From Streptomyces sp. NBC_00237 (GTDB lineage Bacteria > Actinomycetota > Actinomycetes > Streptomycetales > Streptomycetaceae): a stretch of 64,000 nt of DNA. Position 1 is the stretch's first letter; the number at the start of each line of letters is the position of its first letter. Position numbers and translations under genes: made by a program. Location of the stretch: contig NZ_JAPEMT010000001.1 in the NCBI RefSeq assembly GCF_026342435.1, forward strand, positions 1,482,501 to 1,546,500, given 5' to 3'. The notes beneath the pieces are model-generated. The model did not search any database. It worked only from the letters and a program-made list of their open reading frames with translations, and was not told the DNA's origin. Below are positions 1 through 64,000 of the stretch, piece after piece.

Positions 1-1926
1 CTGGACGCCGAGTTCGACGCCGAGCGCGGCATCACCCCCGACCTGTGGATACGGGACGAGTCCGACCCGGCCAAGGGCACCGACCACGCGCCCGGGATGC
101 CGGCCACCCCCGAACTGCTCGCCCAGGTCGACGCCCTGCCGCCCGCCGACGACGTGCCGGACATCGACGAGGCCCGTGCCGTCGCCCCCGAGGACTCGTA
201 CAACCTGCGCCGCCTGCTGCGCGGCTTCGGGCTCCCGCTGCTGGTCAGCCTGAGTCTGGTGGCCGTCGACGCGGGGATGGGGCTGCTGCTGCCGGTGCTG
301 ATCCGGCACGGCATCGACGAAGGCGTCACCCAGCTCGCGCTCGGCGCGGTGTGGACGGCCGCCGGGCTCGCCCTGCTCGCCGTACTCGTGCAGTGGGGGG
401 CGCAGATCAGCGAGGCCCGGATGACGGGACGCACCGGGGAGAGGGTCCTGTACTCGCTCCGGCTGAAGATCTTCGCGCAGTTGCAGAGGCTCGGACTGGA
501 CTACTACGAGCGGGAGCTGACCGGGCGGATCATGACCCGGATGACGACGGACGTGGACGCGCTGTCGACGTTCCTCCAGACCGGTCTGGTGACGGCCTTC
601 GTGTCCGTCGTGACCTTCCTCGGCGTGATGGTGGCGCTCGTCGTCATCGACGTGGAGCTCGCCCTCGTCGTCTTCGCGACGCTTCCGCTGCTGGTCGTCG
701 GCACGTACTTCTTCCGGAAGAAGAGCGTCCAGGCGTACGAGCTGGCCCGCGACCGGGTCGGCGTCGTCAACGCCGACCTCCAGGAGTCGGTGGCCGGACT
801 GCGCATCGTGCAGGCTTTCGGGCGGGAGAGGGCGGGCCGCGAGCGGTTCGCCGACAGCAGCCGCAGCTACCGGCAGGCGCGGGTGCGCGGACAGTGGCTG
901 ATCTCCGTGTACTTCCCGTTCGTGCAGCTCCTCGCGTCGGTGGCGGCCGCGGCCGTGATGATCGTCGGGGCGGGGCGGATCGAGGCCGGGACGCTCACGG
1001 CGGGCGCGCTCGTCGCGTACCTGCTGTACATCGACCTCTTCTTCGCCCCCGTCCAGCAGCTCTCCCAGGTCTTCGACGGCTACCAGCAGGCCACGGTCTC
1101 GCTGCGCCGCATCCAGGAACTGCTGCGCGAGCCGACGTCGACCGTCGGGGCCGACGCTCCGAAGGACGTGCTGTCGCTGCGCGGGGAGATCGCCTTCGAG
1201 GACGTGTCGTTCAAGTACGGCGATGAGGAGGAGGCGCTGTCGGAGGTCTCGCTGCACATACCGGCGGGGCAGACCGTCGCCTTCGTCGGCGAGACCGGCG
1301 CGGGAAAGTCGACTCTGGTCAAGCTGGTGGCGCGTTTCTACGACCCGACCTCGGGCCGCGTCACCGCGGACGGCTCCGATCTGCGCGACCTCGACATGAC
1401 CGCGTACCGGCACCGCCTCGGCGTCGTCCCGCAGGAGGCGTACCTCTTCGCGGGGACCGTCCGTGACGCGATCGCCTACGGGCGGCCCGACGCCACCGAC
1501 GCCTCGGTCGAGGCGGCGGCCCGCGCGGTCGGCGCGCACGACATGATCGCCACGCTCGACGGCGGCTACCTGCACGAGGTCGCCGAGCGGGGCCGCAACC
1601 TCTCGGCGGGGCAGCGCCAGCTCATCGCGCTCGCCCGGGCCGAGCTGGTCGACCCGGACGTGCTGCTCCTCGACGAGGCGACGGCGGCTCTGGACCTCGC
1701 CACCGAGGCGCTGGTCAACCAGGCGACCGACCGCCTCACCGGCCGCCGTACGACGCTGGTCGTCGCGCACCGGCTGACCACGGCCGCCCGGGCGGACCGG
1801 GTCGTGGTCATGGACCACGGGCGGGTCGCGGAGGACGGCACGCACGACGAGCTGCTCGCGCTGGACGGCACGTACGCGCGGCTGTGGCGGACCTTCGTGG
1901 GGGAGGACGAACCGGCGGCGGTCTGA
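1..1926 (+). CDS. ABC exporter half-transporter, fused permease-ATPase (5' end cut by the window)
   Basis: Membrane exporter of the ABCB type with a transmembrane domain followed by an ATPase domain. The reading frame is open from base 1, so the true start lies outside; the internal ATG at 97 is not needed. Hydrophobic segments run from about base 220 to 1080. The ATPase follows with Walker A GETGAGKST (about 1291), signature LSAGQRQ (about 1600), Walker B VLLLDEAT (about 1663) and an H-loop histidine in VVAHRL. All catalytic motifs are intact. Streptomyces usually carries such half-transporters as adjacent pairs, and the partner would lie upstream of the window. The substrate cannot be told from sequence; drug or lipid export is typical of the family. 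Confidence 0.93.
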   Translation: MDAEFDAERGITPDLWIRDESDPAKGTDHAPGMPATPELLAQVDALPPADDVPDIDEARAVAPEDSYNLRRLLRGFGLPLLVSLSLVAVDAGMGLLLPVLIRHGIDEGVTQLALGAVWTAAGLALLAVLVQWGAQISEARMTGRTGERVLYSLRLKIFAQLQRLGLDYYERELTGRIMTRMTTDVDALSTFLQTGLVTAFVSVVTFLGVMVALVVIDVELALVVFATLPLLVVGTYFFRKKSVQAYELARDRVGVVNADLQESVAGLRIVQAFGRERAGRERFADSSRSYRQARVRGQWLISVYFPFVQLLASVAAAAVMIVGAGRIEAGTLTAGALVAYLLYIDLFFAPVQQLSQVFDGYQQATVSLRRIQELLREPTSTVGADAPKDVLSLRGEIAFEDVSFKYGDEEEALSEVSLHIPAGQTVAFVGETGAGKSTLVKLVARFYDPTSGRVTADGSDLRDLDMTAYRHRLGVVPQEAYLFAGTVRDAIAYGRPDATDASVEAAARAVGAHDMIATLDGGYLHEVAERGRNLSAGQRQLIALARAELVDPDVLLLDEATAALDLATEALVNQATDRLTGRRTTLVVAHRLTTAARADRVVVMDHGRVAEDGTHDELLALDGTYARLWRTFVGEDEPAAV

Positions 1927-2151
1927 TCCGCCGGTCGGCCGGGCCGGTGGGGGACGCCCGGTCCGCCGCCCCCTTCACCGCCCCCTTCACCGCCTGTTCC
2001 GCCGTCCGCCGCCGGTCGTCCTCTTTGCCCGTGCAACCGATGCATGGCCTTCGTGCGTCGTACGTGCATACGATCCCCGGGTCGGCGGGGCGAACATGTT
2101 CGGTCGGGCGTTAGGTGTTCGGCGGGGCGGGTGGGGGCAGGCGTGGGTCCA

Positions 2152-2541
2152 ATGGGACGAATAAGGCGAAGAGTGACCGGTGCGTTCGCTGTGGCGGTCG
2201 TGGCCGGGCTGCTGACCGTGGGCGGTCCGGCCGTGGGCCGGGCGGACGCGGCGGCGGCCTCCTGCGCCGGGACACGTGTCAAGACGTACGGCTTCGCGAC
2301 CGGCGAGGTCCGCGTGTTCCGGAGCGGCAACTACGTGTGCGCCATGGCGGTCGCCAAGAGGTCGGGCGTGCGGCAGAAGATACGGGTCAGCATCCAGGCG
2401 CGGGGCGGCAGGCCGGCCGTCGACGCGGGGACGTACACGCAGCGGGCGGGGCCGGTGACGGTGTACGGGAAGAGCCGGTGCGTGCGGGTGGAGGGCTCGG
2501 TGGCGGGGAGGGGGACCGCCTCGGGCTGGATCTTGTGCTGA
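2152..2541 (+). CDS. Small secreted protein with four cysteines
   Basis: A 129-residue exported protein of unknown function. The start is taken at the ATG that opens MGRIRRRVTG, because a basic n-region, a hydrophobic core (AVAVVAGLLTV) and an Ala-rich cleavage region (ADAAAA) follow at once; an in-frame ATG at 2044 would bury this signal peptide. The mature part is about 90 residues with cysteines near its start, middle, late and last positions, so two disulfides are likely. It is rich in Arg/Lys/Gly and ends in a terminal Cys. It resembles the many small secreted Streptomyces proteins without an assigned role. It stands alone between two unrelated genes. Confidence 0.7.
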   Translation: MGRIRRRVTGAFAVAVVAGLLTVGGPAVGRADAAAASCAGTRVKTYGFATGEVRVFRSGNYVCAMAVAKRSGVRQKIRVSIQARGGRPAVDAGTYTQRAGPVTVYGKSRCVRVEGSVAGRGTASGWILC

Positions 2542-2623
2542 ATTGTCCAACTCGCCTGGTGACAAAGGGGTTTGAGGGAACTAGGTTCACCCTGTTGTCC
2601 GTGTGCCGACAGGGGAGTGGTTC

Positions 2624-4093
2624 ATGCGCAAGACGTTCCGGGGAGTGGTCGCGGGAGCGGTGCTCATAGGCGCCGTCGGAGCGACCGGAGGGGCGGTGCA
2701 GGCCGCCGAGCCCGCCGGGCCGAGACCCGCGTCGGCACCGGCCGCCGACGCCAAGTCCGACGTACAGGCCGACATCAAGGACCGCCTCCTCGCGATACCG
2801 GGCATGAGCCTGGTCGAGGAGAAGCCGGTCGACGGCTACCGCTTCTTCGTCCTGAACTACACGCAGCCGGTGGACCACGCCCGCCCCTGGAAGGGCACCT
2901 TCCAGCAGCGCCTGACGATCCTGCACAAGGACGTGAACCGGCCCAGCGTCTTCTTCACCAGCGGCTACGACCTCTACACCAACCCGTCGCGCAGCGAGCC
3001 GACCCGGCTGATCGACGGCAACCAGGTGTCGATGGAGTACCGCTTCTTCACCCCGTCCCGCCCGCAGCCCGCCGACTGGTCGAAGCTCGACATCAAGCAG
3101 GCCGCCGACGACCAGCACCGCGTCTTCACCGCCCTGAAGAAGATCTACGGCAAGAAGTGGCTGGCCACCGGCGGCTCCAAGGGCGGCATGACCGCCACCT
3201 ACTACGAGCGCTTCCACCCGCGCGACATGGACGGCGTCGTCGCGTACGTCGCCCCCAACGACGTGAACAACCGCGAGGACTCGGCGTACGACCGCTTCTT
3301 CCAGACCGTCTCCACCAAGGGGTGCCGCGACAAGCTCAACGCGGTGCAGCGCGAGGCCCTGGTGCGGCGCGGTCCGCTGAGCGCCAAGCTCAAGAAGTGG
3401 GCCGCCGAGAACAAGGCCACCTTCCGCACCGTCGGCAGCCTCGACAAGTCGTACGAGTCGTCCGTCCTCGACTTCGTCTGGGCGTTCTGGCAGTACAGCG
3501 ACGAGTCCGAGTGCGCCGACGTCCCCGCCGCCGACTCCTCCGACGACGTCATCTACAACTACGTCGACGCCAAGTCCCCGTTCGCGTCCTACACCGACCA
3601 GGGCCTGGACCCGTACACCCCGTACTACTACCAGGCGGGCACCCAGCTCGGCGCCCCCCAGTACACGTACCCGCACCTCAAGGGCCTGATGAAGTACGGC
3701 CCCGAGTACTTCCAGCCGCGCGCCTACGTGCCCCGCGAGATCTCCATGACGTGGCAGGACAACGCCATGAAGGACGTCGACCGCTGGGTCAACCGCAACG
3801 CGCGCCAGATGATGTACGTGTACGGCGGCAACGACCCGTGGGGCGCCGAGCGCTTCCGCCCGGCCCCGGGCGGCGACAACCACGTCTACACCGTGCCGGG
3901 CGCCAACCACGGCGCGAGCATCTCCGGCCTGCCCGTCGACGAGCGGGCCGCCGCCGTCGCCCGGGTCCTGAAGTGGGCGGGCGTCGCACCCGCCGCCGTC
4001 CAGGCCGACCCGTCGACGGCGAAGCGGCTCACCGCGTACGACGCCGCCCTGGACCGGACCGAGCTGAACAGGGAGCAGTCGCTGCGCCCGTAG
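2624..4093 (+). CDS. Secreted S37-family (PS-10-type) prolyl aminopeptidase
   Basis: Extracellular serine peptidase of the S37/PS-10 group, which in Streptomyces releases tri- or tetrapeptides from proline-containing substrates. The start at ATG 2624 follows the RBS AGGGGAG at 2611 and opens a clear signal peptide (MRKTFRGVVAGAVLIGAVGA, cleavage near AQA-AE). The mature enzyme is an alpha/beta hydrolase. The nucleophile elbow GGSKGGM puts the serine near residue 185, an acidic residue lies in GNDPWG near 404, and the catalytic-type histidine lies in GANHGAS near 429. Its 489 residues match the family. It probably works in extracellular peptide scavenging. It converges on the lipoprotein gene with only 13 bases between stops. 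Confidence 0.88.
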   Translation: MRKTFRGVVAGAVLIGAVGATGGAVQAAEPAGPRPASAPAADAKSDVQADIKDRLLAIPGMSLVEEKPVDGYRFFVLNYTQPVDHARPWKGTFQQRLTILHKDVNRPSVFFTSGYDLYTNPSRSEPTRLIDGNQVSMEYRFFTPSRPQPADWSKLDIKQAADDQHRVFTALKKIYGKKWLATGGSKGGMTATYYERFHPRDMDGVVAYVAPNDVNNREDSAYDRFFQTVSTKGCRDKLNAVQREALVRRGPLSAKLKKWAAENKATFRTVGSLDKSYESSVLDFVWAFWQYSDESECADVPAADSSDDVIYNYVDAKSPFASYTDQGLDPYTPYYYQAGTQLGAPQYTYPHLKGLMKYGPEYFQPRAYVPREISMTWQDNAMKDVDRWVNRNARQMMYVYGGNDPWGAERFRPAPGGDNHVYTVPGANHGASISGLPVDERAAAVARVLKWAGVAPAAVQADPSTAKRLTAYDAALDRTELNREQSLRP

Positions 4094-4106
4094 CGTCCCC
4101 CGTGGT

Positions 4107-4895
4107 TCACACCGGCCGGGCGCAGCCCACCGGGTTCCCGCCGCCCAGCTGCACGTACAGCCGGGTGGCGGGCGGGCACTGGGGGCGGGTGTCGACCGCG
4201 CGGGTCACCTCGTACTCCGGGGAGCGCGCCCCGGAGCCGTCGCACGCGGTCTCCTTCACCCGGCCGCCGCCCGCCATGTACAGGCAGTCCCCGACGATCG
4301 TGTGCGGTCCGCCGCCTCCGCCGGGGTCGCCCGGGTGGGGGTCGGTGAGGTTGCGCATGCAGGCGTAGCCGCGCGGGACGACGCCGTCGCCGTTCTCGTC
4401 ACCGGTGGGGCTGGACTCGGAGATGTGCAGGACGAAGTCGGTGGTGACCGGGCACGAAGGGCCGTTCCCCGCCTGCCCGTTGTAGCGGGCGGTGACCTTC
4501 GCCGCCGCGCGCTCGCTGCCGCAGGAGACCTCGCGCGGGGTCTTCCCGTACGAGCTGCACTCGCGGACGTCGAGGAAGACGGCCCCGTACCCGGACGGGG
4601 TGACGGGCAGCGAGTCGACGGCCCTGCCGGGGTCCTCGGTGCCGTCGTCGCCCCCGAAGACGGTCTGACAGCCGGTGAGCGCGGTGACGGCCAGCAGGGC
4701 GGCGGCCCATCCGGTGACCCATGGCCTCGCGGTGGCCCAGGTCCTCGCGGTGGCCGATGGCCTTGCGGCGGCCCAGGTCCTTGCGGGGGCTCCGGCCCTT
4801 GCGGTGACTCCGGCCCTTGCGGTGGCCGATGGCCTTGCGGTGGCCCAGGTCCTTGCGGTGCCTCCGGCCCGGACCGCGTCTGTCTTCTTGCGCAT
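4107..4895 (-). CDS. Lipoprotein with LppU-like duplicated cysteine modules and repeat-expanded N-region
   Basis: Predicted surface lipoprotein of 262 residues, function unknown. The start MRKKTDAV is chosen because a purine-rich GGGGGGAT precedes it. The lipobox LTGC lies about 75 residues in, after the hydrophobic stretch WAAALLAVTALTGC. The intervening stretch is made of eight hexapeptides that each begin with AR (ARTWAT, ARPSAT and variants), coded by an 18-bp DNA repeat. The mature part holds two similar modules. Each has a GD/DV-x-EC or VGDC opening, a second Cys followed by an acidic or Glu-rich stretch, a beta-rich core and a CP motif, reminiscent of LppU/SCO3897-type domains. The long signal n-region is abnormal, so a start nearer the lipobox is possible but I see none with a better RBS. 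Confidence 0.72.
   Translation of the reverse strand: MRKKTDAVRAGGTARTWATARPSATARAGVTARAGAPARTWAAARPSATARTWATARPWVTGWAAALLAVTALTGCQTVFGGDDGTEDPGRAVDSLPVTPSGYGAVFLDVRECSSYGKTPREVSCGSERAAAKVTARYNGQAGNGPSCPVTTDFVLHISESSPTGDENGDGVVPRGYACMRNLTDPHPGDPGGGGGPHTIVGDCLYMAGGGRVKETACDGSGARSPEYEVTRAVDTRPQCPPATRLYVQLGGGNPVGCARPV
4723..4866 (-). repeat. Eight tandem 18-bp repeats inside the lipoprotein gene
   Basis: Eight contiguous 18-bp units of the form ggccttgcggtggcccag (plus strand) fill exactly 144 bases. They differ at a few third and first positions. The unit length is a multiple of three, so copy-number changes would keep the lipoprotein in frame and change only the length of its N-terminal basic region. 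Confidence 0.92.
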
Positions 4896-5419
4896 GCAGC
4901 ATCCCCCCGATACCTCTGCACCTTCGCCCAGAGTGGCCCGTCGCGGCGGGCGCACGCCAGGCTCACGGGGGCTTTTACGTCGTACGGGGCACGCCGACGG
5001 GCCCTGCTCGCACCCGAGTTCGGCCGCCCGGCCCCCGGGCCTCCCGCGTCACTCCCCGCGCCCGCTCTCACTCCCGTACCAATTTCCCGGGACCATGAAA
5101 TCCCGGGAACCCAGCCGCGCCCCGCTCCGTCCAACTGCCGTACTGCTGGTGAGTCTCCGCAGAGCGGTGTCGGCCCACGCTGCTGGCTGCGTTCGCTGAC
5201 TCCCCTCTCCAACCGCCTGCGGCCAGCAGCACACGCCGCCACCGGTGCGCCCCCCTCCGAATGCGCCGGTGGCGGCCCCTCCCCCTTCTCCGGCAGGACC
5301 CAACTCCGTACCCCTGCACGCCTCTTGACGGGTACTTACTTTCAGGGAAGCGTGACCCCGCTGGAAGTTTCCGTCAAGGACTGACGCGTCCGTCGAGGGC
5401 TTCACGAAGGGGTACCCCC
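4896..5419. other. Intergenic region between divergent lipoprotein and GH3 genes
   Basis: No convincing gene. The region holds the promoters of two divergent genes. The one clear structure is a pair of TCCCGGGA palindromes 16 bp apart at 5085 and 5101. A TTGACG hexamer near 5326 could be a -35 element for the hexosaminidase gene, but no good -10 follows. Confidence 0.5.
5084..5109. promoter_or_regulatory. Candidate operator: paired TCCCGGGA palindromes
   Basis: TTCCCGGGA and TCCCGGGAA form a 9-bp inverted repeat with an 8-base spacer, and each arm contains a palindrome of its own. Such doubled symmetry fits a dimeric regulator. No cognate regulator gene is adjacent. Confidence 0.35.
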
Positions 5420-7264
5420 GTGCCGATCCGCACCTTCACGCCATCCCGCCGCACCCTGCTGGGCGCGAGCGCCGCCGCAGTGGCCGCAGCCGTCACGGGA
5501 GTCGCTCCCGTCGGGGCCGCCGAACGGCCCTCCGCACATTCCGACGCCCGGCTCAGACGCCTGATCGCCTCCATGACCCTGGAGGAGAAGGTCGGCCAGC
5601 TCTTCGTGATGCGGGTCTACGGGCACTCCGCGACCGCCCCCGACCAGGCGGACGTCGACGCGAACCTCAAGGAGACGGGCGTACGCAACGCCGCCGAACT
5701 GATCTCCAAGTACCACGTCGGCGGCATCATCTACTTCGCCTGGGCGCACAACACCCGCGACCCGCACCAGATCGCCGACCTCTCCAACGGCATCCAGAAG
5801 GCCGGGTTGGCCGAACACCACCGCATCCCCCTCCTCATCTCCACCGACCAGGAGCACGGCATCGTCGCCCGCGTCGGCAAGCCCGCAACTCTGATGCCGG
5901 GGGCCATGGCGCTCGGCGCGGGAGCCTTCCGGCGGGGCACCCGGGACGCACGCGAGGCCGCCCGCATCGCGGGCCGCGAACTCCTCGCCCTCGGCATCCG
6001 CCAGAACTACGCCCCCGTCGCCGACGTCAACGTCGACCCCGCCAACCCGGTCATCGGCGTCCGCTCCTTCGGCTCGGTGCCGGAGTCGGTCGCGGCCCTC
6101 GTCGCCGCCCAGGTGAAGGGCTACCAGGGGGCGGGAATCGCCACCGCCGCCAAGCACTTCCCCGGCCACGGCGACACCAAGGACGACAGCCACGACCAGC
6201 TCCCGCACATCGACCACACCCGGCAGGAGTGGGAGGCCCTCGACGCGCCGCCCTTCCGCGCCGCGATAGCCGCCGGGATCGACTCGATCATGACGGCGCA
6301 CATCGTGGTCCCGTCCCTCGACCCGGCCGAGGACCCCGCGACCCTCTCCCACCCCATCCTCACCGGCGTCCTGCGCGAGCAACTCGGTTACGGGGGAGTG
6401 GTGGTGACCGACTCCCTCGGCATGCAGGGCGTACGCACGAAGTACGGCGACGACCGCGTCCCGGTCCTCGCGCTGAAGGCGGGCTGCGACCAGCTCCTCA
6501 ACCCGCCCAACCTGGCGGTCGCCTGGAACGCGGTGCTGGCCGCCGTCAAGGGCGGCGAGCTGACCGAAGCCCGCCTCGACGAGTCGCTGTTGCGCATCCT
6601 CCGCCTCAAGGCCCGCCGGGGCCTCTTCGACCGTCCGTACGTCACCCACCGGGGCGTCGACCGGACGGTCGGCATCCGTTCCCATCTGGCGGCGGCGGAC
6701 CGCATCGCGGACGCGACGACGACGCTCCTCGTCAACGAGGGCGGCCTGCTCCCCCTTTCCCGCCGCAGGCACCGCCGCGTCCTGGTCGTCGGCGTCGACC
6801 CGGCCTCCCCCTCCGGAACGACGGGCCCGCCCACCTCCGTCCTCGCCGCCTCCCTCACCCAACTGGGCTTCACGGCAATGGCGTTGTCGACCGGCTCGGC
6901 CCCCTCCCGCGCCAAGATCGACGAAGCGGTGGCGGCGGCGCGGGCGGGCGCGGACGCGGTGCTCATCGCCACGCGGAACGTGTCGGCGACGAGCGCGCAG
7001 CGGACGCTGGTCGCGGAACTGGTGGCGGTGGGCGTCCCGGTGATCGCCCTCGCGGTCCAGAACCCTTATGACGTCGCCCACTTGACGGGTCTGGGGGTCC
7101 GGGCGCACCTGGCCGCCTATTCCTGGACGGACGTCGAGATGCGGGCGGCCGCCCGGGTGCTCACGGGGAAGGTACGCCCGTCGGGCCGCCTGCCCGTGCC
7201 GGTCCAACGGGCGGACGACCCGTTGAAGGTGCTCTTCCCGGTGGGGCGCGGGCTCTGCTTCTAA
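5420..7264 (+). CDS. Tat-exported glycoside hydrolase family 3, beta-N-acetylhexosaminidase type
   Basis: Exported GH3 enzyme of 614 residues that should cleave terminal beta-linked GlcNAc, from chitin or peptidoglycan fragments. The GTG at 5420 is preferred to an upstream ATG at 5261 because GAAGGGG sits before it and a twin-arginine signal (SRRTLLGASAAAVAAAV) follows directly. The GH3 catalytic barrel carries the NagZ-type loop KHFPGHGDT with DSH near residues 244-257 (His as general acid partner) and the nucleophile Asp in VVTDSLGM near residue 330. The C-terminal half (from about 430) is a GH3 C domain, absent from minimal NagZ proteins. It stands alone, followed by a strong hairpin. Confidence 0.9.
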   Translation: MPIRTFTPSRRTLLGASAAAVAAAVTGVAPVGAAERPSAHSDARLRRLIASMTLEEKVGQLFVMRVYGHSATAPDQADVDANLKETGVRNAAELISKYHVGGIIYFAWAHNTRDPHQIADLSNGIQKAGLAEHHRIPLLISTDQEHGIVARVGKPATLMPGAMALGAGAFRRGTRDAREAARIAGRELLALGIRQNYAPVADVNVDPANPVIGVRSFGSVPESVAALVAAQVKGYQGAGIATAAKHFPGHGDTKDDSHDQLPHIDHTRQEWEALDAPPFRAAIAAGIDSIMTAHIVVPSLDPAEDPATLSHPILTGVLREQLGYGGVVVTDSLGMQGVRTKYGDDRVPVLALKAGCDQLLNPPNLAVAWNAVLAAVKGGELTEARLDESLLRILRLKARRGLFDRPYVTHRGVDRTVGIRSHLAAADRIADATTTLLVNEGGLLPLSRRRHRRVLVVGVDPASPSGTTGPPTSVLAASLTQLGFTAMALSTGSAPSRAKIDEAVAAARAGADAVLIATRNVSATSAQRTLVAELVAVGVPVIALAVQNPYDVAHLTGLGVRAHLAAYSWTDVEMRAAARVLTGKVRPSGRLPVPVQRADDPLKVLFPVGRGLCF

Positions 7265-7283
7265 CGCGCGTCACGCGGTCGAT

Positions 7284-7323
7284 CGGCATCGGGGTGCGCC
7301 TGCGGCTGGCCACCCCGATGCCG
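7284..7323. terminator. Hairpin between convergent GH3 and deformylase genes
   Basis: A perfect 13-bp stem (CGGCATCGGGGTG and its complement) encloses a 14-base loop 20 bases after the GH3 stop. There is no U-run on the plus strand, which is common for Streptomyces terminators. It could serve both converging units. Confidence 0.7.
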
Positions 7324-7445
7324 CCCTTTCGTCGAAGCCCGAGCGACCGACGGGCTTAACCCGCCGCCGCGACCGCCTACCCGGATCGAGCACGACCACC
7401 GGAAACTGACGGCAGCCCTGGGTGGGCCTGGACCCTAGGGATTGG

Positions 7446-7949
7446 CTACGGCTTGTCCTGGGTGTCATGGACCCGGTCGGTGAAGAGAATCCCGTTGAGG
7501 TGGTCGGTTTCGTGCTGCAGGCAACGAGCGAGCCATCCGGTTGCTTCTACGGTGACGGGCTTGCCGTGCAGGTCAACGCCGTCCACAATGGCGTATTCCG
7601 GTCGGGCGAGCAGGGCGAAGCGGTCCGGCGCTGACAGGCAGCCCTCGTCGCCGTGCGCTATCTGCTGATCGCCGGGGTTGATGGAGCGCAGAACCGGGTT
7701 CACGACGTGCCCACGTTGCGGCCGTCCGTCGGTGTCCGGGCAGTCGTAGACGAAGACGCGCCGGGGTACACCGATCTGGTTCGCCGCCAGGCCCACGCCG
7801 TCCGCTGCGTACATGGTGGCGAACATGTCGTCGATGAGCTGTGCAAGGGCGGTGTCGAACGATACGACCTGCTGGCACGGCTGGTGCAGGACAGGGTTTC
7901 CGCGAAGGACGATGTCGTGCACTTCGCCTGTGCGGGTCTGTTGTTCCAC
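7446..7949 (-). CDS. def: Peptide deformylase, accessory paralogue
   Basis: Metalloenzyme that removes the formyl group from the N-terminal Met of new proteins. All three signatures are present: GVGLAANQIG at residues 51-60, EGCLS with metal-binding Cys104, and HETDH at 146-150 supplying two His ligands and the catalytic Glu. The length of 167 residues is normal. It is the last gene of an operon with an MFS exporter and a P450, an unusual place for a deformylase. Streptomyces usually have several copies. A resistant spare copy beside an exporter is the classical layout of self-protection against a deformylase inhibitor such as actinonin, but no biosynthetic megasynthase is visible here, so this is inference. 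Confidence 0.92.
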   Translation of the reverse strand: MEQQTRTGEVHDIVLRGNPVLHQPCQQVVSFDTALAQLIDDMFATMYAADGVGLAANQIGVPRRVFVYDCPDTDGRPQRGHVVNPVLRSINPGDQQIAHGDEGCLSAPDRFALLARPEYAIVDGVDLHGKPVTVEATGWLARCLQHETDHLNGILFTDRVHDTQDKP

Positions 7950-7986
7950 CTGTCTACCTTCTTTCTGTGCTTCGGGGCGACTGCGC

Positions 7987-9237
7987 TCAGGTGCGGTTAC
8001 CCGCTCGCTCTGCCCAGCGTGCCGTGGCCGGTACCAGCAGCCCGGAGAGCACGAAGAGGGCGGCCAGGACCAGCCATCCCTGCTTTCCCGCGCTGATGAC
8101 CGCGATCAGGAGGATCGGGGCAGCCACGCTGGTCGCGGCGCGTCCGGTGGCCAGCATTCCCTGGTACTGGCCGTGCGCGTGAGAGGGCGCGAGTCTGAAG
8201 CTGAGTCCCCATTCCCCGGAGACCTGGTGCATCTCGCCCCAGGTGTGGGCAATCATCGCCAGAACGAGGATGGCCGCGGCGAGCAGCGCGCCCACGTCAC
8301 TGCCGGCTGCCGCGTAGAGCAGGCAGGTGGCAGCGAGGAACAGTCCGGCCCATCGTGAGGAACGTGCCGCGCCGGCCAGACTGTCTCCGCGGGAGCTGGT
8401 TTTCAGTTGGAAGAGCACGACCAGCACGGTGTTCATGACGATCAGCGCGCTGAACATCCAGGCCGGGGCGTCGGTGTGCATGACGATCCACAGGGGCAGG
8501 GCGATTTCCATCAACCCGCTGTTCAGTGCCAGGAGGGCGTTGAGCCCGGTGAAAGCGAGAAAGGGAAGGTCTGTCAACACCAGTGACATGCGGGCTCGTT
8601 GGGGGTGATCTGCGGCGGCGGGCCCCTTCGGGAGGCGGGTCAGGACTGCCGCCGAGGCGACGTACATCAGCGCGGCGCCGACGACGAGGGCCTGGTACGC
8701 GGTCCGGGTGTCGATGAAGAGGGCGATGCCGGCGGCTCCCGCACCGACGGAGATTCCGACGTTGGTCACCACTTGGAGGTGAGCACGGGCGGTCACCCGG
8801 TCGTCGGGTGCGGCGATGTCCGCGATCAGTGCCGGAAGCACCGTCCGGCAGCCTCGCTGCAGCACTCCCACTACGCAGGCGACGATGACGAAGAGCCAGA
8901 ACGAGCGGACCCACAAGTAGCACAGTATGGCCGGAATGACCGCTGTGGTCAGGATCAACAGGACACGGTGCGCGCCCTTCCGGTCGGCCACGTGCCCGAG
9001 GGGTATGGCGAACAGCAGGCCGGCCAGGCTCGCGATGGTGAGGCCGAGTCCCACCTCGACCAGGCTCAACCCCACCACACGGGTGAAGAACAGGGTGCTG
9101 ACGGTGACGAACAGTCCGTCACCCATCGTCGTCAGGAGGGTGGAGAACGCCACCTGGCGCACCGGGCCCGCTGCCGGGACGGCGCGCGAGACGAGACGCC
9201 GCACACGGGATGCGGGTGCGGACGAGGGTGCGGTCAT
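7987..9237 (-). CDS. MFS efflux transporter
   Basis: Major facilitator superfamily drug/proton antiporter of 416 residues with about twelve hydrophobic segments. The signature between helices 2 and 3 is GHVADRKGAHRV, and the central cytoplasmic loop (LPKGPAAADHPQRARM) is of normal length. Its ATG overlaps the stop of the upstream P450 gene as ATGA at 9234-9237, so the two are translationally coupled. Coupled expression with a P450 suggests that it exports the P450 product or an inhibitor relevant to the deformylase downstream. Substrate unknown. Confidence 0.9.
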   Translation of the reverse strand: MTAPSSAPASRVRRLVSRAVPAAGPVRQVAFSTLLTTMGDGLFVTVSTLFFTRVVGLSLVEVGLGLTIASLAGLLFAIPLGHVADRKGAHRVLLILTTAVIPAILCYLWVRSFWLFVIVACVVGVLQRGCRTVLPALIADIAAPDDRVTARAHLQVVTNVGISVGAGAAGIALFIDTRTAYQALVVGAALMYVASAAVLTRLPKGPAAADHPQRARMSLVLTDLPFLAFTGLNALLALNSGLMEIALPLWIVMHTDAPAWMFSALIVMNTVLVVLFQLKTSSRGDSLAGAARSSRWAGLFLAATCLLYAAAGSDVGALLAAAILVLAMIAHTWGEMHQVSGEWGLSFRLAPSHAHGQYQGMLATGRAATSVAAPILLIAVISAGKQGWLVLAALFVLSGLLVPATARWAERAGNRT

Positions 9238-10439
9238 CGGGCCGTCTGCTCCGTCGGGTTCTCGGCGCTGAAGGTGACGGGCAGCGTGTCGAGGTAGCGC
9301 ATGGTCGCGGTGCGCCGACGGACCGGTTCCGCGGCCAGCCGCAGCGGGGTAGAGCGTCGCAGGACGCTCTTGATCAGCGCCTGCAAGGTGACCTGGGTGA
9401 AGAGGTTGCCGACGCAGGTGTGCGGGCCACGGCCGAACGCCATGTGCTGGTTGGGCTTGCGGTCCAGAAGCAGTTCGTCGGGGCGGGGGAACTGGGCGGG
9501 GTCGCGGTTCGCCGCGCCGAAGAGCACCAGTACCACGTCGCCGCGTTCGATGGCGGTGTCACCGATCGTGGTCGAGCGCGTAGCCATACGGCTGGTGCCC
9601 TGGACGGAGCAGTCGTACCGCATCAGTTCGTCGAACCCGGTGGCAAAAAGTTCCGGATCGCGCAGCTTTTCCACTGATTCGGGGTGCTGTAGCAGCGCGA
9701 GCATCGCATTTCCGGCACCCGAGACGATCGAGCTGTATCCGGACTGGAAAACAACGCGCACGGTATTGCGGACAAAGTGGTCCGGAACCGCTACGGAATC
9801 GCGTTTACTGGTTACGTCGGCCAGCATTCCCGGGTTGGGGTCGGCCTCGAACCAGGACTCGACCAGCGAGCTCAACTGGGCTCGCGCCTCAATGCCCTGT
9901 TTACGCAGTTCGGCGCGGGTTTTGTCATCCGGTTCCAGTGACGCGTCCATGCTGCGAACAATGGTGTCGGAGATGTTGGAGAATGTGGACAGTTCCGGGC
10001 ATTGGATGCCCAGCAGGTCCGATATGGTGGCCAGCGCGAGGGGTGCGATGACTTCGGGGATAAGGTCGAATTCGGCCTTGTCGCCCAAATTGTCGAGCGC
10101 GGAGTCGACCAGGGCTTCACCCCGCGCGCCGATCGCGTTCAGGTCCCGGCCGCGGAGCGCGTTCATGAACAGGCTGCGGAGCGGGGCATGCTCCGGCGGG
10201 TCCAGAGTCTGCAGGCTCAGCCAGGGCTCGGCGACGGTTTCTCCTGCTCGGCGCCAGTCCGTGGCGAACACCTCGGGGTTGAGCAGTACCGACTGGCAGT
10301 CCTTGTAGCGCGTCAGCACCCAGCACTCCATCTGGTCGTGCCAGAAGATCGGAGTCGTTGAGCGCAACTCCGCATAGACCCGGTACGGGTCCGCGAGCGT
10401 CGCAGCGTCCAGAGGGTTGTACTGCACCGAAGTGGTCAT
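9234..10439 (-). CDS. Cytochrome P450 with non-canonical I-helix
   Basis: Soluble heme enzyme of 401 residues. The heme-binding loop FGRGPHTCVG is at 335-344 with Cys342 as thiolate ligand, and the K-helix ExxR is ELMR at 271-274. The I-helix, normally A-G-x-(D/E)-T-T, reads SGYSSI at 233-238, so the acid-alcohol pair used for oxygen activation is replaced by serines. Such P450s often catalyse atypical chemistry. Base composition in the middle of the gene is lower in GC than its neighbours, with codons such as TTT and AAA, suggesting transfer. First gene of the operon with the MFS exporter and deformylase. Ferredoxin partners are not encoded nearby. Confidence 0.92.
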   Translation of the reverse strand: MTTSVQYNPLDAATLADPYRVYAELRSTTPIFWHDQMECWVLTRYKDCQSVLLNPEVFATDWRRAGETVAEPWLSLQTLDPPEHAPLRSLFMNALRGRDLNAIGARGEALVDSALDNLGDKAEFDLIPEVIAPLALATISDLLGIQCPELSTFSNISDTIVRSMDASLEPDDKTRAELRKQGIEARAQLSSLVESWFEADPNPGMLADVTSKRDSVAVPDHFVRNTVRVVFQSGYSSIVSGAGNAMLALLQHPESVEKLRDPELFATGFDELMRYDCSVQGTSRMATRSTTIGDTAIERGDVVLVLFGAANRDPAQFPRPDELLLDRKPNQHMAFGRGPHTCVGNLFTQVTLQALIKSVLRRSTPLRLAAEPVRRRTATMRYLDTLPVTFSAENPTEQTAR

Positions 10440-10499
10440 CGCTGTGCCCCAGAATTTCTAAGTTTGACGTCATCCTCTAATGCATGAATGCACGCAGAG

Positions 10500-10529
10500 A
10501 GTCGGGCTCGGGATTCCCCGAGCCCGACT
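10500..10529. terminator. Perfect hairpin in the leader of the P450 operon
   Basis: GTCGGGCTCGGG and its exact complement are separated by ATTC, with one more A-T pair outside, about 60 bases upstream of the P450 start codon. On the minus strand it lies in the likely 5' untranslated region, where it could act as an attenuator or block read-through. It may instead be the terminator of a lost gene. Confidence 0.5.
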
Positions 10530-10590
10530 GCTCAAATGCGGTCGCTGGATACAGAGTCGAGCTCTGTCCGCAGACTCGCTGGTGGTCACT

Positions 10591-10613
10591 GGACTCAGAT
10601 CATAGATCTGTCC
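10591..10613. promoter_or_regulatory. Candidate operator upstream of the P450 operon
   Basis: Imperfect dyad GGA-CTCAGATC-ATA-GATCTG-TCC in AT-richer DNA about 150 bases upstream of the P450 start. No regulator gene remains intact beside it, although a decayed whiJ-type locus lies just to the right. Confidence 0.3.
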
Positions 10614-10987
10614 GTGACTCACTAGAATTAGTCGTTGTAACGCATGCCGCCACCCCCGTTTTGTAAGGCGAGTTGAAGGTTTCCCCCGCTTGTGATCACG
10701 AAGTTACACCGAGCGATCAAGGGTGTCCACGGGGTTCCATCGTCGAGTTTCGGTCAGAGGGTTGCTCAAATCAGTTGTTCGCGATGCCCGCGCACCAAAA
10801 TGACCGATTCAGCTGAAGAATGTCATTCCGAATGATTCGCTCTGCGGATTGTTCTTTGCACCCCCTGAATACGGGGCGTATGCGGGCGAATGCGCAGGGC
10901 GTTGCTGCGGTTGTCGCGGGGGCCGGGGCCTGGGGATCTGGCGCGATCGTCGATGGCCGGTCGGTCCGGGCCTAGCCGCCAAGGGGC

Positions 10988-11224
10988 TTACGCGCCTGTC
11001 CAGTTGCGGGCGGGCGGCGAGCGTCGACGTGTCGGTGAGGTGGCGTCGGGGTCGGTGTGGGGCGGGTGTTGGTCCCAGACGATGAGGCGGAGGGAGTTGT
11101 GGTGGTGGCGCAGGAAGACGTCCAGGTATGCGTCGGAGGTCAACTTGCCCGCCACCGCGATGAATTCGGTGTCGACGAGGGCCAGGATCAGGCCGTACTG
11201 GTCGAGGTGGTGGGCGTGGAGCGC
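10988..11224 (-). pseudogene. Fragment resembling the C-terminal end of an RsbW-like HATPase
   Basis: A minus-strand frame without a start codon runs between a stop at 11225 and a TAA at 10988. Its conceptual product contains LRLIVWDQHPPH, which looks like the LR-x-EV-x-D-x-x-P strand near the C-terminus of small serine-kinase-like ATPases. Such ATPase genes commonly sit beside HTH-DUF5753 and DUF397 genes in whiJ/abaA-type clusters, as here. The N-box and G-box expected upstream are not visible, so it is probably a relic. The identification is tentative. Confidence 0.3.
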
Positions 11225-11228
11225 TCAG

Positions 11229-11561
11229 GTGAGGGCGCTGCGGATGCAGTTCGGCGGCCGGAACGTGGCCCGTGCCCAGCTTGAGCACCTGAACGTACTC
11301 TCCGAGCGGGAGAACATCACGCTGCGGGTGATCCCCTTCGGCGCCGGGGCCTTTCCCGGCGCGGGGCAGACCGTGAACTACGCCGAGGGGCCGGTTCCTC
11401 AGCTGGACACCCTCCGGATAGACAGTACGCACGGTCCCGAATTCCCCTATGGGGATGCCCAGCTCGCGCAGTGCCGTGCACACCTGGACTGGATGGAGCG
11501 CCTCGCGCTCGCGCCCGAGAAATCACGGGACTTCATCCGCAACATCGCTCGCGACCTGTGA
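11229..11561 (+). pseudogene. Truncated HTH-DUF5753 (WhiJ-like) regulator, C-terminal part only
   Basis: This frame encodes the C-terminal portion of a DUF5753 domain: LRMQFGGRNVARAQLEHL, then a TLRVIPFGAGAFPGAGQTV segment, QLDTLRID, and a C-terminal LDWMERLALAPEKSRDFI. Full-length family members of about 280 residues begin with an XRE helix-turn-helix, which is absent. Sequence upstream of 11229 in the same frame is not DUF5753-like. An ATG at 11244 could still make a fragment of about 105 residues. It ends just before the RBS (GAGGAG) of the intact DUF397 gene, which is the normal gene order of these loci. Confidence 0.75.
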
Positions 11562-11572
11562 GGAGACAGCCC

Positions 11573-11764
11573 ATGTCGGAAATCGCCTGGGAAGAACCGT
11601 TCTGCGGTGAGGGAGCGAGCTGCTTCCGGCTCGGGACGGACGACGCCGGGAACGGCTACATCGCTGTGCTGGGCGCGGAGGGCACCCCTCTCACCGACAC
11701 CCGCGAAGCCCTCCGCAACCTCATCCTCGACATCAAGGCGGGCAGGGCCGACCACCTCCTCTGA
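11573..11764 (+). CDS. DUF397 small regulatory-partner protein
   Basis: A 63-residue protein that starts at ATG 11573 after GAGGAGACAGCC. It has DUF397 features (W near the N-terminus, a short GNGYIAVLG strand, and a final helix around LRNLILDIKAG). DUF397 proteins pair with HTH-DUF5753 regulators in Streptomyces and act as their toxin/antitoxin-like or developmental partners. Here the partner is truncated, so this gene appears orphaned. Confidence 0.72.
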   Translation: MSEIAWEEPFCGEGASCFRLGTDDAGNGYIAVLGAEGTPLTDTREALRNLILDIKAGRADHLL

Positions 11765-11815
11765 CCAGCGCGGAGCCCCCACCGCTCCCCAGCCGCCCGC
11801 ACGAGGAGCGCACTC

Positions 11816-12715
11816 TCACCCGCCCTCCCACCGCCCCCGCAGCACCCGCACCGCCTCCCGGATCGCCGGGCGCCGGGCCGCCCCCACCCGCCACACCGCG
11901 TACAGCCTCCGCACCGGCACCGGGTCCAGCCGCACCGTCACCACTCCCTCCGGCAGGAGCCCCCTCCCCAGCCGGGGGATCACCGCGATCCCCAGCCCCG
12001 CCGCGATCAGCGCCACCTGGGTGTGGTTCTCCTCCGCCTGGTGCGCGATGTCCGGCTCGTAGCCCGCCTCCCGCAGCGTCCGCATCAGCCAGTCGTGGCA
12101 CACCGTCCCCGGCGGCTGGCAGATCCACCGCTCCGCCGCCAGCTCCTCCCGGCGGACGTCCGTACGCCCCGCGAATCGGTGCCCCACCGGCACCAGCAGG
12201 TCGCAGCGGTCGTCGCCGATCACCGCCTGCTCGACGCCCTCCGGTGCGGGCAGCGGTGCGATGTCCCAGTCGTGGGCGACCGCCAGGTCCAGTACGCCCT
12301 TGGCCACCAGGTCCACCGACAGATGCGGATCGACCTCCGTCATCCGTACGTCCAACGCCGGGTGGAGGGCGGCCAGTTCCGCCAGCGCTCCCGGCATCAG
12401 CCCCCGCGCCGCCGACGGGAACGCCCCCACCGCCAGCCGCCCGCCCGGCAACCCCCGCCGTTCCTCCAGCGTGGTCTCCGCCTGCTCGACGATGGCCAGC
12501 AACTCCTGTGCGGTCGCAGCCAGTTGAACGGCCTCGTCCGTCAGGACGATCCCCCGCCCCCGCCGCTCCACCAGCTTCGTCCGCGTCTCGCGCTCCAGCT
12601 TCGCGAGCTGCTGCGAGACGGCGGAGGGGGTGTAGCCGAGCGCGGTCGCGGCGCCCGCCACCGACCCGTGGACGGACACCGCGTGCAGTGCGCGCAGCCG
12701 GGCGAGATCGAGCAC
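11816..12715 (-). CDS. LysR-family transcriptional regulator
   Basis: A 299-residue LTTR. The N-terminal winged helix-turn-helix covers residues 1-60 (LARLRALHAVSVHGSVAGAA followed by TPSAVSQQLAKLE), then a linker helix and a two-lobed effector-binding domain from about 90. It is divergent from an EamA exporter with an 88-base spacer that holds a T-N11-A type dyad, the usual layout in which the regulator controls the exporter and itself. The effector is unknown. Confidence 0.92.
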   Translation of the reverse strand: MLDLARLRALHAVSVHGSVAGAATALGYTPSAVSQQLAKLERETRTKLVERRGRGIVLTDEAVQLAATAQELLAIVEQAETTLEERRGLPGGRLAVGAFPSAARGLMPGALAELAALHPALDVRMTEVDPHLSVDLVAKGVLDLAVAHDWDIAPLPAPEGVEQAVIGDDRCDLLVPVGHRFAGRTDVRREELAAERWICQPPGTVCHDWLMRTLREAGYEPDIAHQAEENHTQVALIAAGLGIAVIPRLGRGLLPEGVVTVRLDPVPVRRLYAVWRVGAARRPAIREAVRVLRGRWEGG

Positions 12716-12739
12716 GAGGGCCTCATTTCGTCAGCAGTG

Positions 12740-12757
12740 CTTCATCCCACCATGAAG
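12740..12757. promoter_or_regulatory. Candidate LysR box
   Basis: CTTCAT-CCCACC-ATGAAG is a perfect 6-bp inverted repeat with a 6-base spacer that fits the T-N11-A rule. It lies in the spacer between the LysR gene and the EamA gene. Confidence 0.55.
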
Positions 12758-12803
12758 AAGCTCGTGCTGGTGCTAAAGGGTCCCCGGAAGCGACGCTCTC
12801 TCC

Positions 12804-13790
12804 ATGCCCTCGCACGTGCCCATGCGCCCCGCGCACATCGCCTTGGCGGTCGTCGTCGCCGCCGTCTGGGGAGTCAACTTCGTCGTCATCGAGGTCGGCC
12901 TCTCCCACTTCCCGCCGCTTCTCTTCTCCGCCCTCCGTTTCCTCGCCGCCGCCCTCCCCGCCGTCTTCTTCATCGGCCGCCCGAAGGTGGCGTGGAAGTG
13001 GATCATCGGGGTCGGACTCGCCCTGGGCGTCGGCAAGTTCGGGCTGCTCTTCGTCGGGATGGACCAGGGGATGCCCGCCGGGCTCTCCTCCCTCGTCCTC
13101 CAGGTGCAGGCCGTCTTCACCGCCGTCATCGCCATGGCGACGCTGGGGGAGCGCCTCACCCGTACCCGGCAGGCGGGAATGCTGGTGGCCCTCGCGGGCA
13201 TCGGCGTCGCCGCCTACGACGAGGGTGCGAGCGGACCCGTCCTCGCCTTCGTCCTCGTCATCGCTGCCGCCGCCTGCTGGGGCGTCTCCAACGTCCTCAC
13301 CCGCAGGGCCGCCGCCCCCGACCCCCTGAACTTCATGGTCTGGGTCTCCACCGTCCCCGTCCTCCCCCTCCTCGCCCTCTCCCTCCTCTTCGAGGGCTGG
13401 GACCGCGACGTGGCGGCGCTCGCCGCCCTCGACTGGACGGGCGTCGGGATCATCCTCTACGTCGCCTGGGTCGTCACCGTCTTCGGCTTCGGGGCGTGGG
13501 GCTTCCTGCTGAGCCGCCACCCCGCCTCCTCCGTCGCCCCCTTCACGCTCCTCGTGCCCGTCTTCGGCATGACGTCGGCGGCTCTGCTGCTCGACGAGCA
13601 GGCCAGCGGGTTGCGCTGGGTCGCGGCTGCGCTGCTGGTGGGCGGGGTGGCCCTCGCCCAGTTCCGGTTCACGAGGAAGCCCGCGACGCCAGGTACTCCC
13701 GTCCCGCCACCAGCAGGCCCGGCAGCTCCGCCGCCTGCGGATACCACCGCTTCTCGTACTCCCAGCACACCCACACATCAGCCCCACTGA
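12804..13790 (+). CDS. EamA/DMT-family exporter
   Basis: A 328-residue inner-membrane protein with ten hydrophobic segments in two EamA repeats (about 12-135 and 150-285), of the O-acetylserine/amino-acid exporter type. The ATG at 12804 is used; another at 12822 (MRPAHIALA) is also possible. After the last helix a hydrophilic Pro/Thr/Ser-rich tail of about 40 residues follows. Its coding sequence overlaps the end of the convergent isomerase gene by 122 bases. The tail is probably low-constraint sequence read from the opposite gene. The divergent LysR gene probably regulates it. Confidence 0.88.
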   Translation: MPSHVPMRPAHIALAVVVAAVWGVNFVVIEVGLSHFPPLLFSALRFLAAALPAVFFIGRPKVAWKWIIGVGLALGVGKFGLLFVGMDQGMPAGLSSLVLQVQAVFTAVIAMATLGERLTRTRQAGMLVALAGIGVAAYDEGASGPVLAFVLVIAAAACWGVSNVLTRRAAAPDPLNFMVWVSTVPVLPLLALSLLFEGWDRDVAALAALDWTGVGIILYVAWVVTVFGFGAWGFLLSRHPASSVAPFTLLVPVFGMTSAALLLDEQASGLRWVAAALLVGGVALAQFRFTRKPATPGTPVPPPAGPAAPPPADTTASRTPSTPTHQPH

Positions 13791-14451
13791 GCTGCGCCAG
13801 GCACGCGTCCAGCGGCAGCACTCCACTCCCCAGCGCGAGCGGAGTGGTGTCGTCCGCCGACGCGATGTCCTTCACCTGTACGTAGCCGAGGTGCGGGGCG
13901 AGCACCCCGAACGAGGTGACGGGGTCCTCGCCGCCGAGCCACGTGTGCATGACGTCCCACAGCACGCCGACGTCCTTGTGCCCGACGGCGGCGACCACCC
14001 GGGCCGCGTCCACGCCCCTGCGGTGCGAGTCGTGCGTCTCCAGCAGGACGCGTACGCCGTACTCGTCGGCGATCTCCGCCGCCGCACCGAGCCGCCTGGC
14101 GGCCCGCCCGTCCCCGCCCTCGACGTCGTCCCCGGCCCCCGGAAACACCCGTACGTACGACGCCCCGACGTCCCGCGCCAGCTCCAACAGCCCCCGGATC
14201 TCCTCCAGTACGGGCCCGTCCTCACCGGGGGCGGCCACCTGCGCGTACCCGGCGACGGTCAGGATCTCGATCCCGCCCGCCGCGAACGTCTCCACGACCT
14301 CCGCCCGCTCCTTCTTCCCGATCCCCGGATGCACCGGCTCCTCCGGGTGCGCCCGCAGCTCCACCCCCTGGAACCCGCACGCCCCCGCCAGCGCGACGAC
14401 TTCCGACATGGGCATTCCCGGCACCCCGAGGGTGGAAAAGGCGACCTTCAC
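13669..14451 (-). CDS. Sugar phosphate isomerase/epimerase-like TIM barrel
   Basis: A 260-residue xylose-isomerase-like TIM barrel (AP-endonuclease-2 superfamily). The GTG at 14451 is chosen because AAGGAG precedes it by ten bases and the protein then begins with the first barrel strand (VKVAFSTLGVPGM). Metal-site residues appear in LLETHDSH, in LWDVMHTW and in YVQVKD, all conserved positions for the divalent metal. The substrate is unknown. It is divergent from a binding-protein homologue, and its 3' end overlaps the EamA gene. Confidence 0.85.
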   Translation of the reverse strand: MKVAFSTLGVPGMPMSEVVALAGACGFQGVELRAHPEEPVHPGIGKKERAEVVETFAAGGIEILTVAGYAQVAAPGEDGPVLEEIRGLLELARDVGASYVRVFPGAGDDVEGGDGRAARRLGAAAEIADEYGVRVLLETHDSHRRGVDAARVVAAVGHKDVGVLWDVMHTWLGGEDPVTSFGVLAPHLGYVQVKDIASADDTTPLALGSGVLPLDACLAQLSGADVWVCWEYEKRWYPQAAELPGLLVAGREYLASRASS

Positions 14452-14636
14452 CGTGCGACAACTCCTTCTGTACCTGTCCCGCGTACGTTCCTGCGTACGT
14501 GTGCGGCGTACGGATGCGCGGGTCGCGACCTGCACATCATCGGGCGCGACCCCCGTTCCCGGTACCCCCTCGGCCCGGCCGGAACCGCCCCGCCCGGCAC
14601 CGCGTAGCTCCGCTGCGCACGGGGCAGGACACGGCC

Positions 14637-15485
14637 ATGACCACTACCGCATCCACGCCGTGGCAATTCACCGACTCCCGGGGCCAGTTGGTGACCGCGC
14701 CCACCCGCCCCCGCCGTATCGCCGCCTACATCCAGGCGGGCGCGAGCCTGTACGACCACGGTCTGCGCCCCGCCGGAATCTTCGGCTCCTACCACGACGG
14801 CCCCACCCCCGACCCGGCCAAGTCGGGCGGCCTGCCCCTTGCCGACGTCACGTACTTCGGAGCGGGCCCGGCCCTGGACCCCGACGCGGTCCTCGCCGCC
14901 GGAATCGACCTGCTCGTCGCCGTCAGCTACGGCGGCAGCGCGGTCTACGGCATGGAACCGGACACCGCCAAGCACCTCGAAGAGCACATCCCGACGGTCG
15001 TCCTGGACATCGGCCAGGGCCGCTCCCTGACGGAAGTACGGGAATCCTTCCACGCCCTCGCGGAGACCCTCGGCAGCACCGAGCCGCCGGAGGCGGCCCA
15101 CGAACTCGCCGACGCCCAGGCCAAGCTCAAATCCCTGATCAGCCCCTCCACCCGGCCGCTCCTCGCGCTCTCCCCGGCCGACGACACGGACGTCCACCTG
15201 GCCCGCCCGCACGCCTGGCCGGACCTGCGCGCCCTGTCCGCCCTGGGCGTTCCCTTCCTGTCCCCGCCCCCGGAGGGCGGCGTGAACTGGGCGACGGTGC
15301 CCTGGGAAAGCGCGGCCGCCCTCACCCTCCACGTGGTCCTCGCGGACACACGCATCAACGCGGCCCCCTTCCCCCCGTCCCGCCTCGGCCCGGACGTCCA
15401 GATCCTCCCTTGGAACCCAGAACTCCCGGCAAGCGCAACAGCCCACACAGCCTTCTTCACCACCGTCGCAGAAGCGCCCCTTTAG
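14637..15485 (+). CDS. Siderophore-type periplasmic-binding-protein homologue without signal peptide
   Basis: A 282-residue protein with a type III binding-protein fold (FhuD/BtuF-like): an N-lobe starting at GQLVTAPTRPRRIAAYI, a central helix near 115-150 and a C-lobe. It starts at ATG 14637 (MTTTASTPWQF) and goes straight into the fold. There is no signal peptide or lipobox, and the upstream sequence offers none in frame. The protein should therefore be cytoplasmic, unlike true uptake receptors. It may be an intracellular siderophore or heme-binding protein. No ABC permease or ATPase for iron uptake is adjacent. Confidence 0.75.
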   Translation: MTTTASTPWQFTDSRGQLVTAPTRPRRIAAYIQAGASLYDHGLRPAGIFGSYHDGPTPDPAKSGGLPLADVTYFGAGPALDPDAVLAAGIDLLVAVSYGGSAVYGMEPDTAKHLEEHIPTVVLDIGQGRSLTEVRESFHALAETLGSTEPPEAAHELADAQAKLKSLISPSTRPLLALSPADDTDVHLARPHAWPDLRALSALGVPFLSPPPEGGVNWATVPWESAAALTLHVVLADTRINAAPFPPSRLGPDVQILPWNPELPASATAHTAFFTTVAEAPL

Positions 15486-15638
15486 GGGCGCGGGGCTGTG
15501 TCTATGTGCGGCTCCGCCGCGCGGGCGCGACCAGCCACGGGGCCCCCTCTAGGGGCGCGGGGAACTGCGCGACCAGCCACAACGCACCCGCACGCGAACG
15601 GGACAGCCGCGCGGCGAGCGCTTTAGGTGAAGGGGCGG
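15483..15638 (+). repeat. Dispersed composite intergenic repeat, copy 1
   Basis: Two related units, each opening with AGGGGCGCGGGG, are followed by GCGGCTCCGCCGCGCG in the first and CTGCGCGACCAGCCAC in the second, then by TTTAGGTGAAGGG. The same order occurs at 33070-33232. It lies downstream of the binding-protein gene and may act as a terminator. Confidence 0.85.
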
Positions 15639-15792
15639 GCCAGGGGCACAAACCCCGCCGAAGGCGGGCCGGGGTCCGGGGGCGGAGCCCCCGGTAGTGA
15701 CGCCGACCACCCACCGGACCCGCACGAATCTCACACCCCCACCTCATGGATCATGCAGGGAGCGCGACGCCCAACCCCCAGGAGACCCTGCC
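15486..15792. other. Intergenic region with repeat copy 1 and a GC hairpin
   Basis: No gene seen. It holds the composite repeat, then an 8-bp hairpin CCGGGGGC-GGA-GCCCCCGG at 15676-15694, and finally the RBS AGGAGA of the reductase gene at 15781. Confidence 0.7.
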
Positions 15793-16536
15793 ATGCCCCG
15801 CCCCATCACCCTCATCACCGGCGGCAGCCGAGGCATCGGAGCCGCAGCCTGCCACCGCCTCGCCGCCGACGGCCACGACATCGCGCTCACCTACGTCCAG
15901 GACGAGCCCGCCGCCGAGGAAACCGCCGAAGCCGTCCGCGCCACCGGAGCCCGCTGCCTCGTCGTCCAGGCGGACACCTCCCACGAACCCGACGTCGACC
16001 GCCTCTTCGACACGGTCGCCGCCGAACTCGGCCCCCTCACCAACCTCGTCAACAACGCGGGCGTCACCGGCAAGCTCACCTCCCTCGCCGACGCCCCCAC
16101 CGACGACCTCCGCCGCGTCCTCGACGTCAACGTCCTCGGCACCCTGCTCTGCTGCCGCCGCGCCGTCCGCGACATGACCGCCCACCACACCCGGGGCGCC
16201 ATCGTCAACGTGTCCTCCGGCGCCGCCACCATCGGCAGCCCCGGCGAGTACGTCCACTACGCCGCTTCGAAGGCCGCCGTCGACACCATCACCCTCGGCC
16301 TCTCCAAGGAGCTCGGCCCCGACGGCATCCGCGTCAACGGAGTCGCCCCCGGCCTGACCGACACCGACATGCACGTCACCATGGGCGACCCGGACCGCCC
16401 CGCCCGCATGGCCCCCGCCATCCCGCTGCGCCGCGCCGCCGCCCCCTCCGAGATCGCGGCGGGCATCGCCTGGCTCCTGTCCGCCGACGCCTCGTACACA
16501 ACGGGCACGGTCCTGCGCATCGCGGGCGGCCGCTGA
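15793..16536 (+). CDS. Short-chain dehydrogenase/reductase
   Basis: Classical NAD(P)-dependent SDR of 247 residues, FabG-like. It has the cofactor motif TGGSRGIG at 9-16, NNAG at 87-90, catalytic Ser about 141, Tyr156 and Lys160 (YAASK), and the PG motif after the sixth strand. The start is fixed by AGGAGA at 15781. It stands alone, so the substrate is open. Confidence 0.93.
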   Translation: MPRPITLITGGSRGIGAAACHRLAADGHDIALTYVQDEPAAEETAEAVRATGARCLVVQADTSHEPDVDRLFDTVAAELGPLTNLVNNAGVTGKLTSLADAPTDDLRRVLDVNVLGTLLCCRRAVRDMTAHHTRGAIVNVSSGAATIGSPGEYVHYAASKAAVDTITLGLSKELGPDGIRVNGVAPGLTDTDMHVTMGDPDRPARMAPAIPLRRAAAPSEIAAGIAWLLSADASYTTGTVLRIAGGR

Positions 16537-16605
16537 GTTCCGGGGACTTGGGGCCGGGGGACTTGAGGTCCAGGGGTTGAGGTCCGGGGCTCTCGGGGCG
16601 TTCGC

Positions 16606-17109
16606 CTACGCGGCGACGTCCACCCCGTACCCCCGGGCCAGCGTGTCGAGCCCGTGGTCGTACCCCTGCCCCACCGCCCGGAACCGCCAGGCCCCCGCCC
16701 GCCGGTAGAACTCGCCGAGCAGCAGGGTCCGTTCGGTGGTCGCGGCGTCCAGAGTGGCCCGGGCGAGCGTCGCCTCGCCGCCGCCCAGTGACGCCGCGAT
16801 CTGGAGCGGGCCCACGTCGCCGAAGGTCGCGTCGCCGTCGACGGCGGCCGCCACGACCACCCGGGCGGCGGACGGCGGGAGGGCGGCGAGATCGGCGGCG
16901 ACGGTCTGCTCGGTGGGCCCGTCGGTGAGCAGCCGCACGGTTCCCGCAGGGTTCTCCGGCGCCCCGAGATAGACGAAGTCCTCGTCGAACGCGACCTGTT
17001 CGTCCTCGTCCAGCACGAAGGCGACGACATCGATCCCGCACACCGTGCGCGAGCCCCACGTGGCGGTCACCGCGAGCGGAGTCCCCGCCCGCAGCGCGGG
17101 CAGGTCCAT
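16606..17109 (-). CDS. TerD-domain protein
   Basis: A calcium-binding TerD-fold protein of 167 residues, a family linked to stress and tellurium resistance and to differentiation in Streptomyces. Typical elements are the acidic loop DEDEQVAFDEDFVYLG with the following NPAGTVRLL, and the C-terminal GQGYDHGLDTLARGYGV. The start at 17109 (MDLPALRAG) follows GAGGGGCGGGG; an ATG at 17127 is possible with a weaker RBS. No TerB/TerC/TerZ neighbours are present. Confidence 0.85.
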   Translation of the reverse strand: MDLPALRAGTPLAVTATWGSRTVCGIDVVAFVLDEDEQVAFDEDFVYLGAPENPAGTVRLLTDGPTEQTVAADLAALPPSAARVVVAAAVDGDATFGDVGPLQIAASLGGGEATLARATLDAATTERTLLLGEFYRRAGAWRFRAVGQGYDHGLDTLARGYGVDVAA

Positions 17110-17221
17110 CACCCCGCCCCTCGGCATGACCTGCGGCGCGTGCGGGCGGAAGGCCGAGAGGAAGGCCGAGAGGAAGGGGTGAAGGTCATGAGGAAAAGAA
17201 TGGAGTGGTGGAAGGGTCCTC

Positions 17222-18355
17222 TCAAGCGGAATGCCGCTTTATCCCCTTTGTGCGACCGTGCTCGCGCACCGCCCCCGTCGACCCCCTCACCACCAGCTCC
17301 GCCGCAACCTCCTCCACCCCACCGGTCCCACCGGCCCCGCCCGCCCCGCTCGCCAGCACCCCCGCCCGCGCCCCCGCCTCATACAACGGCAGTCGTACGG
17401 TCGTCAGTGCCGGGACGGTGTCCGTCGCCGACGGCAGGTCGTCGAAACCGGCCACCGAGAGGTCGTCGGGGATGCGCAGCCCCCGCTCCCGCGCCGCCGC
17501 GCAGACCCCGAGCGCGATGGTGTCGTTTGCGGCCACGACGGCAGTCAAGTCCGGTGCCAGGGTGAGGAGTTGCTCGGCGCGCTCCCGGCCGGTGGCCCGG
17601 TCGTAGGACCCGTGCAGCGTGAGCGCCGGATCGTCCTCGACGCCCGCCGCGGAGAGGGCCTCCCGGTGCCCCTCCAGGCGGTGCCGCGTCGTGGTGCGCT
17701 CGGCGGGCCCGGCGACGTAACCGATCCGGCGGTGGCCGAGGGAGAGCAGGTGCTCGGTGAGGCGGCGCGCTCCGGAGCGGTTGTCGAAGGAGAGCGTGGC
17801 GGAGACCGCCGCCCCCTCGGCCGGGGGGAGCGCGGGCCGCCCGCACAGGACGATGCGCGTGCCCCCCGCCGCCAGCCTGGCGAGCTTCGCCGCGACCGCC
17901 GCCGAGTGCTCCGGGTCCTCGATCGCGCCGCCGGTCAGGATGACGGCCGCCGCGCGCTGGCGCTGGAGGAGGGTGAGGTAGGTGAGCTCGCGGGCGGGGG
18001 AGCCGCCGGTGTTGCAGACGACGGCGAGGCGCTCCGCGTTCGTACGGACGGGAGCGGTGGCGGCGCCGGAGCCGTCGGCTCCGGCGGGCGGCGTGTTGAT
18101 GTGCGCCTGGGCCGCGCCCGCCATGATCCCGAAGAACGGGTCCGCGATGTCGTTGACCAGGATGCCGACCAGGTCGGACGTCGCGGCGGCCAGCGCGCTG
18201 GCGGGCCCGTTCACCACGTAGTCCAGCTCGGCCACCGCCCGCAGCACGCGCTCGCGCGTGGCCGCCGCCACCGGGTAATTGCCGTTCAGCACCCGGGACA
18301 CGGTGGCCGGGGACACCTGGGCGTGCTCCGCCACGTCCGCCAACGTCACTGTCAT
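17222..18355 (-). CDS. LacI-family transcriptional repressor
   Basis: A 377-residue regulator. The N-terminal HTH (LADVAEHAQVSPATVSRVLNG region, residues 5-25) and hinge helix are followed by a periplasmic-binding-like effector domain with DLVGILVNDIADPFFGIM, GHRRIGYVAGP and the C-terminal VAGFDDLP. The ATG at 18355 follows GAGGGCGGCGCG. It is divergent from the Gfo/Idh operon; a perfect 16-bp palindrome of LacI type lies between them. It probably represses that operon and itself until the inducing sugar appears. Confidence 0.93.
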   Translation of the reverse strand: MTVTLADVAEHAQVSPATVSRVLNGNYPVAAATRERVLRAVAELDYVVNGPASALAAATSDLVGILVNDIADPFFGIMAGAAQAHINTPPAGADGSGAATAPVRTNAERLAVVCNTGGSPARELTYLTLLQRQRAAAVILTGGAIEDPEHSAAVAAKLARLAAGGTRIVLCGRPALPPAEGAAVSATLSFDNRSGARRLTEHLLSLGHRRIGYVAGPAERTTTRHRLEGHREALSAAGVEDDPALTLHGSYDRATGRERAEQLLTLAPDLTAVVAANDTIALGVCAAARERGLRIPDDLSVAGFDDLPSATDTVPALTTVRLPLYEAGARAGVLASGAGGAGGTGGVEEVAAELVVRGSTGAVREHGRTKGIKRHSA

Positions 18356-18517
18356 CGCGCCGCCCTCATCCGCCTTCGTTCGTCTGCGTCCGGTGTTCAC
18401 CCGGTCTTCGTCGGGTTTCCGGCCGGTCTCCGTGCGTCTGGTCGCCGGGGTCATCTGGTCGGCCTCCGGGGCTTGTCGCACTGCCGTGCACAGGTTAGCT
18501 TCTTGGCTCGTAGCGCA

Positions 18518-18533
18518 TAGAAAGCGCTTTCTA
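18518..18533. promoter_or_regulatory. LacI-type operator, perfect 16-bp palindrome
   Basis: TAGAAAGCGCTTTCTA has the central CG and AAAGCGCTTT core typical of LacI/GalR operators. It is 163 bases upstream of the repressor start and 118 upstream of the dehydrogenase start. A partial half-site (GCTTTCTACG) follows near 18550. Confidence 0.8.
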
Positions 18534-18650
18534 CCTGTTTTCGGCGTGCTTTCTACGTGCTTCCTGCGCGCTCTCTCAGCGCCATGAGCGGCACAAACGG
18601 CAATGGCCGCGAGCGCGTGGCGGCCGTACGAAGAGGATCTGGGGACTGAC

Positions 18651-19802
18651 GTGACACGCAAGACAGTGCGGATCGCCATGAACGGCGTGACCGGACGCAT
18701 GGGCTACCGCCAGCACCTCGTACGGTCCGTCCTCGCGATCCGCGAGCAGGGCGGACTCGACCTCGGCGACGGCACCGTCCTGTGGCCCGAGCCCGTCCTC
18801 GTCGGCCGCCGCGAACACGCCCTGAAGGCGATAGCCGAGCGGCACGGCATCGAGGAGTGGTCCACGGACCTCGAAGCCGTACTCGCCGACGAGTCCATCG
18901 ACATCTACTTCGACGCCCAGGTCACCTCGGCCCGCGAGGACGCCCTCAAGCAGGCGATAGCCGCGGGCAAGCACCTCTACACCGAGAAGCCGACCGCCAC
19001 GGGCGTCGAAGGCGCGCTGGAACTGGTCCGGCTCGCCCGCGCCGCCGGGATCAAGCACGGCGTCGTCCAGGACAAGATCTTCCTCCCCGGCCTGCTGAAG
19101 CTGAAGCGCCTCATCGACGGCGGCTTCTTCGGCGAAATCCTGTCCGTACGGGGCGAGTTCGGCTACTGGGTCTTCGAGGGCGACTGGCAGGAAGCGCAGC
19201 GCCCTTCCTGGAACTACCGCTCGGAGGACGGCGGCGGCATCGTCGTCGACATGTTCCCGCACTGGGAGTACGTCCTGCACGAACTCTTCGGCCGCGTCAC
19301 CTCCGTCACCGCCCAGGTCGCCACGCACGTCCCGCAGCGCTGGGACGAGCACGGCAAGCCGTACGACGCGACCGCCGACGACTCCGCGTACGGCATCTTC
19401 CAGCTTCAGGGCGGCGCGATCGCCCAGATCAACTCCTCCTGGTCGGTCCGTGTCAACCGCGACGAACTGGTCGAGTTCCAGGTCGACGGCACCCATGGCT
19501 CCGCCGTGGCCGGGCTGCGCAACTGCCGTGTCCAGCACCGCTCTTCGACCCCCAAGCCGGTCTGGAACCCCGACCTCCCGGTCACCGAGTCCTTCCGCGA
19601 CCAGTGGCAGGAAGTCCCCGACAACGCGGCCTTCGACAACGGCTTCAAGGCGCAGTGGGAGCTGTTCCTGCGCCACGTCGTCCTCGACGAGCCGTACACC
19701 TGGGACCTCCTCGCGGGCGCACGCGGCGTCCAGCTCGCCGAGCTGGGCCTCAAGTCCTCGGCGGAGGGCCGCCGTTACGACGTCCCGGAGCTGACCCTGT
19801 GA
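18651..19802 (+). CDS. Gfo/Idh/MocA-family oxidoreductase
   Basis: NAD(P)-dependent sugar or cyclitol dehydrogenase of 383 residues. The Rossmann glycines are in NGVTGRMGYR at 11-20, and the family motif TEKP is at 111-114. The C-terminal beta-sheet domain contains GGIVVDMFPHWEYVL, where the catalytic-type His lies. GTG 18651 with GGGGAC upstream is preferred to an ATG at 18603. It heads an operon with a DUF993 protein and a TIM-barrel isomerase. The set looks like catabolism of an unusual sugar or polyol: oxidation here, then isomerisation and cleavage. Its stop overlaps a GTG in a GTGA chain. Confidence 0.9.
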   Translation: MTRKTVRIAMNGVTGRMGYRQHLVRSVLAIREQGGLDLGDGTVLWPEPVLVGRREHALKAIAERHGIEEWSTDLEAVLADESIDIYFDAQVTSAREDALKQAIAAGKHLYTEKPTATGVEGALELVRLARAAGIKHGVVQDKIFLPGLLKLKRLIDGGFFGEILSVRGEFGYWVFEGDWQEAQRPSWNYRSEDGGGIVVDMFPHWEYVLHELFGRVTSVTAQVATHVPQRWDEHGKPYDATADDSAYGIFQLQGGAIAQINSSWSVRVNRDELVEFQVDGTHGSAVAGLRNCRVQHRSSTPKPVWNPDLPVTESFRDQWQEVPDNAAFDNGFKAQWELFLRHVVLDEPYTWDLLAGARGVQLAELGLKSSAEGRRYDVPELTL

Positions 19803-19915
19803 GCGCGCTGATCCTGCCGGTGGCGGGCGGGGGCGAGACCGGGGACGCATGTTCCCCGCGCGCCGGGGCCTCGGCCGGGTCCCGCCGTCGCGATGCTCCG
19901 GAGCTGACCCCGTGA
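19799..19915 (+). CDS. Chimeric mini-ORF 1 in the GTGA chain (38 residues)
   Basis: Starts at the GTG overlapping the dehydrogenase stop. It begins MSALILPVAGGGE, like the start of the DUF993 protein, and ends RRRDAPELTP, like the end of the dehydrogenase (RRYDVPELTL). It ends in a GTGA overlap with the next mini-ORF. It is probably a by-product of junction duplication. Whether a peptide accumulates is unknown; its likely role is to pass ribosomes on. Confidence 0.5.
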   Translation: MSALILPVAGGGETGDACSPRAGASAGSRRRDAPELTP

Positions 19916-20037
19916 GCGCGCGGAACCTGACCCGGTCGGTGCCGGGCGACGCGCCGTTCCCCGCCTCGGCCCCCCGATTCTCGCCCAAGTCCGCGCCCGG
20001 CGACCGCCGTTACGACACCTCGGAGCTGATCCCGTGA
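19912..20037 (+). CDS. Chimeric mini-ORF 2 in the GTGA chain (41 residues)
   Basis: Starts at the GTG overlapping the stop of mini-ORF 1, begins MSARNLTRSVPGD and ends RRYDTSELIP, again joining a DUF993-like start to a dehydrogenase-like end. Its stop overlaps the GTG start of the DUF993 gene. Three reading frames are thus linked in series. Confidence 0.5.
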   Translation: MSARNLTRSVPGDAPFPASAPRFSPKSAPGDRRYDTSELIP

Positions 20038-21203
20038 GCACCCTCACTCTCACCCTCCCCGTCGCGGGCGGCGGAACGTACACCCACACCCCCCGCACCG
20101 AGCCGTCCTCACACGTCGCCGGGCGCGCCCCCCTCGTCTCCCGTACGGTCTTCTCCGCAGCCCACGTGGTCGCCGACCCCTACGCGGACACGTCCCCCGA
20201 CGCTCCGGCGGCCGTCGACTGGGACGCCACCCTCGCGTTCCGCCGTCACCTGTGGTCGCACGGCCTCGGAGTCGCCGAGGCCATGGACACCGCGCAGCGC
20301 GGCATGGGCCTGGACTGGGCGGGGGCGGCGGAGCTGATCCGCCGCTCGGCCGCCGAGGCGAAGTCGGTGGGCGGCGCGATAGCGTGCGGCGTCGGTACCG
20401 ACCAACTCCCCCCAGGCGCACATGACCTGGCGACGGTGACGGCCGCCTACGAGGAACAGCTCGCCCTCGTCGAGTCGACCGGCTCCCAGGCCGTCCTGAT
20501 GGCCTCCCGCGCCCTCGCGGCGGCGGCTCGCGGCCCCGAGGACTACCTCGCCACCTACGGCCACCTCGTCCGCCAGGCCACGGAACCGGTCGTCCTGCAC
20601 TGGCTGGGCCCGATGTTCGACCCGGCCCTGGACGGCTACTGGGGCTCCCGCGACCTGGACGCGGCGACCGAGACCTTCCTTCAGGTCATCGCCGCCCACC
20701 CCGACAAGGTCGACGGCATCAAGGTGTCGCTCCTCGACGCCCAGCGCGAGATCGATCTGCGCCGCCGCCTGCCGGAGGGCGTGCGCTGTTACACGGGCGA
20801 CGACTTCCACTACCCCGAACTGATCGCGGGCGACGAACAGGGCTTCTCCCACGCCCTGTTGGGCATCTTCGACCCGCTCGGCCCACTGGCCGCCGAAGCG
20901 GTCCGCGTCCTCGACACGGGCGACGCGGCGGCCTTCCGCAAGCTCCTCGACCCCACCGTCGCCCTCTCCCGCCACCTCTTCCAGCCCCCCACCCGCTTCT
21001 ACAAGACGGGCGTCGTCCTGCTCGCCTGGCTGGCGGGCCACCAGTCCCACTTCACGATGGTCGGCGGCCTCCAGTCGGCCCGCTCCCTCCCGCACCTGGC
21101 CCGCGCCTACGAACTGGCCGACGGGGTGGGCCTGTTCCCGGACCCCGCCCTGGCCGCGTCCCGCATGCGCGCCCTGCTCACCGTCCACGGAGTCCCCCAG
21201 TGA
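20034..21203 (+). CDS. DUF993-family protein (dihydrodipicolinate-synthase-like barrel)
   Basis: A 389-residue member of DUF993, related to the DHDPS/NAL aldolase barrel superfamily. Barrel-like features include VVLHWLGPMFDP and the lysine in DKVDGIKVSLLD, at the place of a possible Schiff-base lysine. The GTG at 20034 overlaps the preceding mini-ORF stop, and its own stop overlaps the next gene as GTGA. Position and fold suggest a lyase or aldolase step in the LacI-controlled pathway. No member function is known to me. Confidence 0.82.
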   Translation: MSTLTLTLPVAGGGTYTHTPRTEPSSHVAGRAPLVSRTVFSAAHVVADPYADTSPDAPAAVDWDATLAFRRHLWSHGLGVAEAMDTAQRGMGLDWAGAAELIRRSAAEAKSVGGAIACGVGTDQLPPGAHDLATVTAAYEEQLALVESTGSQAVLMASRALAAAARGPEDYLATYGHLVRQATEPVVLHWLGPMFDPALDGYWGSRDLDAATETFLQVIAAHPDKVDGIKVSLLDAQREIDLRRRLPEGVRCYTGDDFHYPELIAGDEQGFSHALLGIFDPLGPLAAEAVRVLDTGDAAAFRKLLDPTVALSRHLFQPPTRFYKTGVVLLAWLAGHQSHFTMVGGLQSARSLPHLARAYELADGVGLFPDPALAASRMRALLTVHGVPQ

Positions 21204-22039
21204 CCGCCGCATCCCCGTCCCGCCTGAGCATCAATCAAGAAACCATCAAGCAATGGTCGTTGGAGGAGCTGGCCGAGGGCTGCACCTCGGCCGGAATCTC
21301 CCGGGTCGGCCTCTGGCGGTCCCCCGTCCAGGAGTACGGAGTCGAGCGCGCGGCCAAGCTGATGCGGGACGCCGGGCTCTCGGTGACGAGCCTGTGCCGG
21401 GGCGGTTTCCTCACGGCCACCGACCCGGAACTGCGCACCGCAGCCCTCGACGACAACCGCCTCGCCATCGACGAGGCGGCCACCCTGGGCACGGACACCC
21501 TGGTCCTGGTCTCCGGCGGACTCCCGCCCGGCGCGCGGGACTTGGCTGCCGCCCGCGAACGCATAGCCGACGCGCTCGCGATCCTGGCCCCGTACGCCTT
21601 CGCGTGCGGTGTCCGCCTCGCCATCGAACCCCTCCACCCGATGTTCGCCTCGGACCGCTGCGTGGTGTCGACCCTGGGTCAGGCCCTGGATCTGGCGGAA
21701 CGCTTCCCCGCCTCCCACGTCGGAGTGGTGGTCGACACCTACCACGTCTGGTGGGACGACCAGGCCCCCGCGCAGATCGCGCGGGCGGGCGCGACCGGCC
21801 GCATCCACTCCTTCCAGGTCGCGGACTGGATCACCCCACTCCCAGCAGGAGTCCTCCTGGGCAGGGGCAAACTGGGCGACGGCAGCATCGACCTGCGGGC
21901 CTTCCGGTCCATGGTCGACGCGACGGGCTTCACCGGCCCGATCGAGGTCGAGATCTTCAACGAGTCCCTGTGGGCCCGCCCCGGCCCGGAGGTCCTGACG
22001 GAGATCGTGGAGCGGTACCGGCAGCACGTGCTGGAGTAG
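21200..22039 (+). CDS. Sugar phosphate isomerase/epimerase TIM barrel
   Basis: A 279-residue xylose-isomerase-like barrel. Metal ligands are probable in LAIEPLHP, VVVDTYHVWWD, IHSFQVADW and the final IEVEIFN. The GTG start overlaps the stop of the DUF993 gene (GTGA at 21200-21203), so it is the last gene of the LacI-controlled operon. A strong hairpin follows 23 bases after its stop. Proposed role: isomerisation of a keto-sugar intermediate; the exact substrate is unknown. Confidence 0.88.
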   Translation: MTAASPSRLSINQETIKQWSLEELAEGCTSAGISRVGLWRSPVQEYGVERAAKLMRDAGLSVTSLCRGGFLTATDPELRTAALDDNRLAIDEAATLGTDTLVLVSGGLPPGARDLAAARERIADALAILAPYAFACGVRLAIEPLHPMFASDRCVVSTLGQALDLAERFPASHVGVVVDTYHVWWDDQAPAQIARAGATGRIHSFQVADWITPLPAGVLLGRGKLGDGSIDLRAFRSMVDATGFTGPIEVEIFNESLWARPGPEVLTEIVERYRQHVLE

Positions 22040-22061
22040 CGAACGCCGAATCGAACGCCCA

Positions 22062-22101
22062 GAGGCCCTGACGTGCGCCGTCTTGCGGACGTCAGGGCCT
22101 C
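22062..22101. terminator. Bidirectional terminator between convergent genes
   Basis: GAGGCCCTGACGT and its perfect complement form a 13-bp stem around a 14-base loop, between the isomerase stop and the end of the surface-protein gene. No clear U-run. Confidence 0.8.
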
Positions 22102-22130
22102 GTGCGGTCCGCTCAGTGGCGGTGCGGGAA

Positions 22131-23327
22131 TCAGTGGCGGGGCGTCGTCGTCCGGCGGATCGTCCAGAGCAACAAGGCGCCCATGGCGACGAGAACGCCC
22201 GCGACCGGCAGCAGGGGGCCTGCGGTGTCCGCGCCGGTGTGCGCGAGGCCCCCGCCTCCGCCGCCGTGCCCGCCGCCCCCGTGGGGCTTGCCGCCGTCAG
22301 TGGGCTTGCCGGAATGGGTCGGGGTCGGCGTCGGGGTGGGGGTCGGCGTGGGGGTGGGGGTCGGGGTCGGCGTCGGGGTGGGCGTGGGGGTCGGCGTTGG
22401 GGTAGGAGTCGGGGTGGGCGTGGGGGTCGGCGTTGGGGTAGGAGTCGGCGTGGGTGTCGGCGTCGGCTCGGGGACGCAGTGTGCGAGTACGTCGCCGAGG
22501 CGCAGATCCAATACCTGCCCGGTGTACACGGTCGCGCCCGCCTTGTTCTTCAGCACGGCGTCGGCGGTGATGTCCACGCCCGCCCGCGCCGTGCCGACCC
22601 GGGACGCCGCGGCGCCCGGCGGATCCTGGTACGGCTGGTAGGTGATGGTCACCGTGCTCGGCCCGAGCTCGGCCGGGCGGCCCAGGTCCGCACCGGAGAC
22701 GTCCAGGGTCGTCGTGCCCACCGGAATCTGTCGGCCGAACGCCTCGATCACGCCCGCCGCGGTCCTCGCGTACGCGAGCGCGAAGGGGCCCACCGGAGGT
22801 GGCACGCACTCCGCGTACGTGTCCAGGCTGCTCACCGAACCACCGGGCGCGGAGGGGGAGCGGGCGATGGTCAGGAAGCTCCGCTGGGTGCCGAGCGTGA
22901 GGTCGAGCGCCGTCAACTGGGCCTGTGCGTAAGCCTTTCCGGACTGGCTGGAGGTCCGGCTCACCTCGGTGCCCCGGATCGTGACGTGCCGCAGCACGCC
23001 GTCCGGGTCGGAGAAGTCGCCCGCGTCCTCGGCGGGAACGCCCTCGGACTGCGAGGTGCCGTAGCGGCCGGAGAAGGCGGTCAGCCCGAGCGGCGCGACG
23101 GTCGGGAAATTCAGGCGGACCAGCGTCGCGTCGGCGCCCTGGTCCTGGTGGGGCGCCGCGATCGACAGGGCACGCGCAGCGCCCAGAGCCGCAGCGCCCG
23201 GCCCGCTCCCGGCGAACGGGTTCACAGCGACCAGGGTGAAGGTCGCGGCCACCGTGGCCGCACCCACCGCCGCACGTCGTGCCCGGTGCCGTCTGACTGG
23301 AATGGCTGGATGCGTCACAGGGGACAT
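22131..23327 (-). CDS. LAHTG-anchored surface protein with (PT)25 stalk
   Basis: Exported 398-residue protein. The start is at ATG 23327 ([20 protein letters not shown]), giving a long basic n-region and a hydrophobic core ([15 protein letters not shown]). A globular part of about 200 residues is followed by 25 consecutive Pro-Thr pairs (22317-22466), a Gly/His-rich stretch, the sorting motif LAHTG, a hydrophobic helix ([18 protein letters not shown]) and a basic tail. LAXTG is the class E sortase signal of Streptomyces, so the protein should be linked to the cell wall with the PT stalk spanning it. The globular part is of unknown function; it has a single pair of cysteines. Confidence 0.85.
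22317..22466 (-). repeat. Hexanucleotide repeat coding for (Pro-Thr)25
   Basis: Twenty-five 6-bp units (GTCGGG, GTGGGG, GTTGGG and variants on the plus strand). Codons vary synonymously, and a longer unit (GGGGTCGGCGTTGGGGTAGGAGT) appears twice, so higher-order duplication has occurred. Copy changes stay in frame. Confidence 0.95.
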
Positions 23328-23421
23328 TTGCGCACAAAGCGCATGATCACAGAAAGAGACGCACCGAGCGGGCCACCGAACGAACGGTCGCACTACTCCT
23401 TCTGTGTCCCGCCCTGCGGCA

Positions 23422-23943
23422 CTACTTCTTCCCGCCGCCCAGCACCTGCCCCAGCAGGTCCCCGAGTCCGCCGCCCGCACTCCCGGCCGGAGCAGCCCCC
23501 GCCGCCCCCGGATTCCTCTTCTCCGTGGCCCGCTTCGTCAGGACCGCCAGCACCACCGGCAGTGCGATCTCGATGGCTCGGGTGACGCTCGCCGCAGGCA
23601 GCCCGGTCTTCTTCGCCACGGCATTGGCCACCGGCTTGGCCATCTTCCCGAGCATCCCGGCCATCATCCCGCCGCCGACCAGCCCACCCAGCCCCCCGCC
23701 GAGCGTCGCCACCCCCTGAAGGGGCGGATCAGCGGCCTCCGCAAGGGCCGTCCGCACCTCTTCGGCCTCCTCCGGAGTCGCGTTCTCGGCCTTCTCCGCG
23801 AGCCCGCCCGCAAAGGCGTCCGCCGTGGACGCGACCACGCTCTGGGCGCCCGCCGCATCCGTGCCGAGCAGCCCGGCGATCTCAGTGAGCCGTTCGTCGC
23901 CCAGCTCGCTGAGCACTTCCTGCTGAAAGGAGTCGTCGTTCAT
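23422..23943 (-). CDS. DUF937-family protein
   Basis: A 173-residue cytoplasmic protein with the DUF937 plan: a helical N-terminus ([24 protein letters not shown]), repeated Gly-rich hinge ([15 protein letters not shown]) and a C-terminal tail ending in a [13 protein letters not shown] repeat typical of the family. The start MNDDSFQQ at 23943 is used although its RBS is weak. Function unknown; homologues are widespread in bacteria. Confidence 0.82.
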
Positions 23944-24104
23944 ACCGGAAACGCTACGTCTGCACCCAAATGTCGGCACCTTATGACCACCCAAAGAAAA
24001 CCCCGCTCCCGTACAACCCTCCGCCCCCTTCGCGGGTCATACGTGGCATCAGGACTTCCGGGGGAATCCGGGGGGATTCGGGGGAGACCTGACAAGGGGG
24101 GACT

Positions 24105-24138
24105 CCGAGGGGCCCGGTCGACGGACCGGGCCCCTCGG
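24105..24138. terminator. Long GC hairpin
   Basis: CCGAGGGGCCCGGT and its exact complement form a 14-bp stem with a 6-base loop. It lies downstream of the DUF397-like relic read on the minus strand and may end that transcript. No U-run. Confidence 0.65.
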
Positions 24139-24160
24139 CTTGTGCACAGGAGGCTTCTCG

Positions 24161-24271
24161 CTCCGGCCCGCCGGATTCACCCATCCCGAGATCAGCGAAG
24201 GCCAGTTCGTCATGACGATGAGTCCGCGGCCCCGGCACCAGGCCACCGCCAAGGACCTGCTCCAAGGCTGA
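24161..24271 (+). pseudogene. Relic of an Uma2-family (DUF820) gene
   Basis: A start-less frame translates to ...GFTHPEISEGQFVMTMSP followed by RPRHQATAKDLLQG and a stop. The E-I-x-E-G-x-x-V-x-x-x-S-P...H pattern matches the N-terminal core of Uma2-type restriction-endonuclease-like proteins. Only about 36 residues remain of the usual 190, so it is a fragment. Confidence 0.5.
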
Positions 24272-24494
24272 CAAGGGTGCCGAGGAGGGCAGGGCCCTCG
24301 CCGCTTGAGGGCCCCGCACGTCGGGCGGCGGCGAATCCGCCCTTCACGGCCCCCACGAAGGACGACCACCCCTCGGCGGTGAAGCGCACGGCCGGTCCGG
24401 TCACGCCCATGCTGGCCCGCACCGGCACGTCGCCGTACCCACGCGCCACTTCCAGGCACTCGCCCTGATCGCCACCGCTCCGGGAGTTGTCCAC
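24210..24494 (-). pseudogene. Degenerate DUF397 gene
   Basis: The frame reads DNSRSGGDQGECLEVARG, then VPVRASMGVTGPAVRF and TAEGWSSFVGAVKGG. This follows the DUF397 consensus (S-x-x-G-C-VEVA, VRDSK-x-x-G-P-x-L-x-F, W-x-x-F-x-x-x-VK). The DSKDP element has become ASMGV, the N-terminal W is missing, and the C-terminus runs about 40 residues past the normal end. No HTH-DUF5753 partner is nearby. It overlaps the relic on the other strand. Confidence 0.55.
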
Positions 24495-24536
24495 AGCCCG
24501 TCCGCACTGTCGTACCCCGGCGGTACCGTCGTGACC

Positions 24537-26900
24537 ATGAGCAGCTCAGGGGCCGGGACAGGGGCGGGCAAGGGCGCAGGGCCGGGAGCGGCCGTGCTCG
24601 AAGGGGTGCTGGAGCGGATCACGTACGCCAACGAGGACACCGGGTACACCGTCGGCCGGGTCGACACCGGACGCGGGTCCGGCATGGGGGACCTGCTGAC
24701 CGTCGTCGGGGCGCTGCTCGGCGCGCAGCCGGGGGAGTCCCTGCGGATGGAGGGGCGCTGGGGGTCCCACCCGCAGTACGGCAAGCAGTTCACCGTCGAG
24801 AACTACACGACCGTCCTGCCCGCCACCATCCAGGGGATCAGACGGTATCTGGGGTCCGGGCTCATCAAGGGCATCGGCCCGGTGATGGCCGACCGCATCA
24901 CCACGCACTTCGGCGTCGACACCCTCGACATCATCGAGCAGCAGCCGAAGCGGCTCGTCGAGGTTCCGGGGCTCGGGCCCAAGCGGACCAAGATGATCGC
25001 CGTCGCGTGGGAGGAGCAGAAGGCGATCAAGGAGGTGATGGTCTTCCTCCAGAGCGTCGGGGTGTCCACGTCCATCGCGGTGCGGATCTACAAGAAGTAC
25101 GGGGACGCCTCGATCTCCGTCGTCAAGAACCAGCCCTACCGCCTCGCCTCCGACGTCTGGGGCATCGGCTTCCTCACCGCCGACCGCATCGCCCAGGCGG
25201 TCGGCATCCCGCACGACAGCCCGGACCGGGTGAAGGCGGGCTTGCAGTACGCGCTCTCGCAGTCCACCGACCAGGGGCACTGCTTCCTCCCCGAGGAGCA
25301 GCTCATCAGCGACGCGGTGAAGCTGCTCCAGGTGGACGCGGGGCTGGTCATCGACTGTCTGGCAGAGCTGGCGGAGGACCCGGAAGGGGTCGTACGGGAG
25401 AAGGTCCCGGGGCCGGAGGGGCCGGGTGGCGAGCCCGTCACGGCGGTCTATCTGGTGCCCTTCCACCGGGCCGAACTCTCCCTCTCCGCCCAGGTGGTGC
25501 GGCTGTTGCGGACGGGCGAGGACCGGATGCCGGGCTTCCGGGACGTGGACTGGGGGAAGGCGCTCGGGTGGCTCGCGACGAAGACCGGGGCCTCGCTCGC
25601 GCCCGAGCAGGAGGCCGCCGTCAAGCTGGCGCTGACGGAGAAGGTGGCCGTGCTGACGGGCGGGCCCGGGTGCGGGAAGTCGTTCACCGTGCGGTCCGTC
25701 GTCGAGCTGGCACGGGCGAAGAAGGCGAAGGTGGTGCTGGCCGCGCCGACCGGGCGGGCGGCGAAGCGGCTGTCCGAGCTGACGGGGGCGGACGCGTCCA
25801 CCGTGCACCGGCTCCTTGAGCTGAAGCCGGGCGGGGATGCCGCGTACGACCGGGAACGGCCGCTGGACGCCGATCTGGTGGTCGTGGACGAGGCGTCCAT
25901 GCTGGATCTGCTGCTCGCCAACAAGCTCGTCAAGGCAGTGGCACCCGGTGCCCACCTCCTCCTTGTGGGTGACGTGGACCAGCTGCCGTCGGTGGGCGCG
26001 GGGGAGGTGCTGCGGGACCTGCTCGCGGAGGGCGGGCCGGTTCCGTACGTACGGCTCACGCAGATCTTCCGGCAGGCGCAGCAGTCGGGGGTGGTGACCA
26101 ACGCGCACCGGATCAACGAGGGGCAGCATCCGGTCACCCAGGGGATGAAGGACTTCTTCCTCTTCGTCGAGGACGACAACGAGGAGGTGGGCAGGCTCAC
26201 CGTGGACGTGGCGGCGCGCCGCATTCCGCAGAAGTTCGGGCTCGATCCGAGGACGGACGTGCAGGTCCTGGCACCCATGCACCGGGGCCCGGCGGGGGCC
26301 GGGAATCTGAACGGGCTCCTCCAGCAGGCCATCACGCCCGCCCGGCCCGACCTCCCCGAGAAGAGGTTCGGCGGGCGGACCTTCCGGGTGGGGGACAAGG
26401 TCACCCAGATCAGGAACAACTACGACAAGGGGGAGAACGGGGTCTTCAACGGGACCGTCGGCGTCGTCACCGCGCTGGACCCCGTCGAGCAGACGCTGAC
26501 CGTCCGTACGGACGAGGACGAGGAGGTCCCGTACGACTTCGACGAGCTCGACGAGCTCGCGCACGCGTACGCGGTCACCATCCACCGCTCGCAGGGGAGC
26601 GAGTATCCGGCGGTGGTGATTCCGGTCACCACCGGGGCCTGGATGATGCTCCAGCGGAATCTGCTCTACACGGCCGTGACGCGGGCCAAGAAGCTGGTGG
26701 TCCTGGTGGGTTCGAGGAAGGCCATCGGGCAGGCCGTGCGCACCGTTTCCGCCGGGCGCCGGTGCACCGCGCTCGCTCACCGGCTCGCGGGCGGAACGTA
26801 CGTACCGTCCCCTCGGCAGGCCGGTCGGCAAACCACAGGGGGCCATCGGTGGGAAACATCACCCGGGGGTTCCGGAACCGGGGCGAAGGGGGCAGTATGA
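24537..26900 (+). CDS. recD2: RecD2-type DNA helicase
   Basis: SF1B 5'-3' helicase of 787 residues. The N-terminal OB-like region and tandem HhH-like segment (IKGIGPVMADRI, VPGLGPKRTKMIA, WGIGFLTADRIA) are typical of RecD2 rather than RecBCD-bound RecD. Motor motifs: Walker A GGPGCGKS near residue 376, motif II VVDEAS near 450, motif III GDVDQLPSVGAG, and the C-terminal TIHRSQGSEYP and YTAVTRAKK. It probably acts in DNA repair and recombination. ATG 24537 is used; a GTG two codons upstream is possible. TACCGT just before the start suggests a leaderless transcript. Confidence 0.95.
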   Translation: MSSSGAGTGAGKGAGPGAAVLEGVLERITYANEDTGYTVGRVDTGRGSGMGDLLTVVGALLGAQPGESLRMEGRWGSHPQYGKQFTVENYTTVLPATIQGIRRYLGSGLIKGIGPVMADRITTHFGVDTLDIIEQQPKRLVEVPGLGPKRTKMIAVAWEEQKAIKEVMVFLQSVGVSTSIAVRIYKKYGDASISVVKNQPYRLASDVWGIGFLTADRIAQAVGIPHDSPDRVKAGLQYALSQSTDQGHCFLPEEQLISDAVKLLQVDAGLVIDCLAELAEDPEGVVREKVPGPEGPGGEPVTAVYLVPFHRAELSLSAQVVRLLRTGEDRMPGFRDVDWGKALGWLATKTGASLAPEQEAAVKLALTEKVAVLTGGPGCGKSFTVRSVVELARAKKAKVVLAAPTGRAAKRLSELTGADASTVHRLLELKPGGDAAYDRERPLDADLVVVDEASMLDLLLANKLVKAVAPGAHLLLVGDVDQLPSVGAGEVLRDLLAEGGPVPYVRLTQIFRQAQQSGVVTNAHRINEGQHPVTQGMKDFFLFVEDDNEEVGRLTVDVAARRIPQKFGLDPRTDVQVLAPMHRGPAGAGNLNGLLQQAITPARPDLPEKRFGGRTFRVGDKVTQIRNNYDKGENGVFNGTVGVVTALDPVEQTLTVRTDEDEEVPYDFDELDELAHAYAVTIHRSQGSEYPAVVIPVTTGAWMMLQRNLLYTAVTRAKKLVVLVGSRKAIGQAVRTVSAGRRCTALAHRLAGGTYVPSPRQAGRQTTGGHRWETSPGGSGTGAKGAV

Positions 26901-27033
26901 GCAGGTTGGCGGCACTCAGTGCCGCGAAATGGCCTATTGGCCGACCCCGAGTGCACTCTGCTGAGCCAAGTGGGGGATGGTAGAGACAGTCAGGGCACCT
27001 CGAAGAAGAGGCACTACGTCGGTGAGGGATGAC

Positions 27034-28329
27034 GTGAGCGAGAGCGACAACTCTGTAGTACTGCGGTACGGCGATGGCGAGTACACCTACCCGGTGATCG
27101 CCAGCACCGTCGGCGACACGGGCTTCGACATCGGGAAGCTTCGGTCCCAGACCGGTCTGGTGACCCTCGACAGCGGATACGGCAACACCGCCGCCTATAA
27201 ATCCGCCATCACCTACCTCGACGGCGAGCAGGGCATCCTGCGCTACCGCGGGTACCCGATCGAGCAGGTGGCCGAGCAGAGCAGTTTCCTGGAGACCGCC
27301 TACCTGCTGATCAACGGCGAGCTTCCGAAGGACGACGAGCTGTCGACCTTCAAGAACGAGATCACCCAGCACACGCTGCTGCACGAAGACGTCAAGCGGT
27401 TCTTCGACGGCTTCCCGCGTGACGCGCACCCGATGGCCATGCTGTCCTCGGTCGTGTCCGCGCTGTCCACGTTCTACCAGGACAGCCACAACCCGTTCGA
27501 CGAGGAGCAGCGCCACCTGTCGACGATCCGGCTGCTGGCCAAGCTGCCGACGATCGCGGCCTACGCGTACAAGAAGTCGATCGGTCACCCGTTCGTCTAC
27601 CCGCGCAACGACCTCGGCTACGTCGAGAACTTCCTGCGGATGACCTTCTCGGTCCCCGCCCAGGAGTACGTGCCGGACCCGGTCGTCGTCTCCGCGCTGG
27701 AGAAGCTGCTCATCCTGCACGCGGACCACGAGCAGAACTGCTCGACCTCCACCGTGCGCCTGGTCGGCTCCTCGCAGGCGAACATGTTCGCCTCGATCTC
27801 CGCCGGTATCTCGGCCCTGTGGGGCCCCCTGCACGGCGGCGCCAACGCGTCCGTGCTGGAGATGCTGGAGGCCATCCAGGCCGACGGCGGCGACGTCGAC
27901 GCCTTCATCCAGAAGGTGAAGAACAAGGAGGACGGCGTCCGCCTGATGGGCTTCGGCCACCGGGTGTACAAGTCCTTCGACCCGCGCGCCAAGATCATCA
28001 AGGCGGCGGCGCACGACGTCCTCTCGGCCCTCGGCAAGTCCGACGAGCTGCTGGACATCGCGCTGAAGCTGGAGGAGCACGCGCTCAACGACGAGTACTT
28101 CGTCTCGCGCAACCTCTACCCGAACGTCGACTTCTACACGGGTCTGATCTACCGGGCGATGGGCTTCCCCACCGACATGTTCACCGTGCTCTTCGCGATC
28201 GGCCGCCTGCCGGGCTGGATCGCGCAGTGGCACGAGATGATCAAGGAGCCGGGTTCGCGCATCGGCCGCCCGCGCCAGATCTACACCGGCGAGGTCCTGC
28301 GCGACTTCGTCCCGGTCGAGGGTCGCTGA
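27034..28329 (+). CDS. gltA: Citrate synthase
   Basis: Entry enzyme of the TCA cycle, condensing acetyl-CoA and oxaloacetate; 431 residues, hexameric type II-like. Active-site residues are visible: His267 in GPLHGGAN, His about 309 in GFGHRVYK and Asp about 365 in NVDFYTG. The GTG start at 27034 follows GGTGAGGGA. It probably corresponds to citA of S. coelicolor. Its own promoter region (26901-27030) includes the small dyad GGCACTCAGTGCC at 26911. A strong terminator follows. Confidence 0.97.
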   Translation: MSESDNSVVLRYGDGEYTYPVIASTVGDTGFDIGKLRSQTGLVTLDSGYGNTAAYKSAITYLDGEQGILRYRGYPIEQVAEQSSFLETAYLLINGELPKDDELSTFKNEITQHTLLHEDVKRFFDGFPRDAHPMAMLSSVVSALSTFYQDSHNPFDEEQRHLSTIRLLAKLPTIAAYAYKKSIGHPFVYPRNDLGYVENFLRMTFSVPAQEYVPDPVVVSALEKLLILHADHEQNCSTSTVRLVGSSQANMFASISAGISALWGPLHGGANASVLEMLEAIQADGGDVDAFIQKVKNKEDGVRLMGFGHRVYKSFDPRAKIIKAAAHDVLSALGKSDELLDIALKLEEHALNDEYFVSRNLYPNVDFYTGLIYRAMGFPTDMFTVLFAIGRLPGWIAQWHEMIKEPGSRIGRPRQIYTGEVLRDFVPVEGR

Positions 28330-28872
28330 CCCTCCGCCGCTCCGGGCGCGGCACGGCCGGACAACCGGCCGAGTACGGGCCCCGTACTGGCGCCCACACG
28401 GGCCCGGTACAGCGAAAAGCGCCCCGCCGTCGATCCCCCCACGGGTCGACGATGCGGGGCGCTTTCCTGTTTTCCCGGATCGGATTCCCCCCACGGGATC
28501 CCCACCGGGCTCTGGTGGCTTGCGCCGCCAGAAGTCTCTGGGTGCTGCGTCGTGCGTCCTGCGTCCTGCACTCGTGCGTCCTGCATTCGTACGGCGTACT
28601 TCCTGCGGCCGTACGCCCTGCTGCGGTCCGCCAGGACACGTAGCGAACGGGAGGGCCGCTCAAAGCTCCCCGGTGTACGTGTCCCGGCCAACGCTTGCCG
28701 GGGACGTCCCCCAAGACATCCCGCGTAGAACATCCCCCAAGACGTTCTTGGCATCGCTTCTTAGACTCGCGACCCCGGCCAATGGTTACCCCCCAAACAC
28801 AGTGATCTACGTCACTTCGTGATGCTGCACAGTGCTCCACGGATGCGACGCGTTCGTGTGTATTGGTGTACG
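28330..28872. other. Intergenic region after citrate synthase
   Basis: Holds the citrate synthase terminator, then a low-complexity part with short direct repeats (GCGTCCTGC near 28556-28585, and CATCCCCCAAGAC near 28720-28745). No gene with Streptomyces codon bias is seen. The right end is the 3' flank of copA. Confidence 0.6.
28416..28475 (+). terminator. gltA: Rho-independent terminator of citrate synthase
   Basis: AAAGCGCCCCGC pairs with GCGGGGCGCTTT, with a further inner stem CGTCGA/TCGACG, followed by TTCCTGTTTT. One of the few classical U-tailed terminators in the window. Confidence 0.9.
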
Positions 28873-31203
28873 TCATGTGAAGGTACGTAGCCGAAGGCTG
28901 TTTGTCACTACGAAGACGGAAGAGAACGCCATCGCGAATCCCGCGATCATCGGGTTGAGCAGCCCGGCGGCGGCCAGCGGCAGCGCCGCGACGTTGTAGC
29001 CGAAGGCCCAGAAGAGGTTGCCCTTGATGGTCGCCAGGGTCCGGCGGGAGAGCCGGATCGCGTCGGCGGCCACCCGCAGATCACCGCGTACGAGGGTCAG
29101 GTCGCCCGCCTCGATCGCCGCGTCCGTGCCGGTGCCCATGGCCAGGCCCAGATCGGCGGTGGCGAGCGCCGCCGCGTCGTTCACGCCGTCACCGACCATC
29201 GCCACGGTCCGCCCCTCGCCCTGGAGGCGGGCGACCACGGCCGCCTTCTCCTCCGGCAGGACCTCCGCGTACACCTGCGCGGGATCGATGCCGACCTCGG
29301 CGGCCACCGCGTCCGCCACCCGTCGGTTGTCCCCGGTCAGCAGCACCGGTACGAGGCCGAGCGCGCGCAGTTCCCGTACCGCCTCGGCACTGCTGTCCTT
29401 CACGGTGTCCGCGACGGTCAGCACCCCGCGCGCCTCGCCGTCCCAGGCGACCACGACGGCGGTACGTCCCCGGGCCTCGGCGGCGGCCTTCGCGTCGGCC
29501 AGAGGGCCCGGCAGCTCGATCGCGGCGTCGGTCAGGAGCTTCTCCCGGCCCACGAGGACGGCGTGTCCCTCGACCGTGCCCCGCACCCCCAGGCCGGGGA
29601 CGTTCACGAAGCCGGTGACGGGCGGAAGGCCGGTGATGGGCGGCGGCCCGCCGTCCCCGGCATCCGCCCCGGAAGTCACCCCAACATCCGCCCCGGAAGC
29701 CGCCCCGGAAGCCGCCCCGCGCGCGACCGCCCGCGCGATCGGGTGCTCCGACGCGTGCTCCAGCGCGCCCGCCAGCCGCAGCAGTTCGGCCCGGTCGACG
29801 CCGTCGGCCACCAGGACGTCCTTCAGCTCCATCCGGCCGGTCGTCACCGTGCCGGTCTTGTCGAGGACGACGGTGTCCACCCGCCGCGTCGACTCCAGCA
29901 CCTCCGGGCCCTTGATCAGGATGCCGAGCTGCGCGCCCCGCCCCGTGCCCACCATCAGCGCGGTCGGCGTCGCGAGCCCCAGCGCGCACGGGCAGGCGAT
30001 GATCAGCACCGCGACGGCGGCGGTGAACGCGGCCGTCACGTCGCGCGTGAGCAGCAGCCACCCCACCAGGGTGCCCAGCGCGATCAGCAGCACGACGGGC
30101 ACGAAGACGGCCGAGATCCGGTCGGCGAGCCGCTGTACCTGCGCCTTCCCGTTCTGGGCGTCCTCCACGGCCTTCGCCATCCGGGCGAGCTGGGTGCCGG
30201 AGCCCACCGCCGACGCCTCGACGACGATCCGGCCGCCCGCGTTCACCGTCGCCCCGGTGACCCGGTCGCCGACGACCACGTCCACGGGCACCGACTCCCC
30301 GGTCAGCATCGCCGCGTCCACGGCGGAGCTGCCCTCGACGACCGTGCCGTCGGTGGCGACCTTCTCCCCGGGCCGTACGACGAAACGGTCGCCGACGGAC
30401 AGGAGCCGGACCGGAATCCGTACCTCCTGAACTCCGCGCAGTACGGTCGCGTCCGTCGCGCCCAGCTCCATCAGCGCGCGCAGGGCGGCCCCCGCCTGCC
30501 GCTTGGAGCGGGCCTCCAGCCAGCGGCCGAGCAGGAGGAACACGGTGACCCCGGCGGCCACTTCCAGATAGACGGTGGACGCGCCGTCGGAACGCCCCAC
30601 CGTCAGGTCGAAGCCGTGCCGCATCCCCGGCATGCCCGCGTCGCCGAAGAACAGGGCCCACAGCGACCAGCCGAAGGCGGCCAGGGTGCCGGTCGAGACG
30701 AGGGTGTCCATGGTGGCCGCGCCGTGCCGCAGATTGGTCCAGGCGGCGCGGTGGAAGGGCAGCGCGCCCCAGACGACGACCGGCGCGGCCAGCGTCAGCG
30801 ACAGCCACTGCCAGTTGTCGAACTGGAGGCCAGGGACCATCGACAGCACGACGACGGGCGCGGCGAGCAGCGCACACACGATCAGCCGCTGCCGCAGGAC
30901 ACCCAGTTCCCGGTCGGCCGGCTGCTCCTCCGTCCCCGCCTCCGGTGCCGCGGCGGCGGGCTCCTCGGCGGTGTACCCCGTCTTCACCACGGTCGCGATC
31001 AGGTCGGGGACACCGACCGCCGCCCCGTCGTACGCGATGCGCGCCTTCTCCGTCGCGTAGTTGACGGTGGCGGCGACGCCCTCCATCCGGTTGAGCTTCT
31101 TCTCGATGCGGGCCGCACAGGAGGCGCAGGTCATGCCGCCGATGGCCAGCTCGACATGCGTGTCGAGAGGGGCGGAGGGGGCTGGTGGGGTGGCGCTGTT
31201 CAT
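28873..31203 (-). CDS. copA: Copper-exporting P1B-type ATPase
   Basis: Cu(I) efflux pump of 776 residues. It has one N-terminal HMA metal-binding domain (GMTCASC at 23-29), eight membrane helices, the copper-selective CPC motif near residue 404, phosphorylation site DKTGTVT near 448, the SEHP motif of the nucleotide domain and GDGVND near 671. The nucleotide domain contains an Ala/Gly/Ser insertion ([15 protein letters not shown]) coded by short repeats. It is the second gene after copZ, and both are probably controlled by the CsoR-type box at 31733. Confidence 0.96.
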
Positions 31204-31288
31204 CGGGGCTCCAGGAAACGGGCGAGGCCGTACCCGGACCAGTATGGGGAACTGGTCCGGGCACGGCCCGAAAGCGGTGGGGCGGCGG

Positions 31289-31615
31289 TCAGAGGGCGCC
31301 GACCAGCTCGTACCCGGCCTCGTCGACGGCGGCCCGTACGGCCTCCTCGTCCAGCGGGGCGGCCGAGACGACGGTGACCTGACCGGTCGAGGCGACGGCC
31401 TTGACCGAGCTGACGCCCTCGATCTCCGAGATCTCGCCGGAGACGGCGCCCTCGCAGTGACCGCAGGTCATGCCCTTGACCTCGTACACCGTGGTGACGG
31501 CGCCCACGGTGACGTCCGCCGTGCCGGAGGTGCCGCAGGAGCCGGACGGCGAGCAGCAGGAGCCCGCGGCCTGGGGGGTCTCGGTGGTGGCGGCGGTCTG
31601 GGTCTCGGCAGTCAT
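31289..31615 (-). CDS. copZ: Copper chaperone CopZ, HMA domain
   Basis: A 108-residue Cu(I) carrier that delivers to CopA. ATG 31615 follows AGGAGCACCGAC. The HMA domain (residues about 40-108) has GMTCGHC. Unusually, the N-terminal 40 residues carry a cysteine cluster ([11 protein letters not shown]) that could bind extra copper. It lies 85 bases upstream of copA with a CsoR-type operator in front. Confidence 0.94.
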
Positions 31616-31732
31616 GTCGGTGCTCCTCGTGGGAAGAAGTGCGTGGGAAGAAGTGCGCGGGGCGGGTGACGCGCGACGGTGGTGCCCGGGGAGGCCACGG
31701 GGCTGCCGTGCCCTCCTGATGCTGCACACACT

Positions 31733-31749
31733 ATACCCCTAGGGGGTAT
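31733..31749. promoter_or_regulatory. CsoR-type copper operator
   Basis: ATACCCCTAGGGGGTAT is the known form of the GC-palindromic, AT-flanked CsoR box that controls copZ-copA genes. It sits 118 bases upstream of copZ and 76 upstream of the divergent antiporter, so it might touch both promoters. csoR itself is not in the window. Confidence 0.88.
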
Positions 31750-31824
31750 CAAATCCAGCGCTCCCCGCCTCCACGCCCCCTCACTCGTGTCGCGCAGACC
31801 ACAAAGCTGGGGTAAACGACCTTT

Positions 31825-33045
31825 ATGTCAGATTCGGGGACCCTCATTCTCATCATGGCCGTCGCGGTGCTCGCACCCGTGCTGGCGTACGGGATCGGAC
31901 GCTGGCTGCCCGTTCCGCTCGTCATCTTCGAGATTCTGTTCGGCATCCTGATCGGGCCCGACGTCCTCGGCTGGGCGCAGCGCGGCGCGGTGATCGACGC
32001 GCTCTCGCAGCTCGGGCTCGCGATGCTGATCTTTCTCGCCGGCTACGAGATCCAGTTCGGCAAGGTCCCCCTCGGCACGCTGAAGCGCTCCGCCGCCGCC
32101 TGGCTGACCGCCCTGGCGCTGGGCCTCGGTCTCGGCACCCTGCTCGCGAGCCTCGGCGACGACGGGGGCTTCTCCAAGGGCCTGTTCATCGGCACCGCCC
32201 TGACCAGCACGGCGCTCGGCACGGTGCTGCCCCTGCTGCGGGACTCCGGCGACCTCGGGGGACGGTTCGGCACGGTGATGATGGCGTTCGGGTCGGTCGG
32301 CGAGTTCGGGCCGATCATCGCGATGGCGCTGCTGCTCAGCGGGCGCAGCGCCTGGCAGTCGACGGCGCTGCTCGCCGCCTTCGCCGTACTCACCGCGGCG
32401 GCGGTGTACTGGGCGATGCGGCCCAAGCCGCCGTGGTTCTCCACGGTCATCGCCAAGACGCTGCACAGCAGCGGCCAGTTCGCGGTGCGGTTCGTCGTGC
32501 TGCTCCTTGCCGTGATGCTGGGGCTGTCGCAGGTGCTGGGCCTGGACGTGCTGCTGGGCGCGTTCGCGGCGGGGCTGGTCACCCGCCTCGTCCTGAACGG
32601 GGCCGCTCCCGGCAGCAGCGAGGAGATCCTCTCCAAGGTGGAGGCGATGGGCTTCGGCTTCCTGGTGCCGGTCTTCTACGTCGTCACCGGCATCGAGTTC
32701 GACCTGCGCTCGCTGCTGGACGGGGGCCGGGCGCTGCTCCTGCTGCCGGTGTTCCTCGCCCTCTTCGTGGTCGTACGGGGGCTGCCGGTACGGTTCCTCG
32801 CGCCGCCCGACCTCCAGGGGCGGGACCGTACGGCGCTGATGCTCTTCAGCTCCACCGCGCTTCCGCTCGTCGTGGCGATCACCACCATCGGCGTCGACGA
32901 CAAGGTGCTCGCCGAGAGTGAGGCGGCGGCGCTGGTCGGGGCGGGAATGCTGTCCGTGCTGCTCTTCCCGCTGCTGGCGCTGAAGTGCCGGGCGGGGGTG
33001 GGGGAGATGCCGAGGCTGGGGCGGGTGGAGTCGGAGTCGTGGTGA
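31825..33045 (+). CDS. Kef/CPA2-type cation:proton antiporter
   Basis: A 406-residue integral membrane protein with about twelve helices and no regulatory TrkA domain. Family features are FEILFGILIGPDVLGW, the LIFLAGYEI motif and GSVGEFGPIIAM in the transport core. It probably exchanges K+ or Na+ for H+. GGTAAACGAC lies just before the ATG, suggesting a very short or absent leader. It is divergent from the copper genes, with a shared operator region. Confidence 0.88.
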   Translation: MSDSGTLILIMAVAVLAPVLAYGIGRWLPVPLVIFEILFGILIGPDVLGWAQRGAVIDALSQLGLAMLIFLAGYEIQFGKVPLGTLKRSAAAWLTALALGLGLGTLLASLGDDGGFSKGLFIGTALTSTALGTVLPLLRDSGDLGGRFGTVMMAFGSVGEFGPIIAMALLLSGRSAWQSTALLAAFAVLTAAAVYWAMRPKPPWFSTVIAKTLHSSGQFAVRFVVLLLAVMLGLSQVLGLDVLLGAFAAGLVTRLVLNGAAPGSSEEILSKVEAMGFGFLVPVFYVVTGIEFDLRSLLDGGRALLLLPVFLALFVVVRGLPVRFLAPPDLQGRDRTALMLFSSTALPLVVAITTIGVDDKVLAESEAAALVGAGMLSVLLFPLLALKCRAGVGEMPRLGRVESESW

Positions 33046-33069
33046 TGGCTGCGGTAGACGTGCCCCGTC

Positions 33070-33232
33070 AGGGGCGCGGGCCTGTGCCCCTGTGCGGCTC
33101 CGCCGCGCGTGCGCTCCCGGCTCCGCTGGGGCTTGCGTGGACGTGCCCCTTCAGGGGCGCGGGGAGCTGCGCGCCCAGCCACGACGCACCCGCACATCCG
33201 AACCCCCAAGCCTCGCGAGTTTAGGTGAAGGG
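33070..33232 (+). repeat. Dispersed composite intergenic repeat, copy 2
   Basis: Same order as at 15483: AGGGGCGCGGG...GCGGCTCCGCCGCGCG, then AGGGGCGCGGGGAGCTGCGCGC-CCAGCCACGACGC, then TTTAGGTGAAGGG. The two copies are in the same orientation, each downstream of a plus-strand gene. Confidence 0.85.
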
Positions 33233-33339
33233 TGGGGTCTCCCCTGCTCGAACGAAGTTGAGAGCTTGGGGAAGGGTCTGGGGCGGCCCGCCGCAGGCGC
33301 ACCGGGGTGCGGCGCACCCATAGGCGGAGGTAACAACGG

Positions 33340-33510
33340 GCGGCTCCGGGGTGGGCCCGGAGCGAGAGGGGCCGCCCCCTTGCCCGCCCGTTCCGCCCCC
33401 GGGGGGCGGCCCCGCCGCCCAAGGGGGCTCGGCGGAGGCGTCGCCCAAGGGGGCTGGGCGAGACGCCGTCCAAGGGGACGAGGCGGAAGCGGAGCCCAAG
33501 GGGGGAGGGT
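33340..33510 (-). repeat. GC-rich dispersed repeat, copy A
   Basis: Inverted relative to the copies at 37540 and 41360. The core is GGGCCGCCCCCTTGCCCGCCCGTTCCGCCCCC followed on this strand by several AAGGGGGCT-type units. The core is shared almost base for base with the other copies. Confidence 0.88.
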
Positions 33511-33599
33511 GGTCTCGCCTTTCGAGGGGGGGTGGGCGGCGCGGAGCGGCCCACACCCTCGGCCTCGGGCGGCCAGCCCTGCCAGGCAGGACGGGCGGG

Positions 33600-33800
33600 T
33601 CAGTCGCGCCGCCCTCTGTTGCCGGGCCGACGCGCCACCCAACCCCGGATGGTGTCCGCGTACCAGTAGGGCTTGCCGCCCTCCACATGGTCGGGCGGCG
33701 GCAGCAGACCGTGCTTGCGGTACGAGCGCACGGTGTCCGTCTGGACCTGGATGTGCGCGGCGATCTCCTTGTACGACCAGAGTTTGTGGTCCGTCATCAT
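33600..33800 (-). CDS. Small MerR/excisionase-like helix-turn-helix protein
   Basis: A 66-residue DNA-binding protein: winged HTH (LWSYKEIAAHIQVQTDTVRSYRKHG, then LLPPPDHVEGGKPYWYADTI). A very good RBS, GGAGGTG, lies seven bases before ATG 33800. The fold is that of AlpA/Xis-like or BldC-like regulators. There is no integrase or other mobile gene nearby, so a stand-alone regulator is more likely than an excisionase. Confidence 0.8.
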   Translation of the reverse strand: MMTDHKLWSYKEIAAHIQVQTDTVRSYRKHGLLPPPDHVEGGKPYWYADTIRGWVARRPGNRGRRD

Positions 33801-34178
33801 CGGTGCACCTCCCTGCGACGTCCGCAGCCACGGCCGGGGGGCCGTCGGGGGAGCTGCGGCTGTCGCTGGCGATCACTCAGCCTCTGCCCCGTGAACGACA
33901 CTCCGTGACGATGAGAGTGGGCCTGTGGTGTGCCTGTGACGGAAGGCCCGCGTAATGGCGACAAGCGTGACGCGCGGGACACCTCCGTGACGGAAGTGGT
34001 GCGGAGGAGGACCAGGACACGCCGGCCGGGCCGGGCCGATGTGCCCGGCCCGGCCCGCCCGGGGGTGTAGTGCGGGGCCGATCGGGTGAAGTGGGGCGGC
34101 GGGGCAGCGGGACAAGAGGGTTCGGCGGGCAGGCTCGTCGTCGAAGACACCCGGTCCCACCAGGGGGAATCCCGTTCC
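33801..34178. other. Intergenic region with a long hairpin
   Basis: Divergent promoter region of the small HTH gene and the secreted protein gene. It contains the direct repeat TCCGTGACG(A/G) (33902 and 33986) and the hairpin at 34024-34055. No gene seen. Confidence 0.55.
34024..34055. terminator. Perfect GC hairpin upstream of the secreted SH3-like protein
   Basis: GGCCGGGCCGGGC and its complement form a 13-bp stem with loop CGATGT, about 125 bases before the start codon. It could be a leader structure or an insulator. Confidence 0.5.
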
Positions 34179-34595
34179 ATGACACCCACGCGACTCGCTA
34201 CCGCCACCGCAGTCACCGTGTTCGCCGCCGGACTGCTGGCCGTTCCCGCCGTCCGGGCCGACGACACGCCCTCGCCTCCCGTCCTCAGTGCCGAGCAGCA
34301 GCGGACCGAGGCCGGGGCTCAGGCGCGGAACGCCAAGGAGGTGTACCTGTACGCCAACAACGTCAACCTCCGCGTGGCACCGCGCACCAGCGCGTACGTC
34401 CTGGCCACCAAGTCCCGCATCTGGCTCCTCGACTACTGCCAGACAAACAAGAACACGACCCCGGTGAAGGCCCCCGACGGGACCGTGAACCGCTGGTGGA
34501 GCAAGGTCACGCTGCCCAGCGGAAGCGACTTCGCCTGGGTGAGCAACGTCTACCTGCGCGGCGGCAAGAAGATCGCCGGAGTCCGCGACTGCTGA
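34179..34595 (+). CDS. Small secreted SH3-like protein
   Basis: A 138-residue exported protein. ATG 34179 (MTPTRLATATAVTVFAAG) follows CAGGGGGAAT and opens a signal peptide ending near VRA-DD. The mature part holds a bacterial SH3-like pattern (VNLRVAPRTSAYVLATKSRIWLL region, then WSKVTLPSGSDFAWVSNVYL) and two cysteines, one terminal. Such domains bind cell-wall peptides. No partner gene is apparent. Confidence 0.78.
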   Translation: MTPTRLATATAVTVFAAGLLAVPAVRADDTPSPPVLSAEQQRTEAGAQARNAKEVYLYANNVNLRVAPRTSAYVLATKSRIWLLDYCQTNKNTTPVKAPDGTVNRWWSKVTLPSGSDFAWVSNVYLRGGKKIAGVRDC

Positions 34596-34639
34596 TCAGA
34601 GACCGGCACATGGCCCCCGCCCAGGAAGCCCCGCCCCCT

Positions 34640-35566
34640 TCAGGAAGCCCCGCACCCCCGCAGGAACTCCCGCGTCCGCCGTGCGATCGGCAACGGCACG
34701 TCCGCCGCGCACGGATACATGTCCTGCTCGACGATCGCGAACAGCTCACTGTCGCGCGCCTGGGCGAGCCGCTGCGCTGCCACCAGCACTGGTGCCAGTT
34801 CGGGCACCCCTCGTGGTGGCTCGCACATCACCCCCAGCCCCACCGCGGGCCCGAACGGCAGCTCCTCGTCCCGGACCCGCGCCAGCACCACCGGATCGAC
34901 CTGCTTCAGGTGCAGATAGCCGATCCGCTCCCCGTACGTCTCGATCAGCTTGACGCTGTCGCCCCCGCAGTACGCGTAGTGCCCGGTGTCCAGACACAGC
35001 GACACCAGCCCCGCGTCCGTGCCGTCCAAGAGCCGTACGACGGCCTCCTCGCCGTCGACGTGGGTGTCCGCGTGCGGATGCACGACCACCTTCAGCCCGA
35101 ACTCCTCCCGCACCTGCCGCGAAAGACGCTCCGTCTGCGCGGCGAGCGTGCGCCACTGCGCGGGCGTCAGGACGGAGTCCTCCAGCACCTCGCCGGTCCT
35201 GTCGTCCCGCCAGAACGCCGGGATCATCACCAGGTGGTCCGCGCCGACGCCCCGCGCCTGCCTGGCCACCGCCGAGACGTGTGCCCAGGTCGACTCCCAG
35301 TGCCGCACGCCCTCGCGGTGCAGCGCGGTGAAGACCGTACCGGCGGAGGTCCGCAGGCCGCGTGCCTCCAACTCCGGCAGCAGCACGGACGGTTCCGTGG
35401 GCAGATAGCCGTACGGACCCAGCTCGATCCACTCGTAGCCCGCAGCCGCCACCTCGTCCAGGAAGCGCCGCCAGGGCACCTGCCGGTCGTCGGAGGGGAA
35501 CCAGACGCCCCAGGAGTCCGGGGCGGAACCGATCCTGATGCGCGTGTGACGTCCGTCGGCGGCCAT
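34640..35566 (-). CDS. IolE/IolH-like TIM-barrel isomerase of the inositol block
   Basis: A 308-residue xylose-isomerase-like barrel that begins RIRIGSAPDSWGVWF shortly after ATG 35566; the RBS is poor. Metal ligands are expected in the VVVHPHADTHVD, CLDTGHYAYCGGD and LHLKQVDP segments. Homologues with GSAPDSWGVWF openings sit in actinomycete inositol clusters as 2-keto-myo-inositol dehydratase (IolE) or IolH. It is divergent from iolC, with a shared promoter region. I cannot decide between the two assignments. Confidence 0.82.
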   Translation of the reverse strand: MAADGRHTRIRIGSAPDSWGVWFPSDDRQVPWRRFLDEVAAAGYEWIELGPYGYLPTEPSVLLPELEARGLRTSAGTVFTALHREGVRHWESTWAHVSAVARQARGVGADHLVMIPAFWRDDRTGEVLEDSVLTPAQWRTLAAQTERLSRQVREEFGLKVVVHPHADTHVDGEEAVVRLLDGTDAGLVSLCLDTGHYAYCGGDSVKLIETYGERIGYLHLKQVDPVVLARVRDEELPFGPAVGLGVMCEPPRGVPELAPVLVAAQRLAQARDSELFAIVEQDMYPCAADVPLPIARRTREFLRGCGAS

Positions 35567-35655
35567 GGGGGAAGGGTCCGGGCCGGTCGGGAGGGGTGTC
35601 AAGGGGACGTCCTGGCAGGGGCGTCGGGGTGAAGGGGAGCAAGCGGTCGTCCGTA

Positions 35656-35665
35656 TGTCCTGACA
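35656..35665. promoter_or_regulatory. Candidate operator TGTCCTGACA in the iol promoter region
   Basis: TGTC-CT-GACA is a short dyad six bases before the -35 hexamer of iolC, a position suited to repression or activation. Many sugar operons of Streptomyces have such TGTC/GACA sites. No regulator gene lies in the inositol block. Confidence 0.4.
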
Positions 35666-35670
35666 AACCA

Positions 35671-35700
35671 TTGACAGTGTTCCGAGCCCGCGGATAGACC
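35671..35700 (+). promoter_or_regulatory. iolC: Probable iolC promoter
   Basis: TTGACA at 35671 and TAGACC at 35695 are 18 bases apart, about 58 bases before the iolC start: a good HrdB-type promoter. Confidence 0.6.
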
Positions 35701-35757
35701 TGAAACCGCCGCCGTCCACCCGCCGCCACCACGCCGATCCGCACGGAGGAGGGGCTC

Positions 35758-36711
35758 GTGTACGACCTGATCGTGATGGGCCGCCTCGGCGTGGACCTCT
35801 ATCCGCTCCAGCCCGGCGTGCCGCTGGACCGGGTCGAGACCTTCGGCCGGTTCCTCGGCGGCTCGGCCGCGAACGTGGCGGTCGCCGCGGCCCGGCTGGG
35901 GTGCCGCGTCGCGCTGGTCTCCCGTACCGGAGCCGATCCCTTCGGGGCTTACCTGCGAAGGGAGTTGGCGGCCTTCGGGGTCGACGCGCGGTGGGTCACG
36001 GAGGTCGCCGACCACCCCACCCCCATCACCTTCTGCGAGGTCTTCCCGCCGGACGACTTCCCGCTGTACTTCTACCGGCGGCCCCGCGCACCCGACCTGG
36101 AGATCCACCCCGGCGAGAGCGACCTCGACGCCGTGCGCGCCGCCCGCGCCTTCTGGGCCACCGGTACGGGGCTGTGCGCGCAGCCCAGCAGGGACGCCAC
36201 CCTGGAGGCCCTCGCGGCCCGTTCGCGCGCCCCGCACACCGTGCTCGACCTCGACTGGCGGCCCGTGTTCTGGACCGGGCAGGACCCGCGCCCGTACTAC
36301 GAGCAGGCGCTGCGGCACGCGACGGTCGCCGTCGGCAACGTGGACGAGTGCGAGATCGCCACGGGCGCGCGCGCACCACGGGAGGCGGCCCGCGCGCTGC
36401 TGGACGCGGGGGTGACGCTCGCCGTCGTCAAGCAGGGGCCCGAGGGGGTGCTCGCCGTGCACCGGGACGGCACGGAGGTACGGGTGCCACCTCTTGAGGT
36501 GAAGGTGCTCAACGGGCTCGGCGCGGGGGACGCGTTCGGCGGGGCGCTGTGCGAGGGGCTCCTCGCGGGGCGCCCCCTGGAGGACACCGTACGGAGGGCG
36601 AACGCGGCGGGGGCGCTGGTGGCCACCCGCCTGGAGTGTTCGTCCGCGATGCCGTACGGGCACGAGATCGACGCACTGCTGACGACGACGGGCGGTACGG
36701 AAGTTGAGTGA
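35758..36711 (+). CDS. iolC: 5-dehydro-2-deoxygluconokinase
   Basis: PfkB-family kinase of 317 residues that phosphorylates 5-dehydro-2-deoxygluconate in myo-inositol breakdown. The N-terminal GGSAANVAVAAARLG and the C-terminal ATP-site motif NGLGAGDAFGGAL with catalytic Asp are present. The GTG start follows GGAGGAGGGG. It lacks the C-terminal aldolase-like domain that some IolC proteins carry. iolB starts inside its last codons. First gene of iolC-iolB-iolD-mmsA. Confidence 0.9.
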   Translation: MYDLIVMGRLGVDLYPLQPGVPLDRVETFGRFLGGSAANVAVAAARLGCRVALVSRTGADPFGAYLRRELAAFGVDARWVTEVADHPTPITFCEVFPPDDFPLYFYRRPRAPDLEIHPGESDLDAVRAARAFWATGTGLCAQPSRDATLEALAARSRAPHTVLDLDWRPVFWTGQDPRPYYEQALRHATVAVGNVDECEIATGARAPREAARALLDAGVTLAVVKQGPEGVLAVHRDGTEVRVPPLEVKVLNGLGAGDAFGGALCEGLLAGRPLEDTVRRANAAGALVATRLECSSAMPYGHEIDALLTTTGGTEVE

Positions 36712-37519
36712 ACATCCCCAGCATCTCCATGTGGCGGCCGGGGCCGAGGCGCACGGGCCGTACGTCCTCGACATCGGACCGAAACGGGCGGGCTGGGAGT
36801 ACGCGTCGCTGCGCGTGCTCGAACTGCGGCCCGGCGGCTCCCACCACCTCCCCACCGGGGACTGCGAATGGATCGTGCTGCCGCTGGCCGGGGCCTGTAG
36901 CGTCCTGGTCGACGGAGTGATCATCGAACTCCGGGGCAGAGCAGGGGTGTTCGACGGGGTCACCGACTTCGCGTACCTCCCGCGCGACGCCCACGCCCAG
37001 ATCGCCTCCGGTGCGGGAGGCCGCTTCGCCCTGGCAGGAGCGAAGTGCGAGCGACGACTCCCCGCCCGTCACGGCCCCGCGCCGGAGGTCCCCGTGGAGT
37101 CCCGGGGCGGCGGCCGCACCGCGCGCACGGTACGGAACTTCGCGGCGGCGGACGCCTTCGCCTGCGACCGGCTGATCGCCGTGGAGGTCGTCACCCCGCC
37201 GGGGAACTGGTCCTCGTACCCGCCGCACAAGCACGACGAGGCGGTCCAGGGGCGGGAGTCGGTGCTGGAGGAGGTCTACCACTACGAGATCGAGGGCGGC
37301 TGCGGCATCGGCTATCAGCGGGTGTCGCCCTCCCGCCCCGGCGGAGCGGACCTCCTCACCGAGGTCCGCTCCGGCGACACGGTCCTGGTCCCCAACGGCT
37401 GGCACGGGCCGTCCATCGCACCGCCCGACCGCGCCCTCTACTACCTGAACGTCATGGCGGGCCCCACCCGCACCTGGCACATCACCTTCCAGGACGACCA
37501 CGGAACCCCCTACCGCTAA
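36704..37519 (+). CDS. iolB: 5-deoxy-glucuronate isomerase
   Basis: Bicupin of 271 residues converting 5-deoxyglucuronate to 5-dehydro-2-deoxygluconate. KduI/IolB features: the metal-site SSYPPHKHDE (His and Glu ligands near residues 170-180), EEVYHYEIEGGCGIGYQRV, and the final NGWHGPSIAP. The TTG start at 36704 overlaps iolC by eight bases. GTG 36708 is out of this frame. All ligands appear intact. Confidence 0.9.
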   Translation: MSEHPQHLHVAAGAEAHGPYVLDIGPKRAGWEYASLRVLELRPGGSHHLPTGDCEWIVLPLAGACSVLVDGVIIELRGRAGVFDGVTDFAYLPRDAHAQIASGAGGRFALAGAKCERRLPARHGPAPEVPVESRGGGRTARTVRNFAAADAFACDRLIAVEVVTPPGNWSSYPPHKHDEAVQGRESVLEEVYHYEIEGGCGIGYQRVSPSRPGGADLLTEVRSGDTVLVPNGWHGPSIAPPDRALYYLNVMAGPTRTWHITFQDDHGTPYR

Positions 37520-37539
37520 CAGCGGAACGAGCCCAGCCC

Positions 37540-37650
37540 CCTTGTACTTCGCTTCCGCCTCGCCTCCTTGGGCGGCGGGGCCGCCCCCCGGGGGGCGGAA
37601 CGGGCGGGCAAGGGGGCGGCCCCCTCACCGCGGCCCCACCCCGGCTCCGC
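37540..37650 (+). repeat. GC-rich dispersed repeat, copy B
   Basis: Contains CTTGGGCGGCGGGGCCGCCCCCCGGGGGGCGG, an internal palindrome, then AACGGGCGGGCAAGGGGGCGGCCCC. It lies between iolB and iolD and interrupts an otherwise tight operon. The core is the same as in copies A and C. Confidence 0.88.
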
Positions 37651-37777
37651 CCCGCCCAGCCCCCTCGCTCCCGCCCCACCCGGATGCTGGCCCCGCCCGC
37701 CCCCACTCCCGCCGCACCCGGCCAGGAAGCCCGCCCCACCCCCGTAACGCCACCCCCTCCGGAGGAGGAAGCCCCTC

Positions 37778-39712
37778 ATGCCCCCGCCGAACACCCGCCG
37801 CCTCACCACCGCCCAAGCCCTCCTCACCTTCCTCACCCACCAGTTCACCGAACACCACGGCCCCCGCCGCCGCCTCCTCACCGCCACCTGGGGCATCTTC
37901 GGCCACGGCAACGTCGCGGGCCTCGGCCAGGCCCTCACCGAGCTCGGCCCCGACCGCATGCCCTTCCACCAGGGCCGCAACGAGCAGGCCATGGTCCACG
38001 CCGCCACCGCCTACGCCCGCCACAGCAACCGCCTCTCCGCCCACGCGGTCACCACCTCCATCGGCCCCGGCGCCACCAACCTCGTCACCGGCGCCGCCCT
38101 CGCCACCGTCAACCGCCTCCCGGTCCTCCTCCTCCCCGGCGACACCTTCGCCACCCGCCCCGCCGACCCCGTCCTCCAGCAGCTCGAAGTCCCGCACTCC
38201 GGGGACGTCACGGTCAACGACTGCCTCCGCCCCGTCTCCGCGTACTTCGACCGCGTCACCCGCCCCGAAGCCCTGATCCCCGCCGCCCTCGCCGCGATGC
38301 GCGTCCTCGCCGACCCCGCCGCGACCGGGTCCGTCACCCTCTGCCTGCCGCAGGACGTCCAGACCGAGGCGTACGACTGGCCCCAGGAGTTCTTCCGGGA
38401 CCGCGTCTGGCGGGTCCGGGCCCAGGCACCGGACCCGCACGACACCTTCCACGCCGCGAAGGCGGTACGGGCCGCCCGCCGCCCCCTCCTCGTCGCGGGC
38501 GGCGGCGTCCGCCACAGCCGCGCCCAGCACGACCTCGCCCGCTTCGCCACGCGGACCGGCATCCCCGTAGCCTCCACCCAGGCGGGCAAGGGCTCCCTCC
38601 CGTACGACCACCCCGCCGACGTCGGCGGCATCGGCCACACCGGCACCGCCGCCGCCAACCACCTCGCCCGCACCGCCGACCTGGTGATCGGCGTCGGCAC
38701 CCGCTGGACGGACTTCACCACCGCCTCCCGCACCCTCTTCCAGAACCCCGAAGTCCGCTTCGTCAACCTCAACATCACCGACTTCGACGCCCACAAGCTG
38801 AGCGGCCTCGCCCTGGTCGGCGACGCGGGCGCGGGCCTGCGCAGGCTGGGCGAAGAACTGCGTGGCAAGACGCGCGTCGAACCCGTCGACGGCGGCACCG
38901 AGTACGTCCCGCACTACCGCACCGACGAGGCGTACCGGACGGAATGCCGTACGGCGAAGGGGGGCTGGGAGAGGCACGTCGACGCCGCGTACGCCGTCCA
39001 CGACGACAAGGCCGCCCCCACCCAGGCCCAAGTCCTCGGCGTACTCGACACGTTGGTCACCCCCGATGACATCCTGATCAACGCGGCCGGCTCGCTCCCG
39101 GGCGACCTCCACAAGCTGTGGCGCACCCGTTCGCACGACCAGTACCACGTCGAATACGGGTACTCCTGCATGGGTTACGAGATCCCCGCCGCCATCGGCG
39201 TCCAGCTCGCCGCACCCGACCGCCCCGTCTGGGCGCTGGTCGGCGACGGCACGTACCTGATGAATCCGACGGAAATCGTCACCGCCGTACAGGAGCGTCT
39301 GCCCATCAAGGTGGTGATCCTCGACAACCGTGGGTACGCCTCCATCGGTGGCCTCTCCGAGACCGTCGGCGCGGAGCGCTTCGGCACCGACTTCCGCTTC
39401 CGCGCCCCCGACGGCACGTACACGGGAGACCCCCTGCCCCTCGACCTCGCCGCCAACGCCGCATCACTGGGCATGCGTACCCTGCGCGCCGAAACCATCG
39501 CTGACCTGCGGGAAGCCCTCCAAGAGGCGCGTGCGAGCACGGTTCCCACATGTGTCTACGTCCGGACCGAAACGGGCGACACAGTGTCGGGCCCCGCGAC
39601 GGGCGCCGCATGGTGGGATGTTCCCGTGGCCGAGACCGCGACCCGCCCGTCGGCGGTCCTGGCCCGCGAACAGTACGACCGGCACGTCGCAGCCCGACGC
39701 CACCACCTCTGA
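37778..39712 (+). CDS. iolD: 3D-(3,5/4)-trihydroxycyclohexane-1,2-dione acylhydrolase
   Basis: ThDP-dependent ring-opening enzyme of inositol catabolism, 644 residues. The N-terminal Pyr domain has the glutamate in GRNEQAMVHAATAYAR, a central domain follows, and the C-terminal PP domain has GDGTYLMNPTEIVTA with Mg2+-binding Asp and Asn. ATG 37778 follows GGAGGAGGAAG, so it has its own strong RBS despite the 258-base gap with the repeat. mmsA follows after 13 bases. Confidence 0.93.
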   Translation: MPPPNTRRLTTAQALLTFLTHQFTEHHGPRRRLLTATWGIFGHGNVAGLGQALTELGPDRMPFHQGRNEQAMVHAATAYARHSNRLSAHAVTTSIGPGATNLVTGAALATVNRLPVLLLPGDTFATRPADPVLQQLEVPHSGDVTVNDCLRPVSAYFDRVTRPEALIPAALAAMRVLADPAATGSVTLCLPQDVQTEAYDWPQEFFRDRVWRVRAQAPDPHDTFHAAKAVRAARRPLLVAGGGVRHSRAQHDLARFATRTGIPVASTQAGKGSLPYDHPADVGGIGHTGTAAANHLARTADLVIGVGTRWTDFTTASRTLFQNPEVRFVNLNITDFDAHKLSGLALVGDAGAGLRRLGEELRGKTRVEPVDGGTEYVPHYRTDEAYRTECRTAKGGWERHVDAAYAVHDDKAAPTQAQVLGVLDTLVTPDDILINAAGSLPGDLHKLWRTRSHDQYHVEYGYSCMGYEIPAAIGVQLAAPDRPVWALVGDGTYLMNPTEIVTAVQERLPIKVVILDNRGYASIGGLSETVGAERFGTDFRFRAPDGTYTGDPLPLDLAANAASLGMRTLRAETIADLREALQEARASTVPTCVYVRTETGDTVSGPATGAAWWDVPVAETATRPSAVLAREQYDRHVAARRHHL

Positions 39713-39725
39713 AGGAGTGCAGTTC

Positions 39726-41225
<1,500 letters not shown>

Positions 41226-41277
41226 CCCACCCTCACCTGCGGGTGTCGGCCTTCCCCCGGGCCGACCCCGCTCCCTG

Positions 41278-41315
41278 GCGGCCCCCACCGGAACCTCACC
41301 TCCGGCGGGGGCCGC
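41278..41315 (+). terminator. mmsA: mmsA terminator
   Basis: GCGGCCCCCACCGGA pairs with TCCGGCGGGGGCCGC (one mismatch) around an 8-base loop, followed by TCCCTCTTCTC. Confidence 0.8.
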
Positions 41316-41359
41316 TCCCTCTTCTCGACCGAGCAACAGTCGGGGCACACCCGCTGCGA

Positions 41360-41530
41360 CCCACCCCTTGGGCTCCGCCTCCGCCTCGCCCCCTTGGGCT
41401 CCGCCTTGCCTAGCCCCCTTGGGCGGCGGGGCCGCCCCCCGGGGGGCGGAACGGGCGGGCAAGGGGGCGGCCCCCCTCGCTCCGGGCCCACCCCGGTGCT
41501 GGCCCCGCCCCACCCCACCGCCGCCCGCCC
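41360..41530 (+). repeat. GC-rich dispersed repeat, copy C
   Basis: Several CCCCTTGGGCTCCGCC units run into the same core as copy B and then CCCTCGCTCCGGGCCCACCCCGG, which matches copy A inverted. It marks the right edge of the inositol block. Confidence 0.9.
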
Positions 41531-41588
41531 TCTCCGAGGGAGCCCCGCCCTACCGCTCGCCTCGCCCCACCCCGCCAAGCGCCAAGCG

Positions 41589-42296
41589 TTACGCGTGGCG
41601 ATACACCTCCCCCGCCTCCACCACCCCCGGCGCGAAGAGCCGCTCCACCGACACCAGGGTGAAGCCCCGCTCCCGCAATCCCTTCACGATCCCCGGCACC
41701 GCAGGCACCGTCCCCTCGTAGATGTCGTGCAGCAGCACAACCCCACCCCTCTTCGCCGACTTCAGAATCCGCTCCTCGATCACCTTCGGATCGTGCTCCC
41801 GCCAGTCCAGCGCCCGCGAGTTCCACAGGATCTGCGCCAACCCCAACTCCTTGCACAGGGCCGCCACCTCCGCGTTCGTCCGCCCCTGCGGCGGCCGCAT
41901 CAGCGTCGGCCGCCGCCCCGTCACCTGCTCGATGGCGTCCTGCGTGAGCACCAGCTGCCGCCGCGCCTCCGCCACCGGCACCTCGGTGAGCCGAGGGTGC
42001 GTCCACGAGTGGTTGCCCACTTCGTGCCCCTCGTCGGCCATCCGCCGCACCAGCTCCGGGTACGTGAAGACCGGCCCCTTCCCGATCAGGAAGAACGTCG
42101 CCGGAACACGCTCTTCCGCCAGCAGGTCGAGCAATTCGGCCGTGTACCGGCCCGGCCCGCCGTCGAAGGTCAGCGCCACGCACTTGGCCACCCGGCAGTC
42201 CACGGGCTCCGCGGTCGGACCGTCCGCGAATCCGGTCAGCAGGGCGGCGACCACCAGCGCGGCGGCGGAGATCAGGGAGCGGCGTAGTTTCGTCAC
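41589..42296 (-). CDS. NodB-like polysaccharide deacetylase with altered metal site
   Basis: Exported carbohydrate-esterase-4 protein of 235 residues. The GTG at 42296 opens a signal peptide (MTKLRRSLISAAALVVAALLT). Motif 1 reads TFDGGP (residues 43-48), where the second Asp of TFDDGP, a metal ligand, is Gly46. Motif 2 NHSWTHP keeps both His ligands (96 and 100), motif 3 is RPPQG, and the late LLHD is intact. The family removes acetyl groups from chitin or peptidoglycan. Here metal binding may be weakened or use another residue. Confidence 0.88.
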   Translation of the reverse strand: MTKLRRSLISAAALVVAALLTGFADGPTAEPVDCRVAKCVALTFDGGPGRYTAELLDLLAEERVPATFFLIGKGPVFTYPELVRRMADEGHEVGNHSWTHPRLTEVPVAEARRQLVLTQDAIEQVTGRRPTLMRPPQGRTNAEVAALCKELGLAQILWNSRALDWREHDPKVIEERILKSAKRGGVVLLHDIYEGTVPAVPGIVKGLRERGFTLVSVERLFAPGVVEAGEVYRHA

Positions 42297-42375
42297 CGCA
42301 CACCGGTACCAGCGGCGGCCCCCCGCACAAACGCCCCGCCCACCCCAGGTCACCCGGTCAGCGCGTCACCGGCTC

Positions 42376-43299
42376 TCAACGGGCCGTACCGAGGGAAGCG
42401 CGCGGGGGACCGCCCGGAGGGCACAGGGAGGACACGGAGGACACGGAGGACACGAGAGACAGGGGAGACAGGGAGGACAGAAGAGTCCCGATGGCGACCG
42501 TCGCCCCCGTCTCCTCGTCCTCCTCGACACGGGCCACCAGCCCGCCCCGCACCATCGCCGCCACCGTCCGCTCCGCCTGCCGCTCGCTCGTCTCGATCAG
42601 CAGGCTGCCGCCCGGTGCCAGCCACCGTGCCGCTTCCGCCGTCACCCGGCGCTGCACGTCCAGGCCGTCCACGCCGCCGTCCAGCGCCACGAGGGGTTCG
42701 TGGTCGCGCGCCTCGGAGGGGAGGAGGGGGATGTCCTGGGTCGGGACGTACGGGGCGTTGGCGACCAGGACGTCCACCCGGCCCCGTATCCCGGCGGGCA
42801 GCGGCGCGTACAGGTCCCCCTCGTACACCCGCCCGCCCACCGGCTCCACGTTCCGCCGCGCGCACCGCACCGCCGCACCCTCCACGTCGGCGGCGTACAG
42901 CTCGATGCCCGGCAGCCGGGCCCCGAGCACCGCCGCGGCAGCGCCCGACCCGCAGCACAGGTCCAGCACGACGGCCCCCGGCTGCCGTGCGGCGGCCAGC
43001 GCGACGGCGTGCCCGACGAGGAATTCCGTACGGGGGCGGGGGACGAAGACACCCGGGTCGACGGCGATACGCAGCCCGCAGAACTCCGCCCAGCCGAGGA
43101 CGTGTTCCAACGGCAGCCCGTCCACCCGCAGTTCGACCAGTTCGGCGAGCGCCTCGCCCCTGCGGCCGGTGGACAGCAACAGTGCCGCCTCGTCCTCGGC
43201 GAACACGCAGCCGGCCGCACGCAGTTGTGCGACGACAGCGGAGACCAGAGCGGTGGAGGGAGCGGCAGAGCGCGCGGGGGAGAGCGTGGTGAGCGACAT
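42376..43299 (-). CDS. PrmC/HemK-like glutamine N5-methyltransferase paralogue
   Basis: SAM-dependent methyltransferase of 307 residues. SAM motif I is DLCCGSGA at 113-120, and the substrate motif, NPPY in PrmC, is NAPY at 181-184. An N-terminal helical domain (about 15-75) is present as in PrmC. The C-terminus ends in a Ser/Val-rich tail (LVSSVSSVSSL) coded by short tandem repeats. It may methylate a protein other than release factors, since a canonical prmC is expected elsewhere. Start MSLTTLSPARSA at 43299 with AAGG upstream. Confidence 0.82.
   Translation of the reverse strand: MSLTTLSPARSAAPSTALVSAVVAQLRAAGCVFAEDEAALLLSTGRRGEALAELVELRVDGLPLEHVLGWAEFCGLRIAVDPGVFVPRPRTEFLVGHAVALAAARQPGAVVLDLCCGSGAAAAVLGARLPGIELYAADVEGAAVRCARRNVEPVGGRVYEGDLYAPLPAGIRGRVDVLVANAPYVPTQDIPLLPSEARDHEPLVALDGGVDGLDVQRRVTAEAARWLAPGGSLLIETSERQAERTVAAMVRGGLVARVEEDEETGATVAIGTLLSSLSPLSLVSSVSSVSSLCPPGGPPRASLGTAR
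42427..42482 (-). repeat. Short tandem repeat in the methyltransferase C-terminus
   Basis: GGAGGACAC is repeated three times in 9-bp steps and decays into GAGAGACAGGGGAGACAGGGAGGACAG. It codes for the Ser/Val-rich tail; step length keeps the frame. Confidence 0.85.
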
Positions 43300-43660
43300 G
43301 GGAGAGCCTTTCGGAATGATTACCGAGGGCGCTCTTTGGCCACGTCCGTTACGACAGTGACGATGACGGAGTCGTACGGCGACCGAGAGGCGAGAGCACC
43401 CAACCTGCGACAGCGGTAATGGGTCCCACCTCCTTCGGCCTGGGCCCGCTCGTACGGCGGGCAACGCGGTCTGAACCGTACCCGAGCAGGTCAGCCCCTG
43501 TACAGACCTGTGGAAAACGCGGGGGCGGGCACCTCCGCGAAGGTGCCCGCCCCTCTGCTCACGTGCCCGCGTCAGCCACGCGCGGCGGCCGGACCTCGGG
43601 AGCTGCGGCGGTGCTGGGGTGCGGCCTGCCCTGCGACGATCACGGCTTCGCCCGGCACGC
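43300..43660. other. Intergenic region between TerD and methyltransferase genes
   Basis: Holds the terminator of the TerD gene and the presumed methyltransferase promoter. No additional gene. Confidence 0.6.
43522..43553 (-). terminator. Terminator of the TerD gene
   Basis: GGGGCGGGCACCT and its complement form a perfect 13-bp stem with loop CCGCGA. On the minus strand it is followed by CGCGTTTTCC, a U-rich tail. Confidence 0.88.
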
Positions 43661-44245
43661 CTACTTGTTGACGGCGAAACGCATCAGGGCCTGCTCGTCG
43701 CCCTGCTTGATCTTGCCGGTCGTGTTGATGACCTCCAGCTGCCAGCTCTGGCCGTTGCGCACCGCCTTGGCGACCGCGCAGCCGTTGTCGCTGGTGAGCA
43801 GCGACGGCCAGATGTCCGCGACCTGCTGGACGCTGCCGCCCGTGGCGTCGTACACCTTGAAGCTGATGTTGCGAGCCTTGGAGAAGGCCGCGCCCTTCTT
43901 GTAGGCGGCGGCGACGAACACGATCGACGTGACGTTCGGCGGCACCTTGCTGAACTCGACGGTCACCGTCTCGTCGTCACCGGCGCCCTTGCCGGTCTGG
44001 TTGTCGCCGCTGTGCACCAGGCCGCCGTTGCCCAGCGGGTCCAGGGAGTCCAGACCGGCCAGCCGCACCGGGTCACCGCCCGCCATGGCGATGGCGATCA
44101 GGTCGAGGTCCGTGCCGACCGTGCGCATGAGCTTGCCCAGGACGCCGCCGCTGCTGCCGGAGGTGGGGTCCCAGGACACCCCGATGGACATGTGGGTCAC
44201 ACCGGCCAGGTCCGCCGGTCCGTCTTCCTTGCTGAGCGTGATCAT
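43661..44245 (-). CDS. TerD-family calcium-binding stress protein
   Basis: Full-length TerD protein of 194 residues, second of the window and not close to the first. Acidic metal sites are in GTDLDLIAIAMAGG and HSGDNQTGKGAGDDET, followed by VTVEFSKVPPNVTSIVFVAA; a final beta-rich part ends ALMRFAVNK. ATG 44245 follows AAGGGATCGCAC. Function in Streptomyces: tellurite/oxidative stress and development; exact role unclear. Confidence 0.92.
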   Translation of the reverse strand: MITLSKEDGPADLAGVTHMSIGVSWDPTSGSSGGVLGKLMRTVGTDLDLIAIAMAGGDPVRLAGLDSLDPLGNGGLVHSGDNQTGKGAGDDETVTVEFSKVPPNVTSIVFVAAAYKKGAAFSKARNISFKVYDATGGSVQQVADIWPSLLTSDNGCAVAKAVRNGQSWQLEVINTTGKIKQGDEQALMRFAVNK

Positions 44246-44353
44246 GTGCGATCCCTTTGCTGGTGGACAAGTGAGTACAAAGTCTGCATCGACCATTCGA
44301 ACGTACCTGGGGCGGGGTTGGTTCCAGCCACGTGAGGGCGTCCTGCTCGCGGC

Positions 44354-44767
44354 TCAGGCGTCGAAGTCCCAGGTCAGCATCGCGAACACGCCGTCGGACC
44401 GGGCGCCCGACGCCGTGTAGGTGGCCAGGGCCGCCGCGTTGTCCGTGTCCACGCCGACCCACATGCCGTAACAGCCGCGCTCCCGGGCCTGCGCCGCCAG
44501 CGCCTCGGTGAGTGCGCGCCCGATGCCGCGCCTGCGGTGGGCCTCGTCGACGGACAGCTCGTACAGGCACATCTCGGTGCCCTTGTCGGGGTGCGTCATC
44601 TCGATGCCCGAGACCATCCCGGCCGGGAAGCCGTCGACGTACGCGATCAGCATCAGATGGCCGGGGGCGGCGAGGAAGCGCGCCGCCCACTCCTTGAGCG
44701 CGGGCCCGTCGTACAGGTGCTGGGCGTCGATCAGTTCGCCTGTGCTGGTGGCGCGGCGGATCTCCAT
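44354..44767 (-). CDS. GNAT-family N-acetyltransferase
   Basis: A 137-residue acetyltransferase. Acetyl-CoA motif A is RRRGIGRAL, with the preceding LYELSVDEAHR strand, and the C-terminal part is NAAALATYTASGARSDG. It resembles aminoglycoside 3-N-acetyltransferase-I-like GNAT enzymes in length and order, but specificity cannot be assigned. The upstream region holds three 26-bp repeats. Confidence 0.85.
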   Translation of the reverse strand: MEIRRATSTGELIDAQHLYDGPALKEWAARFLAAPGHLMLIAYVDGFPAGMVSGIEMTHPDKGTEMCLYELSVDEAHRRRGIGRALTEALAAQARERGCYGMWVGVDTDNAAALATYTASGARSDGVFAMLTWDFDA

Positions 44768-44794
44768 GCGGGCGCTCCCTCGGGGGTCGGGTGT

Positions 44795-44872
44795 GCATCC
44801 AGCGCTGGTGTGCGCTGCGTGCATCCAGCGCTGGTGTGCGCTTCCGGCATCCTGCGCTGGTGTGTGCGTGCC
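44795..44872. repeat. Three 26-bp tandem repeats with CCAGCGCTGG palindromes
   Basis: Units start with GCATCCAGCGCTGGTGTGCG at 44795, 44821 and 44847; the third has CCTGCGCTGG. The 10-bp palindromes are thus 26 bases apart (about 2.5 helical turns), between the divergent GNAT and hydrolase-ABC genes. Confidence 0.88.
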
Positions 44873-44989
44873 GGTCTGGACGTACACCGGCTGCGGTAGT
44901 GCGGCCGGGCGGCCTACTCCCCTCGGAGTGGAGCGAGTTCCGCCTGGCGGCAGCCTAAAGGCCCGGGGTGCACCCGTAGGGTCGGAAGC

Positions 44990-47650
44990 ATGGAGAATCC
45001 CCTTCGCCGACTTCCGCGTGGGCGCCTGCGCGGACGTCGGCCCGCCGCCGTCGTGGCGGTGCTCGCGGTGCTGCTGGGCGGTGGTGTCTGGGCGTCCGTG
45101 GCCGCCGCGGACGACCCGGTTCCGGTGCACAGGTCCGACCGCATGATGGAGATGCCCGGCGCACGCATCGACACCTCGTACTTCGTCGCGGGAGCGGGAG
45201 GGGGAGACGGTACGGGCCGCCGCCCCGCCGTCCTGATCGGGCACGGCTTCGGCGGGTCCAAGGACGACGTCCGCGCCCAGGCCGAGGAGCTCGCCCGCGA
45301 CGGGTACGCCGTCCTGACCTGGTCCGCCCGGGGCTTCGGCAAGTCCGGCGGCAGGATCGGCCTCAACGACCCCGACGCCGAGGTCAAGGACGTCACCCGC
45401 CTCGTCGACTGGCTCGCGCGGCAGAAGGACGTACTGCTCGACAAGGACGGCGACCCCCGTGTGGGCGTCACCGGCGGCTCCTACGGCGGCGCGATCTCCC
45501 TGCTGGCCGCCGGGTACGACCCCCGCGTCGACGCCATCGCCCCCCGGATCACGTACTGGAACCTCGCCCAGTCCCTCTTCCCCGACGGGGTGTTCAAGAA
45601 GCTCTGGGCCGGGATCTTCATCACCACCGGCGGCGGCTGCCAGCGCTTCGAACCGAAGCTGTGCGAGCTGTACGAAAGGGTCGCCGTCAGCGGCAAGCCG
45701 GACGACGCCGCGCGCACCGTCCTGGAGGCGCTCAGCCCGTCCGCCGTCGCCGACCGCATCAAGGTGCCGACGCTGATCCTCCAGGGGCAGAGCGACTCCC
45801 TGTTCCCCCTCGGCCAGGCCGACCAGATGGCCCGTGCCATCGAGCGCAACGGTGCTCCCGTCGCCGTCGACTGGCTGTCCGGCGGGCACGACGGCGGCGA
45901 CCCGGAGACCGACCGCGCCGATGAGCGCGTCTCCGCCTGGTTCGACCGGCACCTCAAGAAGGACACCTCCGCCGACACCGGTCCCGCCTTCCGCGTCAGC
46001 CGCACCGGAGGCGTCGACTCCACCAACGGCTCCGCCAACCTGCGCGGCGCCACCGCCGACCGCTACCCGGGCCTGCGCGGCGACGTCCGGAACATTCCGC
46101 TGACCGGCCGGGCGCCCGAGCAGACCTTCGCCAACCCGGCGGGCGCCAATCCGCCCGCCATCTCCTCCGTGCCCGGCGCGGGCGCCCTCTCGCAGCTCTC
46201 CGGGCTCGGTGTGGGCCTCTCCCTCGACTTCCCCGGCCAGTACGCCCGTTACGACTCCGCGCCCCTCGACACGGGCGTCCAGGTCACCGGAACACCCACC
46301 GTGAAGGTGCGCGTGAAGTCCACCAGTGACGACATGGTGCTCTTCGCGAAGGTCTACGACGCGAGCGCCAACGGCCAACAGGTCCTCCCGCACCAGCTCG
46401 TCACCCCGGTCCGCGTCACCGGCGCGAAGGCGGGCAGAACCGTCGAGCTCACGCTCCCGGCCATCGACCACACGTTCCAGGCCGGGCACCGGATGCGGCT
46501 CCTGCTCACCGCGACGGACCTCGGCTACGCCTCCCCGGCCGAGCCGGCGACGTACACCGTGTCGCTCGACGGCGGCGGCCTCAGCGTCCCCACCGACCCG
46601 AAGCTGGCCACCGCCTCCGCCGGGATCGCCTGGTGGGTGTGGGGGCTCCCGCTCGCGAGCGCCCTGGTGGCGGCCCTCCTGCTGCTGAGCGCGCGCCGCC
46701 GCACCACCGCCCCGGCACCGGACCCGGCGCTCGCCGACGTCCCCCTCCAGATCACCGCCCTCAGCAAGCGGTACGGCACGTCCGGCGACCGGTACGCCGT
46801 CCGTGACCTGTCCTTCCGCGTCGAGAAGGGCCAGGTCCTCGGGCTCCTCGGCCCCAACGGTGCGGGCAAGACCACCACCCTGCGCATGCTGATGGGCCTG
46901 ATCACTCCCGACGGCGGCGAGATCCGCGTCTTCGGGCACGCCATCCGCCCCGGCGCACCCGTCCTCTCCCGGGTCGGCGCGTTCGTCGAGGGCGCGGGCT
47001 TCCTCCCGCACCTGTCGGGACGCGCGAACCTGGACCTGTACTGGCAGGCCACAGGACGCCCCACGGCGGACGCGCACATCGAGGAGGCCCTGGAGATCGC
47101 CGGGCTCGGCGACGCCCTCCAGCGCGCCGTACGGACGTACTCCCAGGGCATGCGCCAGCGCCTGGCCATCGCGCAGGCCATGCTCGGCATGCCGGACCTG
47201 CTCATCCTGGACGAACCGACCAACGGCCTGGACCCGCCGCAGATCCGCGAGATGCGCGACGTGATGATCCGGTACGCGGCGGGCGGCCGCACCGTCATCG
47301 TCTCCAGCCATCTCCTGTCCGAGGTCGAGCAGTCCTGCACCGACCTCGTCGTGATGGACCACGGCAAGCTCGTCCAGGCGGGCCCCGTCGCCGAGATCAT
47401 CGGCTCCGGCGACACCCTCCTGGTCACCGTCGACGGCGAGGTCACCGAAGCGGTGATCGAGAAGGTGACCGCGCTGCCGGGCATCGAGACGGCCGTACGG
47501 GCCGAGGGCGGGCTCCTGGTCCGCCTCGACGGCGCGAGCGCGCAGCAGCTCATCGCGGAACTGGTGCGCATGGACGTGCCGCTGACGGGCGTCGGACCGC
47601 ACCGCCGCCTGGAGGACGCGTTCCTCACCCTGATCGGAGGCTCCGCATGA
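44990..47650 (+). CDS. Fusion: secreted-side S15-type hydrolase, one TM helix, ABC ATPase
   Basis: A 886-residue two-function protein. Residues 1-40 hold a signal/anchor sequence. About 45-540 is an X-Pro dipeptidyl-peptidase (S15/CocE-like) alpha/beta hydrolase with GGSYGG (Ser164) and a C-terminal jelly-roll. A hydrophobic helix (WWVWGLPLASALVAALLLL, about 545-565) is followed by a complete ABC ATPase with Walker A GPNGAGKTT near 621, YSQGMRQRLAIA and LLILDEPTNGLD. The hydrolase should be outside and the ATPase inside. The downstream permease gene overlaps it (ATGA). The reading frame is continuous with no sign of a frameshift. Confidence 0.92.
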   Translation: MENPLRRLPRGRLRGRRPAAVVAVLAVLLGGGVWASVAAADDPVPVHRSDRMMEMPGARIDTSYFVAGAGGGDGTGRRPAVLIGHGFGGSKDDVRAQAEELARDGYAVLTWSARGFGKSGGRIGLNDPDAEVKDVTRLVDWLARQKDVLLDKDGDPRVGVTGGSYGGAISLLAAGYDPRVDAIAPRITYWNLAQSLFPDGVFKKLWAGIFITTGGGCQRFEPKLCELYERVAVSGKPDDAARTVLEALSPSAVADRIKVPTLILQGQSDSLFPLGQADQMARAIERNGAPVAVDWLSGGHDGGDPETDRADERVSAWFDRHLKKDTSADTGPAFRVSRTGGVDSTNGSANLRGATADRYPGLRGDVRNIPLTGRAPEQTFANPAGANPPAISSVPGAGALSQLSGLGVGLSLDFPGQYARYDSAPLDTGVQVTGTPTVKVRVKSTSDDMVLFAKVYDASANGQQVLPHQLVTPVRVTGAKAGRTVELTLPAIDHTFQAGHRMRLLLTATDLGYASPAEPATYTVSLDGGGLSVPTDPKLATASAGIAWWVWGLPLASALVAALLLLSARRRTTAPAPDPALADVPLQITALSKRYGTSGDRYAVRDLSFRVEKGQVLGLLGPNGAGKTTTLRMLMGLITPDGGEIRVFGHAIRPGAPVLSRVGAFVEGAGFLPHLSGRANLDLYWQATGRPTADAHIEEALEIAGLGDALQRAVRTYSQGMRQRLAIAQAMLGMPDLLILDEPTNGLDPPQIREMRDVMIRYAAGGRTVIVSSHLLSEVEQSCTDLVVMDHGKLVQAGPVAEIIGSGDTLLVTVDGEVTEAVIEKVTALPGIETAVRAEGGLLVRLDGASAQQLIAELVRMDVPLTGVGPHRRLEDAFLTLIGGSA

Positions 47651-48516
47651 GCACTGTCGTGACCGACATGGCACCCGGCTACCGGCCCGGACGCACGCTT
47701 CCCCTCCGGGTCGAGGCCAAACGCCAGTGGCGACGCCGCCGTACGATGGTCATGGCGATCATCCTGGGCGCCCTGCCCTTCGTCCTGATCGCCGCCTTCG
47801 CCATCGGAGGCACCCCCTCCGAACGCGGGGGCAGCGCGAGCGGCCGCATCAACCTGATGGACACGGCGACCGCATCCGGTGCGAACTTCGCCGCCACCTG
47901 CCTCTTCGTCTCCGCGGGCTTCCTCCTGATCATCCCCGTGGCCCTCTTCTGCGGCGACACCGTCGCCTCGGAGGCCAACTGGTCGTCGCTGCGCTACCTG
48001 CTCGCCGCACCGGTGCCCCGCACGCGCCTGCTCTGGAGCAAGCTGGCGGTGGCCCTCGCCTTCAGCCTGGCGGCGATGATCCTGCTGCCGGTGGTCGCCC
48101 TGATCGCGGGAACGGCCGCCTACGGCTGGGGTCCCCTGGAACTCCCCACCGGAGGGGCCCTGTCGGCGGGCACGGCCGTCCCCCGCATCGCGATCATCGT
48201 CGGCTATCTCTTCGTCTCCCAACTGGTCACCGCGGCCCTCGCCTTCTGGCTCTCCACGAAGACGGACGCCCCGCTGGGCGCGGTCGGCGGGGCGGTCGGC
48301 CTGACCATCGTCGGGAACGTCCTGGACGCGGTGACCGCCCTCGGCGACTGGCGCGACTTCCTCCCGGCGCACTGGCAGTTCGCCTGGGTGGACGCCCTGC
48401 AACCACAGCTGGAGTGGGGCGGCATGCTCAAGGGGGCGGCGATCTCGGTGACGTACGCGCTGATCCTCTTCGCCCTGGCCTTCCGGGGCTTCTCCCGCAA
48501 GGACATCGTCTCGTGA
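47647..48516 (+). CDS. ABC-2-type permease
   Basis: A 289-residue membrane protein with six helices, partner of the ATPase fused to the hydrolase; coupled through ATGA at 47647-47650. It starts with a cytoplasmic basic segment (RVEAKRQWRRRRT), and has the ABC-2 feature DTVASEANWSSLRYLLAAPV with PRTRLLWSKL after helix 2. The pair forms a complete exporter of the drug/peptide kind, with an external hydrolase joined to it. Confidence 0.9.
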   Translation: MSTVVTDMAPGYRPGRTLPLRVEAKRQWRRRRTMVMAIILGALPFVLIAAFAIGGTPSERGGSASGRINLMDTATASGANFAATCLFVSAGFLLIIPVALFCGDTVASEANWSSLRYLLAAPVPRTRLLWSKLAVALAFSLAAMILLPVVALIAGTAAYGWGPLELPTGGALSAGTAVPRIAIIVGYLFVSQLVTAALAFWLSTKTDAPLGAVGGAVGLTIVGNVLDAVTALGDWRDFLPAHWQFAWVDALQPQLEWGGMLKGAAISVTYALILFALAFRGFSRKDIVS

Positions 48517-48563
48517 CGTAAGGGGGATGCCGTGCGGGGGTGACTCCGTACATCATGTGCGGC

Positions 48564-49040
48564 ATGTCAACTCTTCTGCTCGCACTGGCAGTTGTCTCCG
48601 TCGGCCTCTACGCGGGCATGATGCTCATCTTCCGGACGGGCATCATGCCCGCACTCGCGCGGGTCTCCGACGAACAGTTCGCGGCGGCGATGCGGCGCAT
48701 CAACGAGGACGTGCCGCGCGGCATCTTCGTGACGACGATGTTCGCGTCGGTGCTCTTCCCCGTCGCCGCCCTCATCGTCCCCCCGGAGGGCGGCCGCACC
48801 TCGCTCCAGCTCTGGCTGCTGATCGGCGGCCTGGCCCTCACCGTCCTCAACCACGCCGTCACGGCGGGCGGCAACATCCCCCTCAACAACGCCCTCGCGA
48901 CGTCGGAGAACGCCCCGACGACGGACACCGAAGCCCGCGCCGCCTTCGAGACCCGCTGGAACCGCCTGCACGGGGCGCGCACCCTGTTCGTGGTGGCGGG
49001 CTTCGCCCTGCTGGTGGCGAGCGCGGTCGTGGACAGGTAG
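48564..49040 (+). CDS. DUF1772 (anthrone-oxygenase-like) membrane protein
   Basis: A 158-residue protein with four hydrophobic segments. Family features are the N-terminal GLYAGMMLIFRTGIMPAL and the later NIPLNN, ARAAFETRWNRLHGARTL. ATG 48564 is used; a GTG at 48540 would add eight residues. TACATC lies 14 bases before the ATG, so a leaderless mRNA is possible. Some DUF1772 proteins are anthrone oxygenases in polyketide tailoring, but most are of unknown function. Confidence 0.82.
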   Translation: MSTLLLALAVVSVGLYAGMMLIFRTGIMPALARVSDEQFAAAMRRINEDVPRGIFVTTMFASVLFPVAALIVPPEGGRTSLQLWLLIGGLALTVLNHAVTAGGNIPLNNALATSENAPTTDTEARAAFETRWNRLHGARTLFVVAGFALLVASAVVDR

Positions 49041-49092
49041 CCGCCACGTCGCGGACAGGTGACCGCCACGACGCGGACAGGTGACCGCCACG
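49027..49092. repeat. Three 22-bp tandem repeats seeded at the DUF1772 stop codon
   Basis: GTGGACAGGTAGCCGCCACGTC, which includes the last codons and stop of the gene, is followed by two copies of GCGGACAGGTGACCGCCACGAC. Confidence 0.88.
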
Positions 49093-49105
49093 ACGGGAGG
49101 CACCG

Positions 49106-49195
49106 GCGCCGCACCTGTGCGAACCACCTCGCGCCGGGGGAGGCGTCAGCGCCGCACCAGCCAGCGCGAACAACCTCTCGCCGGGGGAGGTGCTA
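49106..49195. repeat. Degenerate repeats copying the 3' end of the glycosyltransferase gene
   Basis: Two units of 43 and 47 bases start GCGCCGCACC and contain GCGAAC and GCCGGGGGAGG. They resemble the sequence just inside the glycosyltransferase gene (GCGCCGCAACAGTGCGAACAG from 49196). Each unit ends with the complement of a stop codon, TCA or CTA. Confidence 0.7.
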
Positions 49196-50353
49196 GCGCC
49201 GCAACAGTGCGAACAGTGCCTCCCACCGCTCCCCGACCACCTCCGGCGCGTACCGTTGCACGACCCCCCGCGCCGCCTCCCCGAGCCGCTCCCGCAGCTC
49301 CTCGTCCACCATCAACGTCTCCATCTTCCGCGCCAGTTCATCGAGATTCCCCTGCCGGACCAGGAGCCCGTCCACCCCGTCCGTGACGATCTCCCGCACC
49401 CCCGGCGACACGTCGAACGCCACACAGGGCAACCCGGCGCCCATCGCCTCAAGAGGCGCCAGCGGAAACCCCTCCTGCCGCGACGGCAGTACGAAGAAGG
49501 CTCCCTCGCGCAGCGCCCGCGCACTCTCCTGGACGTACCCCGCCCACTCCACGGAGTCCGCGATCCCCAGCTCCGCACACTGCTTCCGCAGAGCCTCCTC
49601 GCGCGCCCTGCCGAGCGCACCGCCACCGGCCTCCCCGAACACCCGCAGCCGCCAGCCGGGACACCGCGGGGCGACCAGCGCCCAGGCGTCCAGCAGGATG
49701 TCGGTCCCCTTGTCGTGATCGAGCCGCCCGAGACTCACCACGCACTTGCCGCGACGGTCCGCGGCAGCCACCTCCCCACTCCGTACGGGCGCAGGCATCA
49801 CCCCCACATTGGTGAGCCAGTTGAGCGCCCACCAGTCAGCGTCCTGCCGGGTCGGCGCGAGCACCCGGTCGACCCCCGTCCGGCACAGCCACCGCAACCG
49901 CCCGAACCGGGCCGCACTCCTGGTGACGGCGAACGCCTCATGGCTCACCAGCACCACCGGCATCCCGGCGGTGTCCGCCAGCGCCACCCACTCCAGCGCC
50001 CACCCCTCCAGCACCACGACGACCCCCTCCCGCACCCCCCGGAACGCCGCCGACAACTCCCCGGCCTTCGCCCGCATCCCCCGCTCGTGCGCCCACCGCC
50101 GCCCCCGCGCGACCAGGGCCAGCGGATTCCGGGGCGCGGCGGGGGCGACGGGCGGCAGCCCGCCGTACAGAATCCCGACCTCGTACGGAACATCCGCCCC
50201 GCGCGCCACCCGCCGCTCCCCCTGGGGAACGGGTGCGATCCCGATCAGCCGCACCCGATGCCCCCGCGCGGCGAACATCCCGGCCAACTCCCGCGCCCGC
50301 CGGGCGCTGCCGCCGGGAGCGTCGACGTTGCCGGAGACGAGAAAGATGTCCAA
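49193..50353 (-). CDS. GT4-family glycosyltransferase
   Basis: Retaining GT-B glycosyltransferase of 386 residues. The N-terminal domain starts MDIFLVSGNVDAPGGSARRA. The C-terminal domain has CVVSLGRLDHDKGTDILLDA, and the EX7E element in RQEGFPLAPLEAMGAGLPCV, with sugar-nucleotide contacts. TTG 50353 is chosen because the fold begins at once and CTCGGGAAC precedes it. It is related to mycothiol/polysaccharide transferases (not the MshA itself). The acceptor is unknown; the next genes give no clue. Confidence 0.85.
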   Translation of the reverse strand: MDIFLVSGNVDAPGGSARRARELAGMFAARGHRVRLIGIAPVPQGERRVARGADVPYEVGILYGGLPPVAPAAPRNPLALVARGRRWAHERGMRAKAGELSAAFRGVREGVVVVLEGWALEWVALADTAGMPVVLVSHEAFAVTRSAARFGRLRWLCRTGVDRVLAPTRQDADWWALNWLTNVGVMPAPVRSGEVAAADRRGKCVVSLGRLDHDKGTDILLDAWALVAPRCPGWRLRVFGEAGGGALGRAREEALRKQCAELGIADSVEWAGYVQESARALREGAFFVLPSRQEGFPLAPLEAMGAGLPCVAFDVSPGVREIVTDGVDGLLVRQGNLDELARKMETLMVDEELRERLGEAARGVVQRYAPEVVGERWEALFALLRR

Positions 50354-50520
50354 GAGCAGTTCCCGAGCTGGTGAGCGACTGGTGCATTTCGGGCGAATGT
50401 ACACAAGAGGTCGCCGACCATCCGGGAGGACAAGGCGCTTGGCCCGAGCGCGGCACGGCAGCCGCAAGAGTCGGCAAAAAAGAAAGCCGACCAGCGTCAT
50501 CGCTGGTCAGCTTTGGTGTG

Positions 50521-50593
50521 CGCCCCCGGCAGGACTCGAACCTGCGGCCAAGCGCTTAGAAGGCGCCTGCTCTATCCACTGAGCTACGGGGGC
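50521..50593 (-). tRNA. tRNA-Arg (anticodon UCU)
   Basis: Read on the minus strand it folds as a cloverleaf: acceptor GCCCCCG/CGGGGGC with discriminator G, D-stem GCTC/GAGC, anticodon stem GGCGC/GCGCT with loop CTTCTAA (anticodon TCT, for AGA) and T-arm GCAGGTTCGAGTCCTGC. CCA is not encoded. AGA is a very rare codon in this genome. Confidence 0.95.
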
Positions 50594-50927
50594 CGGGTGG
50601 TGGGCCTGGGGCCCGGGTCGGCCTGTGGGGCCGTTTGTGGCCGTTGCCGGGGACAAGGATAGGGCTCCGATCACCTTGGCCCGGTTGCTTCACCTGCGTG
50701 GCACGATGTGGAGGTTCAGTGAAGCGACCCCGATAATCGCAGGCAGGTACGAATCTCGCACCGCTTTTGGCGCCTCGCGCCCCGGGTGTTGTGCACTCGT
50801 TATGCCTGTGCCCCACTCGCCCCAAGTGTCCCAGGGTGCGCATTGTCACCGATTGCGCGGATATCGGCGCGCAGAGACGGTCTATAAGCTTCAAAAAGCG
50901 GTCATAATTGGGCATTCTTCGTATGTG
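50594..50927. other. Upstream region of the dynamin-like operon
   Basis: No gene. It is lower in GC than its surroundings. A CATAAT hexamer at 50903 with AT-rich flanks could be the -10 of a promoter whose transcript begins close to the GTG starts. A possible developmental promoter. Confidence 0.45.
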
Positions 50928-52523
50928 GTGACCTTGGACGTACGGCCTCAGCTGCTTGACGCACTTTCCGCCCTGCGCGACCGTGTCGCCGCCGTGCGCC
51001 TTCCCTTTCCGCTGCCCGGGGCGCCCAGGGCGCGGCAGACGCGGGTGGAACTCCTCGCACAGCTCGACGACTATCTGGTGCCCCGGCTGCGCGATCCCGA
51101 AGCCCCCCTGCTCGCCGTCATCGGCGGGTCCACCGGGGCGGGGAAGTCGACGCTCGTCAATTCTCTGGTGGGACGACGGGTCACCGAGGCAGGTGTGCTG
51201 AGGCCGACCACGCGCACACCTGTGCTGGTGTGCCATCCCGACGACCACCACTGGTTCGCGGGACAGCGCGTACTGCCCCAACTGACGCGCGTATGGCTGC
51301 CGGAACGGTGCGAGGAGGAGACGGAGGAGGGAGGCGAGGAGGAGAGCGGGGTGCTGCGGGTGGAGACCTCCGAGTCGCTGCCCGTGGGGCTCGCCCTGCT
51401 GGACGCCCCCGACATCGATTCGCTCGTCGCCGCCAACAGGGTGCTCGCGGCCGAACTGATCTGCGCCGCCGACGTCTGGGTGATGGTGACCACGGCCTCG
51501 CGCTACGCGGACGCGGTGCCCTGGCATCTGCTGCGTACCGCCAAGGAGTACGACGCCATGCTGGTGACCGTTCTCGACCGGGTGCCCCACCAGGTGGTCG
51601 GCGAGGTGTCGCGGCAGTACGCGGCGCTGCTCACCCGGGCGGGCCTCGGCGAGGTGCCCCGCTTCACCATCCCCGAACTCCCCGAGTCGGCGGGCGGCGG
51701 CAGCGGACTGCTGCCCTCCACGGCCGTCGCCCCCCTGCTGGAGTGGCTCACCCACCGGGTGCGTGATCCCGCCGCCCGGCAGCAGGCCGTCGCCCGTACC
51801 GCACGGGGCGTCATGGACTCGCTGAACGCCCGGATGCCGGAGCTGGCGGGTGCGGTCTCCGCCCAGTACGCCGCCGCCGTACGGCTGACGTCGGCCGTCG
51901 AGGACGCCTACGAGTCGGAGGGCGAGCGGGTGCGCAGTCGGCTGGAGCGCGGCGCGGTGCTCTCGGGCGACGCCCTCACCCGCTGGCGCGCCCACCCGAC
52001 GGACGCCACCGACGGGGAACTGCTCGACTCCCTGGTGGACAGCCTCATCGCCCTCCTCCAGTGCGCCGTCGCCGCCGCCGACGAGCGCGTACGGGCCGCC
52101 TGGGGCGCCGAGCCCGCAGCGCAAGCAGTGGTTCCGGCAGGACCCGACCCCGAGTCAGGCGAGCGCATCGGCCTGGTCGTACGGCGCTGGCGGCGGGTCC
52201 TGGAGGAGCTGGCGGAGGAAGAGGTACGGGAGATGGAACGGCCGGCGGCCCCCGACCCGGAAACCGTGGCGGCCCTCCTCGCGGCGACGCTCCTGGGCGG
52301 ACGGCGGGCCCGTTCGGCGGGGGAGCGGCTGGCCGAACGGATCGGGGCCCAGGGCGCGCTCAGGCTGCGCGACCGGGGCGGCGAGCTGGTGACGACGTAC
52401 ATCGAACGGGTGCTGCACGCCGAGCGGGACCGACGGCTGGCACCCCTGGACGCGCTGGACGTGACGCCGGAGCCGCAGGCCGAGCTGATCGCCGCGCTGT
52501 CCGTGACGAAGAAGGAGAGGTGA
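50928..52523 (+). CDS. dynA: Dynamin-like GTPase, first of a pair (DynA-like)
   Basis: A 531-residue P-loop GTPase: Walker [11 protein letters not shown] at about 66-75, switch/G2 around [11 protein letters not shown]3 LLDAPDIDS, and G4-like VTVLDRVP. A long helical C-terminal part without clear membrane helices follows. The pair with the next gene and the ssb-like gene beyond matches the dynA-dynB neighbourhood of Streptomyces, whose products stabilise FtsZ rings during sporulation septation. Two GTG codons (50925, 50928) are possible starts. An acidic insert ([11 protein letters not shown]) lies before G3. Confidence 0.8.
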
Positions 52524-52528
52524 CGGCG

Positions 52529-54433
52529 GTGGGTGCGGAGACGGATGTGGACGTGGATGTGGATGCGGTCGTGCTGGACCCGGACGTGGACCCGGTGACG
52601 GACGCGGGAGGGGCGAAGGAGCGGGGCGGCTGGGACGACGGGCTGATCGCGCGGCGGGCGGCGGTCCGGCACGCAGCGGGCGGGCCGGGCGCGCACGAGC
52701 CTCAGATGTGCGCCGGAGGGCCGGAGGACTTCCCTCCGGAGGAGTTCGGCGACCTGCCGCCGGGGGGCGGGGAGTACGCGGCGGATCTGTCCGTACGGCT
52801 GGACGCTCTGCGGGAGCTGGTGGGCCTCTCGCGCGCCCGGCTCGCGGACGACACCCTGCACGAGGCCGGGCGGGTGCTGGACGAGGCGGTGGCGCGGCGG
52901 CGGCTCTCCGCGCAGCACACCGTCGTCGCCGTCGCGGGCGCGACCGGAAGCGGCAAGTCCACTCTCTTCAATTCCCTCGCCGGAGTGAGGATCTCGGAGA
53001 CCGGCCTCAAGCGGCCCACCACGTCCGCGCCGATCGCGTGCAGCTGGACCGACGGGGCGGCGGGGCTGCTGGACCGCCTCGGCATCCCGGGACGGCTGCG
53101 CAGACGGCCGTTCCAGGCCGGTACGGGCGCGGGGACCAGCGGCGACGAGGGGCTGCGCGGGCTGGTGCTGGTGGATCTGCCGGACCACGACTCGGCGGTG
53201 GTCGCGCACCGGGAACAGGTCGACCGGGTGCTCGCCCTCGTCGACGCGGTGATCTGGGTCGTCGACCCGGAGAAATACGCGGACGCCGCCCTGCACGAGC
53301 GCTATCTGCGCCCGCTCGCCGGGCACGCGGAGGTCACCTTCGTCGTGCTCAACCAGATCGACCGGCTGCCCGGCGACTGTGCCGACCTCGTCCTGGACGA
53401 CCTGCGCCGCCTCCTCGACGAGGACGGCATGGCGCTCGGCGAGCACGGCGAGCCCGGAGCCACCGTCCTCGCGCTTTCCGCCCTGACGGGTGACGGCGTG
53501 GAGGAACTCCGGGAACTGCTGCGGACGTTCGTACAGGAAAGGGGCGCTGCCGGGCGGCGGCTCGCCGCCGACGTGGACGCGACGGCCCTCCGGCTGCGCC
53601 CGGTGTACGTGGCGGAGGGCAGGGCCGGGCTGGGGGAGCGGGCACGGGAGGAGTTCGCGGACCGGCTCGCCGCGGCGGTCGGCGCGGCGGCGGCCGGGGA
53701 GGCGGCCGAGCGGGAGTGGCGGCGCAACGCGGGCCGGGCCTGCGGGTCGCCGTGGCTGCGGCTGTGGCGCTGGTACGACGCGCGACGGGTTGCGGGCGGC
53801 GGCAGCGGACCGGCCCTGCCGGGGCGGGCGTTCGACCGGCCGAGGGAGGTGGAGGTGACCGCGCGCCAGCGGGTCGAGCAGGCGGTACGGACGGTCGCTG
53901 ACGCCGCGACCGACGGGCTGCCCGCGCCCTGGGCGCAGGCCGTACGGGAATCCGCGGTGCGCGGCGCCGAGGGGCTGCCGGAGGAACTGGACGCCCTCGC
54001 GGCGGCGGCCGTCGCGCCGCAGGGCACCCCGCCCCCGAACGCGCGGCTCCGCCCGGGCAGGGGATGCCCTCCTCGGCCCGCGTGGTGGCCCGCCGCAGTG
54101 CTCGCCCAGGCGTCGATGACGCTGCTTCAGATCTACGGCGGACTATGGCTGTTGGGCCAGGTCCTGGGGGTGCTGGAGCCGGACCTGTTCCCGCCGTTCC
54201 TGCTGATGCTGGCCGGGGTGGCGGGCGGACCGGTCGTGGAATGGGGCTGCTGGGCGGCGGCCAGGGGCCCCGCCCGACGGTACGGGCAGGACGCCGAACG
54301 GCGGCTGCGCGAGGCGGCGGCGGGCTGCGGCCGGGCGAAGGTCCTCGACCCCGTCTCGGCGGAGTTGCTGCGCTACCGGGAAGTGCGGGAGCGGTATGCG
54401 GCGGTGACGGGGACGGGGGCGGGTCCGGGCTAG
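52529..54433 (+). CDS. dynB: Dynamin-like GTPase with two C-terminal membrane helices (DynB-like)
   Basis: A 634-residue GTPase. Walker A GATGSGKST is near 138-146, G3 reads LVDLPDHDS, and G4 reads LNQIDRL. Two hydrophobic helices (SMTLLQIYGGLWLLGQVL; PPFLLMLAGVAGGPVV) lie near 530-580. An acidic, low-complexity N-terminus precedes the GTPase domain. GTG 52529 is preferred because GAGGTGA precedes it well; GTG 52520 overlaps the dynA stop as GTGA. It should form a membrane complex with DynA at sporulation septa. Gene identity rests on domain order and neighbourhood. Confidence 0.8.
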   Translation: MGAETDVDVDVDAVVLDPDVDPVTDAGGAKERGGWDDGLIARRAAVRHAAGGPGAHEPQMCAGGPEDFPPEEFGDLPPGGGEYAADLSVRLDALRELVGLSRARLADDTLHEAGRVLDEAVARRRLSAQHTVVAVAGATGSGKSTLFNSLAGVRISETGLKRPTTSAPIACSWTDGAAGLLDRLGIPGRLRRRPFQAGTGAGTSGDEGLRGLVLVDLPDHDSAVVAHREQVDRVLALVDAVIWVVDPEKYADAALHERYLRPLAGHAEVTFVVLNQIDRLPGDCADLVLDDLRRLLDEDGMALGEHGEPGATVLALSALTGDGVEELRELLRTFVQERGAAGRRLAADVDATALRLRPVYVAEGRAGLGERAREEFADRLAAAVGAAAAGEAAEREWRRNAGRACGSPWLRLWRWYDARRVAGGGSGPALPGRAFDRPREVEVTARQRVEQAVRTVADAATDGLPAPWAQAVRESAVRGAEGLPEELDALAAAAVAPQGTPPPNARLRPGRGCPPRPAWWPAAVLAQASMTLLQIYGGLWLLGQVLGVLEPDLFPPFLLMLAGVAGGPVVEWGCWAAARGPARRYGQDAERRLREAAAGCGRAKVLDPVSAELLRYREVRERYAAVTGTGAGPG

Positions 54434-54553
54434 CCCGGCCGGTCCGGCACTGGCACTGGCCGGTCCGGCACTGGCCCGGCATTGGCCCAGGCCGTCCGGC
54501 AAGGCCCCTGTCCGGCGCGGACCCCGTCAGGCGCGGACCCCCTCAGGCAAGGA
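54434..54553. repeat. Tandem short repeats between dynB and ssbB
   Basis: CCGGTCCGGCACTGG-type units near 54440-54475, then three units close to CAGGCGCGGACCCCGT (about 16 bp) from 54509. They precede a terminator. Confidence 0.7.
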
Positions 54554-54583
54554 CCCCGTCACCCCTTCGGGTGGCGGGGTTTT
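54554..54583 (+). terminator. Terminator after the dynamin-like pair
   Basis: CCCCGTCACC and GGTGGCGGGG form a stem around CCTTCG, with a TTTT tail: a U-tailed rho-independent terminator. It separates dynAB from ssbB. Confidence 0.85.
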
Positions 54584-54690
54584 CCCCATCCGGGCCGCCG
54601 TCCACAGGCCCGGCGGGATTCCCGGAAACCGGCCAGCATGGACGGACCGGCCGGACGACGGCCGGTCGAGCGAAGTACGGGGGAGCAGCA

Positions 54691-55248
54691 ATGAACGAGA
54701 CGATGGTGACCCTGGTCGGCAACGCCGCCACCGCGCCGATCTTCACGGAATCGCCGCTGGGCGACGGGGTGACCCGGCTGCGGCTGGCAGTGCGGGCCCG
54801 GCGCTTCGACCGGGAGCAGAACACCTGGGTCGACGGCCCGACCAGTTTCTACACGGTGTGGGCCAGGCGCGCGCTCGCGGAGAACCTGAGCGGTTCGGTC
54901 GACGTGGGGGACCCGCTGGTCGTCTACGGCCGACTGCGCGTCAAGGACGAGGTCAAGGACGACCGGCGCTGGCTCTCGGCGGACGTCGACGCCGTGGCGG
55001 TGGGCCACGACCTGACCCGGGGAACTTCCGCCTTCCGCCGGGTGGCCAGGGCGGACCCCAGCCTGGTGGAACCGGCGTCGGTCCGCGCCGCCAAGGCCGG
55101 GGGCGGCACGGGCGGAGCACCGAAGTCCGGATCGCCCGCGACGGTCGGATGGGGCGGGGAGAGCCCGGTGAGCTGGGCGGCGGCCCAGGACCCCACCACA
55201 CGGAGTGAGCGCACGGATTCACCACACAGCGTCACCGCCGTGTCCTGA
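54691..55248 (+). CDS. ssbB: Single-stranded DNA-binding protein paralogue (SsbB-like)
   Basis: A 185-residue OB-fold protein. The fold starts at once with MNETMVTLVGNAATAP and includes RLRLAVRARRFDREQNTWVDG, TSFYTVWARRALAENL and the DPLVVYGRLRVKDE strand. The conserved acidic tip (DDDIPF) of essential SSBs is missing; the tail is Gly/Ser/Thr-rich. This fits SsbB of Streptomyces, which acts in chromosome segregation during sporulation, and its place beside dynAB supports that. ATG 54691 follows GGGGGAGCAGCA. Confidence 0.85.
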   Translation: MNETMVTLVGNAATAPIFTESPLGDGVTRLRLAVRARRFDREQNTWVDGPTSFYTVWARRALAENLSGSVDVGDPLVVYGRLRVKDEVKDDRRWLSADVDAVAVGHDLTRGTSAFRRVARADPSLVEPASVRAAKAGGGTGGAPKSGSPATVGWGGESPVSWAAAQDPTTRSERTDSPHSVTAVS

Positions 55249-55309
55249 ATGCCCGTCATATGGAGGGTACTTATCGACAAATACGGGAGAGGAGGGTTAC
55301 GGGCGATAA

Positions 55310-55328
55310 CGATTCCGATTCGGAATCG
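55310..55328. promoter_or_regulatory. Candidate operator upstream of the thioester-domain protein
   Basis: CGATTCCGA-T-TCGGAATCG is a perfect 9-bp dyad with one central base in a low-GC stretch, about 140 bases upstream of the start. A plausible repressor site; regulator unknown. Confidence 0.5.
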
Positions 55329-55467
55329 GACGTCCGGACGCATGGCGGGGGGCTGTTCGGCCTAGCCTCCTTAGGATTCCCGGATACCCATGGGGCTCTT
55401 GAGGTTGCAGGCGAGGCACTCCCCACAGACGCACCATGCGAATGAACCTCGCCCGGAGGGGACTTGC

Positions 55468-57003
55468 ATGTTTGACGAAGCGCCAGCTTCGGAGCGAAGG
55501 CGCCGCACCACCCGCCCGACCCGTAAGACCGTCACCGCCCGAACGACGGTCACCGCCCGCACGATCCGCACCGTCCGCCGTCTGGCCGTCGCCGCGCTGG
55601 CCCCCGGCCTGCTCCTCGCGGGCACGGCGCTCGGCACCGGAACCGCAGCGGCCGACGAGCAGCCCCGGAACGCGGGCGGCGTCGCCGCCACCCTCGGCGC
55701 CCTCACCGTCCACGGCGCGGTCACCATCCGCGACGCCGGCGAGGAGTGGAAGACCGAGGCCGGTCTCTACGAGATGACCGTGACCGGCGGCGGGACGCTC
55801 CAGAGCTACGGCGTCGACCTGCGCACCGCGGCCCGCCAGGGGACCACGTACCGGGAGGTCGGCTGGGACCAGTCCTCGCTGTACAAGAACAAGAACGCCG
55901 GGAAGATCCGCTGGATCCTGGAGAACTCCTACCCGCAGATCAACGACCTCTCCGAGCTCGCCAAGAACGCGGGAGTGAAGTCGCTCGACGACAAGGCCGC
56001 CGCGGCGGGCACCCAGGCCGCGATCTGGCGTTTCTCGGACGACGTCGAGGCCATACCGGCCAACCGCAGCGCCCGCAAGCTGGCCGCCTACCTGGAGCGG
56101 GCCGCCGAGAACACCCCGGAGCCCCAGGCGTCCCTCGCCCTCGACCCGTCGGCCGTGGCGGGCCGGGCCGGTGAGCGGGTGGGCCCGGTGACCGTCCGCA
56201 CCAGGGCGGAGCGGGTCACCGTGGCACCGGCGGGCGACGCACCCCACGGGATGCGGGTCGTCGACAAGGACGGCAAGACCGTCCAGGAGGCCGCGCGCGG
56301 GGCCGAGGTCTACTTCTACCTGCCGCCGGACACCCGCCCCGGCACGAGCGCGCTCACCGTCCAGGCGGACGCCAGGGTCCCGATCGGGCGGGCCCTGGTC
56401 AGCGACACGCACAGCCAGACCCAGATCCTGGCCGGTTCCAGCGCCTCCGCCGTCGTCGCCGAGGCCACCGTCACCTGGGCCGGGGAAGGGGCCCCGGGCG
56501 CCGTCCCGGCGCTCTCCGCGAAGAAGAACTGCGCCAAGAACGGCATCGACATCACCGGCGCGAACGCGGGCGACGCCCCCTTCACCTTCGAGCTGCTCGG
56601 CACCCGGCACACCATCCCGGCGCACGCCTCGCGCACGGTGACCATCCCGCTCCAGGAGGACCAGGCATACGACCTCACGGTCTCCGGCCCCGAAGGACCG
56701 GGCGGGAACTTCAAGGGCGTCCTGGACTGCGAGACCGCGGGCTCCGTCGCCATCGGCACCGCCGACGCCCCCGCCAACCGCCCCACCCCCGCCACCGGCG
56801 GCAACCCCGCCCCGCTCACCCCCGGGACCGGCGAGAACCTGGCCGAGACCGGCGCCTCGGGCGCGACCACGCCGATCCTCTACATCGCGCTGGGCCTGCT
56901 CGTGCTCGGCACCGGAGCGATCGTCCTGCTCCGCAAGAAGAAGCCCGCCCCGGGCACCACACCGGCCGCCGCCCCGGGTCCCGAAGCCCCCGCCAACGAC
57001 TGA
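55468..57003 (+). CDS. LAETG-anchored TQXA-type surface protein that lacks the thioester cysteine
   Basis: A 511-residue surface protein. ATG 55468 follows CGGAGGGG; the signal peptide has a long Arg/Thr-rich n-region, then LAVAALAPGLLLAGTAL. The TQXA domain (about 75-200) contains VDLRTAARQGTTYREVGWD and the Gln motif GTQAAIW (Thr182-Gln183). The cysteine expected in the YCxDLRT motif is Gly115 (YGVDLRT), so the Cys-Gln thioester cannot form. Beta-sandwich regions, one Cys pair, a Pro-rich stretch, LAETG at 458-462, a hydrophobic helix and a basic tail follow. It should be wall-anchored by a class E sortase. Confidence 0.9.
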   Translation: MFDEAPASERRRRTTRPTRKTVTARTTVTARTIRTVRRLAVAALAPGLLLAGTALGTGTAAADEQPRNAGGVAATLGALTVHGAVTIRDAGEEWKTEAGLYEMTVTGGGTLQSYGVDLRTAARQGTTYREVGWDQSSLYKNKNAGKIRWILENSYPQINDLSELAKNAGVKSLDDKAAAAGTQAAIWRFSDDVEAIPANRSARKLAAYLERAAENTPEPQASLALDPSAVAGRAGERVGPVTVRTRAERVTVAPAGDAPHGMRVVDKDGKTVQEAARGAEVYFYLPPDTRPGTSALTVQADARVPIGRALVSDTHSQTQILAGSSASAVVAEATVTWAGEGAPGAVPALSAKKNCAKNGIDITGANAGDAPFTFELLGTRHTIPAHASRTVTIPLQEDQAYDLTVSGPEGPGGNFKGVLDCETAGSVAIGTADAPANRPTPATGGNPAPLTPGTGENLAETGASGATTPILYIALGLLVLGTGAIVLLRKKKPAPGTTPAAAPGPEAPAND

Positions 57004-57043
57004 CCCGCCGCCAAAGCTGCCAAAGCCGCCACAGCCGCCAAAA

Positions 57044-57066
57044 GCCGCCGGAATCCCTCCGGCGGC
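57044..57066 (+). terminator. Hairpin after the surface-protein gene
   Basis: GCCGCCGGA and its complement with loop ATCCC, 41 bases after the stop. Preceded by AAAGCCGCC-like direct repeats. No U-run. Confidence 0.6.
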
Positions 57067-57225
57067 CAACCGGCACCCCCCTTGGCCAGGCAGGACAAGG
57101 GACGCGGCCCCCCACCCCCGGCGTCCGGCCCCGCCGCCCGCCGGGTATCCGGTTTCCGCCGGGGGAGTGACGTCAGGCAAGATGGGGTGTATCTGCCCAC
57201 CCCACGATCTGCCGGACGGTTTCTC

Positions 57226-58890
<1,665 letters not shown>

Positions 58891-58896
58891 TAGCTG

Positions 58897-59358
58897 GTGG
58901 CTCGGCACATCTACTCCTGCCCCCTGCGCTGGTCGGACATGGACGCCTTCGGGCACGTCAACAACGTCGTCTTCCTGCGGTACCTGGAAGAGGCGCGGAT
59001 CGACTTCATGTTCCGGCTGGCGCCGGGGGAGGGCAGCACGTCCTTCACGGGCGGGTCCGTCGTGGCCCGGCACGAGATCGACTACGTGCGGCCCCTCGTT
59101 CACCGGCACGAGCCGGTGAGGATCGAGTCGTGGGTGACGAAGATAGGCGCGGCGTCCCTGACGATCGCGTACGAGATCAAGGACCCCGACCAGGTGTACG
59201 TGCGGGCGGCCACGGTCGTCGTCCCGTTCAACCTGGCGGAGGGACGGCCCCGGCGGATCACCGCCGAGGAGAAGTCCTTCCTGCTGGAGTACCTGGACGA
59301 CGACGCGAAGGCGTCCGACGTCACGGGGCCCGACCGCTCGAAGGCCGTCGCGGCATGA
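58897..59358 (+). CDS. Acyl-CoA thioesterase, hotdog fold
   Basis: 4-hydroxybenzoyl-CoA-thioesterase-like protein of 153 residues. The sequence RWSDMDAFGHVNNVVFLRYLEEAR has the catalytic Asp and the helical entry of this family. GTG 58897 lies six bases after ettA, so it is in the same transcript. Its stop overlaps an ATG as ATGA and begins the mini-ORF chain to the next gene. Substrate: a short or aromatic acyl-CoA. Confidence 0.9.
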   Translation: MARHIYSCPLRWSDMDAFGHVNNVVFLRYLEEARIDFMFRLAPGEGSTSFTGGSVVARHEIDYVRPLVHRHEPVRIESWVTKIGAASLTIAYEIKDPDQVYVRAATVVVPFNLAEGRPRRITAEEKSFLLEYLDDDAKASDVTGPDRSKAVAA

Positions 59359-59412
59359 CGGAGCAGGCATGACGGAGCGGGCATGACGGAGCGGGCAAGG
59401 GGACGGGCATGA
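59353..59412 (+). repeat. Three 14-bp tandem repeats forming an ATGA chain
   Basis: GCATGACGGAGCAG, GCATGACGGAGCGG and GCATGACGGAGCGG at 59353, 59367 and 59381, then GCAAGGGGACGGGCATGA. Each ATGA is the stop of one frame and the start of the next. The ORFs are 5, 5 and 9 codons long before the real start at 59409. Confidence 0.88.
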
Positions 59413-60083
59413 GCGTGCAGGCGGGGGTCCGGACGCTGGAGTTCGAAGGACCCGGGGAGGCGGCGGACCTCGCCGCCTTCCTGGGACGTCTGCTCCGCTA
59501 CGACCGGGCCGCCGCCGTCCGCCTCCAGGCACACGGCGGTGCACTCGCCGTCTTCGGGCGTCCGCCGTCCTTCGACGTCCTGGCCGTGCGTACGGCGAGG
59601 CTGGCGCGGGCGGTGGAACTCGATGTCACCGTCTCCGCGGGTGAACTCCTCGACGGCGTCGAGGAGTCGACCGGTGCGGTACGGGTCCCGGACGCGGTCA
59701 CCGGGCCGCCGTGGGCCGGTCTGCTTCCGCCGCGCGGCGGCTGGCGGGAGGTCACTCCCGTGCCGGACGCCGCAGCCATGCGGGGCGCGGTGGCGGCTGC
59801 GGTCGCCGAATTCCGTGCGCGCGACGAGGAGTTGGGCGAGGCGGGGCGGACCCGTCAGGCGCGGGACCGGATCGGGCACGACATCTGGTCGCGGACGCTG
59901 GGCGCGACGGAGCTTCCGCTGCGGGCGGTGCATGCGGCGCAGTCGCTGGGGTTCTTGCGGGCCGGGGCGCCGGTGGCGGTGTTCGCTGCGGGGGGCTGGC
60001 TGAGGTTGCGGACGCCGTACGGATCGGTGTCGGTGCGCAGGGCCTCCGGCGGGCTGGGTGCGCTTCAGGTGACTCCGGCCTGA
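59409..60083 (+). CDS. Conserved hypothetical protein
   Basis: A 224-residue cytoplasmic protein without a known domain. An alpha/beta N-terminal part (EAADLAAFLGRLLRYDRAAAVRL, then ALAVFGRPPSFDVLAVR) and a C-terminal part rich in helix, then RAGAPVAVFAAGGWLRLRTPYGSV. No signal peptide or membrane segment. It is the third gene of ettA-thioesterase-this, reached through the ATGA chain. I do not recognise a function. Confidence 0.75.
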   Translation: MSVQAGVRTLEFEGPGEAADLAAFLGRLLRYDRAAAVRLQAHGGALAVFGRPPSFDVLAVRTARLARAVELDVTVSAGELLDGVEESTGAVRVPDAVTGPPWAGLLPPRGGWREVTPVPDAAAMRGAVAAAVAEFRARDEELGEAGRTRQARDRIGHDIWSRTLGATELPLRAVHAAQSLGFLRAGAPVAVFAAGGWLRLRTPYGSVSVRRASGGLGALQVTPA

Positions 60084-60134
60084 TGCGGCTCGCCCTGCGT
60101 GGGGGCTCGGGTTCACGCCGCTGCGCGGGGCACT

Positions 60135-61130
60135 TCAGGACTGGTCGTCGGGCCAGATGCCGATGTGGTCGGGTTCCAGTTCCAGCATCACCCGGTGCCG
60201 CATGTCCAGGGACTCCGTGTATTCCGCCGGGAGTTGGAGGCGGCCCGCCCGGTCCAGCATCGCGTACTCGCGGGCGACCACCGACTCCTGGCCCGTCGCC
60301 GCGTCCACCTCCGTGCGGCGCAGGACCTCCGTGGAGGTGCGGCCGTCGCGGATGGCCACGGTGCGGCGGACCTCGGTGGCCACCGTCTGGTCGTGGGTGA
60401 CGATGACGATGGTGGTGCCCAGTTCCTCGTTGGCGCGGCGGAACGCGGAGAAGATCTGGTCGGCGGTCGTGGAGTCGAGTTCGCCCGTCGGCTCGTCGGC
60501 GAGGAGCACGGACGGCTCGTTGGCGAGCGCCACCGCGATGGCCACCCGCTGCTGCTGGCCGCCCGACATCTGCGAGGGCCTCCGGTCGCGGCAGTCGGCG
60601 ACCTCCATCATGGACAGGAGGTGGTCCACGCGGGCCGTACGCTCCGCCGCCTTTCCCCGGCCCTTGAGCTGCATGGGAAGAGCCACGTTCTGGGCCGAGG
60701 TCAGATACGGCAGCAGGTTGCGGGCGGTCTGCTGCCAGATGAAGCCGACGACGTTGCGGCGGTAGTTCAGGCGCTCCTTCGCGCCCATCGCCAGCAGGTC
60801 GCAGCCCGCCACCTTCGCCGCGCCCGCCGTGGGCTCGTCGAGGCCCGCGAGGATGTTCATCAGCGTCGACTTCCCACTGCCGGACGCGCCCACCAGGGCC
60901 ATCAACTCGCCCTCCTTGACCAGCAGGTCCAGCCCCTGGAGGGCCTGCACCTCCACCCCGTCCGTGGTGAAGACCCGTACCAGCCGGTCGCAGCTGATCA
61001 GCGCGTCGTGCCCGAACTCGGGCCGGTCGCGCCGGGACGCCGCCCGCTGTTCCAGCTCCGCGAGCGTCACACCCGTACCCGAGGCCCCCGTACGTGCGGG
61101 AGCCCCCGTACCCGTCGCCGTTTCGGTCAT
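60135..61130 (-). CDS. ABC ATPase of a LolD/MacB-type system
   Basis: ATPase of 331 residues that drives the FtsX-like permease upstream. Walker A GASGSGKST, MSGGQQQRVAIAVA and VLLADEPTGELD with the H-loop in VTHDQ are complete. An N-terminal extension of about 40 residues (Thr/Gly/Ala-rich) and a C-terminal extension of about 70 residues (AGRLQLPAEYTESLDM...) are longer than usual; the latter looks like an AbrB/MazE-like short motif. The start overlaps the permease stop (ATGA 61127-61130), so the two are coupled. Confidence 0.92.
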   Translation of the reverse strand: MTETATGTGAPARTGASGTGVTLAELEQRAASRRDRPEFGHDALISCDRLVRVFTTDGVEVQALQGLDLLVKEGELMALVGASGSGKSTLMNILAGLDEPTAGAAKVAGCDLLAMGAKERLNYRRNVVGFIWQQTARNLLPYLTSAQNVALPMQLKGRGKAAERTARVDHLLSMMEVADCRDRRPSQMSGGQQQRVAIAVALANEPSVLLADEPTGELDSTTADQIFSAFRRANEELGTTIVIVTHDQTVATEVRRTVAIRDGRTSTEVLRRTEVDAATGQESVVAREYAMLDRAGRLQLPAEYTESLDMRHRVMLELEPDHIGIWPDDQS

Positions 61131-63979
61131 CGTGCGTCTCCTGCCCTCAGTTCGGTCGTGGTGGTGCGTCGCGTCGTCCACCACGCCTGCACCGCCGCGA
61201 CACCGGCCGCCAGGCACACCACCGCGACAGCGGGGACCAGCAGCGAGACGGTGTCCGCGCCGAGCGCGGCGGACAGGGTGGGGGAGGTCCGGCCGCTCGT
61301 GGCCAGCGCCAGCGCGGTCAGGTCGATGTCGGGGGCCAGCAGCCGGATCGCCGCCCACCCGACCAGCGCCCCGCCGAACGCCGCCAGCAGCGCCTGCGGC
61401 AGCGCCTCCAGGACCAGCAGCTTCCGGCCCTGCCCCCGGCTGAGGCCCATCGTGCGCAGCCTGGCGAGCAGCGCGCCGCGCTCCGGGGCGGACTGGAGCA
61501 GGGACAGCAGTACCGCGAGGACGGCGAAGCCCGCCCCGGCGGCGACGGACACGGTGTAGATCCGCATCGCCCCCGCCTGGAGCGGCTGGTCCACGAACCT
61601 CGCGCGTTCCTCGCTCCACAGATGTACGAGGCCCGGTACGCCCGCCGCCCTCGTCAGCCCATCCGACGTCAGGCCGTCGCCGCTGACCAGCAGGGACCTG
61701 GCGGTGACCGAGGCGAAGGCGTCCTTGCTGACGATCATGAAGTCGCCCTCGGGCAGCACCGGCGTACGCGGCACGGTCCCGGCGACGCGGGCCGTGAAGT
61801 CCCCGTGGCTCGCGCTGCGCAGGGCGAGGTCGCCCGTGCCGCGCAGCCGCTTCGCGGCGTCGGGCGACACCAGCACCGGGAACGTCCCGCCCCGCTTGCC
61901 GCCCTTCAGCGCGGCGGGCGCGAAGCCCCCGGCGTCCGGTCCGCCGGACAGTTGCGCGTACGCGACCGGGTCGACGGCCACCAGCGTGATCTCGCTCTTC
62001 TTGTCCGGCAGCGACAGGAAGAAATCCAGCCCGACCGCAACGACCTCGCGGACCCCCGGCGCCTTGCGCACCGCCGCCACGGCCCGCTCGTCGTACCCCC
62101 TGACGTCCTTGCCGCGCGCGTCCAGCCGGGCGTCCGCGCCGACCCGGACAGTCGCCGCCCGGTCCCGGGACTCGTTCACCCCGGCCAGTACGGAACCGCC
62201 GAACGCCGCCGTCGTCAGGGCGATCAGCAGCGCCAGCAGCGGCAGCATCGCCGTCACCGGGGCACGCCCCGCACGCGCCGCCGACAGGAAGCCGATCGCG
62301 CCCCGGCGCAGCGCCATCGGGCGCGCCGCCCACCGCAGGGGCAGCGGGTACAGCCGCACGAGGACGAGCGCCGCGACGATCCCGATCAGTACCGGAGCGG
62401 CGCTGATCAACGCGTCCGCCCCGTCGTCGGTGCCGCGCCTGCGCAGGGCGGCGACCGCGCCCACGGTCAGTACGGCCAGGGTGAGTTCGACGACCGTACG
62501 ACGACGGGACGGCTTGGCGTGGGCGATGTCGCCCCGGCCGCCGTGGACGCGCGGTCGCAGATGGGAGACGGCGGCCCGCACCGGCAGTGCCGCACTGGCG
62601 AGCAGCGCGACGGCGGCTGCGGCGAGCAGCGAGGGAGCGAGCGGGGCGTGCGGCAGCAGCGCGTACGCCGCCGCCCAGCCCAGCACGGCGGCGGGCACCG
62701 CCACCACTCCCAGCTCAGCGCCCAGCCGCCCCGCGATGCCCCGCACGGAGCCGCCGCGCGCCCGCAGGAGGGACAGCTCGGCGTACCGGCGGGCCCCGGC
62801 GAGCGCGCCCGCCATGAGCAGGACGACCGCGGCGACCGTCCCCACGCCGTAACCGGCGACGGAGATGACCGGTGCGACGGCCGTCCGGTTGGACTCGTAG
62901 GAGGCGACGATGCCTTCGATGCCGGTGCCGACGGTGACCGGCTGCTTCATGCGGGCGCGCAGGGCGCTGGCCCCGGGCCCGTTCTCCAGCGAAGCGATCG
63001 ACTGGACCAGCGCGGACGTCTCGGCGGCGGTGAGGTGGTCGGTGCGCGGGGCGACCTCCCAGACCCGTTCGAGTTCGGGCGCGAGATGGAAGAGGGACGG
63101 TGCCGCTTCCGGCGCGACCAGCAGCGTCGACCACCAGTGCTCCAGGTCCGGGTTGCCCTCCTCCTTGATGCCGGGCTTCAGCAGGTTCGGATCGACGGCC
63201 CAGTACAGGGACTGCGGGGCGCGCGGCGCGAAGATCCCGGAGATCTTCACCCGGGCGGAGTTGCCCGAGGTCGCGCCTCGGGACTCCGCGTCGAGGTGCA
63301 CCACCGAGCCGACCGTGAGGCCCAGGGTGCGCGCGGTGGCCTCACTGACCGCCGCCTCCAGGCCGAGGACCGCACCGGCGGGTTTGTCGCCCTGGTGGAC
63401 GGGGGCGCGCCCCGCGACGAACCGGGCCTGCCCGGCGAGGCCGGAACGCGCCGTCACGGCGAAGGAGGGCATCGCCGCCGGGGCCAGCTTGGGCAGCCAC
63501 GTGTCCGTCGCGGCCAGCTCCGTGGGCGTGAGCACCGCGTGCACCGCCTGCCCCGGCAGCACCTGGAGCGGCTTCGCGGGCGCCTTGAGCACCTCGGCGA
63601 GGCCCTGACGCATGTCCTCCGGGGTCAGCGCCGGCTCGGACTCCTCCGGTGCGTCGCCCAGGGAGCGGAACGAGGCGTTCGACGTGGCCTGGATCACCCG
63701 CTGCCCGGCGGGGGCCGAGTCGATCGCGTGCCGCAGCCCTTCGTCCTCGTACGTCGTCACCGCACGCGGAAACGCAGCGGCGAGGAACGCCGTGAGCAGC
63801 ACCAGCACTCCCAGCGCGACGGCGGCACCGGGCGCGGTGCGCAGCCGGGTGCGCACCCAGGGGGCGACAGCAGGGTGATCGGAACGCCCCTCTGTAGGGA
63901 GACCGGAACGGCCCTCTGTAGGGATACCAGAACCGTCATCTGTAGGGAGGCCGGAACGGCCACCAGCACGGGGGCTCAT
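61127..63979 (-). CDS. Large FtsX-like ABC permease
   Basis: MacB/FtsX-family permease of 950 residues, with two extracellular domains and about ten helices arranged as one helix, large loop, three helices, central part, loop and three final helices. ATG 63979 follows AAGGAGGCGGCAACTG. The N-terminal cytoplasmic part contains four octapeptide repeats (GRSGLPTD, DGSGIPTE, GRSGLPTE, GRSDHPAV). The final helices have LLSLLQSAPERGALLARLRTMGLS, typical of FtsX. Probable role: lipoprotein or peptide mechano-transmission or export at the envelope. Confidence 0.92.
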   Translation of the reverse strand: MSPRAGGRSGLPTDDGSGIPTEGRSGLPTEGRSDHPAVAPWVRTRLRTAPGAAVALGVLVLLTAFLAAAFPRAVTTYEDEGLRHAIDSAPAGQRVIQATSNASFRSLGDAPEESEPALTPEDMRQGLAEVLKAPAKPLQVLPGQAVHAVLTPTELAATDTWLPKLAPAAMPSFAVTARSGLAGQARFVAGRAPVHQGDKPAGAVLGLEAAVSEATARTLGLTVGSVVHLDAESRGATSGNSARVKISGIFAPRAPQSLYWAVDPNLLKPGIKEEGNPDLEHWWSTLLVAPEAAPSLFHLAPELERVWEVAPRTDHLTAAETSALVQSIASLENGPGASALRARMKQPVTVGTGIEGIVASYESNRTAVAPVISVAGYGVGTVAAVVLLMAGALAGARRYAELSLLRARGGSVRGIAGRLGAELGVVAVPAAVLGWAAAYALLPHAPLAPSLLAAAAVALLASAALPVRAAVSHLRPRVHGGRGDIAHAKPSRRRTVVELTLAVLTVGAVAALRRRGTDDGADALISAAPVLIGIVAALVLVRLYPLPLRWAARPMALRRGAIGFLSAARAGRAPVTAMLPLLALLIALTTAAFGGSVLAGVNESRDRAATVRVGADARLDARGKDVRGYDERAVAAVRKAPGVREVVAVGLDFFLSLPDKKSEITLVAVDPVAYAQLSGGPDAGGFAPAALKGGKRGGTFPVLVSPDAAKRLRGTGDLALRSASHGDFTARVAGTVPRTPVLPEGDFMIVSKDAFASVTARSLLVSGDGLTSDGLTRAAGVPGLVHLWSEERARFVDQPLQAGAMRIYTVSVAAGAGFAVLAVLLSLLQSAPERGALLARLRTMGLSRGQGRKLLVLEALPQALLAAFGGALVGWAAIRLLAPDIDLTALALATSGRTSPTLSAALGADTVSLLVPAVAVVCLAAGVAAVQAWWTTRRTTTTELRAGDAR
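63877..63972 (-). repeat. Four 24-bp repeats in the permease N-terminus
   Basis: 24-bp units ending CTGTAGGGA on the plus strand code for four degenerate octapeptides before the first membrane helix. In-frame step, hence length polymorphism is expected. Confidence 0.88.
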
Positions 63980-64000
63980 CAGTTGCCGCCTCCTTGGACG

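Follow-up and report, generated by a model that had tools for sequence, protein, structure and literature searches.

Duplicated gene borders at a dehydrogenase/DUF993 junction in Streptomyces and a candidate translational relay of overlapping mini-ORFs

Where the start of the DUF993 gene is displaced from the stop of the preceding dehydrogenase gene in Streptomyces and near relatives, we find that the space between them is nearly always bridged by a chain of mini-ORFs, linked by overlaps of stop and start up to and including the start of DUF993. Comparison of the sequences of these loci indicates that selection retains the phase, the overlap and the Shine-Dalgarno (SD) core, and not the encoded peptide. 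We consider it probable, at roughly three in four, that the chains form a translational relay, i.e., that frame-neutral duplications of the junction survive because ribosomes would be passed along them by repeated termination and reinitiation. Coordinates are positions in the window, which is the whole 64,000-nt stretch analyzed from Streptomyces sp. NBC_00237 (NZ_JAPEMT010000001.1, positions 1,482,501-1,546,500, forward strand), and all features described lie on its + strand.

The gene for a Gfo/Idh/MocA-type dehydrogenase (18651-19802; PF22725, PF02894 and PF01408; start at 18651 assumed, the ORF being open from an ATG at 18603) ends in a TGA at 19800-19802 that overlaps a GTG at 19799, and this first link (GTGA, 19799-19802) opens mini-ORF 1 (19799-19915), a frame of 38 codons ending in a TGA at 19913-19915. 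This stop is overlapped by the GTG at 19912 (link 2, GTGA, 19912-19915), which begins mini-ORF 2 (19912-20037), and the 41 codons of mini-ORF 2 end in a TGA at 20035-20037 that lies on the GTG at 20034, where the third link (GTGA, 20034-20037) starts the DUF993 gene (20034-21203, 389 aa; PF06187, E 3e-182). All three links are 4-nt overlaps of stop and start, i.e., the xTGA arrangement of coupled gene pairs, and a GGAG core stands at -12 of each of them (19787-19790, 19900-19903 and 20022-20025). Sequence and ORFs thereby confirm to the base the chain from 19799 to 20037 that the original prediction had described. Neither mini-ORF has a Pfam match at E 0.001. Further downstream, a xylose-isomerase-like TIM-barrel gene (21200-22039; PF01261) overlaps DUF993 directly via a GTGA at 21200-21203, and this junction, which has no mini-ORFs, served as our control.

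A repeat search identified three ungapped 85-nt copies of the gene border, starting at 19751, 19864 and 19986 and therefore spaced by 113 and 122 nt. Copy 1 (19751-19835, also found by self-match) consists of the true dehydrogenase tail and a DUF993-like head, copy 2 occupies 19864-19948, and copy 3 (19986-20070) consists of a dehydrogenase-like tail and the true DUF993 head. Copies 2 and 3 are 72% and 71% identical to copy 1, and the best ungapped 85-nt self-match within 19740-20075 (61/85) was attained by none of 200 dinucleotide shuffles (maximum 47), which upholds the claim that the coupled junction was duplicated twice. Across all three, conservation runs longest over the ribosome-binding core and the link, CGGAGCTGA.CC.GTGAGC. 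The mini-ORFs had also been predicted to begin like DUF993 and to end like the dehydrogenase, and at the nucleotide level this holds for both ends: the dehydrogenase-like tails of mini-ORFs 1 and 2 match at 18/24 and 19/24 nt, and their DUF993-like heads at 10/18 (empirical p 0.012) and 11/18 (p 0.004). At the protein level, the likeness of the head of mini-ORF 2 to DUF993 is weak by eye. TRF reported no array. RNA structure was rejected as a cause of the repeats, the fold of 19780-20060 being no better than shuffles (z -0.39). Neither a single diverged gene nor an assembly artefact, either of which would have undone the prediction, accounts for the region, since the copies are about 28% apart and assemblies of other species contain the same architecture with other sequences.

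The triplication itself was not found elsewhere among the matches listed when the genus was searched with the junction as query (392 genomes, 271 of them with some match). The best match listed outside the genome of origin covers the dehydrogenase tail only (E 2.1e-12, query 1-43 of 301); no listed match extends from this tail beyond query position 76. A few places elsewhere match parts of the spacer, the strongest over 65 nt at 80% (E 2.2e-9, in L129) and in the absence of either gene.

For the comparison with relatives, we collected 301 loci from Streptomyces and near relatives, of which 296 were usable (all but L114, L129, L186, L203 and L204) and 241 were non-redundant after removal of 55 duplicates, including extra copies of the window itself. 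Loci were picked by likeness to the flanking genes, independently of the type of junction, and the sample is not a random one, as it draws on the best 80 of 588 matches, on at most 30 per genome search and on stretches picked from the matches listed. The DUF993 start was called blind to chains, which placed 202 loci at distance 0; eight more (L067, L071, L098, L130, L162, L197, L248 and L277) were reset by hand to distance 0, because the frame from the overlapping GTG continues uninterrupted and the rule had misplaced the start. Direct overlap therefore accounts for 210 of 241 junctions. CTG was permitted as an internal link, which affects L115 alone among the chains described below, and trees were built from the two flanking genes only. 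We also noted long heads in L106 and L143, and in L105 a direct overlap with an in-frame xTGA behind an SD core; among the first 200 loci, extension of the DUF993 N-terminus via 3n duplications did not emerge as a class.

The DUF993 start is displaced in the other 31 loci, and 28 of these contain chains (27 of 30 without the window, which prompted the hypothesis and is included in the chain counts). In all 28, the dehydrogenase stop overlaps a GTG, each mini-ORF ends on the start that follows it, and the final stop falls on the DUF993 start as called by the chain-blind rule. Twenty-three loci carry one mini-ORF and three carry two (the window, i.e., L001, together with L057 and L113), while L179 carries three and L115 five, for a total of 37 mini-ORFs of 11-50 codons with links of ATGA, GTGA or TTGA throughout, bar one CTGA in L115. 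Unit number varies even between sisters, L179 having three units of 38 nt and L178 one, and the array is frame-neutral, in that 0, 1, 2, 3 or 5 units all reach the DUF993 start. Whether the overlap is always kept in related Streptomyces, the check put forward with the original prediction, comes out in its favor at these 28 junctions, although not as a universal rule, owing to three loci: L045, with an insertion of about 1.5 kb; L279, where the dehydrogenase stop is TAG and DUF993 starts 16 nt on with no overlap; and L095, where the phase is right and an extra stop lies just upstream of the DUF993 start. Exact overlap is thus not indispensable. At the control junction, the overlapping frame enters the TIM-barrel gene directly in 237 of 238 loci and none of the 238 contains a mini-ORF (L031 is the exception, with the wrong frame overlapping), which assigns the chain behavior to the dehydrogenase/DUF993 junction and not to our method.

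The distances covered in one step of a chain take ten values (35, 38, 41, 44, 47, 56, 65, 86, 113 and 149 nt), and these ten, together with the 68 nt of L095, are all 2 mod 3, for which the chance is (1/3)^11 = 5.6e-6. Since 23 of the 28 chain loci fall in one 39-row clade, the loci are not independent. Over the 241 tips, parsimony needs the distance to change 25 times, at most three times to a state other than a chain, and the probability of at least 22 of 25 at 1/3 per change is 2.3e-8; the overlap has been kept through frame changes, in line with the original prediction. These 25 changes include returns to direct overlap. Seventeen changes occur in a 42-row tree that joins the 39-row clade (16 direct and 23 chained loci, the latter including S. 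halstedii, L076, and S. fimicarius, L101) to three outgroup rows. With the exception of L045 and L279, the displaced loci fall into five clades, i.e., the window, L178/L179, L115, L095/L100 and the 39-row clade, and counting these five alone gives p of only about 0.002, a figure that includes the L095/L100 clade, in which only L100 is exact.

Examination of the mini-ORFs gave no sign of a conserved amino-acid sequence, which is what would mark a small protein. Substitutions are spread equally over the three codon positions (0.267/0.272/0.249 in 389 codon comparisons from four same-length groups), compared with 0.031/0.022/0.151 differences per codon position in the last 100 dehydrogenase codons and 0.160/0.147/0.273 in the 25 DUF993 codons that follow the start, and GC2 is 0.70 in the mini-ORFs versus 0.43-0.48 in the flanking genes. 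This equal divergence, together with the lack of Pfam matches at E 0.001, led us to reject a conserved mini-ORF peptide. The SD core, on the other hand, precedes the DUF993 start in 27 of 28 loci with chains and in 209 of 210 with direct overlap, and is found at 8 of 9 internal links, against 0.09 of background positions. With phase, stop, start and SD core kept and the peptide free to change, the simplest reading is that a mini-ORF would act by being translated.

As for the origin of the units, a dehydrogenase-like tail can be recognized in 18 of the 37 mini-ORFs and a DUF993-like head in 11, with 8 carrying the two together (empirical p of at most 0.02 for each likeness). The clearest junction-like units are those of L179, L178 and L115, the second one in each of L057 and L113, and the two of the window; for example, the three 38-nt units of L179 are identical to the dehydrogenase tail over the 24 nt that precede the stop (24/24), and L115 is built of four steps of 35 nt and one of 32. 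A subgroup (L082, L136, L137, L140 and L101) has no likeness to the flanking genes. Because 19 of the 37 mini-ORFs are without a clear dehydrogenase-like tail, not all of them need be duplications of the junction, and those without clear likeness are diverged or of other origin.

We propose that in the ancestor, as in most relatives, the dehydrogenase stop would have overlapped the DUF993 start in a GTGA, with GGAG inside the dehydrogenase tail (..PEL..), and that a segment spanning this border was duplicated locally, which in the window happened twice, as the repeats described above show. A duplication of 2 mod 3 length creates a chimeric mini-ORF with a DUF993-like head on the old stop and a dehydrogenase-like tail ending on the next start, so that such repeats could grow and shrink with coupling uncut. 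Chimeric make-up of this kind is seen both in the window and among several relatives. On finishing the dehydrogenase, a ribosome would restart at the overlapping GTG, translate the mini-ORF, end on the next start and repeat this until it reached DUF993; we infer this step-by-step passage from the architecture and from known termination-reinitiation. The original prediction of ribosome stepping stones that perhaps also adjust stoichiometry is supported in part, in that the junction was duplicated and the overlap preserved across frame changes. On the comparative data, selection holds the phase, the overlap and the ribosome-binding core while the peptide drifts. Since experiments in Haloferax and E. 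coli, as far as PMC10666635 describes them, found that reinitiation falls steeply once the start lies about 20-40 nt from the stop, a displaced start with no relay should lose most reinitiating ribosomes.

The rival that survives best, although we rate it as rather unlikely to be the main explanation, is that each link shifts the ratio of DUF993 to dehydrogenase and that copy number would be selected for this dosage. Copy numbers of 0-5 among relatives fit such tuning, and so do the DUF993 start codons, which look as if they had been re-tuned: ATG is used in 17 of 28 chained loci versus 1 of 210 direct overlaps, where GTG is the start in 208. Against this, the association with ATG is itself only suggestive once corrected for relatedness, as nine independent supported-branch pairs gave 3-5 for it, none against and no difference in the rest (p 0.06-0.25). 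The ATG starts also fit, equally only suggestively, a release of the start site from coding for the upstream gene, because direct overlap holds the DUF993 start at GTG where the dehydrogenase ends, as it mostly does, in CTG TGA (last codon CTG in 195 of 210). Dosage tuning and a relay are not mutually exclusive.

A different candidate function for the chains is that a mini-ORF stops reinitiated ribosomes from crossing the DUF993 start out of frame, or covers the spacer with ribosomes against Rho, with DUF993 itself initiated de novo. Nearly every DUF993 start has its own SD core (27 of 28 in chain loci), from which DUF993 could also start independently, and this model too has the spacers fully translated; it presumes that reinitiation on the dehydrogenase stop is unavoidable. 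For the purpose of non-interference any stop in the spacer would suffice, yet in 28 of the 31 displaced loci the last stop sits precisely on the start, L095 alone having an early one, and we give this model little credence.

We regard as more doubtful still the view that the duplications are harmless leftovers, that DUF993 starts from its own SD and that the linked frames arose by chance. In one genome by itself, a chain is no more than a moderate surprise: simulation puts its chance over a spacer with the phase of the window at about 0.03, the two window frames are open with probabilities of 0.71 and 0.65, and the spacer sequence evolves freely. A crude scan of the window also returned four other linked chains, which may be chance, so chain architecture alone proves little. 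It is the comparison with relatives that carries the weight, and here neutrality fares poorly, in that a simulated random spacer forms a chain with a probability of 0.28 at random phase against 28 of 31 among displaced junctions, and in that no more than 3 of 25 distance changes failed to preserve the phase.

Insertion of a mobile repeat of the MIRU type at the coupling site, which resembles the present architecture in that a short ORF is coupled by -4 nt at the insertion site (PMC12548453, as far as this source describes it), is highly improbable, since the spacer DNA is not dispersed in the genome (at E <1e-3 it matches only where it lies and at its own junction copy), many of the units look like the local genes, and sequences differ between clades. 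Least probable of all is that the mini-ORFs, which do have SD cores and start codons, encode functional small peptides, given their equal divergence at the three codon positions, their lengths of 11-50 codons and their GC2.

If the translational relay is real, each 3n+2 unit brings its own stop, start and SD, such that the number of units could change without cutting the path of the ribosomes, and besides preserving coupling a unit would free the downstream start from coding duty for the last codons of the upstream gene. The junction is a natural evolutionary experiment on coupling, in which the length and sequence of the insert vary freely and almost only variants that would land a ribosome exactly are found, and which gives evidence by comparison for the importance of termination-reinitiation at a native overlap. 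It also points to ORFs that are translated yet peptide-free, a class that annotation may overlook. Tentatively, and as a possibility that we would not yet call probable, duplications of gene borders may act in general as frame-neutral translational repeats, with relay mini-ORFs as an evolutionary escape from the conflict within 4-nt overlaps that goes unannotated at many operon junctions. A ribosome-profiling data set has been published for Streptomyces griseus NBRC 13350 (PMC8914203).

Several known systems share parts of this architecture. Mycobacterial interspersed repetitive units (MIRUs), reportedly due to Supply et al. in 1997, occur in tandem copies, and bicistronic designs place the SD of the next gene within a short cistron that ends over the start of that gene, an arrangement matched by the GGAG cores at all three window links. 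As described in a 2025 review (PMC12548453), which also covers short ORFs that deliver ribosomes and their biotechnological use, MIRUs are short ORFs inserted at gene borders with -4 nt coupling, so that expression is probably little affected by the added DNA. The window mini-ORFs are likewise coupled to their neighbors with -4 nt spacing; however, MIRUs are described as a repetitive and apparently mobile family, whereas the units here derive from the local border, recur with different sequences in different clades and are not dispersed in this genome. Termination-reinitiation pairs, as far as PMC6728339 and PMC10666635 describe them, likewise show 4-nt overlaps, local reinitiation and loss of coupling with distance, and as in pairs whose overlap is kept by selection, phase is kept here; but those pairs join two genes, while here non-conserved mini-ORFs are interposed, with up to six serial overlaps (L115, one of them CTGA). 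The short cistron of a bicistronic design also guides ribosomes onto the next gene's start, although such designs, in the descriptions of PMC5995908 and PMC10367133, are synthetic and placed ahead of a target gene, and the mini-ORFs here are natural and lie inside an operon. Translation of a short ORF likewise affects the next gene in iraD (PMC5574718) and in the small ORF of a Salmonella Mg2+ transporter (PMC8092293), but these are, as far as described, single regulatory ORFs and not serial chains of duplicated junctions. Among the matches listed in the open-licence literature, searched by title and abstract start, we found no paper on self-duplicated junction relays, and we found none on DUF993 in the open-licence literature. 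Coupling by overlap, MIRUs and bicistronic designs are known; what appears to be new is the variant in which peptide-free relays, derived from the junction itself, recur at a single junction.

At the junction between the dehydrogenase and DUF993 genes, one of the orthologous loci (L279) has a dehydrogenase gene that ends in TAG and a DUF993 gene whose start, an ATG, is displaced by 16 nt. This locus is the only sampled relative where the overlap appears to have been abandoned with no relay of mini-ORFs in its place. In one other relative (L045), where the dehydrogenase stop reads TTGA, an insertion of approximately 1.5 kb, transposon-like by its looks, separates this stop from the DUF993 start.

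The dehydrogenase C-terminus encoded at a further locus, L074, carries repeats of an LDVPEL-like motif, giving a longer tail immediately ahead of the overlap, and tail duplications of the 3n length class may thus also arise within the upstream gene itself.

Upstream of the operon, we read a divergent ORF on the reverse strand (window positions 17222-18700), which contains a stretch judged by eye to be a LacI-type helix-turn-helix, and which likely encodes the regulator of the operon. A crude gene scan of the window also returned four further sites, at 36709 and 59356 on the forward strand and at 42378 and 17224 on the reverse strand. At each of them a start codon overlaps the stop of a gene, and a chain of short frames, linked to one another, leads on to the next long ORF; these may be chance occurrences or short genes.

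Two close sister loci, L239 and L156, differ in that one has a direct GTG overlap and the other has a mini-ORF of 29 codons together with ATG as the start; they form a natural pair for comparing expression.
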